In this document: one piece after another, positions 1 through 64,000 of the stretch | Layout: each line of letters starts with the position of its first letter | Position numbering within the stretch: the stretch's first letter is position 1 | DNA from: Candidatus Bathyarchaeota archaeon | GTDB lineage: Archaea > Thermoproteota > Bathyarchaeia > Bathyarchaeales > Bathycorpusculaceae | Length of the DNA stretch: 64,000 nt | NCBI GenBank assembly: GCA_026014705.1 | Contig: JAOZHU010000031.1 | Coordinates: 1-64,000, forward strand | Reading direction: 5' to 3' | Program-made: the position numbers and the translations under genes | The notes under the pieces: model-generated | Seen by the model: only the letters and a program-made list of their open reading frames with translations | Database searches by the model: none | What the model was told of the DNA's origin: nothing

Positions 1-1
1 C

Positions 2-139
2 GGGCTGAAAGCGCTCCTAGTGCAAGTGCGTTTCCCAGAAGACAAAACAGGCATCGTGGACGAGTTCGAGACTGAACTTGGAAAGATAGAGCGCGTAAGC
101 CAAGTTCAAACGCTGTTCGTGCGCAGGTCAAGCAGGTAA
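2..139 (+). CDS. C-terminal end of an unidentified protein (5' truncated by window)
   Basis: One frame stays open from the left edge to a TAA at 137-139, giving 45 residues with a mixed hydrophobic/charged pattern (LLVQVRFPED near the start, ending in VRRSSR). The alternating strand-helix look would suit the end of a small alpha/beta domain, but I do not recognise the family. The gene begins outside the window. Codon use resembles the neighbouring plus-strand genes. Confidence 0.5.
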   Translation, partial: GLKALLVQVRFPEDKTGIVDEFETELGKIERVSQVQTLFVRRSSR

Positions 140-359
140 CCGCTCAGCAGCAGCCGTAATATTTTCCAAAGCAGACAATCGTAGCCGTTAAGCTTTCTCA
201 GGCGGGCATGGCATGGAGAAAGCAGCAGTTTCACAATGTCTTTTCTTAAGAACTATGTAAACCAAATTACTAATTGAGCTATAACCTGCATCGAACGTTG
301 CTGCCCAAGCGAAATGCACTGTTATAAACCACAAAAATGTGTTTCACCCACAAAAACTC

Positions 360-365
360 TTAAAT
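360..365 (+). promoter_or_regulatory. Candidate box A promoter of ftr
   Basis: TTAAAT lies about 38 bases before the ftr ATG at 400, so transcription would start near 386-390 and leave a very short leader. The 260 bases between the truncated first gene and ftr otherwise show no gene. Confidence 0.35.
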
Positions 366-399
366 CACACCAACAAATAACTCAATCAAGGTCCAACCC

Positions 400-1374
400 A
401 TGTCAACCACCAACAAACTCCAAGTCATCAACTATAACGAAACCCAAAAAACCTACACCACGAAATCCACCCTCACAGGGCATGTCTGCACAATAGACGA
501 CACCTTCGCAGAGATGTTCCCACTGTGGGCTTCACGCATACTCATAACAGCCCAAAACGAGAAATGGGCTTTAACCGCTGCGAACGTGACCACGGGCTTC
601 GCCACCAGTGTCATCATGGCGCCAGCAGAAGCCGCGGCTGAACGCCCAGTGCCGCCAGCAGAAACCCCTGACAACCGCCCAGGCATGCTCATCCAGATTT
701 ACAACCGAGACCGCTTCGCATTGAAACATCAACTCATGGAACGCATCGGACAGTGCATAATGACTTGCCCAACAACTGCCGCGTTCAACGGCTTAACAAC
801 TGCCAAACGCGTACTGAAAGTCGGCAGCAGCCTGCGCTACTTCGGAGACGGCTACCAAACAAAAACAATGTCCGGCGGAAGAAAATGCTGGAAAATCCCA
901 GTCATGGAGGGCAACTTCATCGTCGAAGACGGCTTCGGCGCGCAAGAAGCAGTGGCAGGCGGCAACTTTATGATATTCGCTGAGACTCAATCAGCGGCGC
1001 TTAAAGCTGCCGAAGCAGCAGCAGACGCCATACGCGCCAACGCGCCAGACGTGATTATGCCTTTTCCAGGCGGCATATGCCGTGCCGGCAGCAAGGCGGG
1101 TTCGCTCAAGTACAAGATGAAAGCTTCAACTAATCACCCGTACTGTCCGACGCTTAAGACGGTGGTGCCTGACACTGTGGTTCCGCCGAGCGTCCAATGC
1201 GTTTACGAAATCGTCATTAATGGTTTAACTCTCGACGCTGTCAAGAATGCCATGAAGCAAGGTGTTACGGCGGCTGCAAGCACGCTGGGCGTGGTTAAGG
1301 TTTCTGCAGGCAACTACGGTGGAAAGCTTGGTCCATACAAGGTGTTTCTGAAAGAGGCGCTGGAAGCGCAGTAG
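400..1374 (+). CDS. ftr: Formylmethanofuran:tetrahydromethanopterin formyltransferase
   Basis: Moves the formyl group from formylmethanofuran to tetrahydromethanopterin in the cytoplasmic methyl branch of archaeal C1 metabolism (methanogenesis or the archaeal Wood-Ljungdahl pathway). The 324 residues match Ftr end to end: IDDTFAEMFPLWASRILIT near the start, RIGQCIMTCPTTAAFNGL, then PFPGGICRAGSKAG and the closing SAGNYGGKLGPYK. Methanogen Ftr is about 297 residues; this one has about 25 extra N-terminal residues before the conserved start of the fold, and no in-frame ATG offers a shorter start. It stands alone here, with no other methanofuran genes in the window. The enzyme points to an H4MPT-type C1 pathway but does not prove methanogenesis. 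Confidence 0.95.
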   Translation: MSTTNKLQVINYNETQKTYTTKSTLTGHVCTIDDTFAEMFPLWASRILITAQNEKWALTAANVTTGFATSVIMAPAEAAAERPVPPAETPDNRPGMLIQIYNRDRFALKHQLMERIGQCIMTCPTTAAFNGLTTAKRVLKVGSSLRYFGDGYQTKTMSGGRKCWKIPVMEGNFIVEDGFGAQEAVAGGNFMIFAETQSAALKAAEAAADAIRANAPDVIMPFPGGICRAGSKAGSLKYKMKASTNHPYCPTLKTVVPDTVVPPSVQCVYEIVINGLTLDAVKNAMKQGVTAAASTLGVVKVSAGNYGGKLGPYKVFLKEALEAQ

Positions 1375-1438
1375 CTTCAAACAACAACTTTTATTTAACT
1401 CTAACCATGGAAGCTTAGTGAAACGATAGTGAAAACAT

Positions 1439-2707
1439 TTGAGCATGACAAAGAAGTCTTCCCTTGAGCAGTTCAAGTTGAAAAAGACACTCAGCGTGCT
1501 TGCCAACAAGCAGGGTAACCATACTGAACTGATTACGTTGTATGTTCCGCCTGGCAAGCAAATCAGCGACGCTGTGAACATGCTGAGGGATGAGTATGGC
1601 ACGGCGAGCAACATTAAGTCTACCACTACGCGCAAGAATGTTCAGGATGCCATTGTCAGAGTGCAGCAGCGGCTTAAGCTCTTTAAGGATTCAGGCGAGA
1701 ACGGCATTGTGATTTTTGCCGGGGCTATTCCGCAGGAAGGCGGTGGTCCTGGCAGCGAGCGCATGGAGACTTATGTTATTATTCCGCCTGAACCGATTAA
1801 GATTTACTTGTACCGTTGCGATTCGCGTTTTCACACTGAACATTTGCAGGAGATGCTACGGGAGAAGGAGACTTACGGCATACTGCTTATTGACGCTTCA
1901 GGCGCCACGATTGCTACGTTGCAGGGTAAGCGTTTAGATATTGTGAGGCAAATGTACTCTGGCGTGGCTGGTAAAACCCGTGCAGGCGGGCAGTCTGCGC
2001 GGCGTTATGAGCGGCTGCGGGAAATGCAGCTTAACGAGTATTTCACGCGTGTAGGTGAACATGCTAACGAAATTTTTTTGCCCATTGAAACTTTGAAGGG
2101 TATTATTCTTGCTGGTCCTGGTCCGACTAAGTATGACTTTGAGAAGGGCGACTACTTGAATTACATGTTGAAGAATAAGATTATTGACGTTATCGACACG
2201 GCTTACGTGGAAGAGCAAGGCGTGAAGGAAGTTGTAGATAAGGCGCCTGAAATCATGCGCAAAGTGCGATATATCGAGGAGAAGCAGCTTATGCAGCAGT
2301 TTCTGTATGAGGTTGGGCATGATACTGGAATGATAACTTATGGCGAAGCAGAGGTGCGCAGGGCGTTGGAGGCTGGTGCCGTGCGGACGCTGCTGATTTC
2401 TGAAGCCGTGGATTTCCTGCGTGTCACCGTCAAATGCAGCGCATGCGGCTATCAGGAGCAGCAAACTGTTAAGGTTCAAGCGCTTGGGGGGTTTGAGCAG
2501 GGGTTAAGCGGTAAGCCTTGTCCGAAGTGTCAGGCTCCTTCTTTGGCGGTTGCGGATAAGGTGGACATCGTTGATGATCTTGCGCAGATTGCGGAGTACA
2601 GCAACGCCAACGTGGAAGTTATTTCAGGCGAGACCGAGGAGGGTCAGATGCTTAAGAACGCGTTCGGCGGCGTGGCAGCGATTTTGCGGTTCAAGATGCA
2701 GGGTTAA
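1439..2707 (+). CDS. prf1: Peptide chain release factor aRF1
   Basis: Recognises all three stop codons and triggers peptide release. Diagnostic motifs are present in order: NIKS (in ASNIKSTTTRKN), the YxCxxxF element (YRCDSRF), and GGQ in KTRAGGQSARR. The C-terminal domain carries a zinc ribbon (CSACGYQ ... CPKC) as in archaeal aRF1. Length 422 is normal. The start is TTG at 1439, preceded by AGTGA at 1428-1432; an in-frame ATG follows at 1445 but has poorer spacing. It sits 64 bases after ftr, with its own T-rich box A-like stretch around 1388-1398. Confidence 0.95.
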   Translation: MSMTKKSSLEQFKLKKTLSVLANKQGNHTELITLYVPPGKQISDAVNMLRDEYGTASNIKSTTTRKNVQDAIVRVQQRLKLFKDSGENGIVIFAGAIPQEGGGPGSERMETYVIIPPEPIKIYLYRCDSRFHTEHLQEMLREKETYGILLIDASGATIATLQGKRLDIVRQMYSGVAGKTRAGGQSARRYERLREMQLNEYFTRVGEHANEIFLPIETLKGIILAGPGPTKYDFEKGDYLNYMLKNKIIDVIDTAYVEEQGVKEVVDKAPEIMRKVRYIEEKQLMQQFLYEVGHDTGMITYGEAEVRRALEAGAVRTLLISEAVDFLRVTVKCSACGYQEQQTVKVQALGGFEQGLSGKPCPKCQAPSLAVADKVDIVDDLAQIAEYSNANVEVISGETEEGQMLKNAFGGVAAILRFKMQG

Positions 2708-2794
2708 TGCAGGTTTTGTTTGCTGTCTTTTTCGTTTTGTGACGGTAAACCTTAAGTGGCTAAATGCGTGTAAGCGGTTAGGTGGCGTGTGGTT

Positions 2795-3055
2795 ATGGAC
2801 TATGAAGTTGATTATGCCGCAGGCGAAAAGGAAGGCTGCTCATCCAGATTGGAGATTGAGCATCGCATCTTCTACGTCAAGTTACTCAAAGTGCCTCCAG
2901 AATCCGCCGTGTACTATGCCGGCGATGCAAATGGAATTTTGAAGGAAATCTCCAAAACAGAGTTTGATTTCTGGCTTAAAGTTTTAGCTGAAAACGAAAA
3001 AGACGTCGAAGCCATAAAGAAAAAGCTTAGCGTAGGCAAAAAATACACCCTGTAA
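2795..3055 (+). CDS. Small hypothetical protein (about 86 residues)
   Basis: An acidic, probably soluble protein with a predicted strand-rich N-terminal half (RIFYVKLLKVPP) and a charged helical C-terminal half ending in KKYTL. No family recognised. ATG 2795 is preferred because AGGTGG at 2780-2785 lies nine bases upstream; an alternative GTG at 2789 is too close to it. It follows aRF1 by about 90 bases that include a T-rich stretch, so it may be a separate transcription unit. Its codon use is ordinary for the window. Confidence 0.6.
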   Translation: MDYEVDYAAGEKEGCSSRLEIEHRIFYVKLLKVPPESAVYYAGDANGILKEISKTEFDFWLKVLAENEKDVEAIKKKLSVGKKYTL

Positions 3056-3089
3056 CGGCAACGCGCTTCCAGCGTTTTCTGCGCGGAGG

Positions 3090-3812
3090 CTACTTTTTTA
3101 CGCCTACGAAGAGTTCTCTCCCAGCCATCAACCCCGCCTTAAGATATTTCGCTTTCAACCCTGCCTCTTTCATGATGTCCAACGTCCTGTCGACGTCAAA
3201 GAGCCCTAACTCATGCGTGTCCACGAAGTACTGGGCGTCTTTGCCTTTTTCAGCGACAAGAATATGCATGTTAAGCACCGCGGTTGACTGCTTGGCTTTC
3301 GCCACATTGACTCTCGCGATTTTCGCATCTTTTCCATCATAAACCGAGATGCGGGGTTCGCCTGCCACGTAAAAGGCTTCTGCGTGCGAGGGCTCGATTA
3401 GCGCTACGCCGCCCTTCTTCAGGTGACTGGAAAAGTTTTGGATAGTGCGCTTCAGGTTGGCGTAAGTCTTCACGTAGCCCACCGAGCTGAGCAAGCACGT
3501 TATTACGTCGAATTGTTTTCCAAGCTGAAGTTTCGCCATGTCTGCTTCTTTGAAGGTGACGCCGGGCGCGTTTTTCCTTGCTATTTTTAGCATGGCTTTG
3601 CTGGCGTCAACACCCATGCAAATAAAGTCATCTTTCAAATGTTTAAGATGCAGTCCCGTGCCGCAAGCAACATCCAGCAGCGCGTTGCCTCCTGACTCCA
3701 AATGTTTCATGATTAGGTTCTGCAGGCGGATGGCTTCATCCAAGTAATCCTTGAATGAGTAGATTTTGTCGTAGTATTTTGCCAACTCGCCATGCAATAG
3801 CTGGTCAGTCAT
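3090..3812 (-). CDS. Class I SAM-dependent methyltransferase
   Basis: A 240-residue Rossmann-fold methyltransferase. Motif I is LLDVACGTGLHL at about residues 45-56, followed by an acidic ribose-binding position (GVDASKAML) and motif IV-like FDVITCLLSSVGYV. The C-terminal half, with ISVYDGKDAK and a closing GLMAGRELFVGVKK, resembles the many small methyltransferases annotated only as domain-containing. The substrate cannot be told. It is transcribed towards the small hypothetical gene at 2795 and away from tRNA-Ser. Confidence 0.8.
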   Translation of the reverse strand: MTDQLLHGELAKYYDKIYSFKDYLDEAIRLQNLIMKHLESGGNALLDVACGTGLHLKHLKDDFICMGVDASKAMLKIARKNAPGVTFKEADMAKLQLGKQFDVITCLLSSVGYVKTYANLKRTIQNFSSHLKKGGVALIEPSHAEAFYVAGEPRISVYDGKDAKIARVNVAKAKQSTAVLNMHILVAEKGKDAQYFVDTHELGLFDVDRTLDIMKEAGLKAKYLKAGLMAGRELFVGVKK

Positions 3813-3868
3813 GGCTTACACTATGGCGCTTAATGCCTAAAAGATTATGCACAAAAAATGGCATGAGG

Positions 3869-3987
3869 CGCCGGGAATGGGATTCGAACCCATGCGGACC
3901 AGAAGGTCCACGGGCTTGCTTGCTTAGAGCAACTTACGCTGTTCTGCTGCCTCAAGGCCCGCGCGTTAACCACTCTGCCATCCCGGC
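3869..3987 (-). tRNA. tRNA-Ser(UGA) with a 34-nt intron
   Basis: Read on the minus strand, GCCGGGA pairs with TCCCGGC as acceptor stem. The T arm is ATGGG-TTCGAAT-CCCAT and a long variable arm is GGACC-TTCT-GGTCC, so this is a class II tRNA. The anticodon stem CGGGC/GCCCG closes only if 34 bases (3917-3950) are removed between positions 37 and 38, the usual archaeal intron site. The mature loop is then C-T-TGA-G-A, anticodon UGA. The discriminator is G, as expected for Ser; archaeal tRNA-Leu would have A. No CCA is encoded. Confidence 0.88.
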
Positions 3988-4079
3988 TCTTCTGTCATAG
4001 TTGGGCTTCGGGTTTATTTCTGTTTTCTGTTTCTCTTACTCAGCAAAAGTAATTAAGCACTACGCGTGTTGGGCTGTTT

Positions 4080-4472
4080 ATGGCAAAGACCATGGCTGTT
4101 ACCCTTACTGCAGAGCTTCTGGATGCAATTTTCGAGGGTGCCCGTCGTCTTCACCCGCGGGAAACGGTTCTGCTTCTCCGCGGCGAGAAAACCAAAGACA
4201 CAATTCGCGTTGAGGAGCTGGTGGTTCCGCCCTTGGCGACTTACGGGCATGGCTTCGCTAATATTCCGCTGCACATGTTGCCTATGGATTTCTCCATTGT
4301 CGGCACAGTTCACTCACATCCTTCGGGCGATGTAACGCCTTCTGATGTGGATTTTAACCACTTTTTCGGGCGCATACTCATGGTTGTTGGGTTTCCGTTT
4401 GCCGACGAGCGGAATGTAGCGGTTTATAATTCGCACGGCGAAGAGCTGCTGTTGCACGTAATTAGAGGCTGA
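4080..4472 (+). CDS. JAMM/MPN-domain metalloprotease (possible desampylase)
   Basis: A single-domain 130-residue JAB1/MPN protein. The zinc site is complete: an upstream Glu (PRETVLLL) and the motif HSHPSGDVTPSDVD, i.e. HxHPx7SxxD. Stand-alone archaeal JAMM proteins such as HvJAMM1 cleave ubiquitin-like SAMP modifiers or process sulfur carriers; that role is inferred from family only. No ubiquitin-like or E1 gene lies beside it. Upstream is the divergently oriented tRNA-Ser; downstream is a convergent exporter gene. Confidence 0.8.
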   Translation: MAKTMAVTLTAELLDAIFEGARRLHPRETVLLLRGEKTKDTIRVEELVVPPLATYGHGFANIPLHMLPMDFSIVGTVHSHPSGDVTPSDVDFNHFFGRILMVVGFPFADERNVAVYNSHGEELLLHVIRG

Positions 4473-4522
4473 ACGCTGTTTGTCGTGTGTTCTCTGTGCG
4501 GCTGATAGCTGCTTTTTGGTGG

Positions 4523-5389
4523 TTACTTCTCTTTTGACAGGCTTAAGACGACAACCCCGAGTACTATCATGGCTCCTCCAGCAAGCTGGTTTATAGTGGG
4601 CACGAGAGCCAGAATAGCGAAAGACCAAATCGCAGTTAAGAATGGCTGAGCAGTCATTATCGTTGCTACCTTTGATACGTCGTAAACCTCGAATGCTTTG
4701 TATAGCAGAATGAAGCTCACGACGACACCTGTGACCGCGCCCAGAACTGCATAGACATAGACCGTTGAAGGAAAAACCGTGTTCAGCTTTCCCAACAGCA
4801 ACGAATACGCGAAAATGAATATGAATACAAAAAATGAGTTTCCGCCAGCCAAAGCCACTGGGCTAATCTTCCGCACGTAGACTTTTGAAAGCAAACTTGC
4901 CAAGGCATTAAGCAGCGCTGCACCTACAAGAACCAATGTGCCCACAATTTGAACTGCCAAGTCACCATACGCCAGAACAAACACGCCTACGACAGCAATC
5001 AACATGCCAATGCCTTCTCGCCGCGTGAACTTTTCCTTTAAAACTGCAACGCCTAACAGGATGGTGAAAATCGTTGACAACTGGAGCAGGAAAATGGCGG
5101 TTGTAGGTCCAGAAACAAGAATACCGTAAGCATAAAACAGCGCCGCCATCGAAGTAACAAAACCGATTAACGCAACCTTCCGCAAATTTGCGAATATAGC
5201 CTTAAAGTGCAAAAGCCCGCCAGAGAAAACAAACAACAAGACAAACATGATGTTGGCAAATGATGAAAGCAGAATATTCGCGGTCTCAATATTCACTGAA
5301 TCCAGAATTAACCTTATGAACACGGGACTAATCCCGAATATCAAACTCGCTGAAACAGCAAACAATATACCCCTTCGCTTGTCACGCAT
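4523..5389 (-). CDS. EamA/DMT-family transporter
   Basis: About 288 residues with ten hydrophobic segments in two repeats, typical of drug/metabolite exporters: LIFGISPVFIRLIL at the start of the first repeat and ATIMTAQPFLTAIWSFAIL in the second. The substrate cannot be inferred. ATG 5389 is chosen because GGAGGT lies eight bases upstream; a GTG at 5416 would extend the frame by nine residues but has no ribosome site. Convergent with the JAMM gene. Confidence 0.8.
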   Translation of the reverse strand: MRDKRRGILFAVSASLIFGISPVFIRLILDSVNIETANILLSSFANIMFVLLFVFSGGLLHFKAIFANLRKVALIGFVTSMAALFYAYGILVSGPTTAIFLLQLSTIFTILLGVAVLKEKFTRREGIGMLIAVVGVFVLAYGDLAVQIVGTLVLVGAALLNALASLLSKVYVRKISPVALAGGNSFFVFIFIFAYSLLLGKLNTVFPSTVYVYAVLGAVTGVVVSFILLYKAFEVYDVSKVATIMTAQPFLTAIWSFAILALVPTINQLAGGAMIVLGVVVLSLSKEK

Positions 5390-5416
5390 TTCACTTAACC
5401 TCCAAAACAGCCCCAC

Positions 5417-5706
5417 GCAATTTGAACACAGCTTTCGCAGCCCTTTTCTCTCAACTCATTCCTCTGCATCGACTATGCTTCTGAACTGCTTTTAATTTTT
5501 GCCATTAACCCGCGAAACGTCTCAGCAGCAGTACATATTGCCACCAGTTATGTTTCAATGAATAGCAATCGCAGTCTTAGGCGAGAAAAAAATAAAAGCA
5601 GCAACGGACTTGACGCACCGTAGATTCTTCCAACCTATATAAATGAACTATAAATAAGGGGGCTATAGATTGCCCCAAGCATAAAAGCGCCCAATCAAAA
5701 ACTATC
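5417..5706. other. Intergenic stretch between exporter and peptidase-like gene
   Basis: 290 bases with no supported gene. It includes T/A-rich sequence, two possible box A elements (CTATATAAAT at about 5635-5645 and TATAAATAA at 5650-5658) and one copy of a short repeat described at 5651-5693. Confidence 0.4.
5651..5693. repeat. Short intergenic repeat, copy 1
   Basis: TAAATAAGGGGGCTATAG followed by a short spacer and CCAAGCAtaaaaGCGCcCA. A similar block occurs at 17078-17116 in another intergenic region. The shared core is TAAATA(A)GGGGG(C/A)TATAG plus CCAAGCA and GCGC. Whether this is a promoter family, a small RNA or a decayed element is unknown. Confidence 0.4.
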
Positions 5707-6060
5707 TCACGCCCGGCATGTGCCTTGCCGATTCGCATACGCTTGCAGGAACTCTGCGGCAAATCTGTTGGCATTCTTCTCTGTGCCCTTATGCTGTTTA
5801 TCCGCTAGCTGCGTGCGCAAGTGATGATAAAACTCGTGCAAAACCACAAACGGGTTTCCTAACGCCTCACTGTTAAGCACCGAGATGGTTGCGTTAATAG
5901 GCGTATAACAGCCGTAAACGCGCTTCTTGTGACCCTTAGGTAAACCTATCTTCAACTTAGGCACATTCACCCTGTATTTCTCTGCTAAACGCTCCAGCGC
6001 CTCCTCTGTTTTCCCATTCAGAATCAACCAGACAATAAACGGCTTAAACTCAGCTTCCAC
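5707..6060 (-). CDS. Small HExxH putative zinc metallopeptidase
   Basis: 117 residues. VVLHEFYHHLRT contains HExxH, and further along ANRFAAEFL resembles the third-ligand helix of ImmA/IrrE-like or similar minimal peptidases. An N-terminal helical part (EALERLAEKYRV) precedes. No HTH gene is adjacent, so a regulator-cleaving role is not supported by context. Could also be an SprT-like or phage-type peptidase. The ATG at 6060 leads directly into MEAEFKPF. Confidence 0.6.
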   Translation of the reverse strand: MEAEFKPFIVWLILNGKTEEALERLAEKYRVNVPKLKIGLPKGHKKRVYGCYTPINATISVLNSEALGNPFVVLHEFYHHLRTQLADKQHKGTEKNANRFAAEFLQAYANRQGTCRA

Positions 6061-6130
6061 TGCTGCTTCTTCCCCAACTGCTTATGCAAAGCAAATGAAA
6101 AGCCACGATTGATTAAAAGCTTTCAGGCAC

Positions 6131-6487
6131 TTAAAGTGCGATTGCGCTGGCAACCACAACCAAGTTATTCACAACCGCAAAAACAAGAAACCCAACAGCC
6201 GCCACACATGCTCCTCTAAGCATTATGCGGGTACACCTGAAAGAACGAGTAGCCTTATCTTGAATTCCCAGCAGCATTTGCTCGCCCTTATAAAACAGAA
6301 ACCCTAAACAGGCAGTTGTGGCGATTTTTATAACTGTAAACGCAGGCAAGCTGGCTTGAGCTATGCCTGCAATGAACGGGTTACTTTCAACAGCCCCAAA
6401 AAACGCGATTCCGATGAGGGTTGTTAACAAATCCAGCATTCCAGCTATGACAAGCGCTAAACTTAAACCCGCTTTAGCCTTGAACAT
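6131..6487 (-). CDS. Small membrane protein, DUF5658-like
   Basis: About 118 residues with four hydrophobic segments. The stretch LDLLTTLIGIAFFGAVESNPFI matches the pattern of DUF5658 proteins (D-xx-TT ... E-x-NP). Function unknown. The ATG at 6487 (MFKAKAG) begins the hydrophobic protein; the frame stays open further upstream, but that extension reads as unrelated Cys/Trp-rich sequence and lies in an AT-rich region. Confidence 0.6.
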   Translation of the reverse strand: MFKAKAGLSLALVIAGMLDLLTTLIGIAFFGAVESNPFIAGIAQASLPAFTVIKIATTACLGFLFYKGEQMLLGIQDKATRSFRCTRIMLRGACVAAVGFLVFAVVNNLVVVASAIAL

Positions 6488-6738
6488 GCCCCTCTGACCC
6501 CATCTGCCTCTTGAACTATCCTGTACGATGCATTTGCAGTTTAAGAGCCAAATTTCGAGCCACGACATATTCCAGAATCGTACTACACAGGAAAACACAA
6601 AACCAGCATATTGCTTGGTTAAACTCTCGGAAATTCTGGAAGTTACCGTCATTACTTTGTTTTCGGCTTTTTTTAAAAAAAAAGCTCTGAATTTCTATGA
6701 AGTTCTGACTCAGAAGGAGTATGTGATATCTTAATAAA

Positions 6739-6786
6739 TTTATATACAGCTTGTTACGATGTACCAGTTGTCCAATAGAGTGGACA
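6739..6786 (+). promoter_or_regulatory. Box A promoter and palindromic operator before the secreted-protein gene
   Basis: TTTATATA at 6739-6746 is a good archaeal TATA box, placing the start site near 6768-6772. Exactly there is a perfect inverted repeat, TGTCCA at 6769-6774 and TGGACA at 6781-6786, separated by six bases. A dimeric regulator bound at this place would block transcription of the 6820 and 7867 genes. Confidence 0.5.
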
Positions 6787-6819
6787 CAATAGAACAAGCA
6801 AGTAGCAGAGGAAAGAAAA

Positions 6820-7863
6820 ATGAGAAAAACCTGTAAAGCTACTTTTTCGCTGTTGCTTCTCTTTTGGCTTCTATCTGCTCTTGCCCCAGACGCATTCCCG
6901 ATAACAAGAGCTTATGATGAGAACCATCCTGCCCAAGCCAGCAATCTCTATAGTATTGAATGGCAAATTGGAGAGCCAGACTTGAGCAATCTTACATTCG
7001 CCTTGTCAGAGATTTATGACATTTTTGAGACACAAAAGTACTATATTTGGGTGGAATGGTGGCCCTACTGGTCAATTTGGGAGGAACCCGTCTATGAACA
7101 TTTGAACAACTTTGAAGCGCAGACAACAGAAGAACTGGTTACAGATCAAATTGACGAATGCGAAGATGACCATCCGTTCACAACAGTCTTCTACTACGGG
7201 CATATGGGCATCTCAAATACCACAGAGCTGGAATATCCATGGTGGAACTATGGCTTTCATGAACAAGCTGAATTGGACGATGAGGAACCCCCAATTATCT
7301 GGGATACAGACATCTACTATGCGCCCATGGTCGACAATCATCACTTTGTATTTCTCTGGGTGTGCAACAATGGAAACGTAGGAGGCGCAACAAGCCCACT
7401 TTATGGAATGCCTCGCTGCTGGACTAGACAGAGCCTCAGTCCCGACGGTTACGGAGACCCTCTCATCAGTGGTGATCCAGATAGCAGTGGCTATTGTTTC
7501 ATAAGTTTTGAAGGCATGTCACCCGGCCTTGGCGAAAGCATGGAAGTCTTCCAAGGGAAAGAAGGATACAACAACTATAGAATGTGGCTCGTATTCTTCT
7601 ACGCCTATATGCCAGGTGCGCAGGAATCAGTGAGATCAGCCCTATTTGACGCATCCTATTTTATTGGGTATGATGATGGCTGGCTTGATGACGAAAACAG
7701 GTTAAGAATAGGCTATAATTACACCTGGCCTGGCTGGATTGGTGACCCAGAAAACGAACCGGAGGTTATCCAGGTGCAGGCTATTACTCTGGTAAGTTGC
7801 GAATCTATGGCGACGTTTATAACAACTTGCCGTACACTGAAAATTATTGGATTTGAGGAATAA
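6820..7863 (+). CDS. Secreted hypothetical protein, frameshifted near the 3' end
   Basis: Starts with a clear signal peptide (MRKTCKATF then LLLLFWLL). The mature part is acidic and Trp/Tyr rich. FYYGHMG (His about 128) and FLWVCNNGN (Cys about 182) follow predicted strands, an arrangement like the His-Cys dyad of clan CD (caspase-like) peptidases; that is tentative. The annotated frame ends in an implausible tail (VSCESMATF...), whereas the other frame from 7761 reads GGYPGAGYYSGKLRIYGDVY and stops with TGA at 7854-7856. One base was probably lost near 7755-7762. GAGGAAAG precedes the ATG. The next gene begins 3 bases on, so the two are co-transcribed. Confidence 0.7.
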   Translation: MRKTCKATFSLLLLFWLLSALAPDAFPITRAYDENHPAQASNLYSIEWQIGEPDLSNLTFALSEIYDIFETQKYYIWVEWWPYWSIWEEPVYEHLNNFEAQTTEELVTDQIDECEDDHPFTTVFYYGHMGISNTTELEYPWWNYGFHEQAELDDEEPPIIWDTDIYYAPMVDNHHFVFLWVCNNGNVGGATSPLYGMPRCWTRQSLSPDGYGDPLISGDPDSSGYCFISFEGMSPGLGESMEVFQGKEGYNNYRMWLVFFYAYMPGAQESVRSALFDASYFIGYDDGWLDDENRLRIGYNYTWPGWIGDPENEPEVIQVQAITLVSCESMATFITTCRTLKIIGFEE

Positions 7864-7866
7864 GAA

Positions 7867-9060
7867 ATGAAAGCAACAATGTTTCGTGTGGGTCTCGTTC
7901 TTGCGCTGATTCTACCGCTTGTAATTATGCAAACACCGCTTGGTGTATCGGCGGAGTTGACTAACCAAGAGAAAGCTGTGGGGTTCTTAGCGAATGTTGT
8001 TGGGCTGGATCTCTCGCAGTATGAAGTTGAATTGAAATATTACAATGACTATTCTTCATACAGCAATAGGCTTGCTGATGCAGATGCAACGTATAAACTG
8101 ATATCTGAAGGAAGCCAATTGACTGCAAAATTTTTCTTTAAGGATGACGCCAAATTTATATGCAGCATACTGGACCTGAAAGGTCCGTTGCTTCTAACTC
8201 AATCAGCCATTGACGTGCTTGCTTCTGCAAAGGGCTTTATGGAAAGATACCAAATCTTTACAGGAGCTTCGTATCTTCAGCCGTTAAGGGAAATGCTCCA
8301 AAACGTCACTGAATTGAAAAATACGACTTTAACTGTTGGCGATTTGAGGCTCAAAGTTGAACCCAGTCCGGTTGGCGAAGATTTTGTCACTTTTCAGTGG
8401 ATGCACACACCCAACGGAATACACAACAGATTCACAAGGATAACACTAATGTTTAATAAGGGAATGCTTGAGCAATTTTCCGACAATTGGAACAGCTGTG
8501 TGGTTGGCACTTCTGACGTGAATGTTTCCGAGGAGCAAGCGATAAGCATTGCTAAGGAGCATGTAGCGGCTTATTCTTACACATTTGGAAACAGGACGAT
8601 TGGCAACTTAACTATCAATAAGGATCTTCAACCCTTGGCAAGCCTGTCTATGCAGATCAAAAAAGATAATTTGCTCTACCCCTGCTGGGAGCTTCTTGTG
8701 CCCCTTGCCAAGGTTTACCCTGGCTTTGTCACTGGTATACACCTCTATTTGTGGGCTGACTCTGGCGAGTTGGCGCTTATCGAGAAATCAGGAGGCGGCG
8801 GAGCTATTTCTGAAAGCCCTATAACTTCTAATGATTCCCCTATAAATGGGGAAGATACAGAAGCTGCACAACCTAATAAGGTAGACAACCAGGCCTCATC
8901 GATAGCAGCAATTGTAATTGCCCTCGTAGCCATTCCTTTGGCAATTGCAGCAATCAGGGCAATCACTAAAAGAAGAAGCAAAAAAGAACATTCTCTACTT
9001 TTTTTCTGCAAGCGACCATACACCTGCCGTAGAAAAAGTCTTAAGAACACCCAACCATAA
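7867..9060 (+). CDS. Membrane-anchored extracytoplasmic protein with PepSY-like C-terminal part
   Basis: 397 residues: signal peptide (MFRVGLVLALILPLVIM), an extracellular domain, a Ser/Pro/Asn linker from about residue 310, one transmembrane helix (SSIAAIVIALVAIPLAIAAI) and a basic cytoplasmic tail. VSEEQAISIAKEH and GIHLYLWADSGEL resemble PepSY-type repeats. A broken paralogue lies at 24055-24992; shared blocks are KGF(M/L)(E/Q)RY, ELK, and G(D/N)L(R/K)(L/M)(K/R)V. Function unknown. It probably acts with the secreted protein encoded just upstream. Confidence 0.7.
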   Translation: MKATMFRVGLVLALILPLVIMQTPLGVSAELTNQEKAVGFLANVVGLDLSQYEVELKYYNDYSSYSNRLADADATYKLISEGSQLTAKFFFKDDAKFICSILDLKGPLLLTQSAIDVLASAKGFMERYQIFTGASYLQPLREMLQNVTELKNTTLTVGDLRLKVEPSPVGEDFVTFQWMHTPNGIHNRFTRITLMFNKGMLEQFSDNWNSCVVGTSDVNVSEEQAISIAKEHVAAYSYTFGNRTIGNLTINKDLQPLASLSMQIKKDNLLYPCWELLVPLAKVYPGFVTGIHLYLWADSGELALIEKSGGGGAISESPITSNDSPINGEDTEAAQPNKVDNQASSIAAIVIALVAIPLAIAAIRAITKRRSKKEHSLLFFCKRPYTCRRKSLKNTQP

Positions 9061-9096
9061 CCAATACAGTAACACTTGTTGTAGAGGCGACGCACA

Positions 9097-10395
9097 ATGA
9101 GAATGGACGAAGTATTCATAGTTGATGGAGTAAGAACAGCCATAGGCAACTTCGGCGGCGCACTCCGCGACATCCCCGCGGCACAGTTAGGCAGCAAAGT
9201 CATCAACGAACTCCTAAAAAGAAACAGCCTACGCCCAATCCCGCCAAAAGAAGCCACTGAATTCCAACCTAAACTCCTAAACCAAGGCTTAACTGAGCTG
9301 GAAAAGAAATTCTACACATGGAACCAAGCGCACAAAGAAATAGCCATAGACGAAGTCATAATGGGCAATGTCCTCCAAGCAGGACAAGGACAAAACGTGG
9401 CTAGACAAGCCGCAATCTACAGCGGACTCCCAAAAGAAACACCAGCATACACGGTAAACAAAGTATGCGCTTCAGGATTAAAAGCCATCAGCCTCGCAGT
9501 TCAAGCCATAACCACCCGAGAAGCCAACGCCATAATCGCAGGCGGCATGGAGAACATGAGCAACACTCCTTACGCATTAGCCAAAGCCCGATGGGGCTAC
9601 AAGATGGACGTAACAGGACAAGGCGAAATACAAGACCTCATGGTTCTCGACGGCTTAATGGAATCGCTCTACGGCTACCACATGGGTATAACAGCTGAAA
9701 ACCTCGCTGAAAAATACAACATCACCCGACAGGAACAAGACGAACTGGGATTACTTAGCCACCAAAGAGCACGCGCCGCCATAAAAAACGGCGTCTTCAA
9801 AAACGAAATAACGCCCTACGTTATTCCCCAGAAAAAAGGCGACCCAGTAATCTTCGACACCGACGAACGCCCGATGGAAACCTCACTTGAAAAAATGGCG
9901 AAACTTCAACCCGCCTTCAAAAAAGACGGCACGGTAACTGCAGGCAACGCATCAGGCATAAACGACGCAGCAGCCGCAGTTCTCCTCATGAACGAAGAAG
10001 CCTGCACGCAACTTGGGCTCAAACCGCTAGCGCGCATAATAGGCTTCGCCTCCAGTGCATTAGACCCAGCGTACATGGGCTTGGGACCGGTACCCGCTAC
10101 AAGAAAAGCGCTTAAAAACGCGGGCATAACCATAGACGACATAGACCTCATCGAACTGAACGAGGCATTCGCAGCAACAACAATCGCCTGCATGCGCGAA
10201 CTAGGATTAAATCTCAACAAAACAAACATTCACGGCAGCGGCATCTCACTTGGGCATCCCATAGGCTGCACAGGAGCAAGAATCGTTGTCACACTGCTCC
10301 ACGCGATGAAACGAAACAACGCAAAATACGGCTTGGCAACGTTGTGCATCGGCGGAGGACAAGGCATGGCAATGGTTTTCGAACTAGCCCGCTGA
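9097..10395 (+). CDS. Acetyl-CoA acetyltransferase (thiolase), catalytically complete
   Basis: Condenses two acetyl-CoA or cleaves acetoacetyl-CoA. All thiolase active-site elements are present: nucleophile Cys124 in VCASG, NEAFAAT, the His of GHPIGCTGAR and the second Cys in CIGGGQG. It is closer to bacterial AtoB/PhaA thiolases than to the archaeal SCP2-like type. At 432 residues it is longer than usual (about 390) because of an insert at about residues 45-80 (KEATEFQPKLLNQG...). It could feed the mevalonate pathway, since the thiolase next to HMG-CoA synthase at 29997 lacks these residues. Confidence 0.93.
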   Translation: MRMDEVFIVDGVRTAIGNFGGALRDIPAAQLGSKVINELLKRNSLRPIPPKEATEFQPKLLNQGLTELEKKFYTWNQAHKEIAIDEVIMGNVLQAGQGQNVARQAAIYSGLPKETPAYTVNKVCASGLKAISLAVQAITTREANAIIAGGMENMSNTPYALAKARWGYKMDVTGQGEIQDLMVLDGLMESLYGYHMGITAENLAEKYNITRQEQDELGLLSHQRARAAIKNGVFKNEITPYVIPQKKGDPVIFDTDERPMETSLEKMAKLQPAFKKDGTVTAGNASGINDAAAAVLLMNEEACTQLGLKPLARIIGFASSALDPAYMGLGPVPATRKALKNAGITIDDIDLIELNEAFAATTIACMRELGLNLNKTNIHGSGISLGHPIGCTGARIVVTLLHAMKRNNAKYGLATLCIGGGQGMAMVFELAR

Positions 10396-10490
10396 GAACA
10401 ACAAAGCATATGCATTTGCCTTCTGAAAACCACCGCTCGCGTTATCTTCTTATCTTTCCGCAGCAATAGTACTTAATCGAGTGATTCTGT

Positions 10491-11708
10491 TTGTTAACCA
10501 TAGGCATAATTGGGAAAACAAACACAGGCAAAACAACCCTATTCAACGCGGCGACCCTCCTAAACGCGAAAATATCCAATTTTCCATTCACCACCAAAGA
10601 ACCAAACGTTGGCACTGCATACGTCTGCGACATCTGCGTCTGCAAAGAACTAGGCGTGAAAGACAACCCGTTAAACTCCACATGCATCGACGGTTGGCGG
10701 TACGTGCCCATCAGGCTTATCGATGTGCCTGGCTTAGTGAAAGACGCATGGATGGGCAAAGGCTTAGGAAACCAGTTTCTCTCCATCATCGGGCAAGCAG
10801 ACGCGCTCATTCACGTTGTAGATGCTTCAGGCTCAATTGACGCCGAAGGTAAGATAACGCAGCCTGGAAGCGGCAACCCAGTGCAAGACGCGATTGACGT
10901 GGAAATGGAAATCAACCTGTGGCTCGCCGACATAATCTCCCGCAACTCACAGTTCATAATTCGCGAAGCCTCGGCTTCTTCTCTCGCTGAAGCGCTTTCA
11001 AAGGCACTTTCAGGAGTAAAGGCTAGCCCCCTGCAAACTCTCCAAGCCTTAGAAAAGTCAGGGCTGAAAGACATTCCATTCGACAAGTGGAACGAAAAAC
11101 AAATCCTCAAGTTCGCCGCGTTCCTCTTGCCAATCATTAAGCCCACGCTGATAATAGCCAACAAGATGGATATCCTAACCTCTGAACACTACATGCCACT
11201 GCTGACAGAGTATTACGGACGCAGTTTAGTCGCGGCATGCTCAGCCGAAGCCGAACTGGTTCTCAGAAGAGCGGAAAAAATGGGTTTGCTTCAGTACACA
11301 CCAGTTCAAGAAAAATTCAAAGTAAAAAACAACGCTCAACTCACGGCGAAACAGCAAGCCGCATTGGACTACATTGAAAAACGTGTGATGCAAAAATGGA
11401 TAAGCACAGGTATCCAGCAAGCCCTCAACACCGTCGCCTTTAAGCTTCTGAAAAGCAACATGGTTTACCCTGTCAGCGACGAATCCAAATACATGGATCA
11501 TCATGGCAACGTGCTGCCCGATGTGCACTTGATGCCAGACGGCTCGACACCTCTGGATCTTGCCCGAACCGTACACACAAGGCTGGTGGAAAATTATATT
11601 TTAGCCATTGACGCCAAGACTGGAATACGGTTGCCGAAAGACTATACTCTGCGGCACAAGGACGTCATTAAAATCATGACTCGCCCCGTGGCTAAACAGC
11701 CGAAATAG
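10491..11708 (+). CDS. OBG/YchF-type GTP-binding protein with TGS domain
   Basis: 405-residue translation-factor-type GTPase. G1 is GKTNTGKTT, G3 is DVPGLVKDA and G4 is NKMD, which favours GTP over ATP (bacterial YchF has a changed G4). The C-terminal 80 residues form a TGS domain (LARTVHTRLVENYILAI ... LRHKDVIKI). Archaeal members are thought to act on the ribosome. The start is TTG 10491 with GAGTGAT at 10479-10485, five bases upstream. Confidence 0.88.
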   Translation: MLTIGIIGKTNTGKTTLFNAATLLNAKISNFPFTTKEPNVGTAYVCDICVCKELGVKDNPLNSTCIDGWRYVPIRLIDVPGLVKDAWMGKGLGNQFLSIIGQADALIHVVDASGSIDAEGKITQPGSGNPVQDAIDVEMEINLWLADIISRNSQFIIREASASSLAEALSKALSGVKASPLQTLQALEKSGLKDIPFDKWNEKQILKFAAFLLPIIKPTLIIANKMDILTSEHYMPLLTEYYGRSLVAACSAEAELVLRRAEKMGLLQYTPVQEKFKVKNNAQLTAKQQAALDYIEKRVMQKWISTGIQQALNTVAFKLLKSNMVYPVSDESKYMDHHGNVLPDVHLMPDGSTPLDLARTVHTRLVENYILAIDAKTGIRLPKDYTLRHKDVIKIMTRPVAKQPK

Positions 11709-11812
11709 CAAGCGGTGAAAAGAGCACCATAGGGGGCACCGCGTGAATTGAGCCGTTTATTCCAACAGTTTAATAACGCACCTTTACCTTGTAATTATCG
11801 GTGGGATGCCCT

Positions 11813-12049
11813 TTGTTATCTGCTTGCGTCTTGATAAGAACTGTGCACGGGAAATTTGACAATGTTGTCGCGTCTATTCGCCAGCTGAAAGCAGCCAAAC
11901 GCGTTTTCCCAACGCTTGGACGATACGATGCCGTGGTGGATCTTGAGGCGGCGAACCTGCAGGAGTTGAATTCTACGGTGCTGCGGTTAGGCTGCATTGC
12001 CGGTGTTGTTTTCACGGAAACCCTCGTGGAGATACAGCAGGAGGCATGA
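11813..12049 (+). CDS. Stand-alone Lrp/AsnC ligand-binding (RAM) domain protein 1
   Basis: About 78 residues, matching only the C-terminal effector-binding domain of Lrp/AsnC regulators (LSACVLIRTVHGK ... VFPTLGRYDAVVDLEA ... VVFTETLV). There is no DNA-binding HTH. TTG 11813 is chosen because GGTGGGA at 11800-11806 has good spacing and because the protein then starts in step with its tandem paralogue (MLDACILLK). Such domains form dimers or octamers and may bind amino acids or regulate partners. It is probably co-translated with the next gene. Confidence 0.8.
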   Translation: MLSACVLIRTVHGKFDNVVASIRQLKAAKRVFPTLGRYDAVVDLEAANLQELNSTVLRLGCIAGVVFTETLVEIQQEA

Positions 12050-12051
12050 CT

Positions 12052-12276
12052 ATGCTTGATGCGTGTATACTGTTGAAAGTTGTACCTACCAAGGCAAGCC
12101 TGATTCTGAGCACGGTTAGGAAGATTTGCGGCGTCAGAAAAGCGTACTTCACGTATGGGCGGTTTGATTTGGCAGTTTTCGTCGAAGCGCAAGATTACAA
12201 GCAACTGCGGGAAATCACAACCCAAATCAACGGTATTGAGGGTATACGAAGCACAGAAACCCTGCCTGAAGCTTGA
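12052..12276 (+). CDS. Stand-alone Lrp/AsnC ligand-binding (RAM) domain protein 2
   Basis: About 74 residues, a paralogue of the preceding protein: MLDACILLKVVPTK, then AYFTYGRFDLAVFVEA and GIRSTETL. ATG 12052 has AGGAGG at 12039-12044 seven bases upstream; ATG 12046 overlaps the previous stop as ATGA but is too near that site. Two different RAM proteins made together could form a hetero-oligomer. No HTH partner is adjacent. A T-rich stretch follows the stop. Confidence 0.8.
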   Translation: MLDACILLKVVPTKASLILSTVRKICGVRKAYFTYGRFDLAVFVEAQDYKQLREITTQINGIEGIRSTETLPEA

Positions 12277-12282
12277 CTTTCC

Positions 12283-12295
12283 TCTTTCTTTTTTT
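12283..12295 (+). terminator. T-rich terminator after the RAM-domain pair
   Basis: A pyrimidine-rich run with seven consecutive T residues lies 10-20 bases after the stop codon, as archaeal terminators do. No strong hairpin precedes it. Confidence 0.4.
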
Positions 12296-12468
12296 GATGC
12301 GCCATTAAGGCTAAAAAATTGCAGCGACTTGGAAAATGGAAATGTCTAACGCTACATTGCTCATGTTGGAAAACGGGGAAATAAATTAATAACGGCAGAT
12401 TTGAATATGTTGCTGCAGCGTAAGAGACGAAGTAGCTATATACTGGAAAAGAAAGTAGTCTAACTCAG

Positions 12469-12546
12469 GGGCCGGTAGTCTAGCTCGGTTAGGACATCTG
12501 CTTGACGTGCAGAAGGTCACCGGTTCAAATCCGGTCCGGCCCACCA
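12469..12546 (+). tRNA. tRNA-Val(GAC), CCA end encoded
   Basis: GGGCCGG pairs with CCGGCCC. The anticodon arm is TCTGC-TTGACGT-GCAGA (anticodon GAC) and the T arm ACCGG-TTCAAAT-CCGGT. The discriminator A at 12543 is followed by a genomic CCA (12544-12546). No intron. A TATA-like ATATACT lies about 30 bases upstream (12437-12443). Confidence 0.93.
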
Positions 12547-12646
12547 CAATTGCTTCTTTTCCTGCTGCTGATGGGCAACCCATTTTTGCTTGTTGAGTGC
12601 GTTTTTGTGGTAGGTTTTTTAAGTTGTTAAGCTGTATCCTTCTGTT

Positions 12647-12853
12647 ATGCGGTTGTCTACTTTGATAGTTGGGGAACTGATTCTCCTATGTGCGTCGATA
12701 CTGGTTTTTAGGAGTGTTTGGACTTTGCTTGACGAGTACTTCGGAAAATCTAATTTATGGCCGATGCTTATTCTGGGTGTGGTTTTTACTGTTATAGGTT
12801 TGGTTTTGGTTAATTATGAAGTGAAGTGCGAGTTGCAGAAGAAGAGGCAATAA
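12647..12853 (+). CDS. Small two-helix membrane protein
   Basis: 68 residues with two clear transmembrane segments (LIVGELILLCASILVF and MLILGVVFTVIGLVLV) and a charged C-terminus (ELQKKRQ). No family recognised. It lies between tRNA-Val and a convergent NERD-domain gene. The frame's hydrophobic pattern and ATG start support a real gene, but it is short. Confidence 0.5.
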   Translation: MRLSTLIVGELILLCASILVFRSVWTLLDEYFGKSNLWPMLILGVVFTVIGLVLVNYEVKCELQKKRQ

Positions 12854-12937
12854 GAGGCGTTTGCCGTCGGTTTCTGTGGTGTTGCTGATGCCCCTTGAGT
12901 TTTGCCTGCTGGCACTTTAGAACCCCGAGTATTTTTT

Positions 12938-13693
12938 TCAGTGGGGTTTTTTGGTTGTGTTTGCTTGTTTCAGCAGTTCTTTTCCCAGCAAGTCCAGTTC
13001 ATGAGTTGAAAGGGTGTTTTTTGCTTCTGTGGTGCGTATGAAGTTTGGCAGTTGTTTGCTTCGCAGCACTGGGACAGTTGGGTTGCTGATTTGCAGGTGT
13101 ACGTTTTTGTTGGCGAAGACGAGGATGCCGTGGACCCAGATGTTTTTTGACTTGAAGGCTGCAAGTGATTCTATTGCTTTTTTGACTCTTGAGGCGTTTC
13201 TTTTGGCTTGTTTGCTTGGGCTGCCTAAATCATAGTGAGTGAGGCGGTTTAGTTTTCCGCTTCGCGGGTTTAACCAGTTGTCTCCGTTGCAGATTATCTT
13301 GCCCGCGTAATTTTTTGTTTCTATGACGAAAATTCCGTTAGGTCCGAGGACGATGTGGTCGATGTTGCCGTATCCGTCGCGCAAGTTCACATCATTAATC
13401 AGGAAGTAATCGTCGCTTAAGGTTGAGGATAGCGTTTTGGCGACGCTTTTTTCTCCCTGATATCCTCGTCTGTAACCTGAATAGCTTCGGAATGACAACC
13501 AAGCGGAGATGAGCAGCGCCAAAAGCGATATTGCACGTATGCCTTCGTATTCGCCTACATTTACGTATAGGGGTGAAGTGGGCACAGCGGAAACTAAGAC
13601 AACAGCAAATATCGCCATCAACAGAAGTGCGGCTGACAGTTTGCGTAATGCTTTTTGTTTGAGGTACCTGCTTGGTTTTTTCAAGATTTTCAT
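12938..13693 (-). CDS. NERD-domain membrane protein (putative nuclease-related)
   Basis: 251 residues. Two N-terminal hydrophobic segments (LLLMAIFAVVLVSAV; ISLLALLISAWLSF) precede a NERD domain from about residue 75: LINDVNLRDGYGNIDHIVLG, then FVIETKNYAGKI and a Trp-Leu (DNWL). The D...ExK pattern resembles the PD-(D/E)xK nuclease core, but activity is unproven for the family. It may act at the membrane on foreign or extracellular DNA; nothing nearby supports this directly. Confidence 0.8.
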   Translation of the reverse strand: MKILKKPSRYLKQKALRKLSAALLLMAIFAVVLVSAVPTSPLYVNVGEYEGIRAISLLALLISAWLSFRSYSGYRRGYQGEKSVAKTLSSTLSDDYFLINDVNLRDGYGNIDHIVLGPNGIFVIETKNYAGKIICNGDNWLNPRSGKLNRLTHYDLGSPSKQAKRNASRVKKAIESLAAFKSKNIWVHGILVFANKNVHLQISNPTVPVLRSKQLPNFIRTTEAKNTLSTHELDLLGKELLKQANTTKKPH

Positions 13694-13781
13694 AGTTTAA
13701 TCCACTGTTGACTGCGTGCGTTTGATGTTGATTTTGCGTTTAGGGTATATTATTTATGTGGCTTGTTTTCTCCACGAACTT

Positions 13782-15080
13782 TTATTTGTAGTCTTTTGCT
13801 TGTAAGGTCAATCGGCGTTCTGATTTGCCCTGTTTCTTTGTGTTAAGCAGATACAGGGCTGCGCTGATTGCTACAACAACAGCACCAACAATCCATGATT
13901 CCGCAGGTAAAGAGAACATCAGGATGAGGCAGCTGATTGAGCCGAGCATTGCATTTGCGGGATAGCAGGGTGTTCTGAATTTTGTGGTGCATGAGCTTTT
14001 TCTGAGTTTGATGGCGCAGAGGTTTACAACCAGATGCGTAGCGAGCAGCGCGAAGCTCGTTATTGCTACGGTCTCTTTCAACTCCAGAGCAAACGCCAAG
14101 ACTGTTAGGAGAAGACCCATTGTGAGAACTGAAAGGTACGGTGTCCCAAACTTGGCGGAGACTTTGGCGATTGATTTCGGAAATTGTCCGTTTCTTGCCA
14201 TTGCGAAGGCAACTCTTGATAAACCAATTAAGCTTGTTAGCAGCACGCTTATTGTTGCTATTAGCGCTCCTGCGGAAACAAGTGTTAACATTGTGAAGTT
14301 TCCTGTTGGCTTAATCGCGTCAGCGATTGGTGCGGCTGACTGGGCAAGTATTCGGTAGTCCTGCATGCCTGTTGCTGCGAAGCCTGTTAAGACGTAAACG
14401 GCGATAGCTACAATCAGTGAAATTAGAATTGCTCGCGGAAGATTCTTTTCGGGGTTCTTCACTTCTTCGCCTAGTGCTGCTATTCTGCCATAGCCGAGGT
14501 AGGCGAAAAAGATGAAGCTTGCTCCCTGCAGAATCCCTGCGGCGCCGTTTGGGTTGAAATCGGCGAAGTTTTGCGGGTTGATGTGAAAGACGCCGAATGC
14601 GACAAATAAGCATAGGATGGCGATTTTCACGGCAACAAGTATATTGTTGACGGTTGTGGATTGTTTGATGCCGATTAGGTTCAAGCCAGTTAATGTTAAG
14701 GCTGTTATAACTGCAACGATTTTTGATGGAAGAATTGGAAAAATCGCTACAAAGTAGCTGGCAAAGCTGATGCTGATGGCGGCTCCTGCGACTATTTGTG
14801 CGAACAGCCATAAGCAGCCTATTACGAAACCTACAGAGGGTGAAATCAGCTCGTATGCGAACTGGTATGCGCCACCTTCTTTAGGTATTGCTGAGCCTAA
14901 TTCGGCAAAACTGAAGGCGGTGAAGGAGGCAGCTATTCCAGCGATTATCATGGAGATTACGACGGCGGGTCCAGCGTACCCTACGGCTATTCCTATGACA
15001 GCGAATATTCCAGCGCCTATTATCGCGCCTATGCCGATTGACGTGGCGTCCAGAAGGGTTAAGTCTCGTTTTAGCCCCAT
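13782..15080 (-). CDS. APC-family amino acid permease
   Basis: 432 residues with about twelve transmembrane segments. The APC signature lies in the first helix (GIGAIIGAGIFAVIGIA, with the GAGIF unwound segment). FAYLGYGRIAALGEEVKNPEKN is the usual loop after helix 6. The substrate is probably an amino acid but not identifiable. The short cytoplasmic C-terminus is basic (KKQGKSERRL). It stands alone between convergent and divergent neighbours. Confidence 0.87.
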   Translation of the reverse strand: MGLKRDLTLLDATSIGIGAIIGAGIFAVIGIAVGYAGPAVVISMIIAGIAASFTAFSFAELGSAIPKEGGAYQFAYELISPSVGFVIGCLWLFAQIVAGAAISISFASYFVAIFPILPSKIVAVITALTLTGLNLIGIKQSTTVNNILVAVKIAILCLFVAFGVFHINPQNFADFNPNGAAGILQGASFIFFAYLGYGRIAALGEEVKNPEKNLPRAILISLIVAIAVYVLTGFAATGMQDYRILAQSAAPIADAIKPTGNFTMLTLVSAGALIATISVLLTSLIGLSRVAFAMARNGQFPKSIAKVSAKFGTPYLSVLTMGLLLTVLAFALELKETVAITSFALLATHLVVNLCAIKLRKSSCTTKFRTPCYPANAMLGSISCLILMFSLPAESWIVGAVVVAISAALYLLNTKKQGKSERRLTLQAKDYK

Positions 15081-15251
15081 TTCTAACCAGTGCCTTTATT
15101 TTAGCGGGAGAGGTTAATTGAGTTTCCTGTCTCAAGCCGCACCATCGAGTATTTGCTCATTCAGAAACTAGCTGCTGCCGCTGAATTTTACGTATCTATT
15201 TTTCGTAAGTGTTAAAATCTTGTTTGTCATTGTGTTGGGTGGTGGCGTGAA

Positions 15252-17015
15252 ATGAAGTCGCTGCCAACATTTGCTTTCACTTCCTTGCTACTTTTCATGC
15301 TAATATTAGGAATGCTGCTTGTGGCGTCGTCATCTGTGAATTTCTTTCCAGACCCAATTCCAGCGGGCATTCAAATAACCAGCGGCGGCACCGTCACAGG
15401 AACCAACTTGATTCAGCGGAACGGCGACGTTTACACCCTTACGGGCGACATCTACTGTACAATTGTAATTCTCCGCGACGGAATAGTGCTTGATGGGGGA
15501 GGCTACACTCTCCGAGGCAGCGGCAGCGGCGCCGGCGTTTTTCTCCAAGAGAGAAGCAACGTGGTAATTCAGAACATGCGGATAGTGAATTTTGCGTATG
15601 GGGTCAAGTTCACCTGGCTGAATTATGGCCAACCAGCTGTCGCGAGGAGCAACACTGTCACTGGGAGCACATTCATCAACAATACTTATGGCATCGCCAT
15701 TTATGATTTTTCAGAAGGCAACAAAATCTCAGATAATTACTTTGAAAACAACACCTACGGCATTGGGCTTTCTTCTCCGGGAAACAACGTGCTCAGGAGA
15801 AACCAGTTCTGGAATAACGCGGGCAGCATTTTTGACGGCGGCGCTAGCGCCAATGACATTGACACTTCGAACACGGTGAACGGCAAACCAGTTTGCTATT
15901 GGGTTAACCAGCACAATAAAACTGTGCCCTCTGGAGCTGGGTGGGTGCTGCTCAAAAACTGCAGCGGCATAACAGTTCAGGGCTTGAACATAGCGTCCAA
16001 CGTGCAAGGCGTTTTGCTTCACAACACAAACGACTCAACGATTAGCGGGAACGTAGTATCCAATAATCTGGAAGGCATCACTCTCAGATATTCTCACGGC
16101 AACGTTATCTCAGGCAACCGCGTCAGCAGCAACAATGGATACGGCATCAGTCTCGAATATGTCTCAAACAACAACATCATCACTGAGAACGAAATAGCCA
16201 ACAACGCGAAAGACGGCGTAAACTTCGGCTACTACACAATCAACGCTACCGTCACTGAAAACCATGTGACAGGAAACGGCGGCAACGGAATCTTCTTCCA
16301 CGATATTCAACGCTCCACAGTCGCTGGAAACAACGCATCGCTCAACAAAGGCTGCGGAATCGGATTCGGCTACGGTCCAGGCATAATAACAGAAAACAAC
16401 ATTGCAGGAAACGACGTGGGCATCTGGCTCAGCAACGCGAATCAAAACACAATCACCTGGAACAATATAACAGAGAACACTGGCTGGGGCATAAGACTCG
16501 AAGGTTCCCAAGGAAACAACACCATACACCACAACAACTTCATAAACAACAGCATCACAGAAACACTTCAAGCAAGCATTTTAGGCATTTGGACATACCC
16601 CGGACTCAACAAACCTCCACAATGGAACGCCACAACCCCAATCATTACCCCAACTCCAGAGCCAGAAATGCCAAAATTTGCACCCGGCGGCGGCAATTTC
16701 TGGGATGACGGCAGAGAAGGAAACTACTGGAGCGACTACGTAAAGCGGTGTCCAAACGCCACAGAGGTTCAGAACACCGGCGTCGGCGACACACCCTACT
16801 TCATCAACGAGAATAACGCAGACCGATACCCACTCATGAACCCCGCCACCGGCAATTCTGCCTCACCAGTGCAACAGCAAGAGAGCGAAGATTTTGCCGA
16901 AGCAAGCTTACCAGTTGACAACGCAGTCGCCGTAACCACGGCAACAGCAACAGTTATAGGAATACTAACCGCCTCAGCATATCTGCTTCTCAAACGCAAG
17001 CATTCAACCGCGTAA
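15252..17015 (+). CDS. Surface parallel beta-helix protein (NosD/CASH type)
   Basis: 587 residues: signal peptide, then a right-handed beta-helix made of many about 22-residue turns rich in Asn and Gly (GNVISGNRVSSNNGYGISL, NNIITENEIANN). A low-complexity Pro/Thr/Glu linker, a Trp/Tyr-rich block (FWDDGREGNYWSDY) and a C-terminal transmembrane anchor follow (VTTATATVIGILTASAYLLL), with a basic stop-transfer tail. CASH/NosD proteins bind or cut carbohydrates; archaeal paralogues are common cell-surface proteins. GGTGG lies six bases before the ATG. Confidence 0.85.
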   Translation: MKSLPTFAFTSLLLFMLILGMLLVASSSVNFFPDPIPAGIQITSGGTVTGTNLIQRNGDVYTLTGDIYCTIVILRDGIVLDGGGYTLRGSGSGAGVFLQERSNVVIQNMRIVNFAYGVKFTWLNYGQPAVARSNTVTGSTFINNTYGIAIYDFSEGNKISDNYFENNTYGIGLSSPGNNVLRRNQFWNNAGSIFDGGASANDIDTSNTVNGKPVCYWVNQHNKTVPSGAGWVLLKNCSGITVQGLNIASNVQGVLLHNTNDSTISGNVVSNNLEGITLRYSHGNVISGNRVSSNNGYGISLEYVSNNNIITENEIANNAKDGVNFGYYTINATVTENHVTGNGGNGIFFHDIQRSTVAGNNASLNKGCGIGFGYGPGIITENNIAGNDVGIWLSNANQNTITWNNITENTGWGIRLEGSQGNNTIHHNNFINNSITETLQASILGIWTYPGLNKPPQWNATTPIITPTPEPEMPKFAPGGGNFWDDGREGNYWSDYVKRCPNATEVQNTGVGDTPYFINENNADRYPLMNPATGNSASPVQQQESEDFAEASLPVDNAVAVTTATATVIGILTASAYLLLKRKHSTA

Positions 17016-17077
17016 CTAAGCTAAAATAAACTTTACCGCATACAGAATAAACTGCACAACCAACTCTATTTGCACTT

Positions 17078-17116
17078 TAAATAGGGGGATATAGTTTTTT
17101 CCAAGCAACAGCGCAC
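17078..17116. repeat. Short intergenic repeat, copy 2
   Basis: TAAATAGGGGGATATAG, a T run, then CCAAGCAACAGCGCACA. It resembles the block at 5651-5693 in order and spacing of its conserved parts. Both copies lie between genes and both carry a TATA-like element at their left end. Confidence 0.4.
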
Positions 17117-17197
17117 AGTGCACTTCCACGCGCCCAGAAAACACCCAAGAGCCCCAATTACCACAAACACCAAAACAACCACAGAAAGCCACCAGTA

Positions 17198-17207
17198 TTT
17201 TTAAATA
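17198..17207 (+). promoter_or_regulatory. Box A promoter of rps15
   Basis: TTTTTAAATA lies about 45 bases before the ATG of rps15, predicting a start near 17228 and a leader of about 20 bases containing AGTGAT as ribosome site. Confidence 0.45.
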
Positions 17208-17247
17208 TTCGTGTACCGTGCGTTAACAATGCCTAAGTGATAAAAAC

Positions 17248-17688
17248 ATGCCGAAGCAGGAAAAAGGAAAATCACATTCAATCCGCCCAGTAAGCAGAAG
17301 ACCACCAAACTGGTGCAAATACCAACCAGAAGAAGTAGAAGCCTTCATCATCAAACTCGCCAAAGAAGGACACTCACCCAGCAGCATAGGCACCATCCTA
17401 AGAGACCAATACGCCATCCCACTCGTAAAGCCGATAACAGGCAAAAGCATAAGCGAAACACTCCGCGCAGCCGAACTGCTCCCCACAATGCCTGAAGACT
17501 TGGCGAACCTAATAAAAAAAGCCCAAAGCCTCGCCGTACACATGGAAAAAAACAAGAAGGATTTGCACAATAAACGCTCAATGCAAGTCATCGAAGCCAG
17601 AATACACAAACTCTCCCGATACTACAAACGCGAAGGCGTTCTGCCGCGAAACTGGAAGTACGAAGCAAAAATCGCCTCCGTAACCTAA
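17248..17688 (+). CDS. rps15: 30S ribosomal protein S15 (uS15)
   Basis: 146 residues, the long archaeal/eukaryotic form. It has the N-terminal extension (SRRPPNWCKYQPEEVEAFI), the segment GHSPSSIGTILRDQYAIP, and the S15 core with HNKRSMQVIEARIHKLSRYYK and the end LPRNWKYE. It binds 16S rRNA in the small subunit. The order S15, DHH exonuclease, Pcc1 is a well-known archaeal arrangement. Confidence 0.95.
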   Translation: MPKQEKGKSHSIRPVSRRPPNWCKYQPEEVEAFIIKLAKEGHSPSSIGTILRDQYAIPLVKPITGKSISETLRAAELLPTMPEDLANLIKKAQSLAVHMEKNKKDLHNKRSMQVIEARIHKLSRYYKREGVLPRNWKYEAKIASVT

Positions 17689-17768
17689 ACACAACTCAAC
17701 TTTTAAAATTCACAACCAGCGACACCACCTTTAAATCCCAAACAACCCTATAGCCCACAGTGAACACT

Positions 17769-19235
17769 ATGCCGCTAGACGAAACCGCAACCCAAAACTT
17801 CCTAAACTCAACAACACAAGCCGCCAAAATAATCCAAGAAAACGCAGAAAAAGACGGCTTCATTCACGTGTTCTCGCATCTGGACGCAGACGGAGTAGCC
17901 GCAGCAGGCATAATCGGCAAAACACTACACAGACTCGACACACGATTCCGCATCCGCGTAACCCAATGGGTAGACGAAAAAATCATAAACGAAATAACCG
18001 CCGACAAACCCCAACTCGTAATCCTCACAGACTTCGGAAGCGGCTACCTAGACCTGCTAAACGAAAAAACCCCAAACCAAAAAATCCTCATCCTCGACCA
18101 CCACCAAACCACCACAACCCCAGAAAACCCCAACTTCGTGCACATTAACCCGCACCTACACGGCATAGACGGAGCAACCGACATCAGCGGTTCAGGAGTA
18201 ACATACTTCGCAGCCAAAGCCGTAGACCCAAAAAACACCGACCTAGCACCCATCGCCATCGTAGGCGCACTAGGCGACATCCAAGACAAATACGAACAAC
18301 GAAGCCTAGGCGGACTAAACCAAAAAATAGTCCAAGACGCCGTAAACGCCAACCTACTCAAAGTCGAAAAAGACCTCATGCTCTTCGGCAGAGAAACACG
18401 CCCCATCCACAAAACCCTCGCCACCACAACCACCCCGTACATACCAGGCATAAGCGGCGAAGAAAGCGCAAGCGTCGCATTCCTAAACAGCCTAGACATA
18501 AAACTAAAAGACGGCGAAAAATGGCGAGCACTCAGAGACCTAACAGACACCGAAAGAACAAAACTCTGCTCCGCACTCGCCGAACACCTGCTCTCAAAAG
18601 GCTTACACTTTGAAGTAGCCAACCTCATAGGACACGTTTACATACTCACCACAGAAGAACAATGGACACCCCTCAGAGACGCCAGAGAATTCAGCGTACT
18701 CCTAAACTCCACAGGACGCATGGACAGACCAAGCCTAGGCATAGCCGTCTGCATGGGCGACAGAACCACCGCACTCGAAGAAGCAAACAAAGCACTGGAA
18801 GACTACCGAAAAAACATAAACAAATACCTCAACTGGATAATCGAAAAACCCGAACGCATGCAAGAACTCGAAAACATCTACGTAATCCGCGGCGACAACT
18901 TCATAAACGAAAAAATCATCGGCACAGTCTCAAGCATACTAGTCACCAGCCTAGCTAAAACAGAAAAACCCCTCATAGCCTACGCAACAGTGGAAAACGA
19001 AAACGTAGCCAAATTCTCCGCACGCACAACAGACATCGCCGTCCACAAAGGCATAAACCTCGGCGAAGTCATGCGCATAGCATCCGAACAACTCAACGGA
19101 AAAGGAGGAGGACACAACATCGCCGCAGGCTGCCAAGTCCCCATCGACCAAATCGAGAACTTCATAAACACAGCCAACGAACTAGTAGGCAAACAACTGA
19201 AAGGCGAAAAAATTGCAGGCAACAATAACCCTTAG
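17769..19235 (+). CDS. DHH/DHHA1 phosphoesterase, archaeal RecJ/GAN-type
   Basis: About 488 residues. Motifs: HLDADGVAAAG (DHH motif I), a middle aspartate (ILTDFGSGY), ILDHHQTTT (the DHH itself) and the C-terminal DHHA1 motif GGGHNIAAGC. Archaeal homologues are single-strand exonucleases; GAN binds GINS in the replisome. ATG 17769 (with GTGA six bases upstream) or GTG 17760 could start it; a box A TTTAAA at 17730-17735 makes the leader very short. Silent positions are strikingly rich in A and C. The 3' end overlaps pcc1. Confidence 0.9.
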   Translation: MPLDETATQNFLNSTTQAAKIIQENAEKDGFIHVFSHLDADGVAAAGIIGKTLHRLDTRFRIRVTQWVDEKIINEITADKPQLVILTDFGSGYLDLLNEKTPNQKILILDHHQTTTTPENPNFVHINPHLHGIDGATDISGSGVTYFAAKAVDPKNTDLAPIAIVGALGDIQDKYEQRSLGGLNQKIVQDAVNANLLKVEKDLMLFGRETRPIHKTLATTTTPYIPGISGEESASVAFLNSLDIKLKDGEKWRALRDLTDTERTKLCSALAEHLLSKGLHFEVANLIGHVYILTTEEQWTPLRDAREFSVLLNSTGRMDRPSLGIAVCMGDRTTALEEANKALEDYRKNINKYLNWIIEKPERMQELENIYVIRGDNFINEKIIGTVSSILVTSLAKTEKPLIAYATVENENVAKFSARTTDIAVHKGINLGEVMRIASEQLNGKGGGHNIAAGCQVPIDQIENFINTANELVGKQLKGEKIAGNNNP

Positions 19236-19458
19236 CTACAGCGACGAAAAAACCGCCCAAGCCATAACCAACGCAGTCTCCCCAGACAACCACAAAACAC
19301 CACCAAACCTAACAATAAAAACATACAGAAACGACAACACCGTCATCACAGAAATCACAGCCAAAGAAAAACTCGCCACCTTCATAGCCACAATCGACGA
19401 TCTACTATTCAGCGCATCCACAGCAGAAAAAACACTCCAAGCAGTGAAACAGAAATAA
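19213..19458 (+). CDS. pcc1: KEOPS complex subunit Pcc1
   Basis: 81 residues, the Pcc1 dimerisation subunit of KEOPS, which makes the t6A modification of tRNA with Kae1. Family signs: AVSPDN, central strand VITEITAKEKL, and the end FIATIDDLLFSASTAEKTLQ. It starts at TTG 19213 and overlaps the preceding exonuclease gene by 23 bases, implying coupled translation. Confidence 0.85.
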   Translation: MQATITLSYSDEKTAQAITNAVSPDNHKTPPNLTIKTYRNDNTVITEITAKEKLATFIATIDDLLFSASTAEKTLQAVKQK

Positions 19459-19623
19459 CACAGAACCAACACAATCACCCCATAACTCGCCCTCACAATT
19501 TTATAGATCCGCACACACAGCAAGTTCACTCTCCAAACATCAAAGCCACAACAAAAACACTCTTGAGAACAAAAAATACATAAACAACCAAGCATTTCTC
19601 ATAGACAACAGGAGAAAACTAAA

Positions 19624-20046
19624 ATGGCAAACACAGTCCTCGTCAAAGACATAATGTCCACAGACGTAAAAGTAGTCCAAAACGAAACAAGCGCCCAAGA
19701 AGTAGTCGCAATAATGGCAAAAAACGACATAGACGCAGTGCTAGTCGTTCAAAGCGGAAAACCCACAGGCATAATCACAAACCTCGATGTCATAATACGC
19801 GCAATCCAACCCGGAGCAAACCTAAACTCCATAATAGCCAGAATGATATACACCAACCCGCTGGTAACCATAGAAGAAAACGCAACAGTCGAAGAAGCAG
19901 CAGAACTCATGAAAAACTGGAAAATCCACCACTTGCCAGTAACAAGAAAAGGCAGCCTCGTAGGCATGATAACCTACATCGACCTCGCCTTCGCAGTCCC
20001 CGCACTCATACCCACACTGAAAGAACTCTGGCGACCCACAAAATAA
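19624..20046 (+). CDS. Tandem CBS-domain protein
   Basis: 140 residues made of two CBS domains (VKDIMSTDVKVVQ ... GIITNLDVI and MIYTNPLVTIEENATVEEAAELM ... GMITYIDLA). Such pairs bind adenine nucleotides and act as sensors or regulators. There is no attached effector domain, so the partner is unknown. CAGGAGAAAA precedes the ATG at a good distance, one of the clearer ribosome sites in this region. Confidence 0.88.
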   Translation: MANTVLVKDIMSTDVKVVQNETSAQEVVAIMAKNDIDAVLVVQSGKPTGIITNLDVIIRAIQPGANLNSIIARMIYTNPLVTIEENATVEEAAELMKNWKIHHLPVTRKGSLVGMITYIDLAFAVPALIPTLKELWRPTK

Positions 20047-20090
20047 CCAAACACGTCACTACAAATCCAAATCCAGACAAACTCGAAAAA

Positions 20091-20118
20091 GCAGGGCGCT
20101 CAGCCTGCCCATTTTTTT
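20091..20118 (+). terminator. Hairpin plus T-run terminator after the CBS gene
   Basis: GCAGG (20091-20095) pairs with CCTGC (20104-20108) and the arm is followed closely by seven T residues. It lies 45 bases after the CBS stop codon, in the gap between converging genes. Confidence 0.45.
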
Positions 20119-20272
20119 GTTCAAACACCACCAACCTACGCACCAACACACAATACCCGCAAAACAAAAAAATCCTACAAAACTCGAAATAAAATAGAAA
20201 AAAAGCAGCATTTTAACTTGTTTCAGCCGCTACATTCTGACTGCTTACACCTTGAAGCCGCGCTTCTGTGGC

Positions 20273-21172
20273 TTACTCCACGGTCTTTTCCCAACTGGCG
20301 AAGAAATCTAGAACTTCCGGACAACCGTAAGTTCTCAGTCTCTGCCTAAGCTCCACCTTGTCAACCACTGCTTTCTGGAAATCCTGAATCTGACTAGCCT
20401 TCTCAGCAAGATACAGTATACCGTCAATGCCTGTCCTTCCAGCGCGAACAGAAACCGTAATCAACTCGCTTGTCGTCGGAACCTCTCGCGGATCATCACC
20501 TGGACCGAAAACATACAGGCTAATGTACACCGGCTTCTTCAGCAACTTCTTGAACGCCCTGCACAGCATCTCCCAATACCACGGCGTAGCATAGTTCTTG
20601 CTGAACATCACAACATTGAAAGCGTCAGCATACTTCGCCATGTCATCAAAGTCAATGCCATAGCGCTCATAAGAATTCACTGGATCAGGCTGCAAACTAA
20701 TAACGAGCTCATTTTTCACTCGCTCCCTAATCTGCGCCATATACTCTGTGATTTCTTTCCTGCGCCACTCAAGCCAGCTGAGCCCACTCTTCTTCCACAG
20801 CGCATTACATCGCGGACAAGTGCAGTGTCCATGGTCAGCAAAATGGTGGCTGTTCGTCCAAATGCCCGGCGAATGCTTGGCAACGTCTTCGATGTAATCC
20901 AACTGCTCTGCCCTATGCTCGGGCTGTGTTGCACACAGTATGTCCCAGCGCACGTTGAAGTTGTCGTTTGTCCTCCATGCAGGACCAAGCGGAGATTGCG
21001 AAATCCAGTCTGGGTGATTACGAGCGGTAACGTTGTCTCCGAAGATAGCGATGTTGCTATACATGTCAGGTTGCGGTGGTAATCGTCTGCCTACTTCTGG
21101 TTTGACACGGAAAAGGTCGAAGTCAAAGCCCGGAACCTTTTTGGGTTCAAACAGGTATGTGCCGAATCTCAT
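20273..21172 (-). CDS. Uncharacterised TIM-barrel-like protein, possibly glycoside-hydrolase related
   Basis: 299 residues. There is no signal peptide. A central CTCPRCNALWKKSG motif follows HHFADHGH and could bind metal. Later strands such as ELVISLQPDP, FNVVMFSKNY, PVYISLYVFGPG and GIDGILYLAEKA follow the spacing of a beta/alpha barrel. Some uncharacterised glycoside-hydrolase-like families show a similar CxCPRC motif, but I cannot assign one. ATG 21172 has GGTGA five bases upstream; a GTG at 21181 is less likely. Divergent from the peptidase gene at 21394. Confidence 0.5.
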   Translation of the reverse strand: MRFGTYLFEPKKVPGFDFDLFRVKPEVGRRLPPQPDMYSNIAIFGDNVTARNHPDWISQSPLGPAWRTNDNFNVRWDILCATQPEHRAEQLDYIEDVAKHSPGIWTNSHHFADHGHCTCPRCNALWKKSGLSWLEWRRKEITEYMAQIRERVKNELVISLQPDPVNSYERYGIDFDDMAKYADAFNVVMFSKNYATPWYWEMLCRAFKKLLKKPVYISLYVFGPGDDPREVPTTSELITVSVRAGRTGIDGILYLAEKASQIQDFQKAVVDKVELRQRLRTYGCPEVLDFFASWEKTVE

Positions 21173-21393
21173 TGTTTTCACCTTTTACGAGTGGAAAACG
21201 TGAGGCAATGTTATAAAGTTTTGCGTAATCAGTAGTTGATTCGCTGAAAGATTCCTGTTGCAGTACAACATGGTTTCAGACCACAGCCATTTCAGGCAGA
21301 ATCGCAGTCTACCTTTGAATCCATAACAAACCAGAGAGCACAATTTGTAACCTTTTTAACTCAAAACGCTAACTCACATAGTAAGATGAGACC

Positions 21394-21798
21394 ATGCCCA
21401 TAAAATACTTTCCAGCTCCCGAAGTCAAAAAGCAAGTGGACGAAATTGCTTCCGACTTGGACTTTTTCCATATCGTGCCCCAATTCGTTTTTTGCGTCCG
21501 AAGCAAAGGCTCCAAAGCCAAACGCACAATAGCGCGCATTCACGGGTTAGGCAAAATCTGGCAAGAAGTACTGAACCTTCCAACTGCCTACACCATTGAA
21601 GTTGTCTCAGAGATTTACGACAAAATGTCCAAGGAAGAAAAAGAGAAAACTCTGATTCATGAACTCTTGCATATTCCAGGCGGCTTCTCAGGAGGATTCA
21701 GACCACACAAAGGTTATGTTGAACGAAAGACTGTGGAAATGCTGTACAAGAAACTGCAGCAAACAAGGGCATCCAAGAAACACAACAATTGCCAGTAA
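21394..21798 (+). CDS. Putative zinc metallopeptidase (HELLH)
   Basis: 134 residues. LIHELLHIPGGFSGGFRPHKGYV holds HExxH and a downstream His about ten residues later, as in small archaeal and phage-type metallopeptidases. The N-terminal part (PEVKKQVDEIASDLDFF) and a short beta region (FVFCVRSKGSKAKRTIARIHGL) precede it. The substrate is unknown. It lies about 100 bases before the TopoIB gene in the same direction, but no shared role is evident. Confidence 0.65.
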   Translation: MPIKYFPAPEVKKQVDEIASDLDFFHIVPQFVFCVRSKGSKAKRTIARIHGLGKIWQEVLNLPTAYTIEVVSEIYDKMSKEEKEKTLIHELLHIPGGFSGGFRPHKGYVERKTVEMLYKKLQQTRASKKHNNCQ

Positions 21799-21897
21799 GA
21801 TAATCCGTGGAGTTCATGTGAATGTTTTTAAGGGTGGGAAAGGACTGGAAAAACAAGTTTGCCTAAGAAATACGCCACACTTAAAGAGGATTAACAC

Positions 21898-23526
21898 GTG
21901 AAACACACCATTCACAGCCTAAGACACAATGGAATATACGTTCCACAATACGACCACAAAGGCTTCAGCATCAAAATCCGAGGGCAAACGCTGAAGCTGG
22001 CTCCGAAAAGCGAGCAGATGGCTATCGCTTGGATAAGAAAAGCACAGTCAACAGCATCTCCGCCAGACAAACTCTTCTTCAAAAACTTCATGCAAGACTT
22101 CGTGGAAGCCCTCAAGCAAGAGAACCCTTCACTCGAATTCTTATCCGAATACGCATCAAACTATGGAAAAGATATAGAAAATGACGATTTTGAGATTCCG
22201 ACCAGCGGACAAACCGCAGTTTTTGCAGGCATCGATTTTACTGAAATTGCGCAATATTTGGAGCAGGAAAAGACAAAAAAGCTCAACATGACTCAAAGCG
22301 AAAAGAAACAGCAAGCCGAGCAGCGGAAAGCACAGAGAGAAAAACTAAAAGAAAAGTACGCATATGCTTTCGTTGATGGAGAAAAACTGGAGATAGCCAA
22401 TTGGACAGCGGAACCATCTTGTCTTTTCGCTGGTCGCGGCGACCACCCACGACGCGGCAAATGGAAAGAAGGACCCAGCGAAGAAGATATAATCCTTAAC
22501 CTGTCTCCTGACAGCCCGCGCCCTGCTGGAAACTGGAAAGCGGTTGTTTGGGAGCCTGACAAAATGTACATTGCCAAATGGCAGGACAAGCTTACTGGAA
22601 AAATGAAGTACGTGTGGTTCTCGGACTCCGCGTTTCTTAAACAGAATCGTGAAAAAGAGAAGTTTAAAAAAGCAGAGAAGTTGGGCAAGCAGATTGCGAA
22701 GATTGAAGAGCACATACTGCGCAACCTTGATGCAAAAGACGAAACGAGGCGGAAAGTTGCCACGGTGTGCTGGCTCATTCTTAAGCCGAACATGAGGGTT
22801 GGCGACGAAAAAGACCCTGATGAAGCAGATACTGTTGGCGCGATAACGTTGAGAGCCGAGCACATCAAGATTGAAGGTGACGTACTGCATTTTGACTTTC
22901 TCGGGAAAGACTGCGTCCGCTGGGTCAAATCGGTGCCAGCGCCGCCGTCGGTTATTAGGAATATCCAGCAGTACATGGCGGATACAAGCAAGGAATACCT
23001 TTTTGAAGGCATCGATTCCAAGAAGGTTTCTAGGTTTCTTATGGAGAAAATGCCTGGGTTAACCGCTAAGGTTTTCCGAACGTGGCGTTGCACAAAAACC
23101 GTGAAAGAAGCGCTTGAGGCAAGCGGAGTCAAGAAGAGCGACCCTGAATACCTTAAGGCTTTTGGCGCGAAGATGGCTAATTTGAAAGTGGCTGAGGTAG
23201 CGAATCACAAGCGGAAGGTTCCGCCTAATTTTGACGAACGCTTAGCCAAAAAGGAAGCCAAGCTAAAAGAGCTTTATGCACAGTTGGAGATGAAGAAGGC
23301 TGCGGGTAAAAAAACCGAGGCTCTTGAAACAAGGATTGAAAAGGCTAAGCGGGATATAGAGCTAACTAAGCTCACTAAGGAGTATAATTTGGGGACTTCG
23401 CTTAAGTCGTACATTGACCCCACAGCATACGTGAAATGGGCGAAGTCTGTGGACTTCAATTTGGAGAAGTTTTATCCTAAGACGCTGCGAAAAAAGTTCA
23501 GTTGGGCACTGGGCAAAGTCGAGTGA
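21898..23526 (+). CDS. topIB: DNA topoisomerase IB (eukaryotic type)
   Basis: Relaxes supercoils by a 3'-phosphotyrosine intermediate. 542 residues with the whole core: WTAEPSCLFAGRGDHPRRGKW (N-terminal clamp), Arg in MRVGDEKDP, Lys in FLGKDCVRW, Arg in FRTWRCTK, His in ANHKRKVPP, a coiled-coil linker (residues about 445-490), and catalytic Tyr in GTSLKSYIDP. Compared with human Top1 the charged N-terminus is absent. GTG 21898 is preceded by AGAGGA. Archaeal TopoIB is known from Thaumarchaeota and relatives, so this supports a TACK-lineage host. Confidence 0.93.
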   Translation: MKHTIHSLRHNGIYVPQYDHKGFSIKIRGQTLKLAPKSEQMAIAWIRKAQSTASPPDKLFFKNFMQDFVEALKQENPSLEFLSEYASNYGKDIENDDFEIPTSGQTAVFAGIDFTEIAQYLEQEKTKKLNMTQSEKKQQAEQRKAQREKLKEKYAYAFVDGEKLEIANWTAEPSCLFAGRGDHPRRGKWKEGPSEEDIILNLSPDSPRPAGNWKAVVWEPDKMYIAKWQDKLTGKMKYVWFSDSAFLKQNREKEKFKKAEKLGKQIAKIEEHILRNLDAKDETRRKVATVCWLILKPNMRVGDEKDPDEADTVGAITLRAEHIKIEGDVLHFDFLGKDCVRWVKSVPAPPSVIRNIQQYMADTSKEYLFEGIDSKKVSRFLMEKMPGLTAKVFRTWRCTKTVKEALEASGVKKSDPEYLKAFGAKMANLKVAEVANHKRKVPPNFDERLAKKEAKLKELYAQLEMKKAAGKKTEALETRIEKAKRDIELTKLTKEYNLGTSLKSYIDPTAYVKWAKSVDFNLEKFYPKTLRKKFSWALGKVE

Positions 23527-23534
23527 GCAAGCTT

Positions 23535-23810
23535 ATGCGGATAATTGAGACGAAAGGCGGCACAGTAATCGAGGTGTTTGTGAAGCCCAGCCAACCGCGG
23601 TTCAATGTTAAAATTGACGATGGGGAAATCGCGGTTTTCTGCACTGAAGAGCCAGTTAAAGGTAAAGTGAACAAAGAACTTTTAAAAGAGCTTTCGCGAC
23701 TTTTCAATGCTAGAGTTGAGATTGTTTCAGGTGTGGCTTCGAGGCAGAAAAGATTGCTGATAGCCAATACCGAGAAAAGCGTTGTGGAACAAATTTTGTG
23801 CGTCCTTTGA
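23535..23810 (+). CDS. DUF167/YggU-family protein
   Basis: About 91 residues. Family signs are VFVKPSQPRFNVKIDDGEIAV (a KPxx start of the YggU fold), the middle PVKGKVNKELLKELS and IVSGVASRQKRLLI. The function of YggU proteins is not established. ATG 23535 is chosen because GAGTGAG at 23521-23527, overlapping the topoisomerase stop, lies seven bases upstream. Translationally linked to TopoIB. Confidence 0.8.
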   Translation: MRIIETKGGTVIEVFVKPSQPRFNVKIDDGEIAVFCTEEPVKGKVNKELLKELSRLFNARVEIVSGVASRQKRLLIANTEKSVVEQILCVL

Positions 23811-24054
23811 TGTGTGCATTTCAGTTGGCAGCGGATTACAGATGCTTGCGCTAGCCCATTGCAGAAGCAAGAGGAGTAAAAAAATAACCTTTATAAGTGT
23901 TCAATAACAAATTTTGTCAGTAACAGAGACTTGAAATGAAGTCTTCAGCTGCTTGATACAGTAATTTCCACGTTGCATAGAAGTATCCGAGTATCAGAGT
24001 TTGTTGAATGCGACTGTGCATAGACGAAATATCGCATATAGGCGCGGTGGGAGA

Positions 24055-24992
24055 ATGAAATGCCCTAGGAAAGCGCTCTGCGCAGTCTCAGTAGCGGTGG
24101 GTCTAATAGCGGCGACGGTTATTCTCATTCAAGCATTTAACAGTGCTCCAAGAGAGTTGACACTTCAAGACCAAGCGGTTTCCTTCATAACCTATGTGGC
24201 TGGCATCGACTTATCAAAGTGCAATGTGAGCATAACTATGAATCAGCCTTATGAATTCGACGGTGTAATTCGAGAGTCTTTAAGATTAATCTGGAATCAA
24301 ATGGAAACGCCTATGACATAATTTTGACATTCATAAATGGAACCCTTACTAACTATGATTTAAGCTCCAGCCATTATACACAGTCGCTGCCACCTCAGCT
24401 TCAACCGTTTCCCGTTACAGCGCTTGATGCCGTTAAGGGTTTTCTGCAGAGATATCATGCTTACTCAAAGTCTTCAATTGCTCAGGAAGCGCTCGGTGTT
24501 CTGGACGGTGTTTCTGAATTAAAGACTATGAATGTCACCGCAGGTAACCTGAAGATGCGTGTTGCAGATGGCAATATTGACTGGTTGCGCGTAGTCAATG
24601 ACCTCGAGTTTCACACAGGACTAAGCATCCGTTTAAACAACTGCATCGTGAATGGTTTCTGGGACCATTCAAGTCTTTATCGCATAGGCAGCGCTGAAGT
24701 TAATATTCCCCGAGAAGAAGCCATACGCATGGCTCGACAAGAAGCAAAAAAAGTTACCAAAGTGACTCTTTGGGGCATTGGGACATTTCCGTTTAAAGTA
24801 GCGGAAGAACCGCTTACAGTGTACCTGTATGTCGGAACTGGAAACTTTACGATGTATCCTTACTGGCATGTTTGGTTTCCTGCTGATCCAGAAGTACACA
24901 GTGTGACAGGCATTGAAGTGAGCATTCGGGCTGATACGGGAGAAATAGCCTATTCGCGTACAACGCGGGGTTTTGGAACCGCAATTCAATAG
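24055..24992 (+). pseudogene. Frameshifted paralogue of the 7867-9060 secreted protein
   Basis: The first frame runs from ATG 24055 (GGTGGGAG upstream) through a signal-anchor (ALCAVSVAVGLIAATVILI) to TGA/TAA by 24321. The other frame continues the same protein: from about 24280 it reads FKINLESNGNAYDIILTF and ends at 24992. Joined, it resembles the 7867 protein (LDLS..., KGFLQRYHAY, ELK...GNLKMRV, a C-terminal VTGIEVSIRADTGEIAYS), but it lacks the linker and the membrane anchor. A one-base change near 24270-24290 explains the split; a sequencing error cannot be excluded. Confidence 0.75.
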
Positions 24993-25009
24993 CATGCTGG
25001 AAGCACCAA

Positions 25010-25060
25010 CATATTTGGAGGCTATTAGTGGTTCATTGCAGAAACCTATAGAGGGTCTAT
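25010..25060. repeat. 51-bp intergenic repeat, copy A
   Basis: Starts CATATTTGGAGGCTATTAG and ends ATAGAGGGTCTAT. It matches 37154-37204 at 44 of 51 positions, with an uninterrupted identical core of 21 bases from TCATTGC to ATAGAG. It lies just after the frameshifted gene on the plus strand. No open frame spans it. Confidence 0.7.
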
Positions 25061-25212
25061 CGCTGTGACTACTTCTTCGGACTGCTAGAATTCAGAACAC
25101 GCAACGCTATTGGCAATCAAGGGAAAACACGAATAAGCAGAGCGTTCTAATATCTGTATACACTGTCAAGTATGTTCTGCTGACTAATAGGCTTTGATAA
25201 GGTGAGGTAAGG

Positions 25213-26181
25213 GTGGCTAAAAAAATCAGTTTCGGCGTGTTCCTTCCTTTCTACGCTTTCCAAAACCAAACGGCTTCCTCGTCACTGTTCAGTCGCCTGC
25301 AAGATGTGGTTTTGGAGTGTGAACGTTTAGGGTATCATTCCGTGTGGCTGGATGACCACCTAATGTTCGGCAGAAGCCCAATACTTGAGTGCTGGACAAC
25401 TTTAGCCGCGCTTTCAACCGCAACCACGCGCATAAGGCTAGGCACGATGGTTACGTGCGCTTCGTTTAGGCACCCTGCTTTGCTTGCGAAAATGGCTGCA
25501 ACGCTTGACGTTATTTCAGGTGGCAGGTTAGAGTTCGGAATCGGCGCAGGCGCCCAAGAATCCGAGCAAAGCGCCTACGGCTTGCCGTTTCCAGAGCCAC
25601 GCATTAGAATAGAGCGGTTGGATGAGGCACTGGCGGTTATTAAGCGAGTGTGGACTGAAGACAAAGCTAGCTACACGGGAAAGCATTACAACATTAAGGA
25701 CGCTGTATGCGAGCCTAAACCGATTCAGAAACCTCATCCGCCCATAACCGTAGGCGGTAGCGGAGAAAAGCTAACCCTGAAAGTCACGGCGCGGCACGCT
25801 GACCGGTACGATTGGGGGTACGTGCCCTCTCTGGCGCTTTATAGGCATAAGCTGGATGTGCTGGCGAATCATTGCCGCGCGGTGGGCAGGGATTTTCAGG
25901 AAATAGAAAGATCCTATTGGCTTGGCGGTCAAGTAATAATCGCCAGAAACCGCGAAGAAGCGCATGGAAAAATCGAGGCGATGAAGCCGAAGGACATGGC
26001 TTTAGCTGATTTTGAACGAACCACCTTTGTAGGCACTCCCCACGAGTGCTTAGAAAAGGTGCAGCCGTATGTTGCTTTGGGCGTGTCGCATTTTATGCTG
26101 TTTTTCGGTGATTTACCGAACCTGAGTAGCCTGCGCTTGTTCGCAGAGACTGTTCTCCAACAAATGCAGGCGCCCAATTGA
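25213..26181 (+). CDS. LLM-class flavin- or F420-dependent oxidoreductase
   Basis: 322-residue luciferase-like TIM barrel. Family motifs: SVWLDDHLM early, IRLGTMVTCASFRHPALLAK, and GRLEFGIGAGAQE, then IGVGGSG-like PITVGGSGEKLTL. Archaeal members of this type usually use F420; the substrate is unknown. GTG 25213 is preceded by AAGGTGAGG. It fits an F420/H4MPT-using archaeon. Confidence 0.87.
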   Translation: MAKKISFGVFLPFYAFQNQTASSSLFSRLQDVVLECERLGYHSVWLDDHLMFGRSPILECWTTLAALSTATTRIRLGTMVTCASFRHPALLAKMAATLDVISGGRLEFGIGAGAQESEQSAYGLPFPEPRIRIERLDEALAVIKRVWTEDKASYTGKHYNIKDAVCEPKPIQKPHPPITVGGSGEKLTLKVTARHADRYDWGYVPSLALYRHKLDVLANHCRAVGRDFQEIERSYWLGGQVIIARNREEAHGKIEAMKPKDMALADFERTTFVGTPHECLEKVQPYVALGVSHFMLFFGDLPNLSSLRLFAETVLQQMQAPN

Positions 26182-26287
26182 AATTTTGGAAGCGGCTGCT
26201 TGCCATTTTTGGATTGTAGCGTATATAGTGATTGTAGACCCTTATCTGTGAACGTTCGGGCAGTTGTGAAAAAAGAAAGGTATATTA

Positions 26288-26761
26288 TTGTTGCAATTCT
26301 TGGTGATTATGGAAGCAGCCTTGAGTCTGGATGAATACTGGCGAAAGCGCAACTTCGACAAAACAACCGAACCAGCAGGCGAACTAAAAGTGAACGATGA
26401 AAAAATATATGTGATTCAGAAGCATGATGCATCACAGTTGCACTTTGATTTGCGCCTAGAAATAGACGGTGTGCTGAAAAGCTGGGCTGTGCCGAAAGAA
26501 CCACCAGTTGCGCAGGGTGTGAAGCGGTTGGCGGTGCAGGTTGAGGATCACCCGGTGAGTTATGCTGGTTTTGAAGGAACCATACCTGAGGGCGAATACG
26601 GCGCAGGCACGGTTGAAATCTGGGACAAAGGCACTTACAGACTAGTTGAGCGGAAGGAAGACAAACTCATCGTTGAAATTAACGGCGGAAAACTGAAGGG
26701 CTTCTATGTGCTGGTGCGGCTTAAAGACACAAAGAATTGGCTGTTTTTCAAAAAGAAATAA
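26288..26761 (+). CDS. Stand-alone LigD-type 3'-phosphoesterase domain
   Basis: 157 residues equal to the phosphoesterase module of bacterial LigD, which trims 3' phosphates or ribonucleotides at breaks. Signature: [27 protein letters not shown], then [20 protein letters not shown] and WDKGTY. Metal-binding His and Asp (HDA, LHFDLR, EDHP) are present. No Ku, ligase or primase domain is attached or adjacent. TTG 26288 has GAAAGG upstream; ATG 26309 is also possible, though GGTGATT touches it. A convergent OB-fold gene follows. Confidence 0.87.
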
Positions 26762-26814
26762 GCATGGTTAAACTTGCGGGTTCCTTCTACGTACAGCTTC
26801 TGCTGATAAAGAGT

Positions 26815-27105
26815 TTACAGGATTGTGAGTTTGCCGTATTTGCCAACGTTAAGCTGGATTTCTCCCTTGAAGCTGGTCACATAACCGTTTTCTATCTTGA
26901 TCCTGTCGTTAACGTTCACTTGGTCTATCTGCTCGTTCCACAGAGTCAATTTTATGCTGCCTGTCTCGTCTGCAACCACGGCGTCGGCTACGGTGTAGGT
27001 TTCATCTTTGAATCTGGACATTACTTGACGAGGGTTGCCCTTCTCAGTTACTTGCGCTTCAACTTCGACGCGCTTCATTCCGTTCCTTAAATCTTTAATG
27101 TTCAA
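26815..27105 (-). CDS. OB-fold nucleic-acid-binding protein (RPA/SSB-like)
   Basis: 96 residues forming a single OB fold: MNIKDLRNGMKRVEVEAQV, VADAVVADETGSIKLTLWNEQ, then VNVNDRIKIENGYV and IQLNVGKYGKL. It resembles crenarchaeal SSB without the long acidic tail. It probably binds single-stranded DNA. Convergent with the LigD-phosphoesterase gene, 53 bases apart. The upstream 126 bases are promoter-like AT-rich sequence. Confidence 0.8.
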   Translation of the reverse strand: MNIKDLRNGMKRVEVEAQVTEKGNPRQVMSRFKDETYTVADAVVADETGSIKLTLWNEQIDQVNVNDRIKIENGYVTSFKGEIQLNVGKYGKLTIL

Positions 27106-27231
27106 TTTTTTTCCTCTCTTTGTTGTAGATGAGCTTTCAGCTAAAGGTTTTCATGTGCAGAAAAGCCCTTCAATAATATAAATCTTGCTAACCATTGAAA
27201 AGACCCCTCCGCAGCCTTTTATCTGAACAGG

Positions 27232-28437
27232 CTACATGCCGAGGACGAAGCTTAGGATCAGCAGCGTTAACAGGAAACTGGCAACTGATGTGAGAAGACT
27301 CTTCATCCACCCGAACTGTTGGAAACTTGGAGCGTTTTGAACAGGTTGAGCTGTAATGTCACGCACAATTAAGGCGCCTAACGCAACAATCCACACGTAT
27401 ATTGCTATCTGAATGTAGCCGCTAATCGTTGAAACTGTGGCTATGGAGTCCAAGATGACTTGGTATGCGATTTGGAATTCGCCAGAAACACCAGCCAGCA
27501 CTTCAAGGGGGTAAGAGATTCTCGGCAACGTCGTATAAACACCCGTCAATATTACTGCTTGCACGACCACAGCGACCAGCGCGAAGCCGACAGCCACCAT
27601 GAGAGGCTTCCAAACCACATTGCCTTTTAACCCCTTAATCAGTACATAAATGAGCCCTGTCAGCAGCAGCCACTGGAAAAGAAACGGCGTAATAGCATTC
27701 AACGCTGACGAAGCGAGATACGAAACTCCGTACATCTCCAATGGCCCCATGAAGATTCCTCTGAAGAAAAGACCGTCAACACGCAGATCTACATTTTGAT
27801 CGCTAGACCATGCGAACTCCAGTTTTATGCCTGTTATGTTTTCCCATTTAGCCTCAGCGCCGCTGCTTGTCCACCCGATTCCAGAGCCAACCTGAACAGT
27901 GATATTGCTCCAAACGTTCCCACTGCTGGCGGAAAACTCGCTCGTTAAGTCTCGGGTGAAGCTTGAACCACTCAGCGAGTACAGGTGCAAAGTGACGCAT
28001 TCAGGTTTAGCACTAGGAGAAGCTACTTTTATTCTGAAGGAAACATTCTTGAATCCGGCAACCCCGCAATTCACGGACTGCCCGAAATCTTTAAGCTCCA
28101 GCCAAATGCTGCTGAGGTTTGAGGCAGAAAACTGGACGCTGTTTTTCCCATAATATGTGCTGTTTACATAATCCAACGTATTATTGCTTACCACTACACC
28201 TGAGCTTGCTTGCCACAATGCAGAATCCTGCGTCCACATATCGCCTTGACCCACTGCAGGCAAGGTCTGTTCAATATAGGATTTAGACGCAATAACGTAC
28301 GCGGAGCCAAGTTGCGCCACTACAAAGATGATCAGCAGAACAAATGGTCCCAAGTATTTTGGTTCTTGAATTATTTTTTTGAATGCCTTATGCGGCGCAT
28401 ACAAGACTTTTAGGATATCATCTGCAACCAAGATCAT
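27232..28437 (-). CDS. Yip1-domain membrane protein with inserted extracytoplasmic domain
   Basis: About 401 residues. The start (DDILKVLYAPHKAFKKI) and the first helix are typical of Yip1-family proteins. Between this helix and the remaining four or five helices lies a soluble insert of about 170 residues, rich in Ser/Asn and strands (NVSFRIKVASPSAKPE, WENITGIKLEFAW, NVDLRVDGLFFRG), reading like a carbohydrate-binding jelly roll. ATG 28437 has AAAGGAGC four bases upstream; the frame stays open upstream into the HMG-CoA synthase gene, which is chance. Function unknown. Confidence 0.72.
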   Translation of the reverse strand: MILVADDILKVLYAPHKAFKKIIQEPKYLGPFVLLIIFVVAQLGSAYVIASKSYIEQTLPAVGQGDMWTQDSALWQASSGVVVSNNTLDYVNSTYYGKNSVQFSASNLSSIWLELKDFGQSVNCGVAGFKNVSFRIKVASPSAKPECVTLHLYSLSGSSFTRDLTSEFSASSGNVWSNITVQVGSGIGWTSSGAEAKWENITGIKLEFAWSSDQNVDLRVDGLFFRGIFMGPLEMYGVSYLASSALNAITPFLFQWLLLTGLIYVLIKGLKGNVVWKPLMVAVGFALVAVVVQAVILTGVYTTLPRISYPLEVLAGVSGEFQIAYQVILDSIATVSTISGYIQIAIYVWIVALGALIVRDITAQPVQNAPSFQQFGWMKSLLTSVASFLLTLLILSFVLGM

Positions 28438-28483
28438 TAAGCTCCTTTTATTCACATCAACATTCCAGTCTATTAAATGTTCG

Positions 28484-29992
28484 TCACATTCCCAGCTTAA
28501 GCCTGCGGTAAGTCGGGTAATCCACATACTCCACAAACGGGTTCTCAGCTTGAAACTTGACAGTAGCCTTCTGGCGTTGGCGCTTGTCAACAATCTGACT
28601 TGTCGTCCTAAGCAGATAAGCGTCACTTCCCGCGCCTGAACCGTAACTCGCGATTAAAACACGTTCCTCAGGCTTCGCGATATCCAGCACCGCGGCTAAA
28701 CCAACAGGCGAACTGCCAGAGTACGTGTTGCCGAACCTGTTAACCTGAAGCGAAACCGCAAACTGCTCATCCTTGAAACCCAATTCTCTTGCCACTCTTA
28801 CTGGAAACTGCGGATTAGGCTGATGCGCCACAAAATAGCTAATATCGCTTGCCTGCAAGCCAAGTTGCTCCATCAATTTTGACGCTGCCTTTCTAACGTG
28901 CTTAAAGTAAGCTGGGTCACCTGTGAATCTTCCACCGTGCATTGGGTATGCTTCGCCGTCTCTGCGCCAAAAATCAGGCGTATCCGAAGTGCATGAGTAC
29001 CACCCTTCAACCTCTGCGATTACATCATGCTTGCCAAAAATGAACGCTGCGCCGCCAAACCCAACGAACAGGTCCAGTTCGCCTCCGGGGCAGCCTCTAG
29101 GCGCTGCTTGAGAATTATCCGCTCCGATAACCATAGCACAGTTGATACCTGCTCTCGGGTAGTTTACCAGCGACGCAGCGTCCTTGAACATGCTTGTGGC
29201 TGCTTTGCACGCGAACTCGGTGTCCACTGCGTCCACGCCTTGGACATCTCCGTCCTCTTCGCCGAGTTTCAGGACCTGCGCTACTTTTGAAGCTATGGGC
29301 TTCACAGCATACGGGTTGGATTCTGAGCCTACGTAGACTTTGCCAACCAGTTTGCTATCTACACCAGCGTGTATCAACGCCATTTTTCCAGCTTCAACCG
29401 CCGCCGTCACCGCGTCTTCATCAATGAACGGCACTGAACGCTCAAGCCCTTCTTCCTTTATTCTGAAGCGTGAAGTATAAACGCCGTAGCCTACAATACC
29501 CGGCACATCATACTCCTTCTGAGGCGGAGCAACCACGTATTTCTGGTGAGGGTAATATTCATCGGCTAGGGTGAACGCTAATGAAATTGTGGGCACCACA
29601 TCGTTTCTATCTACCGCGTATCGCCTGCGAAAACGCGGAACAACTTCGCGCCCTTCAAGAGCCGAAAAATCGGGGATTTCACCGTCCTTCACTATGCGGT
29701 CAGTCAAGCGCCCTGGCACACGGATTTTTCCGTCATGAAAAGAAATTATGCCGTGAACGTAGCTGCCGAGCTTCGTGAACTTGTTAGTGGGTTCAGTGAC
29801 TAACGTGCATAATTCAAGTTTGCCTTTCTCAAAGAACAGGTCTATGTTGTCCATTTTTCCGTAGCTTTTCCTGCCACAGTTTCCGCAGTAGTCTCTGATC
29901 TCAAAATACTCTTTTCCGCAGAGTTGACAGCGTGTGGCTCTTAGCCTATCGCCGAGATAAGAGACTCTTCGCTCTATGGGTTCACTGCTCAT
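28484..29992 (-). CDS. DUF35 (Zn-ribbon/OB) fused to HMG-CoA synthase
   Basis: Makes 3-hydroxy-3-methylglutaryl-CoA for the mevalonate pathway to archaeal lipids. Residues 1 to about 150 form a DUF35 acyl-CoA-binding scaffold: zinc ribbon C22-x2-C25 and C36-x2-C39, then an OB fold (GSYVHGIISFHDGKIRVPGR). Residues about 163-502 are a full archaeal HMG-CoA synthase: GSESNPYAVKP with Glu224, EFACKA with Cys262, TSDTPDFWRRDGEAYP, HQPNPQFP with His390, and YGSGAGSDAY. These are normally two separate proteins. The thiolase-like gene upstream ends 4 bases before it, so both are one transcript. Confidence 0.92.
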   Translation of the reverse strand: MSSEPIERRVSYLGDRLRATRCQLCGKEYFEIRDYCGNCGRKSYGKMDNIDLFFEKGKLELCTLVTEPTNKFTKLGSYVHGIISFHDGKIRVPGRLTDRIVKDGEIPDFSALEGREVVPRFRRRYAVDRNDVVPTISLAFTLADEYYPHQKYVVAPPQKEYDVPGIVGYGVYTSRFRIKEEGLERSVPFIDEDAVTAAVEAGKMALIHAGVDSKLVGKVYVGSESNPYAVKPIASKVAQVLKLGEEDGDVQGVDAVDTEFACKAATSMFKDAASLVNYPRAGINCAMVIGADNSQAAPRGCPGGELDLFVGFGGAAFIFGKHDVIAEVEGWYSCTSDTPDFWRRDGEAYPMHGGRFTGDPAYFKHVRKAASKLMEQLGLQASDISYFVAHQPNPQFPVRVARELGFKDEQFAVSLQVNRFGNTYSGSSPVGLAAVLDIAKPEERVLIASYGSGAGSDAYLLRTTSQIVDKRQRQKATVKFQAENPFVEYVDYPTYRRLKLGM

Positions 29993-29996
29993 AAAC

Positions 29997-31193
29997 TCAT
30001 TCTCTCCCTAAAATGCAAACGTAACTCTTGGTGCCGAAGCCTTCCATCTCAAGCGAGCACCCGCACTTCAGCGGCGCATCGATGGTCACCTGCCTTTCGC
30101 CTGCTTCGCCTCGCAACTGCTTAAAAACTTCAAATAGCTGGGCTCCGCCCGTAGCGCCGAGTGGGTTTCCGTTGGCTTTTAGTCCGCCGTCCATGTTGGT
30201 AAAGAGTTTTCTGCCGTTAAACTCGTAGTAGCCTTTGTAGTCTCGGCAGCTCTCGTAGATGTTTTTCCAAGCTGTTCCCGCTTCGCAGAAGCCCATGTCT
30301 TCAAGGGACACCATCTCCATGACGGTGGATTGGTCATACAATTCGGCAACTTGAATGTCTCGGAGGCTGGAACCGGCCATTTTCAAAGCGTTTTCCATGG
30401 CGATTTTAACTGCGATAAAGCGGGTTAAATCTTCTCTTGATGAATAGTTGAGGTAGTCTGTGGCTGAGGCACAGCCTAAAACGTAGACGGGTTTATCGGT
30501 TATCTTTTTGGCAATTGCCTCGCTTGTGAGGATTAACGCTGAGGCTCCGTCAGAAATTGGTGCGAAATCGTACAGTCCCAGCGGTTTCCGCGCTGCCTTT
30601 CGCGCGTTTAGCACTTGGTCAATTGTTATTTTTCTCTGGAACTGTGCGTAAGGGTTTTTCGTGGCGTTGGCGTGGTTTTTCACGGCGACCTGCGCCAGTG
30701 CAATGTTCAGTTTGTCAAGGTTTTCGCCTGTGACGCCATATTTTTTGATGTAGGCGCGGAGCATGAGTTCGTGATTTACTTCGGGTGTGCCTCCAGCGTA
30801 GTAGCTCCATGGGTCTTCAAGCAGCATGAGGTCGTCGCGGATTTTGCTCCAGCGGTCAGTCATCTTTTCTATGCCGCCTACGAGAACGATGTTGTATATG
30901 CCCGCTTGGATGGCGTGGCACGCTGTCAGCAATGCAGCGCTGACTGAGCGGGTGACTTCCATTGGAGCGTGAAGTTCTGTGAGTTCTGACAGGAAGCCTT
31001 CTTCCAGCCCGAGTTTGTTTGTGATTGGCAGGAAACAATCTGAAAGGTAGCAAGCTTCCAGGTCGCGGCGTTCTATGTCGCATTCGCGTGAGGCAGCGAG
31101 CCAAGCTTCTTCGATGAGTTTTTCTGGTTCTTTTCCGTAGTGTTCGCCGAACTTGGTTCTGCCAACAGCAACTACCGCTGGGCGATTTTGCAT
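29997..31193 (-). CDS. Thiolase-fold protein lacking catalytic residues
   Basis: 398 residues with an archaeal SCP2-like thiolase fold: VGGIEKMTDR, NHANATKNPYAQFQRKIT, PISDGASALIL, LEDMGF. By alignment to archaeal thiolases the nucleophilic Cys position is Thr81 (MEVTRSVSAAL for RVEAACASGGLAL). The catalytic His of EVHDCF is Tyr286 (AELYDQST), and the His of GHPxGATG is Asn343 (GNPLGATG). It should therefore not do normal thiolysis or condensation. CAGGAG precedes the ATG. It is upstream in the same operon as the DUF35-HMGS fusion, so a structural or acyl-binding role in that complex is plausible. Confidence 0.88.
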   Translation of the reverse strand: MQNRPAVVAVGRTKFGEHYGKEPEKLIEEAWLAASRECDIERRDLEACYLSDCFLPITNKLGLEEGFLSELTELHAPMEVTRSVSAALLTACHAIQAGIYNIVLVGGIEKMTDRWSKIRDDLMLLEDPWSYYAGGTPEVNHELMLRAYIKKYGVTGENLDKLNIALAQVAVKNHANATKNPYAQFQRKITIDQVLNARKAARKPLGLYDFAPISDGASALILTSEAIAKKITDKPVYVLGCASATDYLNYSSREDLTRFIAVKIAMENALKMAGSSLRDIQVAELYDQSTVMEMVSLEDMGFCEAGTAWKNIYESCRDYKGYYEFNGRKLFTNMDGGLKANGNPLGATGGAQLFEVFKQLRGEAGERQVTIDAPLKCGCSLEMEGFGTKSYVCILGRE

Positions 31194-31285
31194 GGTATTA
31201 ACTCCTGTTTAATAGCAGATATCCTTTTTCAAGAAGACTTTTAAGTGTTTGCCAAATTCATGTCTTGTTTCAGTTTACTTGTTGT

Positions 31286-31468
31286 TTATCGGTGGGTTGA
31301 GCGAATTGCACGGGAGCCAACAATAATTAGGATTATGCCGCTGATTAGTTCCACAACCGTCATCAAATCAAAGACGCCTGCAATCGCTTTTGAGACGCTT
31401 AAGGCGGTCATTAGGACGCCGACGAAGAATAGAACTGTTCCGAGGTAGAACCAAAGAGTCCTAGCCAC
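31286..31468 (-). CDS. Small two-helix membrane protein
   Basis: About 61 residues with two transmembrane segments (FYLGTVLFFVGVLMTALSV; VVELISGIILIIVGSRAI). GTG 31468 is chosen because GGTGAT ends three bases upstream; the frame continues to a TTG at 31486. No family recognised. It lies between the NAPRTase gene and the thiolase-like gene on the same strand, but with gaps on both sides. Confidence 0.5.
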   Translation of the reverse strand: MARTLWFYLGTVLFFVGVLMTALSVSKAIAGVFDLMTVVELISGIILIIVGSRAIRSTHR

Positions 31469-31529
31469 AGCATCACCATTGCTCAAGTGGCAAGTTGCGT
31501 CTTTTTAAATTTGCGTTAATGCATGCCCG

Positions 31530-32927
31530 TTACTGTGGCGAGTTGAGAATCTCTGTCTTCGTTAGCTTCTGCTTAAGCCGCTTAATCAGGTCTTCGAGAG
31601 CTGGGCTTAAGTCCACAGGGTACGCTGGCGCAGCTGTTAGCTTCTTATATTTCTGCGGCAGTTTTGACAGGTTCTCGAGAGCAGTTGCACGAATTTCGTT
31701 TAATGAGGGCAGTGTGCGGATTATTTTGCCGTTTTCCATGACTCTAACCAGCAGTGGTTCGCCCTCAGTTTTTTCATCTGCCAAAGCGATAACGTCTTTT
31801 GTCAAGAAGCCTTTCTTGTCCTTGTGCCTGAAGACTTGTTTTCGCCCCGGCAGCGTGGTTTTGCCTTCGCTTAGTTTCATTATAGGCGTAAAGTCGCCTT
31901 TTGCGCTTGCTGTTTCGCACAGTTTATAGATTACGTCAACATACGGTCTGTCAGCGGAGGTGCCCATTTTGGTGCCTACGCCGAATGCGTCAATTGCGGC
32001 GTCTTGGTTTAGCAATTTGGCTATGCGGTATTCGTCTAGGTCACCGCTGGCGAAGATTTTTACGTTTCTTAAGCCGTTGGTATCCAGTAGTGCACGGATT
32101 TTTTTGCTTGTTTCTGTCAAGTTGCCGCTGTCCAAGCGTACTCCATCGAGTTTGTGACCCGTTTTTTCGAGTTCTTTGGCGACGATTATGGCTTTTTCTG
32201 CGCCTGCTAACTCGTCGTAGGTGTCAATAAGCAGCGTTGACTTGTTGGGGAATGTCCGGGCGAAGGCTCGGAAAGCGTCTATTTCCTTTTCGAAGGACAT
32301 CACGTAAGAGTGCGCCATGGTTCCGAACACTGGAATGCCGTAGACTAGCCCAGCTAGAACGTTTGAGGTGCCTTGGCAGCCTGCTATGTAGCTGCTTCGG
32401 GCTACTTTCATTCCTGCGTCGATGCCGTGTTCTCTTCTTAAGCCGAATTCAATTATGGCTTTGCCTTTGGCGGCGGTTACGACGCGGGAGGCTTTTGTGG
32501 CGATTGTAGTTTGCAGGTTAACTGTGTTCAGCAGAAAAGTTTCAATTAGTTGCGCTTCGATTATGGGCGCGGTCACCCTGATTAGGGGTTCGCATGGAAA
32601 AGCAACGGTGCCTTCAGGGATAGCCCACACTTCGCCTGTGAACTTGAAGTTTCGGAGGTAATCAAGAAACTGCTTACTGAAACCTTGTTTCTGGAGGTAA
32701 GCAAGGTGTTTTTCGGTGAATTTTACGTTTTCGAGGAAAAGGAGAACCTGTTCTAAACCTGCGAACAGAAAATACGAGCGGTTTTCAGGCAAGCGCCTTA
32801 TGAACAAGTCAAAGGTGGCTGGCGCAAGCTTGTTGTTGTCAAAGTAGCTGGCACACATGGTTAACTCGTACAAATCAGTGAATAAGCTCATGTTTTCTTC
32901 TTTCGCGAAGTCCCAGTACGTGCTCAT
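31530..32927 (-). CDS. pncB: Nicotinate phosphoribosyltransferase
   Basis: Joins nicotinate and PRPP to nicotinate mononucleotide in NAD salvage. 465 residues with the family order: SLFTDLYELTMCASYF at the start, FAGLEQVL, IIEFGLRREHGIDAGMKVARSSYIAGC (the phosphate loop His/Arg region), GTMAHSYVMSF, and the PRPP/product site VRLDSGNL and FASGDLDEY. The C-terminus (PPxY-type domain) is complete. It is a single-gene unit. The start ATG 32927 lacks a strong ribosome site; a second ATG lies 12 codons on. Confidence 0.92.
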   Translation of the reverse strand: MSTYWDFAKEENMSLFTDLYELTMCASYFDNNKLAPATFDLFIRRLPENRSYFLFAGLEQVLLFLENVKFTEKHLAYLQKQGFSKQFLDYLRNFKFTGEVWAIPEGTVAFPCEPLIRVTAPIIEAQLIETFLLNTVNLQTTIATKASRVVTAAKGKAIIEFGLRREHGIDAGMKVARSSYIAGCQGTSNVLAGLVYGIPVFGTMAHSYVMSFEKEIDAFRAFARTFPNKSTLLIDTYDELAGAEKAIIVAKELEKTGHKLDGVRLDSGNLTETSKKIRALLDTNGLRNVKIFASGDLDEYRIAKLLNQDAAIDAFGVGTKMGTSADRPYVDVIYKLCETASAKGDFTPIMKLSEGKTTLPGRKQVFRHKDKKGFLTKDVIALADEKTEGEPLLVRVMENGKIIRTLPSLNEIRATALENLSKLPQKYKKLTAAPAYPVDLSPALEDLIKRLKQKLTKTEILNSPQ

Positions 32928-33072
32928 GGGTATACTGCTATTGTAAGAAGATTTATTCCTTTTCTAAACCGCATTTCCTTTTTCTGATAACTGATTTCTG
33001 GCTTTTCTATAATAGAAGTTTTGTTAAATGTCTTGTCTGCGATTCTGATGGGTAATGAAACGTACCTTAACG

Positions 33073-33080
33073 TATATAAG
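33073..33080 (+). promoter_or_regulatory. Box A promoter of the small ORF/ABC exporter operon
   Basis: GTATATAA is a good TATA box. A start site about 25 bases on (near 33100) leaves an earlier ATG at 33086 outside the transcript and places GGAGG (33107-33111) just inside it. Confidence 0.55.
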
Positions 33081-33118
33081 TTGTTATGGAAATTACCTTG
33101 TTTAACGGAGGCTTTGCT

Positions 33119-33304
33119 GTGAGAAGGAAAGCTTGGTCTCTGCAACAAACCAGTCGTCGGGTTCCAGCTTGTTTTTGTTACGAGTATATTGAAAAGGCTG
33201 GATTGGCTGTTAATGCTTCCGACATTGATGCTTTAACAAGTAGATTTAAAAGCGGTGTTAGTGAAACAGAGCTGGTGACTGATGCCTTTATTGTATCCTA
33301 TTAA
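33119..33304 (+). CDS. Small protein translated ahead of the ABC exporter
   Basis: 61 residues starting at GTG 33119, seven bases after GGAGG (33107-33111) and about 20 bases after the predicted transcript start. It overlaps the permease start by 23 bases, so its translation probably opens the permease ribosome site (GGTGA at 33271-33275). The sequence is soluble with a Cys pair near the middle (PACFCYEYIEKAG) and a helical C-terminal half. No family recognised. It may be a leader-type regulator of the operon. Confidence 0.5.
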   Translation: MRRKAWSLQQTSRRVPACFCYEYIEKAGLAVNASDIDALTSRFKSGVSETELVTDAFIVSY

Positions 33305-36095
33305 GCGCGTCTTCCGCAACTGGAGCCTCTTTGTCGCACTGTTGGTTGGCATAGTTTTGGCGTCTACTTTTTTCGCAAGCATCAACATAAAAGCCAACCT
33401 TGCTGCCCGAGAAGCTCTGGACCAGCAACTCAGCGGCATCATCACAGATTTAGAGTTTAACGCATATCTCAACGTTACAAATTTCGCGTTTGCTATGGAA
33501 AACATTTCAAGCATCGACGGAGTCAAGAAAGTCGATGCTGTAGCTAGGTTCAGCTTGCCCGTATCATTATCAAGCAACAACTACACGACCATCGAGTATA
33601 CTTCAATGGCGTCCATGCCTAATTCTTCACGGATTTATGATGAATGGTTAAACAAGCCTGTAGATGGAATAAAAGAGAATGAAACCTACATCGTAGCAGA
33701 CACGCCCTTGGCGAAAAAAGTCGCCATAGGCGACAACATTTCGGCAGCCATCGAGTTTCCAACCCCAAAATGGGACAATAGAACCATTGTTTACGTCAAT
33801 TTCACCGTAGCAGGATTCGCGGATCTTACTGATACGGGCTACGCGCTTGTTTCAGGGAACACTTTCTATATTTCGCCGCGCACGCCCACAGAAGCCAAGC
33901 AGAGTTATTCTTACAGATGGGACATGATGATTATAAGCTGGGAAAACACACTTGAAAAATTCTGGGTTGACGCTCCGAACGGAACTGTTTCCACGACATT
34001 TTCGATTTATGTCGACCGCGACAAGCTTTTGAGCCCATGGGACACGGCGACATCCGCTAAAAACGTTCAGATAGTAGCTGATAACATAGAGAATAATGTT
34101 CTCGCCAACTTTGAAGCACACGGCTACGTAAATAACATGCTTGGAAGCACATTGGTCAACTTTCAGTATAGTTTCTCAGCTACTTTGTTCAGTTTGATTT
34201 TGGTGTCGCTTCCAGTTTTCTTTGTCGCTTGGTATCTGGGCTCCACTGTTTCCGATGTTTCCTTTAACATGAGAAGACGCGAAATCGGGTTATTATCCAC
34301 GAAGGGTCTCTCAAGCGGGCAAATACAGCGAATGTTTCTAATCGAAGCCTTGGTTATCGGCTTCGTCGGCGGAGCCCTCGGCGTAGTAGGCGGGTTAATT
34401 CTGAACCAAGTGTTCGCGGGCGGTTTTAACTTGGACACGCTGTTTAGTTCTCAACTGTTCAGCCCGTACACCATGGTTTTCACTGTTGTATTCGGAATGA
34501 TTTTGTCTCTTCTGTCAGTGTTTCTATCTGCACGAAGGGCTGCTAGACTTCCAACTGTTGAGGCGCTTAGGGATTACATGCCCATGGAAAGCGTCAAAGC
34601 CTACCGAAAACGATGGCCATGGGTCGCGTTTATTCTTGGAGCCTACAAAGTCACAGCGTACATCGTGGGTGTAAACGTGCCTCAAATCTTGAGCGAGTTG
34701 AGCTTTCAGGGCGGAAGCTACTTCACGGTACTGCTTCTCACTCCCTTCGCGGTACTTGACCAAATTCTCAACTACATTGGCCCTCTGCTGTTCTTCTGGG
34801 GAATCACGAAACTGCTGATTCAGGGGTCACTTAAATTCCAACAGTTAACTGCCAAAGTCTCAGTAATCATGGGTGATTTGGGCGCCTTAGCAGCAAAAAA
34901 CGTTAGACGCAGCCCTGCACGGTTGGCAGCCGTGGCTTTTCTTATTGCCTTCATTATCGGATATGGCGTCCAAGTAACTGGACAACTGGCAAGCGAGCAG
35001 GATTACGCCGTGAGGCAGGTTCAGTATCAGGTTGGGGCTGATGTTACGGTTAGCGTGATAAACGCTACTAAAGCCCCCATTATAATGGGCGATATTTTGG
35101 GGAATGTTACGGGAATAAAGAATGCTACGGTGGAATACACGCTTCGCCAAAACAACGCTGGAACCGTGGTGAAAACCATTGACCCAGATGCTTGGGCTGA
35201 AGTAGCCTATTGTGAGGCGGAGTGGTTCAGCGGAGCCAGCATGGAGCAGGCATTTAACGCAATGAAGGCGGACAACATGACCATTATCCTAGAACGAAGG
35301 GTTGCCAAGCAGTACGATTATGATGTAGGGGACACTATAGGGATAGATTTTCCCTCTGGCCCAAGGAAAATGAAGATTGTCGGTTTCTTTGGACCAGAAC
35401 CTGTGGAATCGGAAATGGACATTTGGGCGCCCTATGTCGTATCCATGTGGTCGTTTGCGCCGATGAACCTATTCAACATGAGCAGCCCATTCAGTGACGC
35501 ATTCAAGCTGGAGTCTTTCGAGACAAAGATACTGCTGAAACTGGATTCAGGCATCAACGGCACAGCGGTTGCAGAGCAAATTCGTGGGCTTGACCTCGAA
35601 ATTTACGGAGTTGACTCTTTTGATGAGCAGTGGAATTATTCCCAGCAGATGACCAACCTGTACACATACAGCAGTTTGCAAGTCGCAGATATTCAGCGTT
35701 TAGGCTTAATCTTCGTTGTCCTCGCCGCTTCAGTGGGAACCGTGTTGATAAGCGTTGTCAGCTTGAGGGAGAGGACACGCGAAGCCACCTTGATGAGCGT
35801 CAGAGGTTTGTCTTACCGGCAGCTGGTATGGATGTTTCTTACCGAGAACATTGCGGTGATCACGTTCGCGGTTATACTCGGCGTGAGCGTTGGGGTGATA
35901 ATTGTTTACGGTAACATAACCTCAACGTACACGATTATCCCTGAAATTGTGAAGAGACGTTTGATTTTCTCAAACGACCTCATAATATCCGCCGCTTCTT
36001 ACATCGGAATGATTTACGCAGCTGCAGTTGGGTCTATCTTGATAATGACATGGCAGTATGTAACTAAACTTGAAAGGATGGTTAGGTTAAGATGA
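33282..36095 (+). CDS. ABC transporter permease, FtsX/MacB-like, duplicated
   Basis: 937 residues: N-terminal helix (NWSLFVALLVGIVLASTFFASI), a large extracytoplasmic domain, three helices of the first FtsX unit (residues about 300-420, with GLSSGQIQRMFLIEALVIG), a linker with helices, a second extracytoplasmic domain and a second FtsX unit (VSVRGLSYRQLVWMF). It has the two-FtsX layout of LolC/MacB-type mechanotransmission systems. It works with the ATPase encoded next, whose ATG overlaps its stop as ATGA. The cargo is unknown: lipoprotein, peptide or envelope remodelling. Confidence 0.88.
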   Translation: MPLLYPIKRVFRNWSLFVALLVGIVLASTFFASINIKANLAAREALDQQLSGIITDLEFNAYLNVTNFAFAMENISSIDGVKKVDAVARFSLPVSLSSNNYTTIEYTSMASMPNSSRIYDEWLNKPVDGIKENETYIVADTPLAKKVAIGDNISAAIEFPTPKWDNRTIVYVNFTVAGFADLTDTGYALVSGNTFYISPRTPTEAKQSYSYRWDMMIISWENTLEKFWVDAPNGTVSTTFSIYVDRDKLLSPWDTATSAKNVQIVADNIENNVLANFEAHGYVNNMLGSTLVNFQYSFSATLFSLILVSLPVFFVAWYLGSTVSDVSFNMRRREIGLLSTKGLSSGQIQRMFLIEALVIGFVGGALGVVGGLILNQVFAGGFNLDTLFSSQLFSPYTMVFTVVFGMILSLLSVFLSARRAARLPTVEALRDYMPMESVKAYRKRWPWVAFILGAYKVTAYIVGVNVPQILSELSFQGGSYFTVLLLTPFAVLDQILNYIGPLLFFWGITKLLIQGSLKFQQLTAKVSVIMGDLGALAAKNVRRSPARLAAVAFLIAFIIGYGVQVTGQLASEQDYAVRQVQYQVGADVTVSVINATKAPIIMGDILGNVTGIKNATVEYTLRQNNAGTVVKTIDPDAWAEVAYCEAEWFSGASMEQAFNAMKADNMTIILERRVAKQYDYDVGDTIGIDFPSGPRKMKIVGFFGPEPVESEMDIWAPYVVSMWSFAPMNLFNMSSPFSDAFKLESFETKILLKLDSGINGTAVAEQIRGLDLEIYGVDSFDEQWNYSQQMTNLYTYSSLQVADIQRLGLIFVVLAASVGTVLISVVSLRERTREATLMSVRGLSYRQLVWMFLTENIAVITFAVILGVSVGVIIVYGNITSTYTIIPEIVKRRLIFSNDLIISAASYIGMIYAAAVGSILIMTWQYVTKLERMVRLR

Positions 36096-36988
36096 AAGGT
36101 TTGGACGTAATAGTCAAAGAATTAGTTAAAGTGCACCGCACGGGAAAAATCGAAGTGCAAGCCCTCCGCGGGCTAAACATGAACGTCAAAGCAGGCGAGT
36201 TAATTGCCATAATAGGTCCAAGCGGAAGCGGAAAAACCACATTACTGAACATAATCGGCGGCTTGGACGAAGCCACTGCAGGCACCGTGATAGTCGGAGA
36301 CTTGAACGTAACAACACAGACCGTGACTCAGCTTGTTGACTACCGAAGAAAAATGGTGGGCCACATATTCCAGACGCTGAATTTGATTCCAACATTAACA
36401 GCAAAAGAAAACATTGAATTCGCCATGATAGCCTCAGGAGTCCCTAGAAAACTCAGAAAAGAACGAGTGCAAGAACTCTTGGAAACAGTCGGTTTAGCTG
36501 ACCGCGCCAATCACAAGCCCGAAGAGCTAAGCGGCGGCGAACAGCAACGCATCGCACTAGCAGCCGCCTTGTCAAATGACGCACCCGTGCTTTTAGCAGA
36601 TGAGCCAACTGGAGAACTGGATACCACAAACGCCAAGATTGTGGTAGAGTACCTCAAGAAAGTGAACCGTGAACTCGGCAAGACAATAATAATGGTGACG
36701 CATGACCCAACCGTTGCCCGAGTGGCACACAGGATACTGCGCATCGAGGACGGCGTGATAAAAATGGCTCAAGCGCCTTCAGAAGTAATAGTCCACGAAA
36801 AAGCAGTCTCATACGTTGACCAGTTGAAGGCGCGAATCGCCGAAATAAACGCTCAGCTGGAAAAGTTAGACAGTGATTTCAGAAGCGAAAAACTGGACGG
36901 AGACGAATACACCGATAAGAGACAAAGCCTGAAACAACTTAAGAACAGCCTCAAAGAAGAACTAGTGCGAATGGGCGTAGTAACATAA
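36092..36988 (+). CDS. ABC transporter ATP-binding protein (MacB/LolD-like)
   Basis: 298 residues. Walker A GPSGSGKTT, Q-loop HIFQTLNLIPTLTAKEN, signature LSGGEQQR, Walker B VLLADEPTGELD, and H-loop MVTHDP. After the ATPase core (about 230 residues) there is a predicted coiled coil (QLKARIAEINAQLEKLDS) ending in a short helix hairpin (DEYTDKRQSLKQLKNSL), unusual for LolD/MacB ATPases. It drives the permease encoded upstream. Confidence 0.92.
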   Translation: MKGLDVIVKELVKVHRTGKIEVQALRGLNMNVKAGELIAIIGPSGSGKTTLLNIIGGLDEATAGTVIVGDLNVTTQTVTQLVDYRRKMVGHIFQTLNLIPTLTAKENIEFAMIASGVPRKLRKERVQELLETVGLADRANHKPEELSGGEQQRIALAAALSNDAPVLLADEPTGELDTTNAKIVVEYLKKVNRELGKTIIMVTHDPTVARVAHRILRIEDGVIKMAQAPSEVIVHEKAVSYVDQLKARIAEINAQLEKLDSDFRSEKLDGDEYTDKRQSLKQLKNSLKEELVRMGVVT

Positions 36989-37363
36989 CCAACGAGACAT
37001 CCAAGTTACTTCATCATTCAAGTCTCAAGATAAATAGCCCAACTTGTTTACGCTCCATTTAGGTAAAGGAACATTAAGCTTCCCTACTGCACATTAGGGT
37101 TACGCTTGTCGGCTATGATATCACAGCCAATGTTTTGACGCATACACCGCCAGCATATTTGCAGCCTATTAGAAACTCATTGCAGAAACCTATAGAGAGT
37201 CTATTCACGCAGACACTTTCAGAGCTATGTTAAGAGTCGTTGAATATATGGAGCTATAGACTGCCTATCGAGCCAGGTCAAAGTCTATAAAACGATAGAA
37301 GACCATTTTCGCAGAGGCTTCTCGCTCAGAGCAGCATGAATGGACATCTGCCTGCAGAATAAA
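36989..37363. other. 375-bp intergenic region with repeat copy B
   Basis: Lies between converging genes (ABC ATPase and the N-type hydrogenase subunit). No supported gene. It carries the second copy of the 51-bp repeat (37154-37204), a further GAGCTATAGACTGCC block at about 37250, and AT-rich ends. Confidence 0.5.
37154..37204. repeat. 51-bp intergenic repeat, copy B
   Basis: Matches copy A at 25010-25060 in 44 of 51 positions and in the same orientation, again downstream of a plus-strand gene. The differences cluster at one four-base block (TGGT/AAAC) plus three single sites. Confidence 0.7.
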
Positions 37364-38857
37364 TTATGGAATTAACGGGAACTGCTGCACCGCGTGCTCT
37401 ATTAAGTCTAAAACTATGTTCGGGTAAACCCCTACAATGATTATTATAGCTACCAAGATAAAAATTGGAACAAGCAGTTTAAACGGCTCCTTAATCTTAG
37501 TTTCATCCTTCGGCTTCTTAGCATACATGTAATTAACAAGCCTGAACAAGTATGCAGTCTGAAGAACACTCATCAATACAAGAATTATAGCCAGCCAACT
37601 GAACTTTGAGTTAACAACCGCGCTGACGACCAGGTACTTAGCCATGAAGCCGCCAGTGGAAGGCACACCAGCGAAAGACAGGGCAGCGATAAACAAGGCT
37701 AAACTTGCAAGAGGCATTTTTCTGCCTAAACCGGAAAAGTCCTCTAAAGTTTTGAAGCCGTAACGGTTGATTAATCCCAAAGTCATAAAAGCCAACGCCG
37801 TGGTTACGCCGCCAACCAGAAAGAAGAACAAGTTACCCCTTAAGCCGTCCGAAGTAACGCTGGTTATAGCCACAAGGTTATATCCTACATCAGCCACGCA
37901 GATGTTCGCTATCAAACGCTTCACGTCATCCTGAATCAAAGCGAACAAGTTGCCAACAACCATCGTTAACGCCGCCATAACCGCCAGCATAAACGTCCAA
38001 TCCAGCACTCCCGGCGGCGTGAGAATGAACACGAGCACGCGTATCAGAACGTAGTAGCTTCCTTGGTCTATCAAGGCGGAAAGAAACGCGGCGGAAGAAG
38101 CAGGCGCAGCAGCGTAAGCGTCAGGCAACCAGAAGTGAAATGGCACAACTGCCGCCTCAATCGCGTAGCCAGCGGCTATAAAAACAAACGCCAACAAGAG
38201 CAAGTGCTTGTCAGCCAAAGTCGTCAAAGCCTGTTTAACAGCCCAGAAATTTAAGGTACCAGTCAACCCGTAAACCAGCGAAAGCCCGAATACAACAAAG
38301 GCTGAGGCGATGATTATCATCACCAAATACTTCAATGCAGAATTCAAAGCCGCAGGTGTCTTCTTATAGACCATTAGGAAACCTGAGCCTGCAGCGGCTG
38401 CTTCCCAGAAAATGAAAAGCGTCAAGAGGTCGCCTGAAAACACGCCGCCTATCAAAGCCGCAGTCAACATCAGCATCACTGCGTAATACCTCTCCGAAGG
38501 CCTTTGACTTGAATCAACATAGAAGACGCTGTAGAGGAAAACAGCCGCGCTCAACGCAGTAAAGATAATCGCCATGTAAACCGACACGCCATCTATCATG
38601 AAGGCGCTCGAAAGCGTAGCAGACGCAGCATCTGTTACGGTTATGTTGAGGAAAGGCTGCGGCGACGGCAAGCCATAATATTTCAGCGTTAAATTAGCCA
38701 CAGCGGCACCTGTGACCGCGAACACGGTGGAGAACCACGCAAGCGTCAAAGCGGTTTTACGGTGGCTCTTGCGTATGGCTTTGAAAACTGGCAGAGTTAA
38801 AAGTGAAAAGGCAACCAAACTGATTATTGGCAAAACAACATCAAAGAGTTCAACCAT
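37364..38857 (-). CDS. nuoN: Antiporter-like membrane subunit N of complex I-type hydrogenase
   Basis: About 497 residues, fourteen helices, last gene of the operon. The helix-5 Glu is kept (FIFWEAAAAGSGF) and the helix-12 Lys is kept (GGFMAKYLVV). But the helix-7 Lys is Glu (AIEAAVVPFHFWLPDA, where NuoN has GFKxSxVPFH) and the helix-8 Lys is Asp (SALIDQGSYY). This should change the half-channel chemistry. ATG 38857 is used; a TTG at 38878 overlaps the M-subunit gene. The reading as N rather than another antiporter subunit rests on operon order and the VPFHFW motif. Confidence 0.88.
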   Translation of the reverse strand: MVELFDVVLPIISLVAFSLLTLPVFKAIRKSHRKTALTLAWFSTVFAVTGAAVANLTLKYYGLPSPQPFLNITVTDAASATLSSAFMIDGVSVYMAIIFTALSAAVFLYSVFYVDSSQRPSERYYAVMLMLTAALIGGVFSGDLLTLFIFWEAAAAGSGFLMVYKKTPAALNSALKYLVMIIIASAFVVFGLSLVYGLTGTLNFWAVKQALTTLADKHLLLLAFVFIAAGYAIEAAVVPFHFWLPDAYAAAPASSAAFLSALIDQGSYYVLIRVLVFILTPPGVLDWTFMLAVMAALTMVVGNLFALIQDDVKRLIANICVADVGYNLVAITSVTSDGLRGNLFFFLVGGVTTALAFMTLGLINRYGFKTLEDFSGLGRKMPLASLALFIAALSFAGVPSTGGFMAKYLVVSAVVNSKFSWLAIILVLMSVLQTAYLFRLVNYMYAKKPKDETKIKEPFKLLVPIFILVAIIIIVGVYPNIVLDLIEHAVQQFPLIP

Positions 38858-38870
38858 CAAGTTCCCCGTC

Positions 38871-40388
38871 TCAGACAAAGCTCACCGTGTTAATCAAGTC
38901 AACGAAGAATGTTGGCCAAATGCCCAGAACAATCACGAACACTATTAGAATAGCCATCGCCGCCTTCATCCAGTTGGGAACATCCAGAATCGTCTTTTCG
39001 CCGCCATTCTTGGGCTGCCCCAAGAAGACACGCGAAGTATACCGCAACGAGTAGGCAAGTGAAACTACTGTGGCAATAAGCATGAAAGCAGTTGGAACAA
39101 GATAAAAATCATCAGCCTTAATCACTTCAAACGCTCCGACAAATATCAGGAACTCGCTTATGAAACACGCGAACGGCGGCGTTCCCGCTATGCTTAATGC
39201 GGCAGTGGTGGAAGAAACAGCGGTGAAAGGCATTTTACCCGCTAAGCCGCCCATTTCGCGAATGTCTCGGGCTTCAGTTTGATGCATGACAGAACCCGCG
39301 GAAAGGAAAAGCAGCCCCTTGCTTACAGCATGGTTAATCAGGTGAAGCACCGTGCCCGTGATAGCTGAAGTTATGGCAATTGTGCCGCCAACTTCAGGCG
39401 CCGCGGAAGGAAACAGCGAAAGCCCAAACATAACGTAACCCATATGCGCAATGCTGGAGTACGCGATTATGCGTTTTATGTCAGTTTCCACAAGCGCAAT
39501 GAATGAGCCGAAAAAGGCCGAGATTACACCGAAAATAGTCAAACCGTGAAGAAAATCAATGCCCACAGTGGTTCCTGCAACTGCTGGAAAAACCGTGCCC
39601 AATGACAAACGCAAAATCGCATAAGCGCCAGCGCTGATGATTACGCCGCTAAGCAACGCCGACATAGTTGCAGGAGCCTCCGAATGCGCGTCAGGCAACC
39701 ACATATGCAAGGGCACAACCGCCATCTTAACAGCGAAGCCAGCGGTCAACGCCAGCAAAATCCACTTTGCCACATCGGGAACATTCATCAAAGCGGCTTG
39801 CGCCGTGAACATGTCTGTGGCTCCTGTAACCATGTAAATTGCGCCTATGCCTAAAAGCACGAAAACGGCGCCAGCGTGAGTGAAAATGAAGAGTTTGAAC
39901 GCGGCTTTGTAGGCGTCTCTGTAGCCCCAGTTGCCTACTATGAAGTAGGCTGGCACAAGCATGAGTTCCCAGCAGAAGTAGAAGAGCAGAAGGTTGGAGG
40001 TTATGAAAACGCCCACGAGACCTATGGAAAGCAAAGTTAGAAGCGCATAATAAACGGCAAGGTTCTTTTTGCCTTCCATGTAGTTTATCGAGAAAAGCGC
40101 AGCGACCACGATTAGAACGGATGTGATTACTGCCATTGACACGCTTATGCCGTCGGCGAAGAGCGTGAACTCTGAATTCAATATTGGAATCCAATTGTAC
40201 GATTCCACGTAACGGTGGTCTGAGCTGCCGAGGATTGATGGAACAGTGGACAACACTAAAGCTATGTTAACGACAGCAAGCAACGCAACTATGATTGCGG
40301 CTGCTTTTGGAGATTTTTTTCCAGCAAAGTATACGAATGGAACGCCCAAAGCGGGCAACAGAAACACTAACAATAGAGCGAATGACAT
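38871..40388 (-). CDS. nuoM: Antiporter-like membrane subunit M of complex I-type hydrogenase
   Basis: 505 residues, fourteen helices. Pumping residues: Glu in YFCWELMLVPAYFIVG and helix-7 Lys in AVKMAVVPLHMWLPDAHSEAP. The helix-8 Lys of NuoM (LLKTAAYG) is a Ser here (IISAGAYAILRL). It sits between L and N genes as in complex I operons. GGAG lies nine bases before the ATG. It is part of the membrane arm that couples electron flow to H+ or Na+ transport. Confidence 0.9.
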   Translation of the reverse strand: MSFALLLVFLLPALGVPFVYFAGKKSPKAAAIIVALLAVVNIALVLSTVPSILGSSDHRYVESYNWIPILNSEFTLFADGISVSMAVITSVLIVVAALFSINYMEGKKNLAVYYALLTLLSIGLVGVFITSNLLLFYFCWELMLVPAYFIVGNWGYRDAYKAAFKLFIFTHAGAVFVLLGIGAIYMVTGATDMFTAQAALMNVPDVAKWILLALTAGFAVKMAVVPLHMWLPDAHSEAPATMSALLSGVIISAGAYAILRLSLGTVFPAVAGTTVGIDFLHGLTIFGVISAFFGSFIALVETDIKRIIAYSSIAHMGYVMFGLSLFPSAAPEVGGTIAITSAITGTVLHLINHAVSKGLLFLSAGSVMHQTEARDIREMGGLAGKMPFTAVSSTTAALSIAGTPPFACFISEFLIFVGAFEVIKADDFYLVPTAFMLIATVVSLAYSLRYTSRVFLGQPKNGGEKTILDVPNWMKAAMAILIVFVIVLGIWPTFFVDLINTVSFV

Positions 40389-40392
40389 TTTT

Positions 40393-42354
40393 CTATACTC
40401 CTATCGTGACTATTATTAAGACTAATATGAGCAAGAACCCCAGCAAGGCAGCGGCTATGTAATGCTGAAGAGAGGAAGAAGGCACTTTCTTCATTTGCGA
40501 GGCAGACCGCAAAGTTCTATGCGCTACTATACTGAGCAGTTCGTCCGCTAAAACATCAAGGTATTTATGAACCGCGTTTGCCAAACTGACAATCGAGGAG
40601 GCAACAAGCTGAGGAAAGTTTCCGAAGACTGAGCCCTCAAGACGGCGAACGCCGCTGGAGAAGCTGACTACTCCTCTTGCTATTATTTTTTCGTAAAAAT
40701 CATCAAAAAAGTAACCGTGCTTGAGAACCACGGCTAAAGGATTTGAACTGTTTCGACGTTTCATCATAACCTCAGAGTTCTTGTAGTAAGTTAGATATAT
40801 AATTAAGCCAACTGGTCCCAGAATAGCGAAGAAAATAGGCGTCTCCAAGTTCAAAAACGCGCCGAGCAAACTCAATTCGCCTTCAGCGTGAATGCGCATA
40901 AAGACACCGAGCCAAGGCTCCACGAACCCCCAAGCAATACACAAAACAGCCAACACAACGGCGGGCAGCAACATCAGCTTTGGCGCCTCGTGTACATGAA
41001 GCTTCTCCAAATGCTCTGATTTCTTACCCATAAAAGTCAACGCCGTAAATCTGAGGCTGTATGCAAACGTGAGCGCTGCAGTAGCATAAAGCAAAATCAC
41101 CTGAAAAAGATTCCCAGTTTCAGTGGCACTGGTGATAATTAGTCCCTTGCTGAAAAACGCTGCAAAAGGAGGCAGCCCACTGGTGGTCACAATCATGATT
41201 ATGCTTAATGCAAACGTCAGGGGCATTATTTTTCTCAACCCGCCCATCAGTCGCATGTCCCGTGTGCCAACAGCGTGGATTATGCCGCCCGCCAGCAAGA
41301 AGCCGAGTCCTTCGAAGAAAGCGTGGCTTACCATGTGGAACAGACTGGCAAACCAACCTAAATCCGAGTGCGCCGTAACAGTGCCTAACGCAGCCATCAT
41401 GAAACCAAGCTGGCTAATCGTCGAGTAAGCAAGAACACCTTTAATGTCGTGTGTGTGCATTGCCAATGTTGCACCCAAGAAAGCAGTGAGAACACCTATC
41501 CAAGCCACGGTGGGTAACCACATCGGAAGCGAAAAGGCTAGCGGTCCCAAAATCAGGATTAACCGTGCGATTAGGTATACGCCTGCTTTCACCATGGTTG
41601 CGGCGTGCAGCAAAGCGCTGACTGAGGTCGGAGCTTCCATTGCACTGTAGAGCCACGTGTGCAGGGGTAGTTGAGCGGATTTGGCTATGGCGCCACCAAG
41701 TACCAGAAAAGCTATGGCGGTCAGAGTTGGCAAGGGTATTGTTGCGATGTGGTCTATGGTGTATCGGAAGGAGAACGAGCCTAAACTCGCATAGAGTAGC
41801 CCTATGGCAGCCAGCAGGCAGATGTCGCCTATGCGGGTCATCAGGAAGACTTTGGCGCCTGCTCGGACAGATTCAGGGCGCTTATACCAGAATGAAATCA
41901 GCGAGTAAGAGCATAAACCCACCATCTCCCAGAAGATGAACATTTGAAGGAAATTATCCGAGATTACTAAGCCTATCATTGAACCGATAAAAAGCAACAG
42001 GAAAAAGTAATAGCGCGTTAAGCCTTCTTCACCTTTCATGTACCCCAAGGAGTAAATGGCTATTATCAGTCCAAAGAAGGCTACGAGAACCGTGAACAAA
42101 ACGCTGAGCGGGTCAATGAAGACGCCGGCGGTTATTCCTGAGGATGGAATCCAAGGTGCAGATGATTCCAATGCCTCTTCTGAGCTAAAATAAACATTGG
42201 GAACAAGGGAGAAAGCCAACGCAACGATAATTAAGCTAATTATCACGACAAAGGCGTTTCTTGCTTTTCCACTCTTGCGCCCAATTAATGGCACAAACAA
42301 GCTGGAAACCAGCGGAAGTATCCAAACAAGCCATGACGATACATCAGACAACAA
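40393..42354 (-). CDS. nuoL: Antiporter-like membrane subunit L of complex I-type hydrogenase
   Basis: 653 residues. Classic NuoL motifs: FIFWEMVGLCSYSLISFW, AKSAQLPLHTWLYSAMEAPTSVSALLHAATMVKAG with helix-7 Lys and helix-8 His, and HAFFEGLGFLLAGGIIHA. The C-terminal 200 residues contain a long predicted amphipathic region and a final helix (AALLGFLLILVLIIV), like the lateral helix of NuoL. It starts at TTG 42354, directly after the stop of the K gene. It is the likely distal pump. Confidence 0.92.
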   Translation of the reverse strand: MLSDVSSWLVWILPLVSSLFVPLIGRKSGKARNAFVVIISLIIVALAFSLVPNVYFSSEEALESSAPWIPSSGITAGVFIDPLSVLFTVLVAFFGLIIAIYSLGYMKGEEGLTRYYFFLLLFIGSMIGLVISDNFLQMFIFWEMVGLCSYSLISFWYKRPESVRAGAKVFLMTRIGDICLLAAIGLLYASLGSFSFRYTIDHIATIPLPTLTAIAFLVLGGAIAKSAQLPLHTWLYSAMEAPTSVSALLHAATMVKAGVYLIARLILILGPLAFSLPMWLPTVAWIGVLTAFLGATLAMHTHDIKGVLAYSTISQLGFMMAALGTVTAHSDLGWFASLFHMVSHAFFEGLGFLLAGGIIHAVGTRDMRLMGGLRKIMPLTFALSIIMIVTTSGLPPFAAFFSKGLIITSATETGNLFQVILLYATAALTFAYSLRFTALTFMGKKSEHLEKLHVHEAPKLMLLPAVVLAVLCIAWGFVEPWLGVFMRIHAEGELSLLGAFLNLETPIFFAILGPVGLIIYLTYYKNSEVMMKRRNSSNPLAVVLKHGYFFDDFYEKIIARGVVSFSSGVRRLEGSVFGNFPQLVASSIVSLANAVHKYLDVLADELLSIVAHRTLRSASQMKKVPSSSLQHYIAAALLGFLLILVLIIVTIGV

Positions 42355-42672
42355 CTATGCTTCAGCCTCTTCCTGTTCCTTGCTTTGTTCACTTTTCACC
42401 AATTCACCAATGTCGCTTGTCCCGTATTTCCTCTGGACAACCACTAACAGCCCCAAGATTACGGCGCTTACGCAAGTGTCCGTGGCGAACGCCAATATCA
42501 GGAATGCTTCACCCAAGCCCTTACTTAAAGCAGGGGTGAGCATCACAAAGTTCAGCGTCGCAGCTGTAGCGATTAATTCAACTGAAACGAAAACTTTCAG
42601 CAAGTGGCGTTTTGTTAGCAAGCCGTAAATCCCAATCGCCAACAAAATCAATGACAAAATCACAAAGTCCAT
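42355..42672 (-). CDS. nuoK: Membrane subunit K of complex I-type hydrogenase
   Basis: 105 residues, three helices. The first conserved Glu is present (FVSVELIATAATLNFV). At the second acidic site the sequence is ATDTCVSAVILGL, so the usual Glu appears to be Asp. NuoK is homologous to MrpC/MnhC and HyfE. The ATG shares one base with the stop of the J gene (TAATG). Confidence 0.9.
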   Translation of the reverse strand: MDFVILSLILLAIGIYGLLTKRHLLKVFVSVELIATAATLNFVMLTPALSKGLGEAFLILAFATDTCVSAVILGLLVVVQRKYGTSDIGELVKSEQSKEQEEAEA

Positions 42673-43133
42673 TATCGTGCACCTTTCCTTCTTTCATGCA
42701 ACACTATGGCTATGCCTAAAGCCACAGCCATCATGACTAGCCCCTGCAAAACAACATCCACAGCTCTTAGGTTCCATAGTGCTTCTTCAAACGAAACGCT
42801 TGAAACGGCGCTGGTTGAACCTGAAATTGAGAAGAATATAGTGGGCAGAGACAAGATTGCGCCAGCAGCAATAATTGTAAACAGGTTTTTCCGCTGGGGT
42901 TTCTTTGCTGGTTTCTCGCTAAGCATCTCCCCTGACAAGAAAAGAATAGCCAATGTTCCAGCACCTACAGCAAACTGGAAAATTGCGACAAAAAGAGCAT
43001 CTGCAAAAACATATAAAAGCGCAATAAAAACAAAAGTGTTCGCTAAAGCAGCAACAGAATAAACGGCTTCATCAAGAAAAATCGCTAAGCAAGCTGAAAT
43101 TACTAGTCCTACCGAGAGTACCTCAAAGATCAT
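42672..43133 (-). CDS. nuoJ: Membrane subunit J of complex I-type hydrogenase
   Basis: 153 residues with five predicted helices. DEAVYSVAALANTFVFIALLYVF and FAVGAGTLAILFLSGEML match NuoJ, including the pi-bulge region around the third helix. Its presence separates this operon from Hyc and Hyf, which lack J. It overlaps the I gene by ATGA. Confidence 0.85.
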   Translation of the reverse strand: MIFEVLSVGLVISACLAIFLDEAVYSVAALANTFVFIALLYVFADALFVAIFQFAVGAGTLAILFLSGEMLSEKPAKKPQRKNLFTIIAAGAILSLPTIFFSISGSTSAVSSVSFEEALWNLRAVDVVLQGLVMMAVALGIAIVLHERRKGAR

Positions 43134-43519
43134 TGCTGCACACCGCTTCCCTTTTGAGCGCTTGCTTGAGGATGTACCACCAAGTTAGATTTATCAATTG
43201 AGGCTAGTTCAAAAAGCGCTGAGCTTTTTATGGCGTTTCGCGGGCAACTTTCAGCGCACTGGTAACAGAAAATACAGAGGTCAAGATGAAACAGCGGTCG
43301 CCTTTTGGCGTCAACTTCAACCATTTCAATAGCCTTGGCAGGGCAATCTCTGGAACATAAGCCACAGCTAATACAGAGGCTAATGTCATACACCTGTTTA
43401 CCTCGAAAACCTTCAGGAACCTCGGCTTTAACGAAAGGATATTTGCTGGTTGCAGGTCTAGCGAAAAGATTAGACAACGCTTCTTTCACCATTGGCGATA
43501 CAGTTGTCTTCTTCCCCAT
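43130..43519 (-). CDS. nuoI: 2[4Fe-4S] ferredoxin-like subunit I of complex I-type hydrogenase
   Basis: 129 residues. Two cluster motifs: CISCGLCSRDCP and CIFCYQCAESCP. It carries electrons between a soluble donor (probably ferredoxin) and the small-subunit cluster. The N-terminal 60 residues are a NuoI-type amphipathic lead (SNLFARPATSKYPF). The next gene, J, overlaps its stop. Confidence 0.92.
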   Translation of the reverse strand: MGKKTTVSPMVKEALSNLFARPATSKYPFVKAEVPEGFRGKQVYDISLCISCGLCSRDCPAKAIEMVEVDAKRRPLFHLDLCIFCYQCAESCPRNAIKSSALFELASIDKSNLVVHPQASAQKGSGVQQ

Positions 43520-43522
43520 AAT

Positions 43523-44515
43523 TTACACCACCAGAGGGTAAACCCAAGTAACTAAAGCAATGGTTAGGGCAAGCGACAACACCGAAAGCGGCAGCAACAT
43601 CTTCCAATTAGCCGACAACACTTGGTCAATGCGCAGCCTTGCAAACAGGCAGGTCAAGTACTCCGAGATTATTATGACAGCCAATAGTTTAAGCACGAAC
43701 CAAAGAGAATACCAAAAAGCTGGAAAACCGAAAAACACTGGTCCATATGGACCGCCTAGGAACAATTCAACCACAAGTGCAGCGCCAAAAACGATTTGCA
43801 CATCGCGGGTGAGATGCAGGAAAGCCAGTTTGCGCCCGCAGTACTCAGTCTCTAAGCCGCCTACCACTTCGCTTTCCGCATGCGGAATATCAAATGGGTC
43901 TTTTTCCAACTCTGCTTGAAGCGCCACAATAAACAGCACAAACGCCCAAGGCGCCAAAAGCACGAATGGAAGATATTGACTTGCCGCTATTGCAGCGATG
44001 CTTAAGCTTCCCGCCAAAAACGCAGGCGCCAACGCGAGAAGGAACAAAGGAATATCGTAGCCGAGAAACTGAGTTAAAACTCTTGCTGCGCCTATTGTGC
44101 CGTACGGATTCGCAGATGCCCACCCTGAAAGAAACAGAAGAAAGTTAGCTATAGTAAGCAACGCCATAATAACAATCAAGTCGCCAGCAAAGCTAGAATT
44201 GGAAATGACAGCCGCACCGTCAATTGGCAAAAAGGACAAAGCGAAAACAACAATTGAAAAGGCAACTATTGGCGCAAGCTTGAAAACTGTGCTTTTTGCC
44301 CCACGCGGCACTATGTCCTCCTTAGTGAGCAGTTTGAGGAAGTCAGCAAATGGCTGAAGGATACCTGCTGGACCCGTAAACTTTGGACCAACTCTATTCT
44401 GCATTCTGGCTTCGATTTTTCTCTCCACCCAATCGCAAAACATAGTTAAGGACAATAGGAACGTGAAACCGGGAAAGACCAGCACGCGGAAAATAAACCA
44501 CAAATCCAAAACCAC
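43523..44515 (-). CDS. nuoH: Membrane anchor subunit H of complex I-type hydrogenase
   Basis: 330 residues, eight helices. DWVERKIEARMQNRVGPKF, GWASANPYGTIGAARVLTQFL and EKDPFDIPHAESEVVGGLETEY are the cytoplasmic loops that contact the catalytic module in complex I and in group 4 hydrogenases. The acidic residues of the E-channel are present. It is the joint between catalytic and pumping arms. Confidence 0.92.
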   Translation of the reverse strand: MVLDLWFIFRVLVFPGFTFLLSLTMFCDWVERKIEARMQNRVGPKFTGPAGILQPFADFLKLLTKEDIVPRGAKSTVFKLAPIVAFSIVVFALSFLPIDGAAVISNSSFAGDLIVIMALLTIANFLLFLSGWASANPYGTIGAARVLTQFLGYDIPLFLLALAPAFLAGSLSIAAIAASQYLPFVLLAPWAFVLFIVALQAELEKDPFDIPHAESEVVGGLETEYCGRKLAFLHLTRDVQIVFGAALVVELFLGGPYGPVFFGFPAFWYSLWFVLKLLAVIIISEYLTCLFARLRIDQVLSANWKMLLPLSVLSLALTIALVTWVYPLVV

Positions 44516-44526
44516 TTTTCTGCCTC

Positions 44527-46068
44527 CTACCTGTCAGTGCATGAAAAGCACGGGTCTAAACTCACAAAGTTAGCAGGGACATCGGCTATGTTCCCGCCCT
44601 CAGCAGTTTTAAGAAAGGCTGGGAGGTTGGCGTAAGTTGGAGTCCGCACTTTAACACGTTCTGGATAAGCGGTGCCGTTGCTCTTCACGTAATAGAAAAG
44701 CTCTCCTCTAGGCGCCTCCACGCGGTTAACTGCTTCGCCTGCAGCTACAACTCTCGGCGCTCTGACCCTGAATGGCCCAGCAGGTAAGTGATCCAGCGCG
44801 TAATCAATAATGCTAATGCTTTCATCGATTTCGTCTATGCGAACCATGAACCGCGCCCATGAATCACCAGTATTATACGTTATTAATTTAAAAGGAATTT
44901 CGCCGTATGCCTCGTAAGGCTCCTCTTTGCGGACGTCAATGTTGACGCCTGAGCCGCGGGCTACTGGACCGACTACGCAAAGTTTTACCGCATCCTCCTT
45001 TGAGAGAGTACCGACATTTTGCGTGCGCATTTTCAGCGTACGCTCATTCGTATATAGTTGCCTGTACAGGGCCATTTTCTTCTTCAAATCCGCCAAGACA
45101 GCTTTGATTTTCGGGACATCAGACTCCCTGATGTCTCGTCGCACACCGCCTACCGCGATAGCTGAGGAGATAACCCTGTTACCCGTAAGCAACTCGGTTA
45201 CATCCATGATCGGTTCGCGGTCGCGCCACATGTACTGAAACAGGGTTTCATACCCAATCTCAAGCCCTGCGTGCCCCAGCAGAAGCAGGTGACTGTGAAG
45301 CCTATTCAACTCCAAAATTATGGTGCGTATGTATTTAGCTCTGGGAGGCACTTGAGTGCCCAAGATTTTTTCCACTGCCTCCACGAAGCATGTTGCGTGA
45401 CATGAATTACATATGCCGCAGATTCTCTCAACCAAGTAAACATCCTGCAAATAAGTGCGCTGTTCAGCGGCTTTTTCTACGCCGCGGTGAACGTATCCAA
45501 TGCGGGGTTCAACTTGCTTCACTATTTCCCCGTTGACTTTCACAGAAAACTTCTCAGGCTCTAGCAGCGCTGGATGCTGAGGACCTATAATTATGTTGAC
45601 AAGTGAGCCGTCGCTTTGAGGCGGGACTGGTTCAGGTTTGCTTTTGGAGCTTTCACATTTGACTGTGGCGTTATCTATCTTGGCGTCTTTTCTAAGTGGA
45701 TAAAGGTTTTCAGACCAATCTTCAGGAAGAACAATCCTAGCAGGGTTTGGGTGCCCCTCAAAGACTACTCCGAAAAGGTCAGCCGCTTCTCTCTCATGAA
45801 ACAGCGCTCCAGGAATTATATCAGTTATCGTCGGAATACGCGGTGATTCTTTGGGAACTTCTGATTTTAGCGTAATTACCGCACCATTGGTACGAATGTG
45901 ATACAGTAAACCTATTTGGGCACCAAGGTCTACGCCGGTGAGCGCAATTATGCCCGCGTTTTTATCAGCCTCAACCAGAAGCTTTAGGGCATCTCTATTG
46001 GATTCAGCTTTAACTTGAATTGAAGCTTTACCGAGGTGGGCTGGCTGAATTTGAAGACTGCCGCCCAT
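44527..46068 (-). CDS. [NiFe]-hydrogenase large subunit fused to NuoC-like domain (group 4)
   Basis: 513 residues. About 1-150 is a 30-kDa/NuoC domain (PGALFHEREAADLFGVVFEGHP). The rest is the large subunit: IGPQHPALLEPEKF, GYVHRGVEK, then RICGICNSCH (L1, RxCGxCxxxH) and at the very C-terminus DPCFSCTDR (L2, DPCxxCxxR). All four Ni-binding Cys are present, so this is a hydrogenase and not a quinone-reducing NuoD, where they are lost. The protein ends directly after the L2 Arg, so there is no C-terminal peptide for a maturation protease. C-D fusion is as in HycE/HyfG. No hyp genes are in the window. Confidence 0.93.
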   Translation of the reverse strand: MGGSLQIQPAHLGKASIQVKAESNRDALKLLVEADKNAGIIALTGVDLGAQIGLLYHIRTNGAVITLKSEVPKESPRIPTITDIIPGALFHEREAADLFGVVFEGHPNPARIVLPEDWSENLYPLRKDAKIDNATVKCESSKSKPEPVPPQSDGSLVNIIIGPQHPALLEPEKFSVKVNGEIVKQVEPRIGYVHRGVEKAAEQRTYLQDVYLVERICGICNSCHATCFVEAVEKILGTQVPPRAKYIRTIILELNRLHSHLLLLGHAGLEIGYETLFQYMWRDREPIMDVTELLTGNRVISSAIAVGGVRRDIRESDVPKIKAVLADLKKKMALYRQLYTNERTLKMRTQNVGTLSKEDAVKLCVVGPVARGSGVNIDVRKEEPYEAYGEIPFKLITYNTGDSWARFMVRIDEIDESISIIDYALDHLPAGPFRVRAPRVVAAGEAVNRVEAPRGELFYYVKSNGTAYPERVKVRTPTYANLPAFLKTAEGGNIADVPANFVSLDPCFSCTDR

Positions 46069-46099
46069 TTTGTTTTGGAGAGTAACTAAAATGTCTGGC

Positions 46100-46552
46100 T
46101 CATTTGCCGCCGTTTGTCTTCGCCTCTTTCAATGAATTGAGCAGTTTTACCACGCCATCAATTATGGCTTCAGGCTTCGGTGGACACCCTGGGATATACG
46201 CGTTTACTGGAATTACTTTGTCCACACCGTCCATAACGTTGTAGTTTCCTTTGAACACACCACCTGAACACGCACATGCGCCTATTGCTACTACAAACTT
46301 GGGTTCGGGCATCTGCTCGTAAATGCGTTTCAAACGTTCCGTGCACTGTCTCGTGACGGCGCCCGTGGTTAACAAAACATCGGCGTGCCGTGGTGAAGGC
46401 TCAAGTTTAATGCCGAAACGTTCCACGTCGTATCTGGGCGTTAAGAGGGCGACAACTTCGATGTCGCATCCGTTGCATGCGCCTGAGTTGAAGTGCAAAA
46501 CCCACGGCGACTTCAGCCTTGCCCATGTTACCGCATTGGATAGTTTCGTTAT
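46100..46552 (-). CDS. [NiFe]-hydrogenase small subunit (group 4, NuoB-like), unusual start
   Basis: Carries the proximal [4Fe-4S] cluster. ACNGCDIEVVALLTPRYDVERFG is the group 4 hydrogenase signature; complex I NuoB has two adjacent Cys instead. The other ligands are in GACACSGG and GCPPKPE. A TTG at 46498 opens a frame of 132 residues but cuts off the conserved WARLKSPWVLHFNSG. In frame upstream there is no ATG, GTG or TTG. The best start is ATA at 46552-46550, with AGGAGG six bases before it and a four-base ATAA overlap with the stop of the A gene. CTG 46516 is a weaker option. Confidence 0.85.
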   Translation of the reverse strand: MTKLSNAVTWARLKSPWVLHFNSGACNGCDIEVVALLTPRYDVERFGIKLEPSPRHADVLLTTGAVTRQCTERLKRIYEQMPEPKFVVAIGACACSGGVFKGNYNVMDGVDKVIPVNAYIPGCPPKPEAIIDGVVKLLNSLKEAKTNGGK

Positions 46553-46875
46553 TCGTTGCCTCCTTCTAATAGAAGCAGACTGGATACAAAAAGTATGGAT
46601 AAATAGACTATCAGAAAAGTCATGTTTATTCCATGTCCAAGCGCCGCGAACGCGAGCAGCAAGATTGATGAGTCAAAAATCGTGAAGTATATGAGGTAAC
46701 GATATAGAGTTATGCTGATTTTCAGTTTCTGGATGGGGGCTCTTTCTCCGCAAGCGTACTCCGCACGTTCGTTTTCGCTTTGGGTGGGTTTAGGTGAGGC
46801 GCGACGACCCAGCACATAGATTAATGATGCAGAGAGTAAAATGAGCAGAAAAGCTATGGCGGATTCAACAAGCAT
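46549..46875 (-). CDS. nuoA: Membrane subunit A of complex I-type hydrogenase (NuoA-like)
   Basis: 108 residues, three helices. EYACGERAPIQ corresponds to the NuoA loop YECG, and YFTIFDSSILLLAF to the second helix with FD (NuoA: FDxE). The Glu after FD is Ser. NuoA is typical of complex I and Fpo and, as far as I know, missing from Ech, Mbh and Hyc hydrogenases. Its stop overlaps the start of the small-subunit gene. Confidence 0.82.
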   Translation of the reverse strand: MLVESAIAFLLILLSASLIYVLGRRASPKPTQSENERAEYACGERAPIQKLKISITLYRYLIYFTIFDSSILLLAFAALGHGINMTFLIVYLSILFVSSLLLLEGGNE

Positions 46876-47113
46876 TTCTCTTGCCTCCGTGCTGAATGAA
46901 AGTGTTAACCATTCTGTTCACGTTACCCTTGGTTCGCCATGCGTCATAGCCAAGAGATTCAGCTTGGAAATATTTAAATCTGTCATACAATTCACTATAT
47001 GATTGTTCAGTATTACCGTGAATTACTGGCAATTTGCTTAAGCATGGTTCCATAGGAGCACATAGGTTTTCAACACATGCCAGTCTTGCGGGTGACACTG
47101 ATTTTTCACTCAT
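46865..47113 (-). CDS. Small Cys-containing protein leading the hydrogenase operon
   Basis: 82 residues with four Cys (positions about 13, 18, 24 and 82) and a soluble helical middle (SELYDRFKYFQAESLGYDAW). No family recognised. CGGAGC lies a few bases before ATG 47113, and the gene overlaps the start of the A subunit by 11 bases, so it is translated with the operon. It could be an accessory or assembly subunit; that rests on position only. Confidence 0.6.
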   Translation of the reverse strand: MSEKSVSPARLACVENLCAPMEPCLSKLPVIHGNTEQSYSELYDRFKYFQAESLGYDAWRTKGNVNRMVNTFIQHGGKRNAC

Positions 47114-47152
47114 ATTGCTCCGAGCTAACTCTTTTAGATTTAAGCTAGGGGC

Positions 47153-47160
47153 ATTTAAAT
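47153..47160 (-). promoter_or_regulatory. Box A promoter of the hydrogenase operon
   Basis: ATTTAAAT is a self-complementary TATA-like box. On the minus strand it predicts a start near 47131 and a leader of about 18 bases containing CGGAGC. A second weaker box (TTAAATC) lies at 47136-47142. Confidence 0.4.
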
Positions 47161-47246
47161 CTTACACCTGTAATTTAGCTTAATTTATGGGCACATTCCA
47201 TTAGAAGCACAATATCCTAAAAAGAGGGAGCGAGAAAATGGCAGAG

Positions 47247-47723
47247 CTATTCTGTTTCTGCTGCGCCATGCCATCTTCGTTCTAAGTAGAGAATCAAGCT
47301 GAACAGACCCCGGCTGAAAATTATGAGAATAAGCACTGAGAATTCTTCCCAAGTTCGCGTCGTCGTTGTCTTTATGATTTCGGCGCCAATGAAAAACTCT
47401 AAACTTAACGTGAGATAACCTGAGAGAAAGCGTGTAGCGCCAGATGGTTTACAAGAGTCGCTAAGTTTACATTGTATGAAGCGAACCGCTACCACGCAAG
47501 CGCCGAAGAATATGACGCCGCCGCCTATAATGTAAAGAATGTTAGTAGCTGCAGTCAGCAGGGTTAGGATAACCTCATCCATCGCGGAAAGAAACGGGGC
47601 GCTTTCTGAACTGAAGATTGCGCCTATGACCGCCAGAACGGCTATTACAGTTAAAAGCGTAAGTGTTAGAGAGTCTATCTTTTTTCTATTGACAACGCAT
47701 TCACTCATATGTTCAGCAACCAT
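47247..47723 (-). CDS. DUF1622 membrane protein
   Basis: 158 residues with four transmembrane segments. The C-terminal half LSLEFFIGAEIIKTTTTRTW and FSVLILIIFSRGLFSLIL is the DUF1622 signature. Function unknown. It is on the same strand as the hydrogenase operon but 133 bases upstream with its own start, so probably separate. Confidence 0.78.
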   Translation of the reverse strand: MVAEHMSECVVNRKKIDSLTLTLLTVIAVLAVIGAIFSSESAPFLSAMDEVILTLLTAATNILYIIGGGVIFFGACVVAVRFIQCKLSDSCKPSGATRFLSGYLTLSLEFFIGAEIIKTTTTRTWEEFSVLILIIFSRGLFSLILYLERRWHGAAETE

Positions 47724-47866
47724 AATTGACTTCTTAATACGCTGAATCGCCTAATATTATTTTTTCCTTTTACCGACTTTTACCGAAGCGAAAACCAAAC
47801 TGCAATGTGTAAATCAGGATAATTTTTAAATGCACACCGCCACTAATAAGACGCGGAGTTGAATTT

Positions 47867-48109
47867 ATGCCAAATGAGGATGTCTTGGTTGCGATAACTG
47901 CGAGCAGAGACAAAGGCGAAATTGTTTACCGCGTTGAATGCGCCAGCAGCTTGACAACTGAAGAACTTGAGTATTATCTCGAGGAAATACTGAAAGGCAT
48001 ATGCCAATGGAAACCAACCATTTGTAGGGAAAACATCCGAAGTTTCAAAGGCACAATCCGCGAAAAGAAAAACAGGAAACGCTTAGAAAAAGCCAAGCAG
48101 GAAACCTAA
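47867..48109 (+). CDS. Small hypothetical protein (80 residues)
   Basis: Soluble; N-terminal strand-helix pattern (VLVAITASRDKGEIVYRVE; TTEELEYYLEEILKG) and a very basic C-terminus (KGTIREKKNRKRLEKAKQ). Two Cys at about 25 and 46. A TTTTTAAATGC box lies about 45 bases upstream. No family recognised. It is divergent from the DUF1622 gene. Confidence 0.55.
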   Translation: MPNEDVLVAITASRDKGEIVYRVECASSLTTEELEYYLEEILKGICQWKPTICRENIRSFKGTIREKKNRKRLEKAKQET

Positions 48110-48185
48110 GGTCTACACCCGAAAAGAACATTGAGCATGCTGCTGGACAGCCCGAAAGAAAATAAAAAAGTTGAAAAATTAGGAT

Positions 48186-48350
48186 TTACTTTTTAGTTTT
48201 CGGCTTGCTCTTCGCTTTTGCTGCCTTAACAGGTTTCATCGGTACACTGCAACATATCAAATCGCACGCTTCGCATCCACAGGGATCTTCAACAACGACT
48301 ACGATTCCGCATTCTTCGCACTTGTATTTTTCGCCTTTTTTACTTGCCAA
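48186..48350 (-). CDS. 54-residue desulforedoxin-like metal-binding protein
   Basis: Reads MASKKGEKYKCEECGIVVVV, then DPCGCEACDLICC, and ends in a Lys/Ala tail (KAAKAKSKPKTKK). The outer CxxC and adjacent CC, with about 18 residues between, follow the Cys4 iron site of desulforedoxin and the first domain of desulfoferrodoxin. An extra CGCEAC is inserted. The start is TTG 48350 with GGTGATT five bases upstream. It is likely an Fe or Zn protein of redox or oxygen defence; no superoxide reductase domain is attached. Confidence 0.7.
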   Translation of the reverse strand: MASKKGEKYKCEECGIVVVVEDPCGCEACDLICCSVPMKPVKAAKAKSKPKTKK

Positions 48351-48499
48351 AACGAATCACCTTCAATAAACATATTCCATGAGCGTTCTAATAAAATTAT
48401 CCAAACTACACCGTAGTACGCTAAAAGATGGAGCAGAAGGAAGAAAGTATGCTAATACTTAGATGCCGCTCACGGTTTGCTGGCGCGGTGTCTTCTGTG

Positions 48500-50914
48500 T
48501 TAACTTTCGGTCTTCACTTTTCCTTCAGATGGTAACGCTTGGAAGTCTCGGAGTTTTTCAGCCATTGCACTCAGCTGCTTATCAACAAGGTAGTTCACGG
48601 TTCCATACTCGAACGTTCCGTCAGCCCGTCTTTCGCCTGCCTTGAAGCCTGTGAGCACCTCAATGCCTTCGTCAATGGTTTTGACCGCGTAAATGTGGAA
48701 TTGACCTGCCTTAACGGCTTCTACGATTTCTTCTTTCAGCATCAGGTTTTGCACGTTGCTGTCAGGTATCATCACGCCTTGCTGACCAGTAAAACCTTTA
48801 GCCTTGCAAATTTCGAAGAACCCCTCGATTTTTTCGTTCACGCCGCCTATGGCTTGCACTTCGCCTTTCTGGTTGACTGAGCCAGTCACAGCGATGCTTT
48901 GCTTTATGGGCAAACCTGAAAGCGCTGAAAGTATCGCGTACAATTCTGTGCTTGATGCGCTGTCGCCTTCCACGCCAGCATAATTTTGTTCAAAAACAAG
49001 CCTGGCGGAAAGGCTAAGCGGTTTGTCCCTTGCGTATTTCTCGTTGAGGTAACCGCTTAAGATTAGGACGCCTTTCGTGTGGATGGGACCACCCATTTTT
49101 GCTTCGCGTTCAATGTCGATTACACCTTCTCTGCCTAAGCCTATGCTTGCGGTTACGCGTGACGGGTTGCCGAAAGCGAAGTCGCCTAGCCCCATGACTG
49201 AGAGCCCGTTCACTTGTCCAACTTTCTCGGCGTCTGTGTCTATTAGGATTACGCCTCGTTTTATCATTTCTTGAATTTTCTCTTGGATGAGTTTGGAGCG
49301 GTAGATTCTTTCTTCGATGGCTTTTCTCACGTGTTTCCCAGTTGAAAGCTTGGAGTTTTCTTGTGCAGCGTAGAAGTTGGCTTCACGCACGATGTCGGCG
49401 ACCTCAGCGAACCGCGTGGAAAGTTTCTGCTGGTCGCCTGCAAGTCTTGAGCTGTATTCGACGAGTTTAGCTAAGCCTGAGCCGTCGAGGTGTTTCAGGT
49501 TTTCTTTTTGGCAGAGGGTGCAAACGAAAGCAGCGTAGTGCTTCACGTTTTCTTCTGTGCGAGCCATGGTTGTGTCAAATTCAGCTTTAACCTTGAAAAG
49601 TTCAATGAAATCCATATCCAAGCTGTACAGTTGTTGATAGAGGAATGGGTTGCCGATGAGGATTACCTTGACATTCAGCGGAATTGGCTGAGGCTTCAGA
49701 CTTTTGGTGCTGATTAGTCCATAGCGGGCTTCCAGTTCTTCTATGGCTATGTTTCCGCTTCTGAGCGCTCGCTTCAAGCCGTCATAAGCAAAGGGGTTTC
49801 GAAGCAATTCTTCAACTGGAACAATCAGATACCCATTATTGGCTTTATGCAGGGCTCCTCCGCGAATCATGGTAAAATCTGTAACGAGCGCGCCAAGCTG
49901 CACTTCTTTTTCTGTTCTGCCGAAAAGATTCTGGTAAGTGGGGTTAGGTTCAATCACCACCGGAGCGCCTTTAATGCTCGAGTTGTCAACGACCACGTTT
50001 ACTTCGTATTTCTTGAATGGTTCTTCTTTCATCCAAGGTACAGGAAACGGAAGTTGCTGTGGCTCCGTTGGTTTCACGAATTGTGCGAGATTATCCAAAA
50101 TGTCGTTTTGCACATCCCGCAGGTAAGCTGTAACATCAGGCGTGCCTCTATACTTCTCAATTAGTGCGTTCACCAAGTGACCAATAGCATAGAGAGCGAT
50201 GTCTCGGTTGAGTTTTTTCAGTTCTTCGCGGACTTTTTGCTCCATGTCCAAAAACTGCCGCATAGTGTTTCTCAACTCTGCCTCCAAGCGGTCTCTTTTC
50301 TCTTGAATTTCGTCTTTCGCTTTCTGAGACAGGCTTAGTAACTCTTCTTCGCTGAGAGGCTTGCCCTTCACCACGGGGATAAGCAGTAAGCCGACTTGGG
50401 TGCTTTGGATTACGAAGCCTTCCTTTTGGGCTTTTGCGTTGAGTTGGTCGATTAGTTCTTTACGCTGTTTTTCCAGCACGCGTATTGTGGCTTCTCGTTT
50501 CATGTTGTAATCGTCGCTTTCAAAAGTTTTAGGGAGCGCTATCCGAATGTTTTCGATAAGGTTCTTAACGTCGCTTTGGAACTCTTTTCCCTTTCCCGGA
50601 GGCAGCGTTATGGCTTTGGGCTCGTACTGGTTGGAAAAGTTGTTTACGTAGCACCAATCTGGAGGCACAGGTTCAAGGCGGGCTATTTCTTCCACAAAGT
50701 TCTTGACAGCGGTGGTTCTGCCTGTTCCTGGATAACCTGCAATGTAAATGTTAAATCCTGTCTCCCGGATGCTCAAGCCGAATTTAAGCGCTCTGACGGC
50801 TCTTTCTTGTCCGATGATTTCTTTTAGGGGCATCAGTTCCTGAGTGGTTTCGCAACGCATGAAGTTGGCGTCGCATTCTCTTCGGAGTTTTTCGGCAGGT
50901 AACTCATTTACCAT
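48500..50914 (-). CDS. Lon-family ATP-dependent protease (AAA_32 type)
   Basis: About 804 residues. The N-terminal ATPase has a modified Walker A, GYPGTGRTT, with Arg for Lys as usual in this family. A helical coiled-coil region at about 165-260 (KAKDEIQEKRDRLEAELRN) and ALHKANNGYLIVPVEELL follow. The C-terminal Lon protease domain has Ser in EGDSASSTEL and Lys in NQKGEVQAIGGVNEKIEGFF. This differs from the membrane-bound archaeal LonB; the family is mostly bacterial, so transfer is possible. ATG 50914 has GGTGA six bases upstream; the GTG at 50923 is within that site. Confidence 0.9.
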   Translation of the reverse strand: MVNELPAEKLRRECDANFMRCETTQELMPLKEIIGQERAVRALKFGLSIRETGFNIYIAGYPGTGRTTAVKNFVEEIARLEPVPPDWCYVNNFSNQYEPKAITLPPGKGKEFQSDVKNLIENIRIALPKTFESDDYNMKREATIRVLEKQRKELIDQLNAKAQKEGFVIQSTQVGLLLIPVVKGKPLSEEELLSLSQKAKDEIQEKRDRLEAELRNTMRQFLDMEQKVREELKKLNRDIALYAIGHLVNALIEKYRGTPDVTAYLRDVQNDILDNLAQFVKPTEPQQLPFPVPWMKEEPFKKYEVNVVVDNSSIKGAPVVIEPNPTYQNLFGRTEKEVQLGALVTDFTMIRGGALHKANNGYLIVPVEELLRNPFAYDGLKRALRSGNIAIEELEARYGLISTKSLKPQPIPLNVKVILIGNPFLYQQLYSLDMDFIELFKVKAEFDTTMARTEENVKHYAAFVCTLCQKENLKHLDGSGLAKLVEYSSRLAGDQQKLSTRFAEVADIVREANFYAAQENSKLSTGKHVRKAIEERIYRSKLIQEKIQEMIKRGVILIDTDAEKVGQVNGLSVMGLGDFAFGNPSRVTASIGLGREGVIDIEREAKMGGPIHTKGVLILSGYLNEKYARDKPLSLSARLVFEQNYAGVEGDSASSTELYAILSALSGLPIKQSIAVTGSVNQKGEVQAIGGVNEKIEGFFEICKAKGFTGQQGVMIPDSNVQNLMLKEEIVEAVKAGQFHIYAVKTIDEGIEVLTGFKAGERRADGTFEYGTVNYLVDKQLSAMAEKLRDFQALPSEGKVKTES

Positions 50915-50998
50915 TTTTTTCACCCACAGCGCCCACTATTCAAAGCAGTAATAGGCAATTAACTCTTAAGCTGTGGGCGTTTTATATTCTTCGGTCAG

Positions 50999-51544
50999 TC
51001 AAAGCGCATTAACAAACCGCTGTATGATTTCTTTGTTCCTGACTTCCGGATGGAAAAGCACGCCGTAAATCTCTTTACGCTTATGCTTTATCGCTTGGAT
51101 ACAAGTTGCGGACTCCGCTAGTGCATCGAACTGCGGGGAAAGTTGAACTGAGTAATTGTGCAATGCGTAAGCTTTAAATGAAGAAGAAAAAAGCGGATTA
51201 GCCCTCAGCGTTGACACTTGCACCATGCCTATCTCCCAGCATTTTTCCAGCCTTGCACCGAAAACTACGCCTATGGTTTGCATGCCTGCGCAAATTCCCA
51301 GAATCGACTTGCCACAGTCCTTCATCCACTCGAACTTGTCTGGCTGACTCAGAGTGACGTTGTCTTTAAGCGCGGTGCCTGATAAGATGATTTTGTTGCA
51401 GTTGCGAATATCTTCTTGCGTCACTTCGAGATAATGTCTCACGACACAGTTTTCGATTTCTTCAGCGATGGCGAGTATGGGCGCGACAAACTCATAGACC
51501 CCCAATGAATCCCTCTTGAAATTCATGTCTACAACCAGAATCAT
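50999..51544 (-). CDS. Class I glutamine amidotransferase (GuaAa-like)
   Basis: 181 residues with a complete triad: Cys85 in GICAGMQ and His165-Pro-Glu167 in GVLFHPE. It frees ammonia from glutamine for a partner synthetase. It resembles the GATase subunit of archaeal GMP synthase, but the SGGP oxyanion-strand motif is SGTA here, so it is diverged. Its ATG overlaps the stop of the upstream diphthine-ammonia ligase by four bases (ATGA). No GMP-synthase PP-loop subunit lies nearby. Confidence 0.82.
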   Translation of the reverse strand: MILVVDMNFKRDSLGVYEFVAPILAIAEEIENCVVRHYLEVTQEDIRNCNKIILSGTALKDNVTLSQPDKFEWMKDCGKSILGICAGMQTIGVVFGARLEKCWEIGMVQVSTLRANPLFSSSFKAYALHNYSVQLSPQFDALAESATCIQAIKHKRKEIYGVLFHPEVRNKEIIQRFVNAL

Positions 51545-52221
51545 TTAGCCACCAACCGTGCCTGCTTGATTTTGAAAATTCCAGAGTTGCCCTTCGCGTC
51601 CACTTCGCTGTCTAAGATTTCAATTTTCTTTTTGAACAAAGGCGCATCTAAAACGGTTGTCTCTATTTCACCGCCCTCGCCTGAAGGGCTTAATCCGAAC
51701 GTTTTTTCCAACTTTAACAACTTGCCGATTAGCTCCGTGTTCAATTCTTTGCCGAGCCAGCTTTTGTCCAGTGGGTAAGCGAAAACTCCTGAGATAACCA
51801 CTTTGAAGCGTTGAGCCAAGATCTCTTCCAGCAACGCTTTCTGGTTTCTCTGCCACAATGGGTTAAAACACCAAACGTCTAAGCGGCTGCATATGCGTTG
51901 GATGCGCTCGGCTTGATACACTGATTCTACAGCGCCTGAAACTACTCCTTCTATGCCGAAGGCTTTTGTGGCTTGCACTATTGCTTCTTCTAAATCCTTA
52001 AGCTCTGCTTCTGGTTTTCCCGCGGTTGTTTTTTGAATTATGGGCAAGCCAAGGGCTTCAGCCTGCAGCGTCGCGATGCTTATGTTTGGCGTGTGAAACA
52101 TGAAGCTTTCCTTGTTTTCCGAAGCCAAAGTTATTAGGCACTCTACTTCTTCCTTCTCTGCGGCCTTGTGCAATGCAAGGGTGGAATCTTTTCCGCCTGA
52201 AAACAAAACACCAAGTTTCAT
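51541..52221 (-). CDS. dph6: Diphthine-ammonia ligase (Dph6-type PP-loop ATPase)
   Basis: Amidates diphthine on elongation factor 2, the last step of diphthamide synthesis. 226 residues: PP-loop SGGKDST at 8-14, SGAVESVYQAERIQRIC, NPLWQRNQKALLEE and GEGGEIETTVLDAPLF are all Dph6 signatures. The known enzyme takes free ammonium. Here a glutamine amidotransferase gene overlaps it downstream. Confidence 0.88.
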   Translation of the reverse strand: MKLGVLFSGGKDSTLALHKAAEKEEVECLITLASENKESFMFHTPNISIATLQAEALGLPIIQKTTAGKPEAELKDLEEAIVQATKAFGIEGVVSGAVESVYQAERIQRICSRLDVWCFNPLWQRNQKALLEEILAQRFKVVISGVFAYPLDKSWLGKELNTELIGKLLKLEKTFGLSPSGEGGEIETTVLDAPLFKKKIEILDSEVDAKGNSGIFKIKQARLVAK

Positions 52222-52465
52222 TGCATACTCTTAAACTGAAATTCACTTATATAACCTGCTGCTCCTGGGCGGGACAGCCCACGGAGTTGGCTGTGTAGTC
52301 AACTTGTTAGCAGCACTTGGGCAGTGCCTCGAAATTTTTTCGGCGTCATTATGCCTATCTCGGCAAAATACATAAGTGTCTGAGTCCTATGTGTTGCAAG
52401 CTTGCTGATTCGGGCTTCGCTGAGGCACTTCTGCAACTTATCTTAATCGTTCGCTTTAATTAGAA
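52222..52465. other. Intergenic region between serA and dph6
   Basis: 244 bases upstream of dph6 and downstream of serA. It includes GC-rich blocks (GGGCGGGACAGCCCACGG at about 52268-52285) that can form small hairpins and a T-run at 52334-52339. I found no tRNA, known RNA motif or convincing gene. Confidence 0.4.
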
Positions 52466-53650
52466 TTAAACTCTGACATTGCAGATGTTTTCTATTCCTT
52501 TCAGAGTCTTTATGATTTCAGGCGTAACTCTAGTGTGCAGCACGTAGACGGAAACTGCATAACCGCTTTTGCCTATTTGCCGCGAGTAGTTTGCGCGTAT
52601 GTTTATGTCGTTGTCAGCCAGCACCTTGTCTATTCTTGCAAATACGCCGGGCACATCACGGTGATGAATGAATAATGGATAAACGGGTTTTTCTTCCACC
52701 TCAAGGCTTTCGCCAGCGTTCACGGCGTTAGTAAAGTCGCCGCCCAATAGGTAACCTGAAATTACTCTGGCAATCTCGATGGAGGTTTCTCGTTGGGCTT
52801 CAATGGTCGAAGCGCCCAAGTGAGAGCTGAAGACAACATTGTCAAGCTCACGCAGTTTGTCTCTGAACTCGGCGCCTTCCACTTTTGGCTCTTCTGGGTA
52901 AACGTCAAGCGCAGCACCTGCGATTCTCTTTTCTTTTAAAGCCCTGTACAATGCCGGCTCATCCACGTTAGCGCCTCGCGACATATTGATGAGATAAGCA
53001 GTGGGCTTCATCAAAGCCAGTTCCTCCTCGCCAACGATAACCGCTGTTCCACCAGTGTGAATGCTCACGTAGTCAGCGTTAGACAGCACTTCTTCTTTAG
53101 ACAAGAATTTTATTTTTGCTTCAGGGCAAGGTTTTACGTCGTAGCCTATGACTTCCATGTCAAAGCCGCGGCGCGCCAGTTCAGCGACGCGCTGACCAAT
53201 TTTTCCACAGCCCAAAATGCCCAAGATCTTGTGAGAAATCTCGGTTCCCTTCAGCCTCTCTTTCACCCACACGCCGCTTTTTAGTGATTGGTGCGCCTGG
53301 GGAACGTTTCTTGAAACGCTCAACATCAAGCATATGGTTAACTCTGCAACCGCATTCGTGTTTCCATAGGGCGCGCATTTCACGATTATGCCGTTGTCAG
53401 ACGCCGCGGCCACATCAATATTGTCGTAGCCGACGCCTGCCCTGCCAATGATTTTCAAGTTACCCTTGGCGCCTGCCTCGATTACTTCTCGGGTGACTTT
53501 GGTGGCGCTGCGCACAATCAAAGCGTCAAACTCGGCAATGTCAGCCGCAAGCGCTTTTGGATCTCTCTTTTTAACATCCGTTTTTATGTCAAACTCTTCC
53601 AGTAACTGGATGCCTTCCTTTTCTAAACCATCGTTTAACAGTACTTTCAT
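52466..53650 (-). CDS. serA: D-3-phosphoglycerate dehydrogenase
   Basis: First step of serine synthesis from 3-phosphoglycerate. 394 residues. Substrate domain (IVRSATKVTREVIEAG), NAD-binding GILGCGKIGQRVAELARRG, catalytic Arg and Glu regions (MSRGANVDEPAL), and His in VFSSHLGAST. The C-terminal about 70 residues form an ACT domain (HHRDVPGVFARIDKVLADN), which usually binds serine for feedback control. The extra intervening domain of the long form is missing. It is 24 bases downstream of glyA, in one operon. Confidence 0.93.
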   Translation of the reverse strand: MKVLLNDGLEKEGIQLLEEFDIKTDVKKRDPKALAADIAEFDALIVRSATKVTREVIEAGAKGNLKIIGRAGVGYDNIDVAAASDNGIIVKCAPYGNTNAVAELTICLMLSVSRNVPQAHQSLKSGVWVKERLKGTEISHKILGILGCGKIGQRVAELARRGFDMEVIGYDVKPCPEAKIKFLSKEEVLSNADYVSIHTGGTAVIVGEEELALMKPTAYLINMSRGANVDEPALYRALKEKRIAGAALDVYPEEPKVEGAEFRDKLRELDNVVFSSHLGASTIEAQRETSIEIARVISGYLLGGDFTNAVNAGESLEVEEKPVYPLFIHHRDVPGVFARIDKVLADNDINIRANYSRQIGKSGYAVSVYVLHTRVTPEIIKTLKGIENICNVRV

Positions 53651-53674
53651 GCTTGGTAAGCTCCTTGCGGTTGC

Positions 53675-55012
53675 CTATGCTTTTTCAGCGAATTTTATGG
53701 CTTCTTCTACGCTTTGGAAACCATATTTCACGTGGTTGAACTCCTTCTTCAGAGCGATGACGTCTTCTTTGACTTCTACAGGTTTGCGTTTGCTCTTGAT
53801 GACGCTGAGTATTAAGTCACAGAGGTGTTTGATGTCGCCTTCTCTGAAACCGCGTCTGGTTACGTCTTGGAAGCCGATTCTTAGACCAGACGGGTTGTCT
53901 CGGTCATCCTGGTCATCATACGGCAGCAAGTTCTTGTTCAAAATTATATGTGCATCTTCAAGTTCTTGAGCCAGTTTCTTGCCGCCTCCGAAATCGCTGA
54001 CATCAACCGCCAACTGATGCGACTTTGTGAAGCCTTTCGATTCGCATAGAACATGAACGCCGTTCTCGCAGAGGTACTGCCCTGCTGTTTGCGCGTTTTT
54101 CACCGTTTGCTTGGCTAATTCAGCGCCGAAAAGTTTCATCTCCAACGCGGCTATGCCAAGCGCTGGTAGTCTGCCGAGATGCGTGTTCGAGGCACTTAAT
54201 GGGAAGACTGCGAATTGAATAGCCTTTGTTGCTTTTTCCAGGCGCGGGTTCTTAGGATTTCCAAGTATTACGCCGCCTTGAGGTCCTGGAAAAGTCTTGT
54301 GTGTTGAAGAGGTTATGAAGTCTGCGCCTTCGCCGAACGGGTCTTGGAAGACGCCGCCTGCGATGAGCCCCAAAACATGTGAAGCGTCGTATGCCACGTA
54401 GGCGCCTACTTCGTCAGCTACAGCTTTAAGTTCTTTGATTGGATGCGGAAAGAGGAATAGGCTTCCGCCGAACGTGACTATGCCAGGTTTAGCGGCTCTA
54501 ATCACGTGAGCGGATTTGTCAGGGTCTATGTTTAATTCGTCTATGCTGTAAACGTGATTTATGTTTTCTAAGCCGAGAACTGCACCGGCTAAACCTGCAT
54601 AATCATGCGAGATATGTGCACCGCAGCTGAGCGGTGTGACCACCATTTTGCGATTCTTCGATGCTTGTGATAAACCTTTGAAGGTGGCCAAGTTAGCGTG
54701 TGTGCCTGAAACCAGCCGTACATCTGCCCAGGTGCATTTGAATAGGCTTTTCATCAGGTCGGCTGCGTAGTTTTCGATTAGTGACATGTATTTTTGGCCT
54801 TGGTAGTAGCGTATTTTCACGTGTCCTTCAAGGTCATTTTCTCCTTCAGCGTATCTGCCTTCTAGGTCGTTGGAGAGGCTGAGCATTTGGTTGACGGCTG
54901 GTGATTTCAAGCCTTCGCTTGCGATTAGGTTTACGCATTCTATGTCACGGTAGCGTTCATGGTTGCGGCTGGCTTCTACCAATTTGAGTAGGAGTTCGGA
55001 GAAGCTTTCCAT
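53675..55012 (-). CDS. glyA: Serine hydroxymethyltransferase
   Basis: Interconverts serine and glycine, passing a C1 unit to a pterin (tetrahydromethanopterin in many archaea). About 445 residues. Signs: NLIASEGLKSPAV, YYQGQKY, and the PLP Lys in ITSSTHKTFPGPQGG. It is an archaeal-type sequence, more distant from the bacterial form in the N-terminus. ATG 55012 is preferred; GAGAGTGA lies about nine bases before it, and a TTG at 55030 would add six residues. With serA downstream this is a serine/glycine operon that can feed the C1 pathway in which Ftr takes part. Confidence 0.92.
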   Translation of the reverse strand: MESFSELLLKLVEASRNHERYRDIECVNLIASEGLKSPAVNQMLSLSNDLEGRYAEGENDLEGHVKIRYYQGQKYMSLIENYAADLMKSLFKCTWADVRLVSGTHANLATFKGLSQASKNRKMVVTPLSCGAHISHDYAGLAGAVLGLENINHVYSIDELNIDPDKSAHVIRAAKPGIVTFGGSLFLFPHPIKELKAVADEVGAYVAYDASHVLGLIAGGVFQDPFGEGADFITSSTHKTFPGPQGGVILGNPKNPRLEKATKAIQFAVFPLSASNTHLGRLPALGIAALEMKLFGAELAKQTVKNAQTAGQYLCENGVHVLCESKGFTKSHQLAVDVSDFGGGKKLAQELEDAHIILNKNLLPYDDQDDRDNPSGLRIGFQDVTRRGFREGDIKHLCDLILSVIKSKRKPVEVKEDVIALKKEFNHVKYGFQSVEEAIKFAEKA

Positions 55013-55156
55013 TCTTTGCTTCACTCTCAAATATCAACCGAAATGTGCTGGCACTATTTAGCCGTTACTGGAAGCAGTGAGCGTTCTAAAAGGGCATGTT
55101 CCTGACGCGGAAAGCAATGTCTTTTTTGGGTGGCTGGACTTTTTGCGCAACAAAGC

Positions 55157-55178
55157 TTAAATATACGAGTAATCGTAT
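55157..55178 (+). promoter_or_regulatory. Promoter with palindromic operator of the iron (feo) operon
   Basis: A box A (TTAAATATA, about 55158-55165) runs into a perfect palindrome, ATACGA-GTAA-TCGTAT (55163-55178). A regulator bound here would cover the TATA box. The first gene of the operon encodes a DtxR-type repressor, so autoregulation by iron is likely. Confidence 0.6.
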
Positions 55179-55202
55179 TTCTTATTTAGAGTGCTCGTAA
55201 AA

Positions 55203-55874
55203 ATGACGGCTAATGAAGAGGTCACCGCAGCAATAGAGGAGTACCTCGAATGCATCTACAAGCTTCAAGAAAGAAGCAACGTAGCCCGAACCAGCGACAT
55301 TGTTAAGGCATTGAAAGTGGCACCTGGTACAGTCACCAATACAGTTGAGTGGCTAGAAAAGCAGAACTTGGTAACGCATACGCCTTACAAAGGCGTGAAG
55401 CTCACCCAGAAAGGCAAGAAAATAGCACTGCAAGTGATAAGAAAACATCGGCTGTCAGAGCGACTGCTTGTGGATATTCTGCACATGGACAAAGATAGGG
55501 CACACGATGCAGCCTGCAAGTTGGAACACAGCATGACAGATGAGATGATCACACGTTTGGAGGAGACTCTGAAGTATCCTAAAACGTGCCCTCATGGAAA
55601 CCCCATACCTACAGAAAAAGGCGAAATCATTGAGGAATTTTCGCTGCCGCTACTGGAGCTTGTTGTAGGCGAACAATGCACGATAGTGAAAATTACTGAG
55701 GAGACAAGCGATTTGCTGCACTACTTGGATAAACTGGGACTTGTTCCTAAGGCGGTAATAAAGGTTCAGGAAAAAGCCCCGTTTGACGGCCCAATCACCG
55801 TAAAAGTAGGCTCAACCGACCACGCTGTAAGCCGTGCAGTGGCGGCGATAATTCAGGTGAAACGAACAAAATAG
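55203..55874 (+). CDS. DtxR/MntR-family metal-dependent repressor
   Basis: About 223 residues. N-terminal winged helix (YLECIYKLQERSNVARTSDIV and a recognition region VAPGTVTNTVEWLEKQNLV), the dimerisation/metal domain (HRLSERLLVDILHMD, DAACKLEHSMTDEM), and a C-terminal FeoA/SH3-like domain (CTIVKITEETSDLLHYLDKLG). It senses Fe2+ or Mn2+. It heads the feoA-feoB operon. GTG 55191 is an alternative start; ATG 55203 has GAGTG nine bases upstream. Confidence 0.9.
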   Translation: MTANEEVTAAIEEYLECIYKLQERSNVARTSDIVKALKVAPGTVTNTVEWLEKQNLVTHTPYKGVKLTQKGKKIALQVIRKHRLSERLLVDILHMDKDRAHDAACKLEHSMTDEMITRLEETLKYPKTCPHGNPIPTEKGEIIEEFSLPLLELVVGEQCTIVKITEETSDLLHYLDKLGLVPKAVIKVQEKAPFDGPITVKVGSTDHAVSRAVAAIIQVKRTK

Positions 55875-55892
55875 CAGGGGAGGATGATTGAT

Positions 55893-56174
55893 ATGGAAAA
55901 ACGGGATTTGGAAAACCGTGAAGTGCCTCTAACTGCGCTCAAGGATAAAGAAACAGGAAAGGTAACTTCCATAAAAGCAGGACGCGGAATAGGCAGGGGA
56001 AAAGGCTGGGGCTTCGAGAAGAGGCTCATGGATATGGGTCTTACGCCTGGCACAGAAGTAACCGTTGTGAAGTCCGCGCCTTTTCATGGACCAGTGGAGG
56101 TTCTTGTGCGAGGTTCAAGACTCGCACTGGGCAGAGGCATGGCTGAACGAATCTTCGTGGAGATAAAGCCATAA
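55893..56174 (+). CDS. feoA: Ferrous iron transport protein FeoA
   Basis: About 93 residues, SH3-like fold: VPLTALKDKETGKVTSIKAG, KRLMDMGLTPGTEVTVVKSAPF and ARGMAERI-like GRGMAERIFVEIKP. It binds and modulates FeoB at the inner face of the membrane. ATG 55893 has GGGGAGG nine bases upstream; ATG 55884 touches this site. Confidence 0.92.
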   Translation: MEKRDLENREVPLTALKDKETGKVTSIKAGRGIGRGKGWGFEKRLMDMGLTPGTEVTVVKSAPFHGPVEVLVRGSRLALGRGMAERIFVEIKP

Positions 56175-58111
56175 TGACGCAAAAAAAGCTGCTCATTGCC
56201 TTAGCGGGAAACGCTAATGTTGGGAAATCGGTAATCTTCAACTATCTAACTGGGCTGCATCAGCATATCGGCAATTGGCCTGGGAAAACTGTGGAAAGAG
56301 CCGAAGGCACGCTGCACTATAAGGGCTACACGATAGATATTATTGATTTGCCTGGGATTTACTCGCTTTCCACCTATTCTTTGGAAGAGTTAGTTTCGCG
56401 GAAATACATTACAGTGGAACGACCTGACATCGTGATAAATGTTGTAGACGCCTCAGTCCTTGAGAGAAACCTCTTTTTCACCCTGCAACTGATGGAACTG
56501 GAAACGCCAATGGTTATAGCGTTGAACCAAATTGACATGGCGAAAAGCAAAGGCATCCAAATAGACGTAAAAAAACTAGAGAAGCTCTTGGGCGTGCCTG
56601 TTTTGCCAACCGTCGCCGTGAAAGGTGTGGGCATAACTAAGCTTTTGGAGAAGGCAATAGAAACAGTTGAGAAAGGAGCCGTGGAAAAGCATCCTAGAGC
56701 AATATACGGCGAGGAAGTTGAGGAAAGAATAGAGAAGCTCATGCCGATGCTGAGTAACATCCACCTTTTGTACCCGCAACGCTACGCAGCAATAAAGCTG
56801 CTTGAAGGAGACGAAGAAATTGAACAAGAAGTCAGCAGAATAGACAAGCAAATAGTTGCTGCAGCAAAAAAACTTGCAGATGAAATTAGAAGCCTTCACG
56901 GGCACGCTTGCTCAACCGTGATAACTTCAGAGCGATATGAACTGGCGGGATGTATCGCCAGAAACGCTCAGAAGTTGGTGTCGCCTATAAAACCCACGTG
57001 GAGCGAGAGACTGCACAATATTACCACTCACCGAATTGGAGGCTACATTGTACTGGCTTCTTCGTTGCTATTAATTTTCTATGCCATTTTTACCTTTGGC
57101 GGTTACACTTCAGAACTGCTGAACAACTTCTTTTACGAGTGGGAACCCCTCGTTAAAGGCGCTGTCGGAGCAGGCATCGCAAGCGAATTGCTGTGGGGCG
57201 GCGTCATCGAAGGCATCATAGCGGGCACAACAATAGTTTTACCCTATATAATCCCGTTTTACCTCATACTGTATTTTCTGGAGAACTCGGGTTACCTGAG
57301 CCGAATCGCGTTTCTGATGGATAACGTAATGCATAAGATGGGGCTGCATGGAAAGGCATTCATTCCGCTTATGCTGGGCTACGGCTGCAACGTTCCTGCT
57401 TGTTTAGGCTGCAGAATAATGGAGACGCACAGAGAGAGACTGCTTGCCGCGTTTGTGACCACGCTGGTTCCTTGTGCTGCACGCACAGTAATAATATTGG
57501 GGTTAGTGGGTAACTTCTTGGGTTTCCAGTGGGCGCTGGGGCTTTATGTCTTTAACTTAGTGATGATTTTTGCGCTTGGGAGACTCGCGTTCAAAGTCGT
57601 GCCCGGCGAACCAACCGCGCTCATTATGGAAATGCCTGACTATCGGCTGCCACATGCAAAGACAATTCTGAAGCAGACATGGTTTAGAGTGGCTGAATTC
57701 ATAAAAATAGCGTTTCCCTTGATAATTGCTGGAAGCTTGGTGCTAAAACTGGCGGAAATTGCGGGTTTGCTTGAACCTATAACAGGCGTGCTTAGCCCTG
57801 TGACAGTCGCGTGGTTGGGGCTGCCCGCGGTTGCAGGAATAACGCTGATATTCGGCATACTGCGGAAAGAGTTGGCGCTGATAATGCTTGCGGCGCTTTT
57901 GGGAACGACCAACTTTGCCTTAGTCTTGACGCCTGTTCAGATGGTTGTGTTCACGTTGGTAGCGATGTTCTACATACCCTGCACGGCAACTATCGCGGCT
58001 TTGGTCAGAGAGTTCAGGTGGAAGAAAGCGCTATTCATAACAGTGTTCGAAATAGTCTTTGCTATATTCTTAGGTGGAATTGCGTTTAGACTGCTAACAC
58101 TATTCATGTAA
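56174..58111 (+). CDS. feoB: Ferrous iron transporter FeoB
   Basis: 645 residues. N-terminal G domain: GNANVGKS (G1), DLPGIYSLS (G3), NQIDMAKSKG (G4). A helical GDI-like spacer follows. The membrane part has two Gate motifs (IPLMLGYGCNVPACLGCRIM and FGILRKELALIMLAAL). It imports Fe2+ across the cell membrane, coupled to GTP hydrolysis. The ATG shares one base with the feoA stop (TAATG), so the two are translationally coupled. Confidence 0.95.
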   Translation: MTQKKLLIALAGNANVGKSVIFNYLTGLHQHIGNWPGKTVERAEGTLHYKGYTIDIIDLPGIYSLSTYSLEELVSRKYITVERPDIVINVVDASVLERNLFFTLQLMELETPMVIALNQIDMAKSKGIQIDVKKLEKLLGVPVLPTVAVKGVGITKLLEKAIETVEKGAVEKHPRAIYGEEVEERIEKLMPMLSNIHLLYPQRYAAIKLLEGDEEIEQEVSRIDKQIVAAAKKLADEIRSLHGHACSTVITSERYELAGCIARNAQKLVSPIKPTWSERLHNITTHRIGGYIVLASSLLLIFYAIFTFGGYTSELLNNFFYEWEPLVKGAVGAGIASELLWGGVIEGIIAGTTIVLPYIIPFYLILYFLENSGYLSRIAFLMDNVMHKMGLHGKAFIPLMLGYGCNVPACLGCRIMETHRERLLAAFVTTLVPCAARTVIILGLVGNFLGFQWALGLYVFNLVMIFALGRLAFKVVPGEPTALIMEMPDYRLPHAKTILKQTWFRVAEFIKIAFPLIIAGSLVLKLAEIAGLLEPITGVLSPVTVAWLGLPAVAGITLIFGILRKELALIMLAALLGTTNFALVLTPVQMVVFTLVAMFYIPCTATIAALVREFRWKKALFITVFEIVFAIFLGGIAFRLLTLFM

Positions 58112-58177
58112 ATTGAACTTTGCAGTCAAAACTTTGAGTTAAGGACAATAGAACACGCACACTCAACACATGCTGCT

Positions 58178-59074
58178 TTACACTGTGTACTCCAGTATTA
58201 TCGAAATTGCATAGATTAACATAGTCACATGAAAGAGAGGCAAAGCCTTCATACCAGCAGCGGCGCTCTTTCCCTTCAGTATTATGTAGTTTCCAGCAGA
58301 AAGTAGCAGAAACCCCACTGCGAAACCAACAATTGCAGCGACCCCAAGCACCGTCAAGAAGAGTATAGCCGTTACAAAATGAAACACTGTGAAGAAAAGT
58401 ATCCAGTAAGTTGTCGCTTTCACGCCGTAGAGCACGGGGATAGTTTTCATGTTTTTGGCACGGTCATTGGCAACATCGCTGATGTCGTTAACTCCCAAGT
58501 GCACTAAGGCTAAGGGATAGAAGAAGAGAGCAAAAAGCAGCGCGTTAATGTCGGGATTGCCGACGCAGAGGTAGCCAGCGACAGGGAAAAGCGCGAAATC
58601 TATTCGCCCCATCAACTGCGCAAAAGGGAAGCTTTGATTGCGCTTTTTGATTTGGTAAGAGTATTCCAGCCCATAGCAAACTATCATGATGCTTAGGACG
58701 TAAATTGAGTTGGGATACGGCAAAGTGAAAACAAGCAACACTGCGCCGGCTACAAGCAGAATAAAAAGCGCTAGTGCCTTTTTGGGCGATATTAACCCCT
58801 GCGAAATGGGTCGTTTTCCGAAGACCCGCCAGTACTTCGTCAGCTTGTCAAATTCCACCACTTTTTTATCAATGCCGCGGTCTACGAGGTCATTCAAAAC
58901 TAATCCCGCTTCGAACCCTAGAAACCCGATGAAAATGGCTCTGACCACGAGTATCCAAGAAAAGCCGCCGTAGTATTGGAAGGCAAGGAAAAGTCCTGAG
59001 CAGAAAAGTGTTGGCCAGACAAAGAAGAAGTGCAACCGAGTAAGATCTATGTACGCTTTGAGTTGTTCTTTCAA
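58178..59074 (-). CDS. UbiA-family prenyltransferase 1
   Basis: 298 residues with about eight helices. The first acidic motif is NDLVDRGIDKKV and the second is NDISDVANDRAKNMKT, as in UbiA. TKYWRVFGKRPISQGLIS between them is the usual KRPL-like stretch. It attaches a polyprenyl chain to a ring or sugar acceptor; candidates are quinone or lipid (DGGGP) synthesis, which cannot be separated here. Divergent from the second UbiA gene. Confidence 0.87.
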   Translation of the reverse strand: MKEQLKAYIDLTRLHFFFVWPTLFCSGLFLAFQYYGGFSWILVVRAIFIGFLGFEAGLVLNDLVDRGIDKKVVEFDKLTKYWRVFGKRPISQGLISPKKALALFILLVAGAVLLVFTLPYPNSIYVLSIMIVCYGLEYSYQIKKRNQSFPFAQLMGRIDFALFPVAGYLCVGNPDINALLFALFFYPLALVHLGVNDISDVANDRAKNMKTIPVLYGVKATTYWILFFTVFHFVTAILFLTVLGVAAIVGFAVGFLLLSAGNYIILKGKSAAAGMKALPLFHVTMLIYAISIILEYTV

Positions 59075-59157
59075 CTAAGCCCCTCAGTCTCAGACTCTTC
59101 ATTTAAGCACGGTTTTAATAAATAAGTTCTTTGCATCTTAAACTGAGCGAATGGCAT
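59075..59157. promoter_or_regulatory. Divergent promoter region between two UbiA genes
   Basis: 83 bases serve both UbiA genes. TTTTAATAAATA at about 59113-59124 is a box A for the rightward gene, and ATTTAAGC at 59101-59108 could serve leftward transcription. It could allow joint control. Confidence 0.4.
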
Positions 59158-60078
59158 ATGGGCATACCAGAAGTTCTCAAAATAATACGCGGTCACATTG
59201 TAGTAGGAGGCGTGCTGGCGTTTTCGCTTGGGGCGCTGTTGGCGATTACTGGTGGAGGAAGCTTTGACCCTACGCGGGTTGCTCTGTGCTATACTGTGGT
59301 GCTTCTTGGTGACCTTTCAGCGCATTTCAGTAATGACTATTTTGATGTTGATGTGGACAGGTGTGTTGAGCGGAAAAAGTTCTTCGCAGGTAGCGCGGTT
59401 CTGGTTACTCATTCAGAGCTTCGCTCATTAGCGAGAGTCCTCTCGCTTTTGTTGCTGGCGTTATCAAACATGTTAGCGGCAGCGATTGTTATCCTTTATG
59501 GTGCACCCTTGGAGCTTTTAGCGATTACTTTAGGAGCGAATTTTCTAGGCTGGTCTTATTCAGCTCCGCCTTTCCGTTTGATTTCCAGAGGGCTCGGCGA
59601 GCTTGCCGTTGCAGCGGTTACGGGGTTCGCAATACCTGCGGTTGGCTACTTAGCAGTGAGAGGGCAGTTTGACTTGTTGTTTGCGTGTTTAACCGTGCCT
59701 TTTATGCTGTATGGGTTGACGCTAAGTCTCAGCCTCGAAGCCCCCGACCGCGAAATTGACCTAAAAGGCGGGAAAAGGAATCTTGTCGTTCGAAAAGGTG
59801 AACGCGCCGTGTTTTCCATGATCGCTGCAGCGGTTTCTGCTGCGTCGTTGCTGTTTCTTGTTTACGTTTGGCTGCTCGCATCGCCAATTTTGGATTTGAG
59901 AGTTGTGGTTTTGTTTTCGCTAGCGCCTTTAGCAGCGGGGTTTTTTGGGTTTACAAGGGTGTACCAGAAAAAGGATGTGTATCGTTTCAGCACATTGAAT
60001 ATTGCATCGCTGTTTCTATTTAACATACTCATGGTTGCGTATCTGCTGGCGCTTGTTTTAGGAACGAAGGGTATATAG
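59158..60078 (+). CDS. UbiA-family prenyltransferase 2 (MenA-like)
   Basis: About 306 residues, eight to nine helices. First acidic motif NDYFDVDVDRC and second APDREIDLKGGKRNLVVRKG resemble MenA and its relatives more than DGGGP synthase. It transfers a prenyl chain in the membrane; a naphthoquinone-like product is possible but no other men genes are seen. ATG 59158 fits the predicted transcript start at about 59138; a TTG at 59131 would lie before it. Confidence 0.87.
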   Translation: MGIPEVLKIIRGHIVVGGVLAFSLGALLAITGGGSFDPTRVALCYTVVLLGDLSAHFSNDYFDVDVDRCVERKKFFAGSAVLVTHSELRSLARVLSLLLLALSNMLAAAIVILYGAPLELLAITLGANFLGWSYSAPPFRLISRGLGELAVAAVTGFAIPAVGYLAVRGQFDLLFACLTVPFMLYGLTLSLSLEAPDREIDLKGGKRNLVVRKGERAVFSMIAAAVSAASLLFLVYVWLLASPILDLRVVVLFSLAPLAAGFFGFTRVYQKKDVYRFSTLNIASLFLFNILMVAYLLALVLGTKGI

Positions 60079-60102
60079 CATAAACTGCGATTATATTAAG
60101 CC

Positions 60103-60513
60103 ATGAAAGCCTGCGTTCTATACTGTTCACGCACGGGTAACACTAAGCGTTTTGCAGAAGCCGTAGCAGACTTATTGAAGGCGTCAGCCTTCGATGTTAC
60201 ACGCTGCGAAGCATCGGTTGCTGATGACTGCGACTTGTTGATTATTGGCACGCCTGTGACAGGGCTTAGACCCGCGCCTGAAGTTTCTTCTTTCGTGAAG
60301 CGTCTGCCAGAAGGGACTGGTAAAAAGACCATTGTGTTCTGCACTTACGCACTAAAGCAGGGTAGAGCATTGAAAATTCTGGAGAAGGAATTAGCCGCAA
60401 AAGGCTATGTTAATCTCTTGAGCGTTTCAAAGAGAGTGCTACGGAAAGGCAGCGCTGACTTTTCCGGATGCTTAGCAGAGATAGACAAAGCAGTGAAACA
60501 GCAAGAACAGTAG
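60103..60513 (+). CDS. Flavodoxin
   Basis: 136 residues. The FMN phosphate loop is CSRTGNTKRFAEAV; TPVTGLRPAPEVSSFV follows the second strand and KKTIVFCTYALKQGRALKILEKEL covers the third loop. A single-domain electron carrier that may replace ferredoxin. It follows UbiA 2 by 24 bases on the same strand, so probably co-transcribed. Confidence 0.88.
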   Translation: MKACVLYCSRTGNTKRFAEAVADLLKASAFDVTRCEASVADDCDLLIIGTPVTGLRPAPEVSSFVKRLPEGTGKKTIVFCTYALKQGRALKILEKELAAKGYVNLLSVSKRVLRKGSADFSGCLAEIDKAVKQQEQ

Positions 60514-60645
60514 CGAGCAAATGAGAGTTTTGCACCTTTCTAGCCACTTGCTACACTGATAAAAAACAGCGTTCCATAACGGACGCTTTGGCTTTGTTAG
60601 TTGACCACATTTCAAGGCTTGGCGAATGGCAATCGGGGTTTTTAG

Positions 60646-61008
60646 TTAAGGTTTTGTTTTTGGTTTGTACCTGCTTTTTTCGGAGAAGAAATCTATCACT
60701 CTGGTTTTGCATAGGAATCTTGCACTGTGTGCTGCACCTGCAGGGATAACGTATTCATCGCCTTTCTTGCAGATAAGCGGTGTCTCATTGACGGTTAACT
60801 CCATTTTTCCGTCAACCACAATTCCCCACTGCGGGTAGCTGTGATTGTGCGTAGGCACGTCAGCGCCAGCTTCAAACTCGAAGAAGACCAGTTGCTCGGC
60901 GGCAGATTGGAGTATCCACGCTCTGGCGCTTCTAAATTGAATGTCCGCTTCAGGCAGTTGCGTGATAACTTCTGGGTATCCTGATGCTTTTCGGCTGTTG
61001 TTGCTCAC
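60646..61008 (-). CDS. Cupin-domain protein
   Basis: About 120 residues, single cupin barrel: VFFEFEAGADVPTHNHSYPQWGIVVDGKMEL (metal motif 1 with two His) and CKKGDEYVIPAGAAHSARF (motif 2 with His). The metal site is complete, the substrate unknown. GTG 61008 with GGTGA five bases upstream is preferred over GTG 61017. Confidence 0.85.
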   Translation of the reverse strand: MSNNSRKASGYPEVITQLPEADIQFRSARAWILQSAAEQLVFFEFEAGADVPTHNHSYPQWGIVVDGKMELTVNETPLICKKGDEYVIPAGAAHSARFLCKTRVIDFFSEKSRYKPKTKP

Positions 61009-61139
61009 ATATTTCACCGTAATAGCATTAGCAACGTGAATAGTACAAAAATGCTTTGCTCCAGCCGGATGTGAAGAGAAACAGTAAAGGCAACAATCAT
61101 TTTATTAAACAAGTCATGTTGTTAGTAATTCCGGTAAAC

Positions 61140-61613
61140 ATGGAGCCGCAACACCGCTCAATCATCAGACCAGCCAACCGCGATGATTTAGAAGCCATTT
61201 CAGCAATAGAGCAAAAGTGCTTTCCAGAACCCATTGCCTACTCCAAGCGTCAATTGGCGTATCTAGTCTTAAACGCAAACAGTGCCAGTTTTGTAGAAAC
61301 CCTTGGAAACGTCATTAGGGGATTCGTGATAGTAACTTACCGCCGAGGAAGCCCAATAGGGCACATCGAAACCATTGATGTAGACCCAGCCCACACAAAA
61401 AAGGGCATCGGCTTAAAACTGTTGACAAGGGCAGAGGATGATATGCGGAAAAAGGGTAAACGCTGGTCACAACTCGAAGTCTCGGAAAACAATAAAGCAG
61501 CAATTGGACTCTACAAAAAAGCAGGGTACACGCTCAAAGAAAAGATTAACCGCTATTACAGGTACGAACACGAAGGCACCCGCGACGCATTGCGCATGGT
61601 CAAAGCCCTGTAG
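61140..61613 (+). CDS. GNAT N-acetyltransferase, RimI-like
   Basis: About 157 residues. RPANRDDLEAISAIEQKCFPEP at the start, the acetyl-CoA loop VDPAHTKKGIGLKLL (QRxxGxG/A-like), and the end LEVSENNKAAIGLYKKAGY with RYYRYEHEGTRDALRM are typical of RimI/Ard1, which acetylates protein N-termini. ATG 61140 begins the domain; an earlier TTG at 61056 would add a tail with no homology. Its 3' end overlaps the convergent PP-loop gene by 14 bases. Confidence 0.87.
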   Translation: MEPQHRSIIRPANRDDLEAISAIEQKCFPEPIAYSKRQLAYLVLNANSASFVETLGNVIRGFVIVTYRRGSPIGHIETIDVDPAHTKKGIGLKLLTRAEDDMRKKGKRWSQLEVSENNKAAIGLYKKAGYTLKEKINRYYRYEHEGTRDALRMVKAL

Positions 61614-63030
61614 GAGAATCCACGGGAACCCAAGAGTCGCCTTCTAACCTGCTGAAGCCCTTAGTGTATTCCAGCATAATTCTGAGAAGCGGCATTCGAA
61701 AACGCTCTGGCACAAGCTCAAGGTCGCTTGTCGGCTTGTTCAAGTGAAGCGTTTCTATGTGAGGGTGCTCCTTCCCTACTAAGCCATTTAGCTTAGAAAG
61801 ATAGATGGAGTGTTCTCGTTCGTCTGCATCAAGCCTTAACGCGCCTTCTTTCACGCGCTCGGGAAGAGCCACAATGTCTTCTACGCGGTACTCCATAATC
61901 GACGGGTCTGCTTGGTTCGCCAAGAGAAACAGAAGCACACCTTGACATTTGCTGCATTGACCACACGGAACAATTTTGCCTTCTTCGAAGCGGCAGCTGT
62001 GGCATGAACGCTGAAGCCTCGCAAATGCGGGATACCTTTTTGTGAGTATTCGCTCGACAATCATGCCAGAAATTGGACGAACAGCGCTCCACTGCCGCAT
62101 GCCCAGCAGCCGCTTCGCGTACCATTGTTCCATCCTTAAGTCAAAGTCCTGTGTTTGGTCGTAGACGCCGAAGTAGTGTTTTATTCCCTTGAAAGAAGGC
62201 AAAGTCCGCGGGTCATCAAGTTCGCTTCCGATTAGGAGATTTCCGATTTTTCTGCGCGCGAAAATTGGGAGGAGGAGGAAAACGTAGACTGGGAATATAC
62301 AGAGCCTTATCGGGTAGGTGTCTGACCAGATTTTCCTGTGGTCGCGGCGTATGATTCTCATGTGGTCTAACATGAAAGTGTAAAAACGGTCAACATTGGT
62401 CCACACTCTCGCGGTGTTCGGGTCATTTTCAGCGAAATGCCTGTAAGCAGTTAATGCTGTTCGCCAATGTCCTCCGCTCTCGTTGACATATAAGGAATGA
62501 ACTTCAGCCCCTATTTCCTTAAGCATCGCATAGGTCAGTAAGCTTTCTTTTCCTCCGCTGGACAGCACACCGCAAGAGTTTTCGTTACATTCCTGCGAGA
62601 TTGGGGCATCCGCGTAGGTTGCTGAAGAGATAATTTTCGCTAATGGACGAGCGTTTTCAGGTGTCACATCACTTTCGAGGGGCAGAAACTGAGGTAAAAC
62701 GTAGGGGTTTTTTCTTCGGACAAGTTTGTTGATGAAAATGTCTCTCGTAAATACTTCGAGGAGATCGCTTAGGAGTGAGAGGTCTGAAGTGCTGACGGGA
62801 AACATCAGCCTAATCTCTTTGGAGAATAAGCCATAATTGAGGACAGGCATGACTGAGGCAAGCCGCATAAGAGGCAGATGCTCCACAATGGGAGATTCTT
62901 CATATTTAGATGACAGAAGAAAACTGTGCTTTTTGCCTTCCATGTCAATGCAGGATACCTGAGCTGTTACTCGTTTCCCTTGAAGAACAGGCTCTGAGAC
63001 TTCAATGCGCTGAAAGCACTGCAGATTCAT
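61600..63030 (-). CDS. PP-loop ATPase-fold protein, possibly MurL-like epimerase
   Basis: 476 residues. The PP-loop is SSGGKESLLTY at about 156-166. C-terminal Cys pairs (SCHSCRFEEGKIVPCGQCSKCQG) probably bind zinc. LLIGSELDDPR in the middle resembles the glutamate-handling region of MurL (UDP-MurNAc-L-Ala-L-Glu epimerase) and related ATP pyrophosphatases; I cannot confirm it. The DUF1611 gene ends exactly at its ATG, with AAAGGTGC as shared ribosome site, so both are one operon. Confidence 0.65.
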   Translation of the reverse strand: MNLQCFQRIEVSEPVLQGKRVTAQVSCIDMEGKKHSFLLSSKYEESPIVEHLPLMRLASVMPVLNYGLFSKEIRLMFPVSTSDLSLLSDLLEVFTRDIFINKLVRRKNPYVLPQFLPLESDVTPENARPLAKIISSATYADAPISQECNENSCGVLSSGGKESLLTYAMLKEIGAEVHSLYVNESGGHWRTALTAYRHFAENDPNTARVWTNVDRFYTFMLDHMRIIRRDHRKIWSDTYPIRLCIFPVYVFLLLPIFARRKIGNLLIGSELDDPRTLPSFKGIKHYFGVYDQTQDFDLRMEQWYAKRLLGMRQWSAVRPISGMIVERILTKRYPAFARLQRSCHSCRFEEGKIVPCGQCSKCQGVLLFLLANQADPSIMEYRVEDIVALPERVKEGALRLDADEREHSIYLSKLNGLVGKEHPHIETLHLNKPTSDLELVPERFRMPLLRIMLEYTKGFSRLEGDSWVPVDSPTGL

Positions 63031-64000
63031 TTAAGCACCTTTGCGGAGCGCCTCTATTGCGTCGGCGAGTCTGCGTACGCCGTCAGAAACAGGATCCTCC
63101 ACTGGAACCTTGAATCTCTTGCGCAATCGCGCTTTGGCTTTCTTGGCTTCCTCTGGCGGCAAGTTCTCGTGGTTTATGCCTATGCCCACGAGAGGACACT
63201 GCGATAGCAACTTGGCGATTTTGACTACACGCGCGGGGTCAGGCATCGGATAACCAGGAAACCCGTCCAGATGGGGTCGCCCAGGCGCGTCCTGCAGGAT
63301 GAAGCCGTGTATTTGGCCAGCCGCCATTATCTCAAATCCGCCTGGAAAGAACGGATGCACGAGGCTACCTTGACCATTGATTATCATGTAGTCTGGTTTC
63401 TCGTCTTTCCACGAGTCCAGTATTGCGCCTTCGATGCCGCCGGAGACGAAGTCGTTTATCATTGCGTCCATGACTATGCCGTGCGGCCAGCCTTGCATCC
63501 ATCCTGTTTGTCCCGTGAATATCATGTCTGCTTTTCTGCCGCGCCGCCGGAGCTCCTGTACCAGCATTACGCAGGTGGTTCTTTTGCCGATTGCTGAATC
63601 GGTTCCCAGCACGGCAATTCTGGTTGAGCCGACCTTGCTGATTTCGCCTGTATAGAATCTTTTGTAGTCGCGGAATAGTTTGCGGACATCCACGATTTTG
63701 CAGCCGTTCTTCGCTGCTAAGCTAGTAAACCGTTGGTCTTCTGATATGAAATGGTGTAGTCCAGAAACGATGTCTAGTCCATGTGATAAAGCCCAAGCGA
63801 TGGCTTTGTCGTATCCTTCGGGCAGGTATCCGCCCTCTGAAACGGCGCCAACGATGAAAATCTCGGGTTTGGTTTCCCTGAAAGCTTCGTCGAGGCGGGC
63901 AAACAGCGGGATGCCTCTGCGTTTTCCGTCCAATACTTCTCCTGCGTCTCCAGATGGTGCTGTGGAGTCGACGACTGCGACAACGTCATATCTGGTTGTG
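63031..64000 (-). CDS. DUF1611-family protein (DgcN-like), 5' end outside window
   Basis: 323 residues visible; the frame is open to the window edge. The N-terminal Rossmann part (TTRYDVVAVVDSTAPSGDAG) is followed by a P-loop NTPase domain with GTDSAIGKRTT and IINGQGSLVHPFFPGG. Bacterial DgcN of this family acts as D-glutamate N-acetyltransferase; other members are unassigned. A TTG at 63933 would give a 300-residue protein but would cut the Rossmann strand, so the true start is upstream. It is co-transcribed with the PP-loop gene. Confidence 0.85.
   Translation of the reverse strand, partial: TTRYDVVAVVDSTAPSGDAGEVLDGKRRGIPLFARLDEAFRETKPEIFIVGAVSEGGYLPEGYDKAIAWALSHGLDIVSGLHHFISEDQRFTSLAAKNGCKIVDVRKLFRDYKRFYTGEISKVGSTRIAVLGTDSAIGKRTTCVMLVQELRRRGRKADMIFTGQTGWMQGWPHGIVMDAMINDFVSGGIEGAILDSWKDEKPDYMIINGQGSLVHPFFPGGFEIMAAGQIHGFILQDAPGRPHLDGFPGYPMPDPARVVKIAKLLSQCPLVGIGINHENLPPEEAKKAKARLRKRFKVPVEDPVSDGVRRLADAIEALRKGA

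Follow-up and report, generated by a model that had tools for sequence, protein, structure and literature searches.

A class-I glutamine amidotransferase overlapping archaeal Dph6 as a candidate subunit of a glutamine-dependent diphthamide synthetase

An overlapping gene pair found in the window, a stretch of 64,000 nucleotides from a Candidatus Bathyarchaeota genome, very probably encodes a two-subunit, glutamine-dependent diphthamide synthetase, as judged from sequence comparison. The pair joins Dph6, the diphthine-ammonia ligase, to a class-I glutamine amidotransferase (GATase). This reading had been suggested in an earlier note on the same DNA, and it is now the best supported one owing to the conserved pairing, the natural fusion of the two proteins and the presence of a separate full-length GMP synthase (GuaA) in the genome. 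It is further based on the gene identities, the conserved overlap, a two-domain structural model, residues particular to the linked form of Dph6, the diphthamide pathway of the host and the independence of the pair from GMP synthase. We infer glutamine hydrolysis, the transfer or channelling of ammonia and EF-2 as the acceptor from the known chemistry of the families involved. The annotated features are listed in Table 1.

Table 1. Features of the Dph6-GATase pair in the window and small reading frames found within related pairs.
Feature	Location	Strand	Basis
Dph6 (diphthine--ammonia ligase; synthetase subunit, N-type ATP pyrophosphatase), 226 aa	51541..52221	-	TIGR03679, PF01902, phmmer
Class-I (Triad) GATase subunit, 181 aa	50999..51544	-	PF00117, GuaAa structures, own clade
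ATGA start/stop overlap of GATase and Dph6, 4 nt	51541..51544	-	Sequence; recurrent in relatives
GATase Cys85 catalytic codon (LGICAGMQ)	51290..51292	-	Sequence; codon reads Cys
GATase His165-Pro-Glu167 codons (FHPEV)	51044..51052	-	Invariant in 30 class sequences found without motif bias
Dph6 PP-loop SGGKDS, residues 8-13	52183..52200	-	Sequence and family match
Dph6 signature EGGEIE, residues 182-187	51661..51678	-	Motif separating Dph6 from DUF71-B12 proteins (rule: PMC3541065)
DUF3977 ORFs, three DPANN genomes	L076:5763-6017, L085:5735-6004, L106:5741-6004

The gene pair and its conservation

The two reading frames, their overlap and their family matches were all confirmed. The start codon of the GATase (ATG, 51544-51542) and the stop codon of Dph6 (TGA, 51543-51541) together read ATGA, from which translational coupling of the two genes may be inferred. 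The Dph6 protein passed the TIGR03679 cutoff (272.1 bits against 197.3), scored 233.5 bits with PF01902 and matched PH1257 (2d13, E 5e-53) and PF0828 (3rjz, E 6e-48) in phmmer searches. The EGGExE signature is present (as GEGGEIE) and not the ENGE[FY]H motif of DUF71-B12 proteins. The GATase passed the PF00117 cutoff (61.2 bits against 22.8) and combines the class-I fold with a Cys-His-Glu triad formed by C85, H165 and E167. The intact triad described in the earlier note was thus recovered, with the His165 codon at 51050-51052 and the Glu167 codon at 51044-51046 translating as claimed. A phosphoglycerate-dehydrogenase-like gene (52466-53650) lies upstream of the pair and a Lon-like protease gene (48500-50923) lies downstream.

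Conservation of the pair had been set beforehand as a test, and the pairing held in all 30 loci read from the same class, in 79 of the best 80 loci of a wider scan and in fusions of the Methanothrix lineage. A clear full-length orthologue of the GATase was found in about 32 of the 257 class genomes, own genome included, with 35-66% identity, and it overlaps Dph6 by 4 nt in 30 of the 30 loci read. The second survey used a GATase-only pattern (G[VC]LFHPEV) on 84,980 species genomes, of which the best 80 loci were kept; these belong to Bathyarchaeota, Methanomicrobiales, Methanothrix, ANME-2, Thermoplasmata, Altiarchaeales, Theionarchaea and many DPANN groups, and the closest ones in named genomes are from Candidatus Bathyarchaeota MAGs. 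A Dph6 homologue was observed upstream on the same strand in all but one of them, and the exact 4-nt overlap occurs in 63 of the 78 unfused loci. The overlap is not due to chance because it recurs both in these loci and in every class locus read, that of the pair itself being one of the 30. The two sets share some genomes, and the conservation of His165 and Glu167 in the scan set is partly built in by the search pattern. This bias does not touch the adjacency to Dph6, and the class set came from a sequence search.

Dph6 and the GATase are separated by other genes in a few DPANN genomes. A small DUF3977 ORF (PF13122) was found between the two genes in three DPANN genomes, where it overlaps the start of the GATase. 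In genus g51, a gene for an ARMT1-like damage-control phosphatase (PF01937) was observed directly 5' of Dph6 (L182:5487-6392), and it occurs at the matching position in six other loci (L181, L184, L185, L186, L248 and L249).

Linked and fused forms, predicted structure and host genome

The linked GATases form one clade separate from GuaA and GuaAa (support 97/99), and the GATase of the pair shares about 32% identity over 99 residues with the GuaA of its own genome. Three residues were found to mark the linked Dph6 proteins when compared with 20 unlinked ones from the same class: Gln108 (98% against 0%), Pro150 (94% against 0%) and Asn120 (96% against 10%), a contrast that is confounded with phylogeny because the two groups also separate in the tree, where the split has weak support (73/20). 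The three glutamates of the EGGEIE signature are present in all 130 linked Dph6 proteins. Nine sites of Dph6 have been proposed to face diphthine or EF-2 (PMC3541065), and eight of these are identical in the Dph6 of the pair, the exception being Tyr45, which is Phe40 here. Among the linked proteins, six of the nine sites are identical in 99% or more while the rest vary conservatively in most.

Natural fusions of the two proteins occur in the Methanothrix lineage. The GATase was found in 45 of 238 genomes in the class of Methanothrix, many of them within reading frames 400-490 aa long. The complete sequence was read for thirteen fusions, in which a single ORF runs in the order Dph6-linker-GATase with measured linkers of 29-57 aa. 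The fusions form a single group of single origin in the Dph6 tree, nested among the overlapping pairs. Two fusions that are 66% identical to each other were folded with AlphaFold2 using alignments A4 and A5 (GATase identities near 40%); a third alignment (A3), in which fusions were combined with many Dph6 and many GATase sequences, placed GATases on the Dph6 half and was excluded. Both models gave a pTM of 0.90 (mean pLDDT 92.9 and 90.7), a value suggesting that the two domains are placed relative to each other with confidence. Each domain matches the solved relative expected of it, with a TM-score of 0.95 between the Dph6 domain and PH1257 and of about 0.79 between the GATase domain and a GuaAa.

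The host genome (1.99 Mb, 44 contigs, 96% complete; the pair lies on contig C32) contains four PF01902 proteins, and only the Dph6 of the pair exceeds the 197-bit Dph6 cutoff (149, 96 and 107 bits for the others). The EGGExE motif is likewise confined to it. One paralogue (L002, G000:C4:141448-142095), located between ABC-transporter ATPase-like and cobT-like genes, carries GENGEFH, as does a second (L003, G000:C4:93604-94212), and the third (L004, G000:C26:5445-6125) carries EDGRGFH; the ENGEFH of the first two is the DUF71-B12 motif described previously (PMC3541065). Dph2 (PF01866, E 3.6e-83) and Dph5 (TIGR00522, E 1.3e-90) are both present, and EF-2 carries VHEDPVHRGPAQ, the diphthamide histidine included; the genome is therefore expected to make diphthamide. 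By sequence, the Dph6 of the pair is the sole good candidate in this genome for the last step of the pathway. Among the 20 genomes tested, Dph2 was found in 19, Dph5 in 18 and an aEF-2 with HEDxxHRGP(A/G)Q in 18.

A second EF-2 paralogue was also observed in the host (G000:C33:57573-59681, L183), in which NENAECCNPVEI replaces HEDPVHRGPAQ and the diphthamide histidine is absent. The same His-less paralogue occurs in L179, L180, L184 and L185, and in genus g51 it lies close to the Dph6-GATase pair in divergent orientation.

Loss of the subunit and alternative explanations

The GATase is, on comparative sequence grounds, an accessory and dispensable subunit that appears to have been lost several times and to be kept without its cysteine in some lineages. 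Eight genomes of the same family have a linked-type Dph6 without a GATase, with LonB and/or SerA nearby in most of them as in the locus of the window. These Dph6 proteins nest among the linked ones, which fits losses, gain and loss being not strictly separable in an unrooted tree. The catalytic cysteine is kept in 97 of 110 homologues and is replaced by G, S or D in the other 13 (about 12%), which amounts to some five changes along the tree; glutaminase activity is therefore not always required. In genus g51, neither this cysteine nor His129 is present in any of the seven GATases read, and two further genomes of the genus have kept the linked-type Dph6 with the GATase gene gone. Dph2 was found in 10 of 11 genomes of this genus and a canonical EF-2 in several. 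A single g51 genome (G175, assembly 95% complete) had no detectable Dph2, Dph5 or canonical EF-2, only the His-less paralogue being found, and it still holds Dph6 with a Cys-less GATase (L179, L181). A link between cysteine loss and loss of diphthamide, as hinted by this genome, was rejected since it fails for the genus as a whole.

The GATase might be a GMP synthase subunit A that stands next to Dph6 by accident. GuaAa is its closest characterised family, as GMP synthase subunit A ranks first among its NCBIfam matches and profile A2 matched solved GuaAa structures with an E-value of about 1e-23, and a stand-alone GuaAb-like GMP synthetase subunit of 310 aa without an adjoining GATase is encoded elsewhere in the genome (G000:C4:187598; L012:823-1755). 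However, the NCBIfam score of 73.7 bits is far under the cutoff of 198, and the GATases form their own clade and are fused to or overlap Dph6, not GuaAb. Whether the genome has GMP synthase genes apart from the pair, a question raised in the earlier note, was answered by a complete fused GuaA of 514 aa (706 bits) on another contig, so the GATase is not the sole subunit A; the other PF00117 proteins, identified by sequence and neighbours, are TrpG, CarA, HisH and PurQ. In addition, the GMP-synthetase C-terminal domain was not found in 18 of the 21 DPANN genomes that have the GATase, a count of which incompleteness of the MAGs may explain some but hardly all. The full GuaA, the separate clade and the DPANN result led us to reject this identity, which is exceedingly improbable.

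It is very improbable, too, that the two proteins form a glutamine-dependent two-part amidase acting on something other than diphthine, e.g. a corrinoid as proposed for DUF71-B12. PF01902 is not isofunctional, since four members occur in this genome alone with one of them beside cobT, and G175 retains the pair where Dph2 and Dph5 were not found. Against this, the protein of the pair alone of the four exceeds the Dph6 cutoff. Its motif is EGGExE instead of ENGE[FY]H, and it retains eight of the nine predicted diphthine-site residues; such a reading would also leave a genome that has Dph2, Dph5 and the EF-2 histidine with no good Dph6 candidate. A mainly structural or regulatory GATase, for instance one that senses glutamine or nitrogen status, with ammonia as the real nitrogen source, would account for the repeated loss of the cysteine while the subunit and its E18-F19-V20-x-P22 motif are retained. 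This explanation is very improbable as about 88% of the homologues keep the cysteine, His165 and Glu167 are invariant in the class set, and the two g51 genomes without the gene suggest decay of the Cys-less form more than a new role.

Proposed mechanism and relation to known systems

In a glutamine-dependent diphthamide synthetase, Dph6 would use ATP to adenylate the diphthine carboxylate on the EF-2 histidine, giving an acyl-adenylate in line with what is known of Dph6-family chemistry. The GATase subunit would dock on Dph6 and hydrolyse glutamine with its Cys-His-Glu triad, and the ammonia passed to Dph6 would attack the adenylate there to form the amide of diphthamide. The division of labour would be that of GMP synthase subunits A and B. 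Carbamoyl-phosphate synthetase I of the ammonia type keeps a GATase part without the catalytic cysteine and takes free ammonia as its nitrogen source; it may serve as a model for the Cys-less GATases, although its synthetase is unrelated. The simplest account is that Dph6 would likewise presumably fall back on free ammonia where the cysteine or the whole GATase is gone. The ATPPase subunit of M. jannaschii GMP synthase works with ammonium (PMC10526850), an example which indicates that synthetases of such type can take either nitrogen source.

As the earlier note had pointed out, a PP-loop protein paired with a GATase is the plan of GMP synthase. The two-subunit enzyme of Methanocaldococcus and Pyrococcus (GuaAa and GuaAb) has the same layout, in which a class-I GATase with the same fold and triad feeds a PP-loop ATP pyrophosphatase, whereas its synthetase family and acceptor are different and its GATase belongs to a separate clade. 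The GATase is N-terminal in fused GuaA but C-terminal in the Dph6-GATase fusions. The Dph6 of the pair resembles the described archaeal Dph6 (TIGR03679; PF0828/PH1257) in fold, PP-loop, EGGExE signature and diphthine-site residues. For the described proteins, however, free ammonium is the assumed nitrogen donor and no class-I GATase serves as a dedicated subunit, and Q108, P150 and other residues of the linked form are absent from the unlinked Dph6 proteins sampled.

The ammonia source of Dph6 has been proposed to vary (PMC3541065). The same study described AsnB(GAT-II)-DUF71 fusions in Methanohalophilus, Methanosalsum and Nanosalinarum, in which the GATase domain was predicted to feed Dph6; these contain a class-II GATase and a second PP-loop domain and were reported in a few archaea, whereas the pair described here is a direct two-part unit with a class-I GATase and is widespread. 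In yeast and plant Dph6, C-terminal YjgF/RidA domains were suggested as the ammonia supply (PMC3585130, PMC3541065), but these are eukaryotic and are enamine/imine deaminases unrelated to the GATase. Only the AsnB and RidA cases were found in the open-access literature, to which our search was confined, and no earlier description of a class-I GATase partner for Dph6 or diphthamide was found there.

The nitrogen source of Dph6 and the completeness of the enzyme were left open when Dph6 was identified, and a reviewer of PMC3541065 remarked that DUF71 proteins might not be the sole subunits. The GATase is a concrete and widely conserved candidate for such a subunit, and the natural single-chain Dph6-GATase fusion can be directly expressed and assayed. 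A broader proposal, which we regard as speculative and unlikely, is that the GATase ties the completion of diphthamide to glutamine or nitrogen status in much of Archaea, with the Cys-less forms acting as sensors or scaffolds and elongation being tuned by glutamine. Many archaeal genes with the appearance of a GMP synthase subunit A, those of DPANN genomes without a GMP synthetase among them, probably serve diphthamide synthesis.
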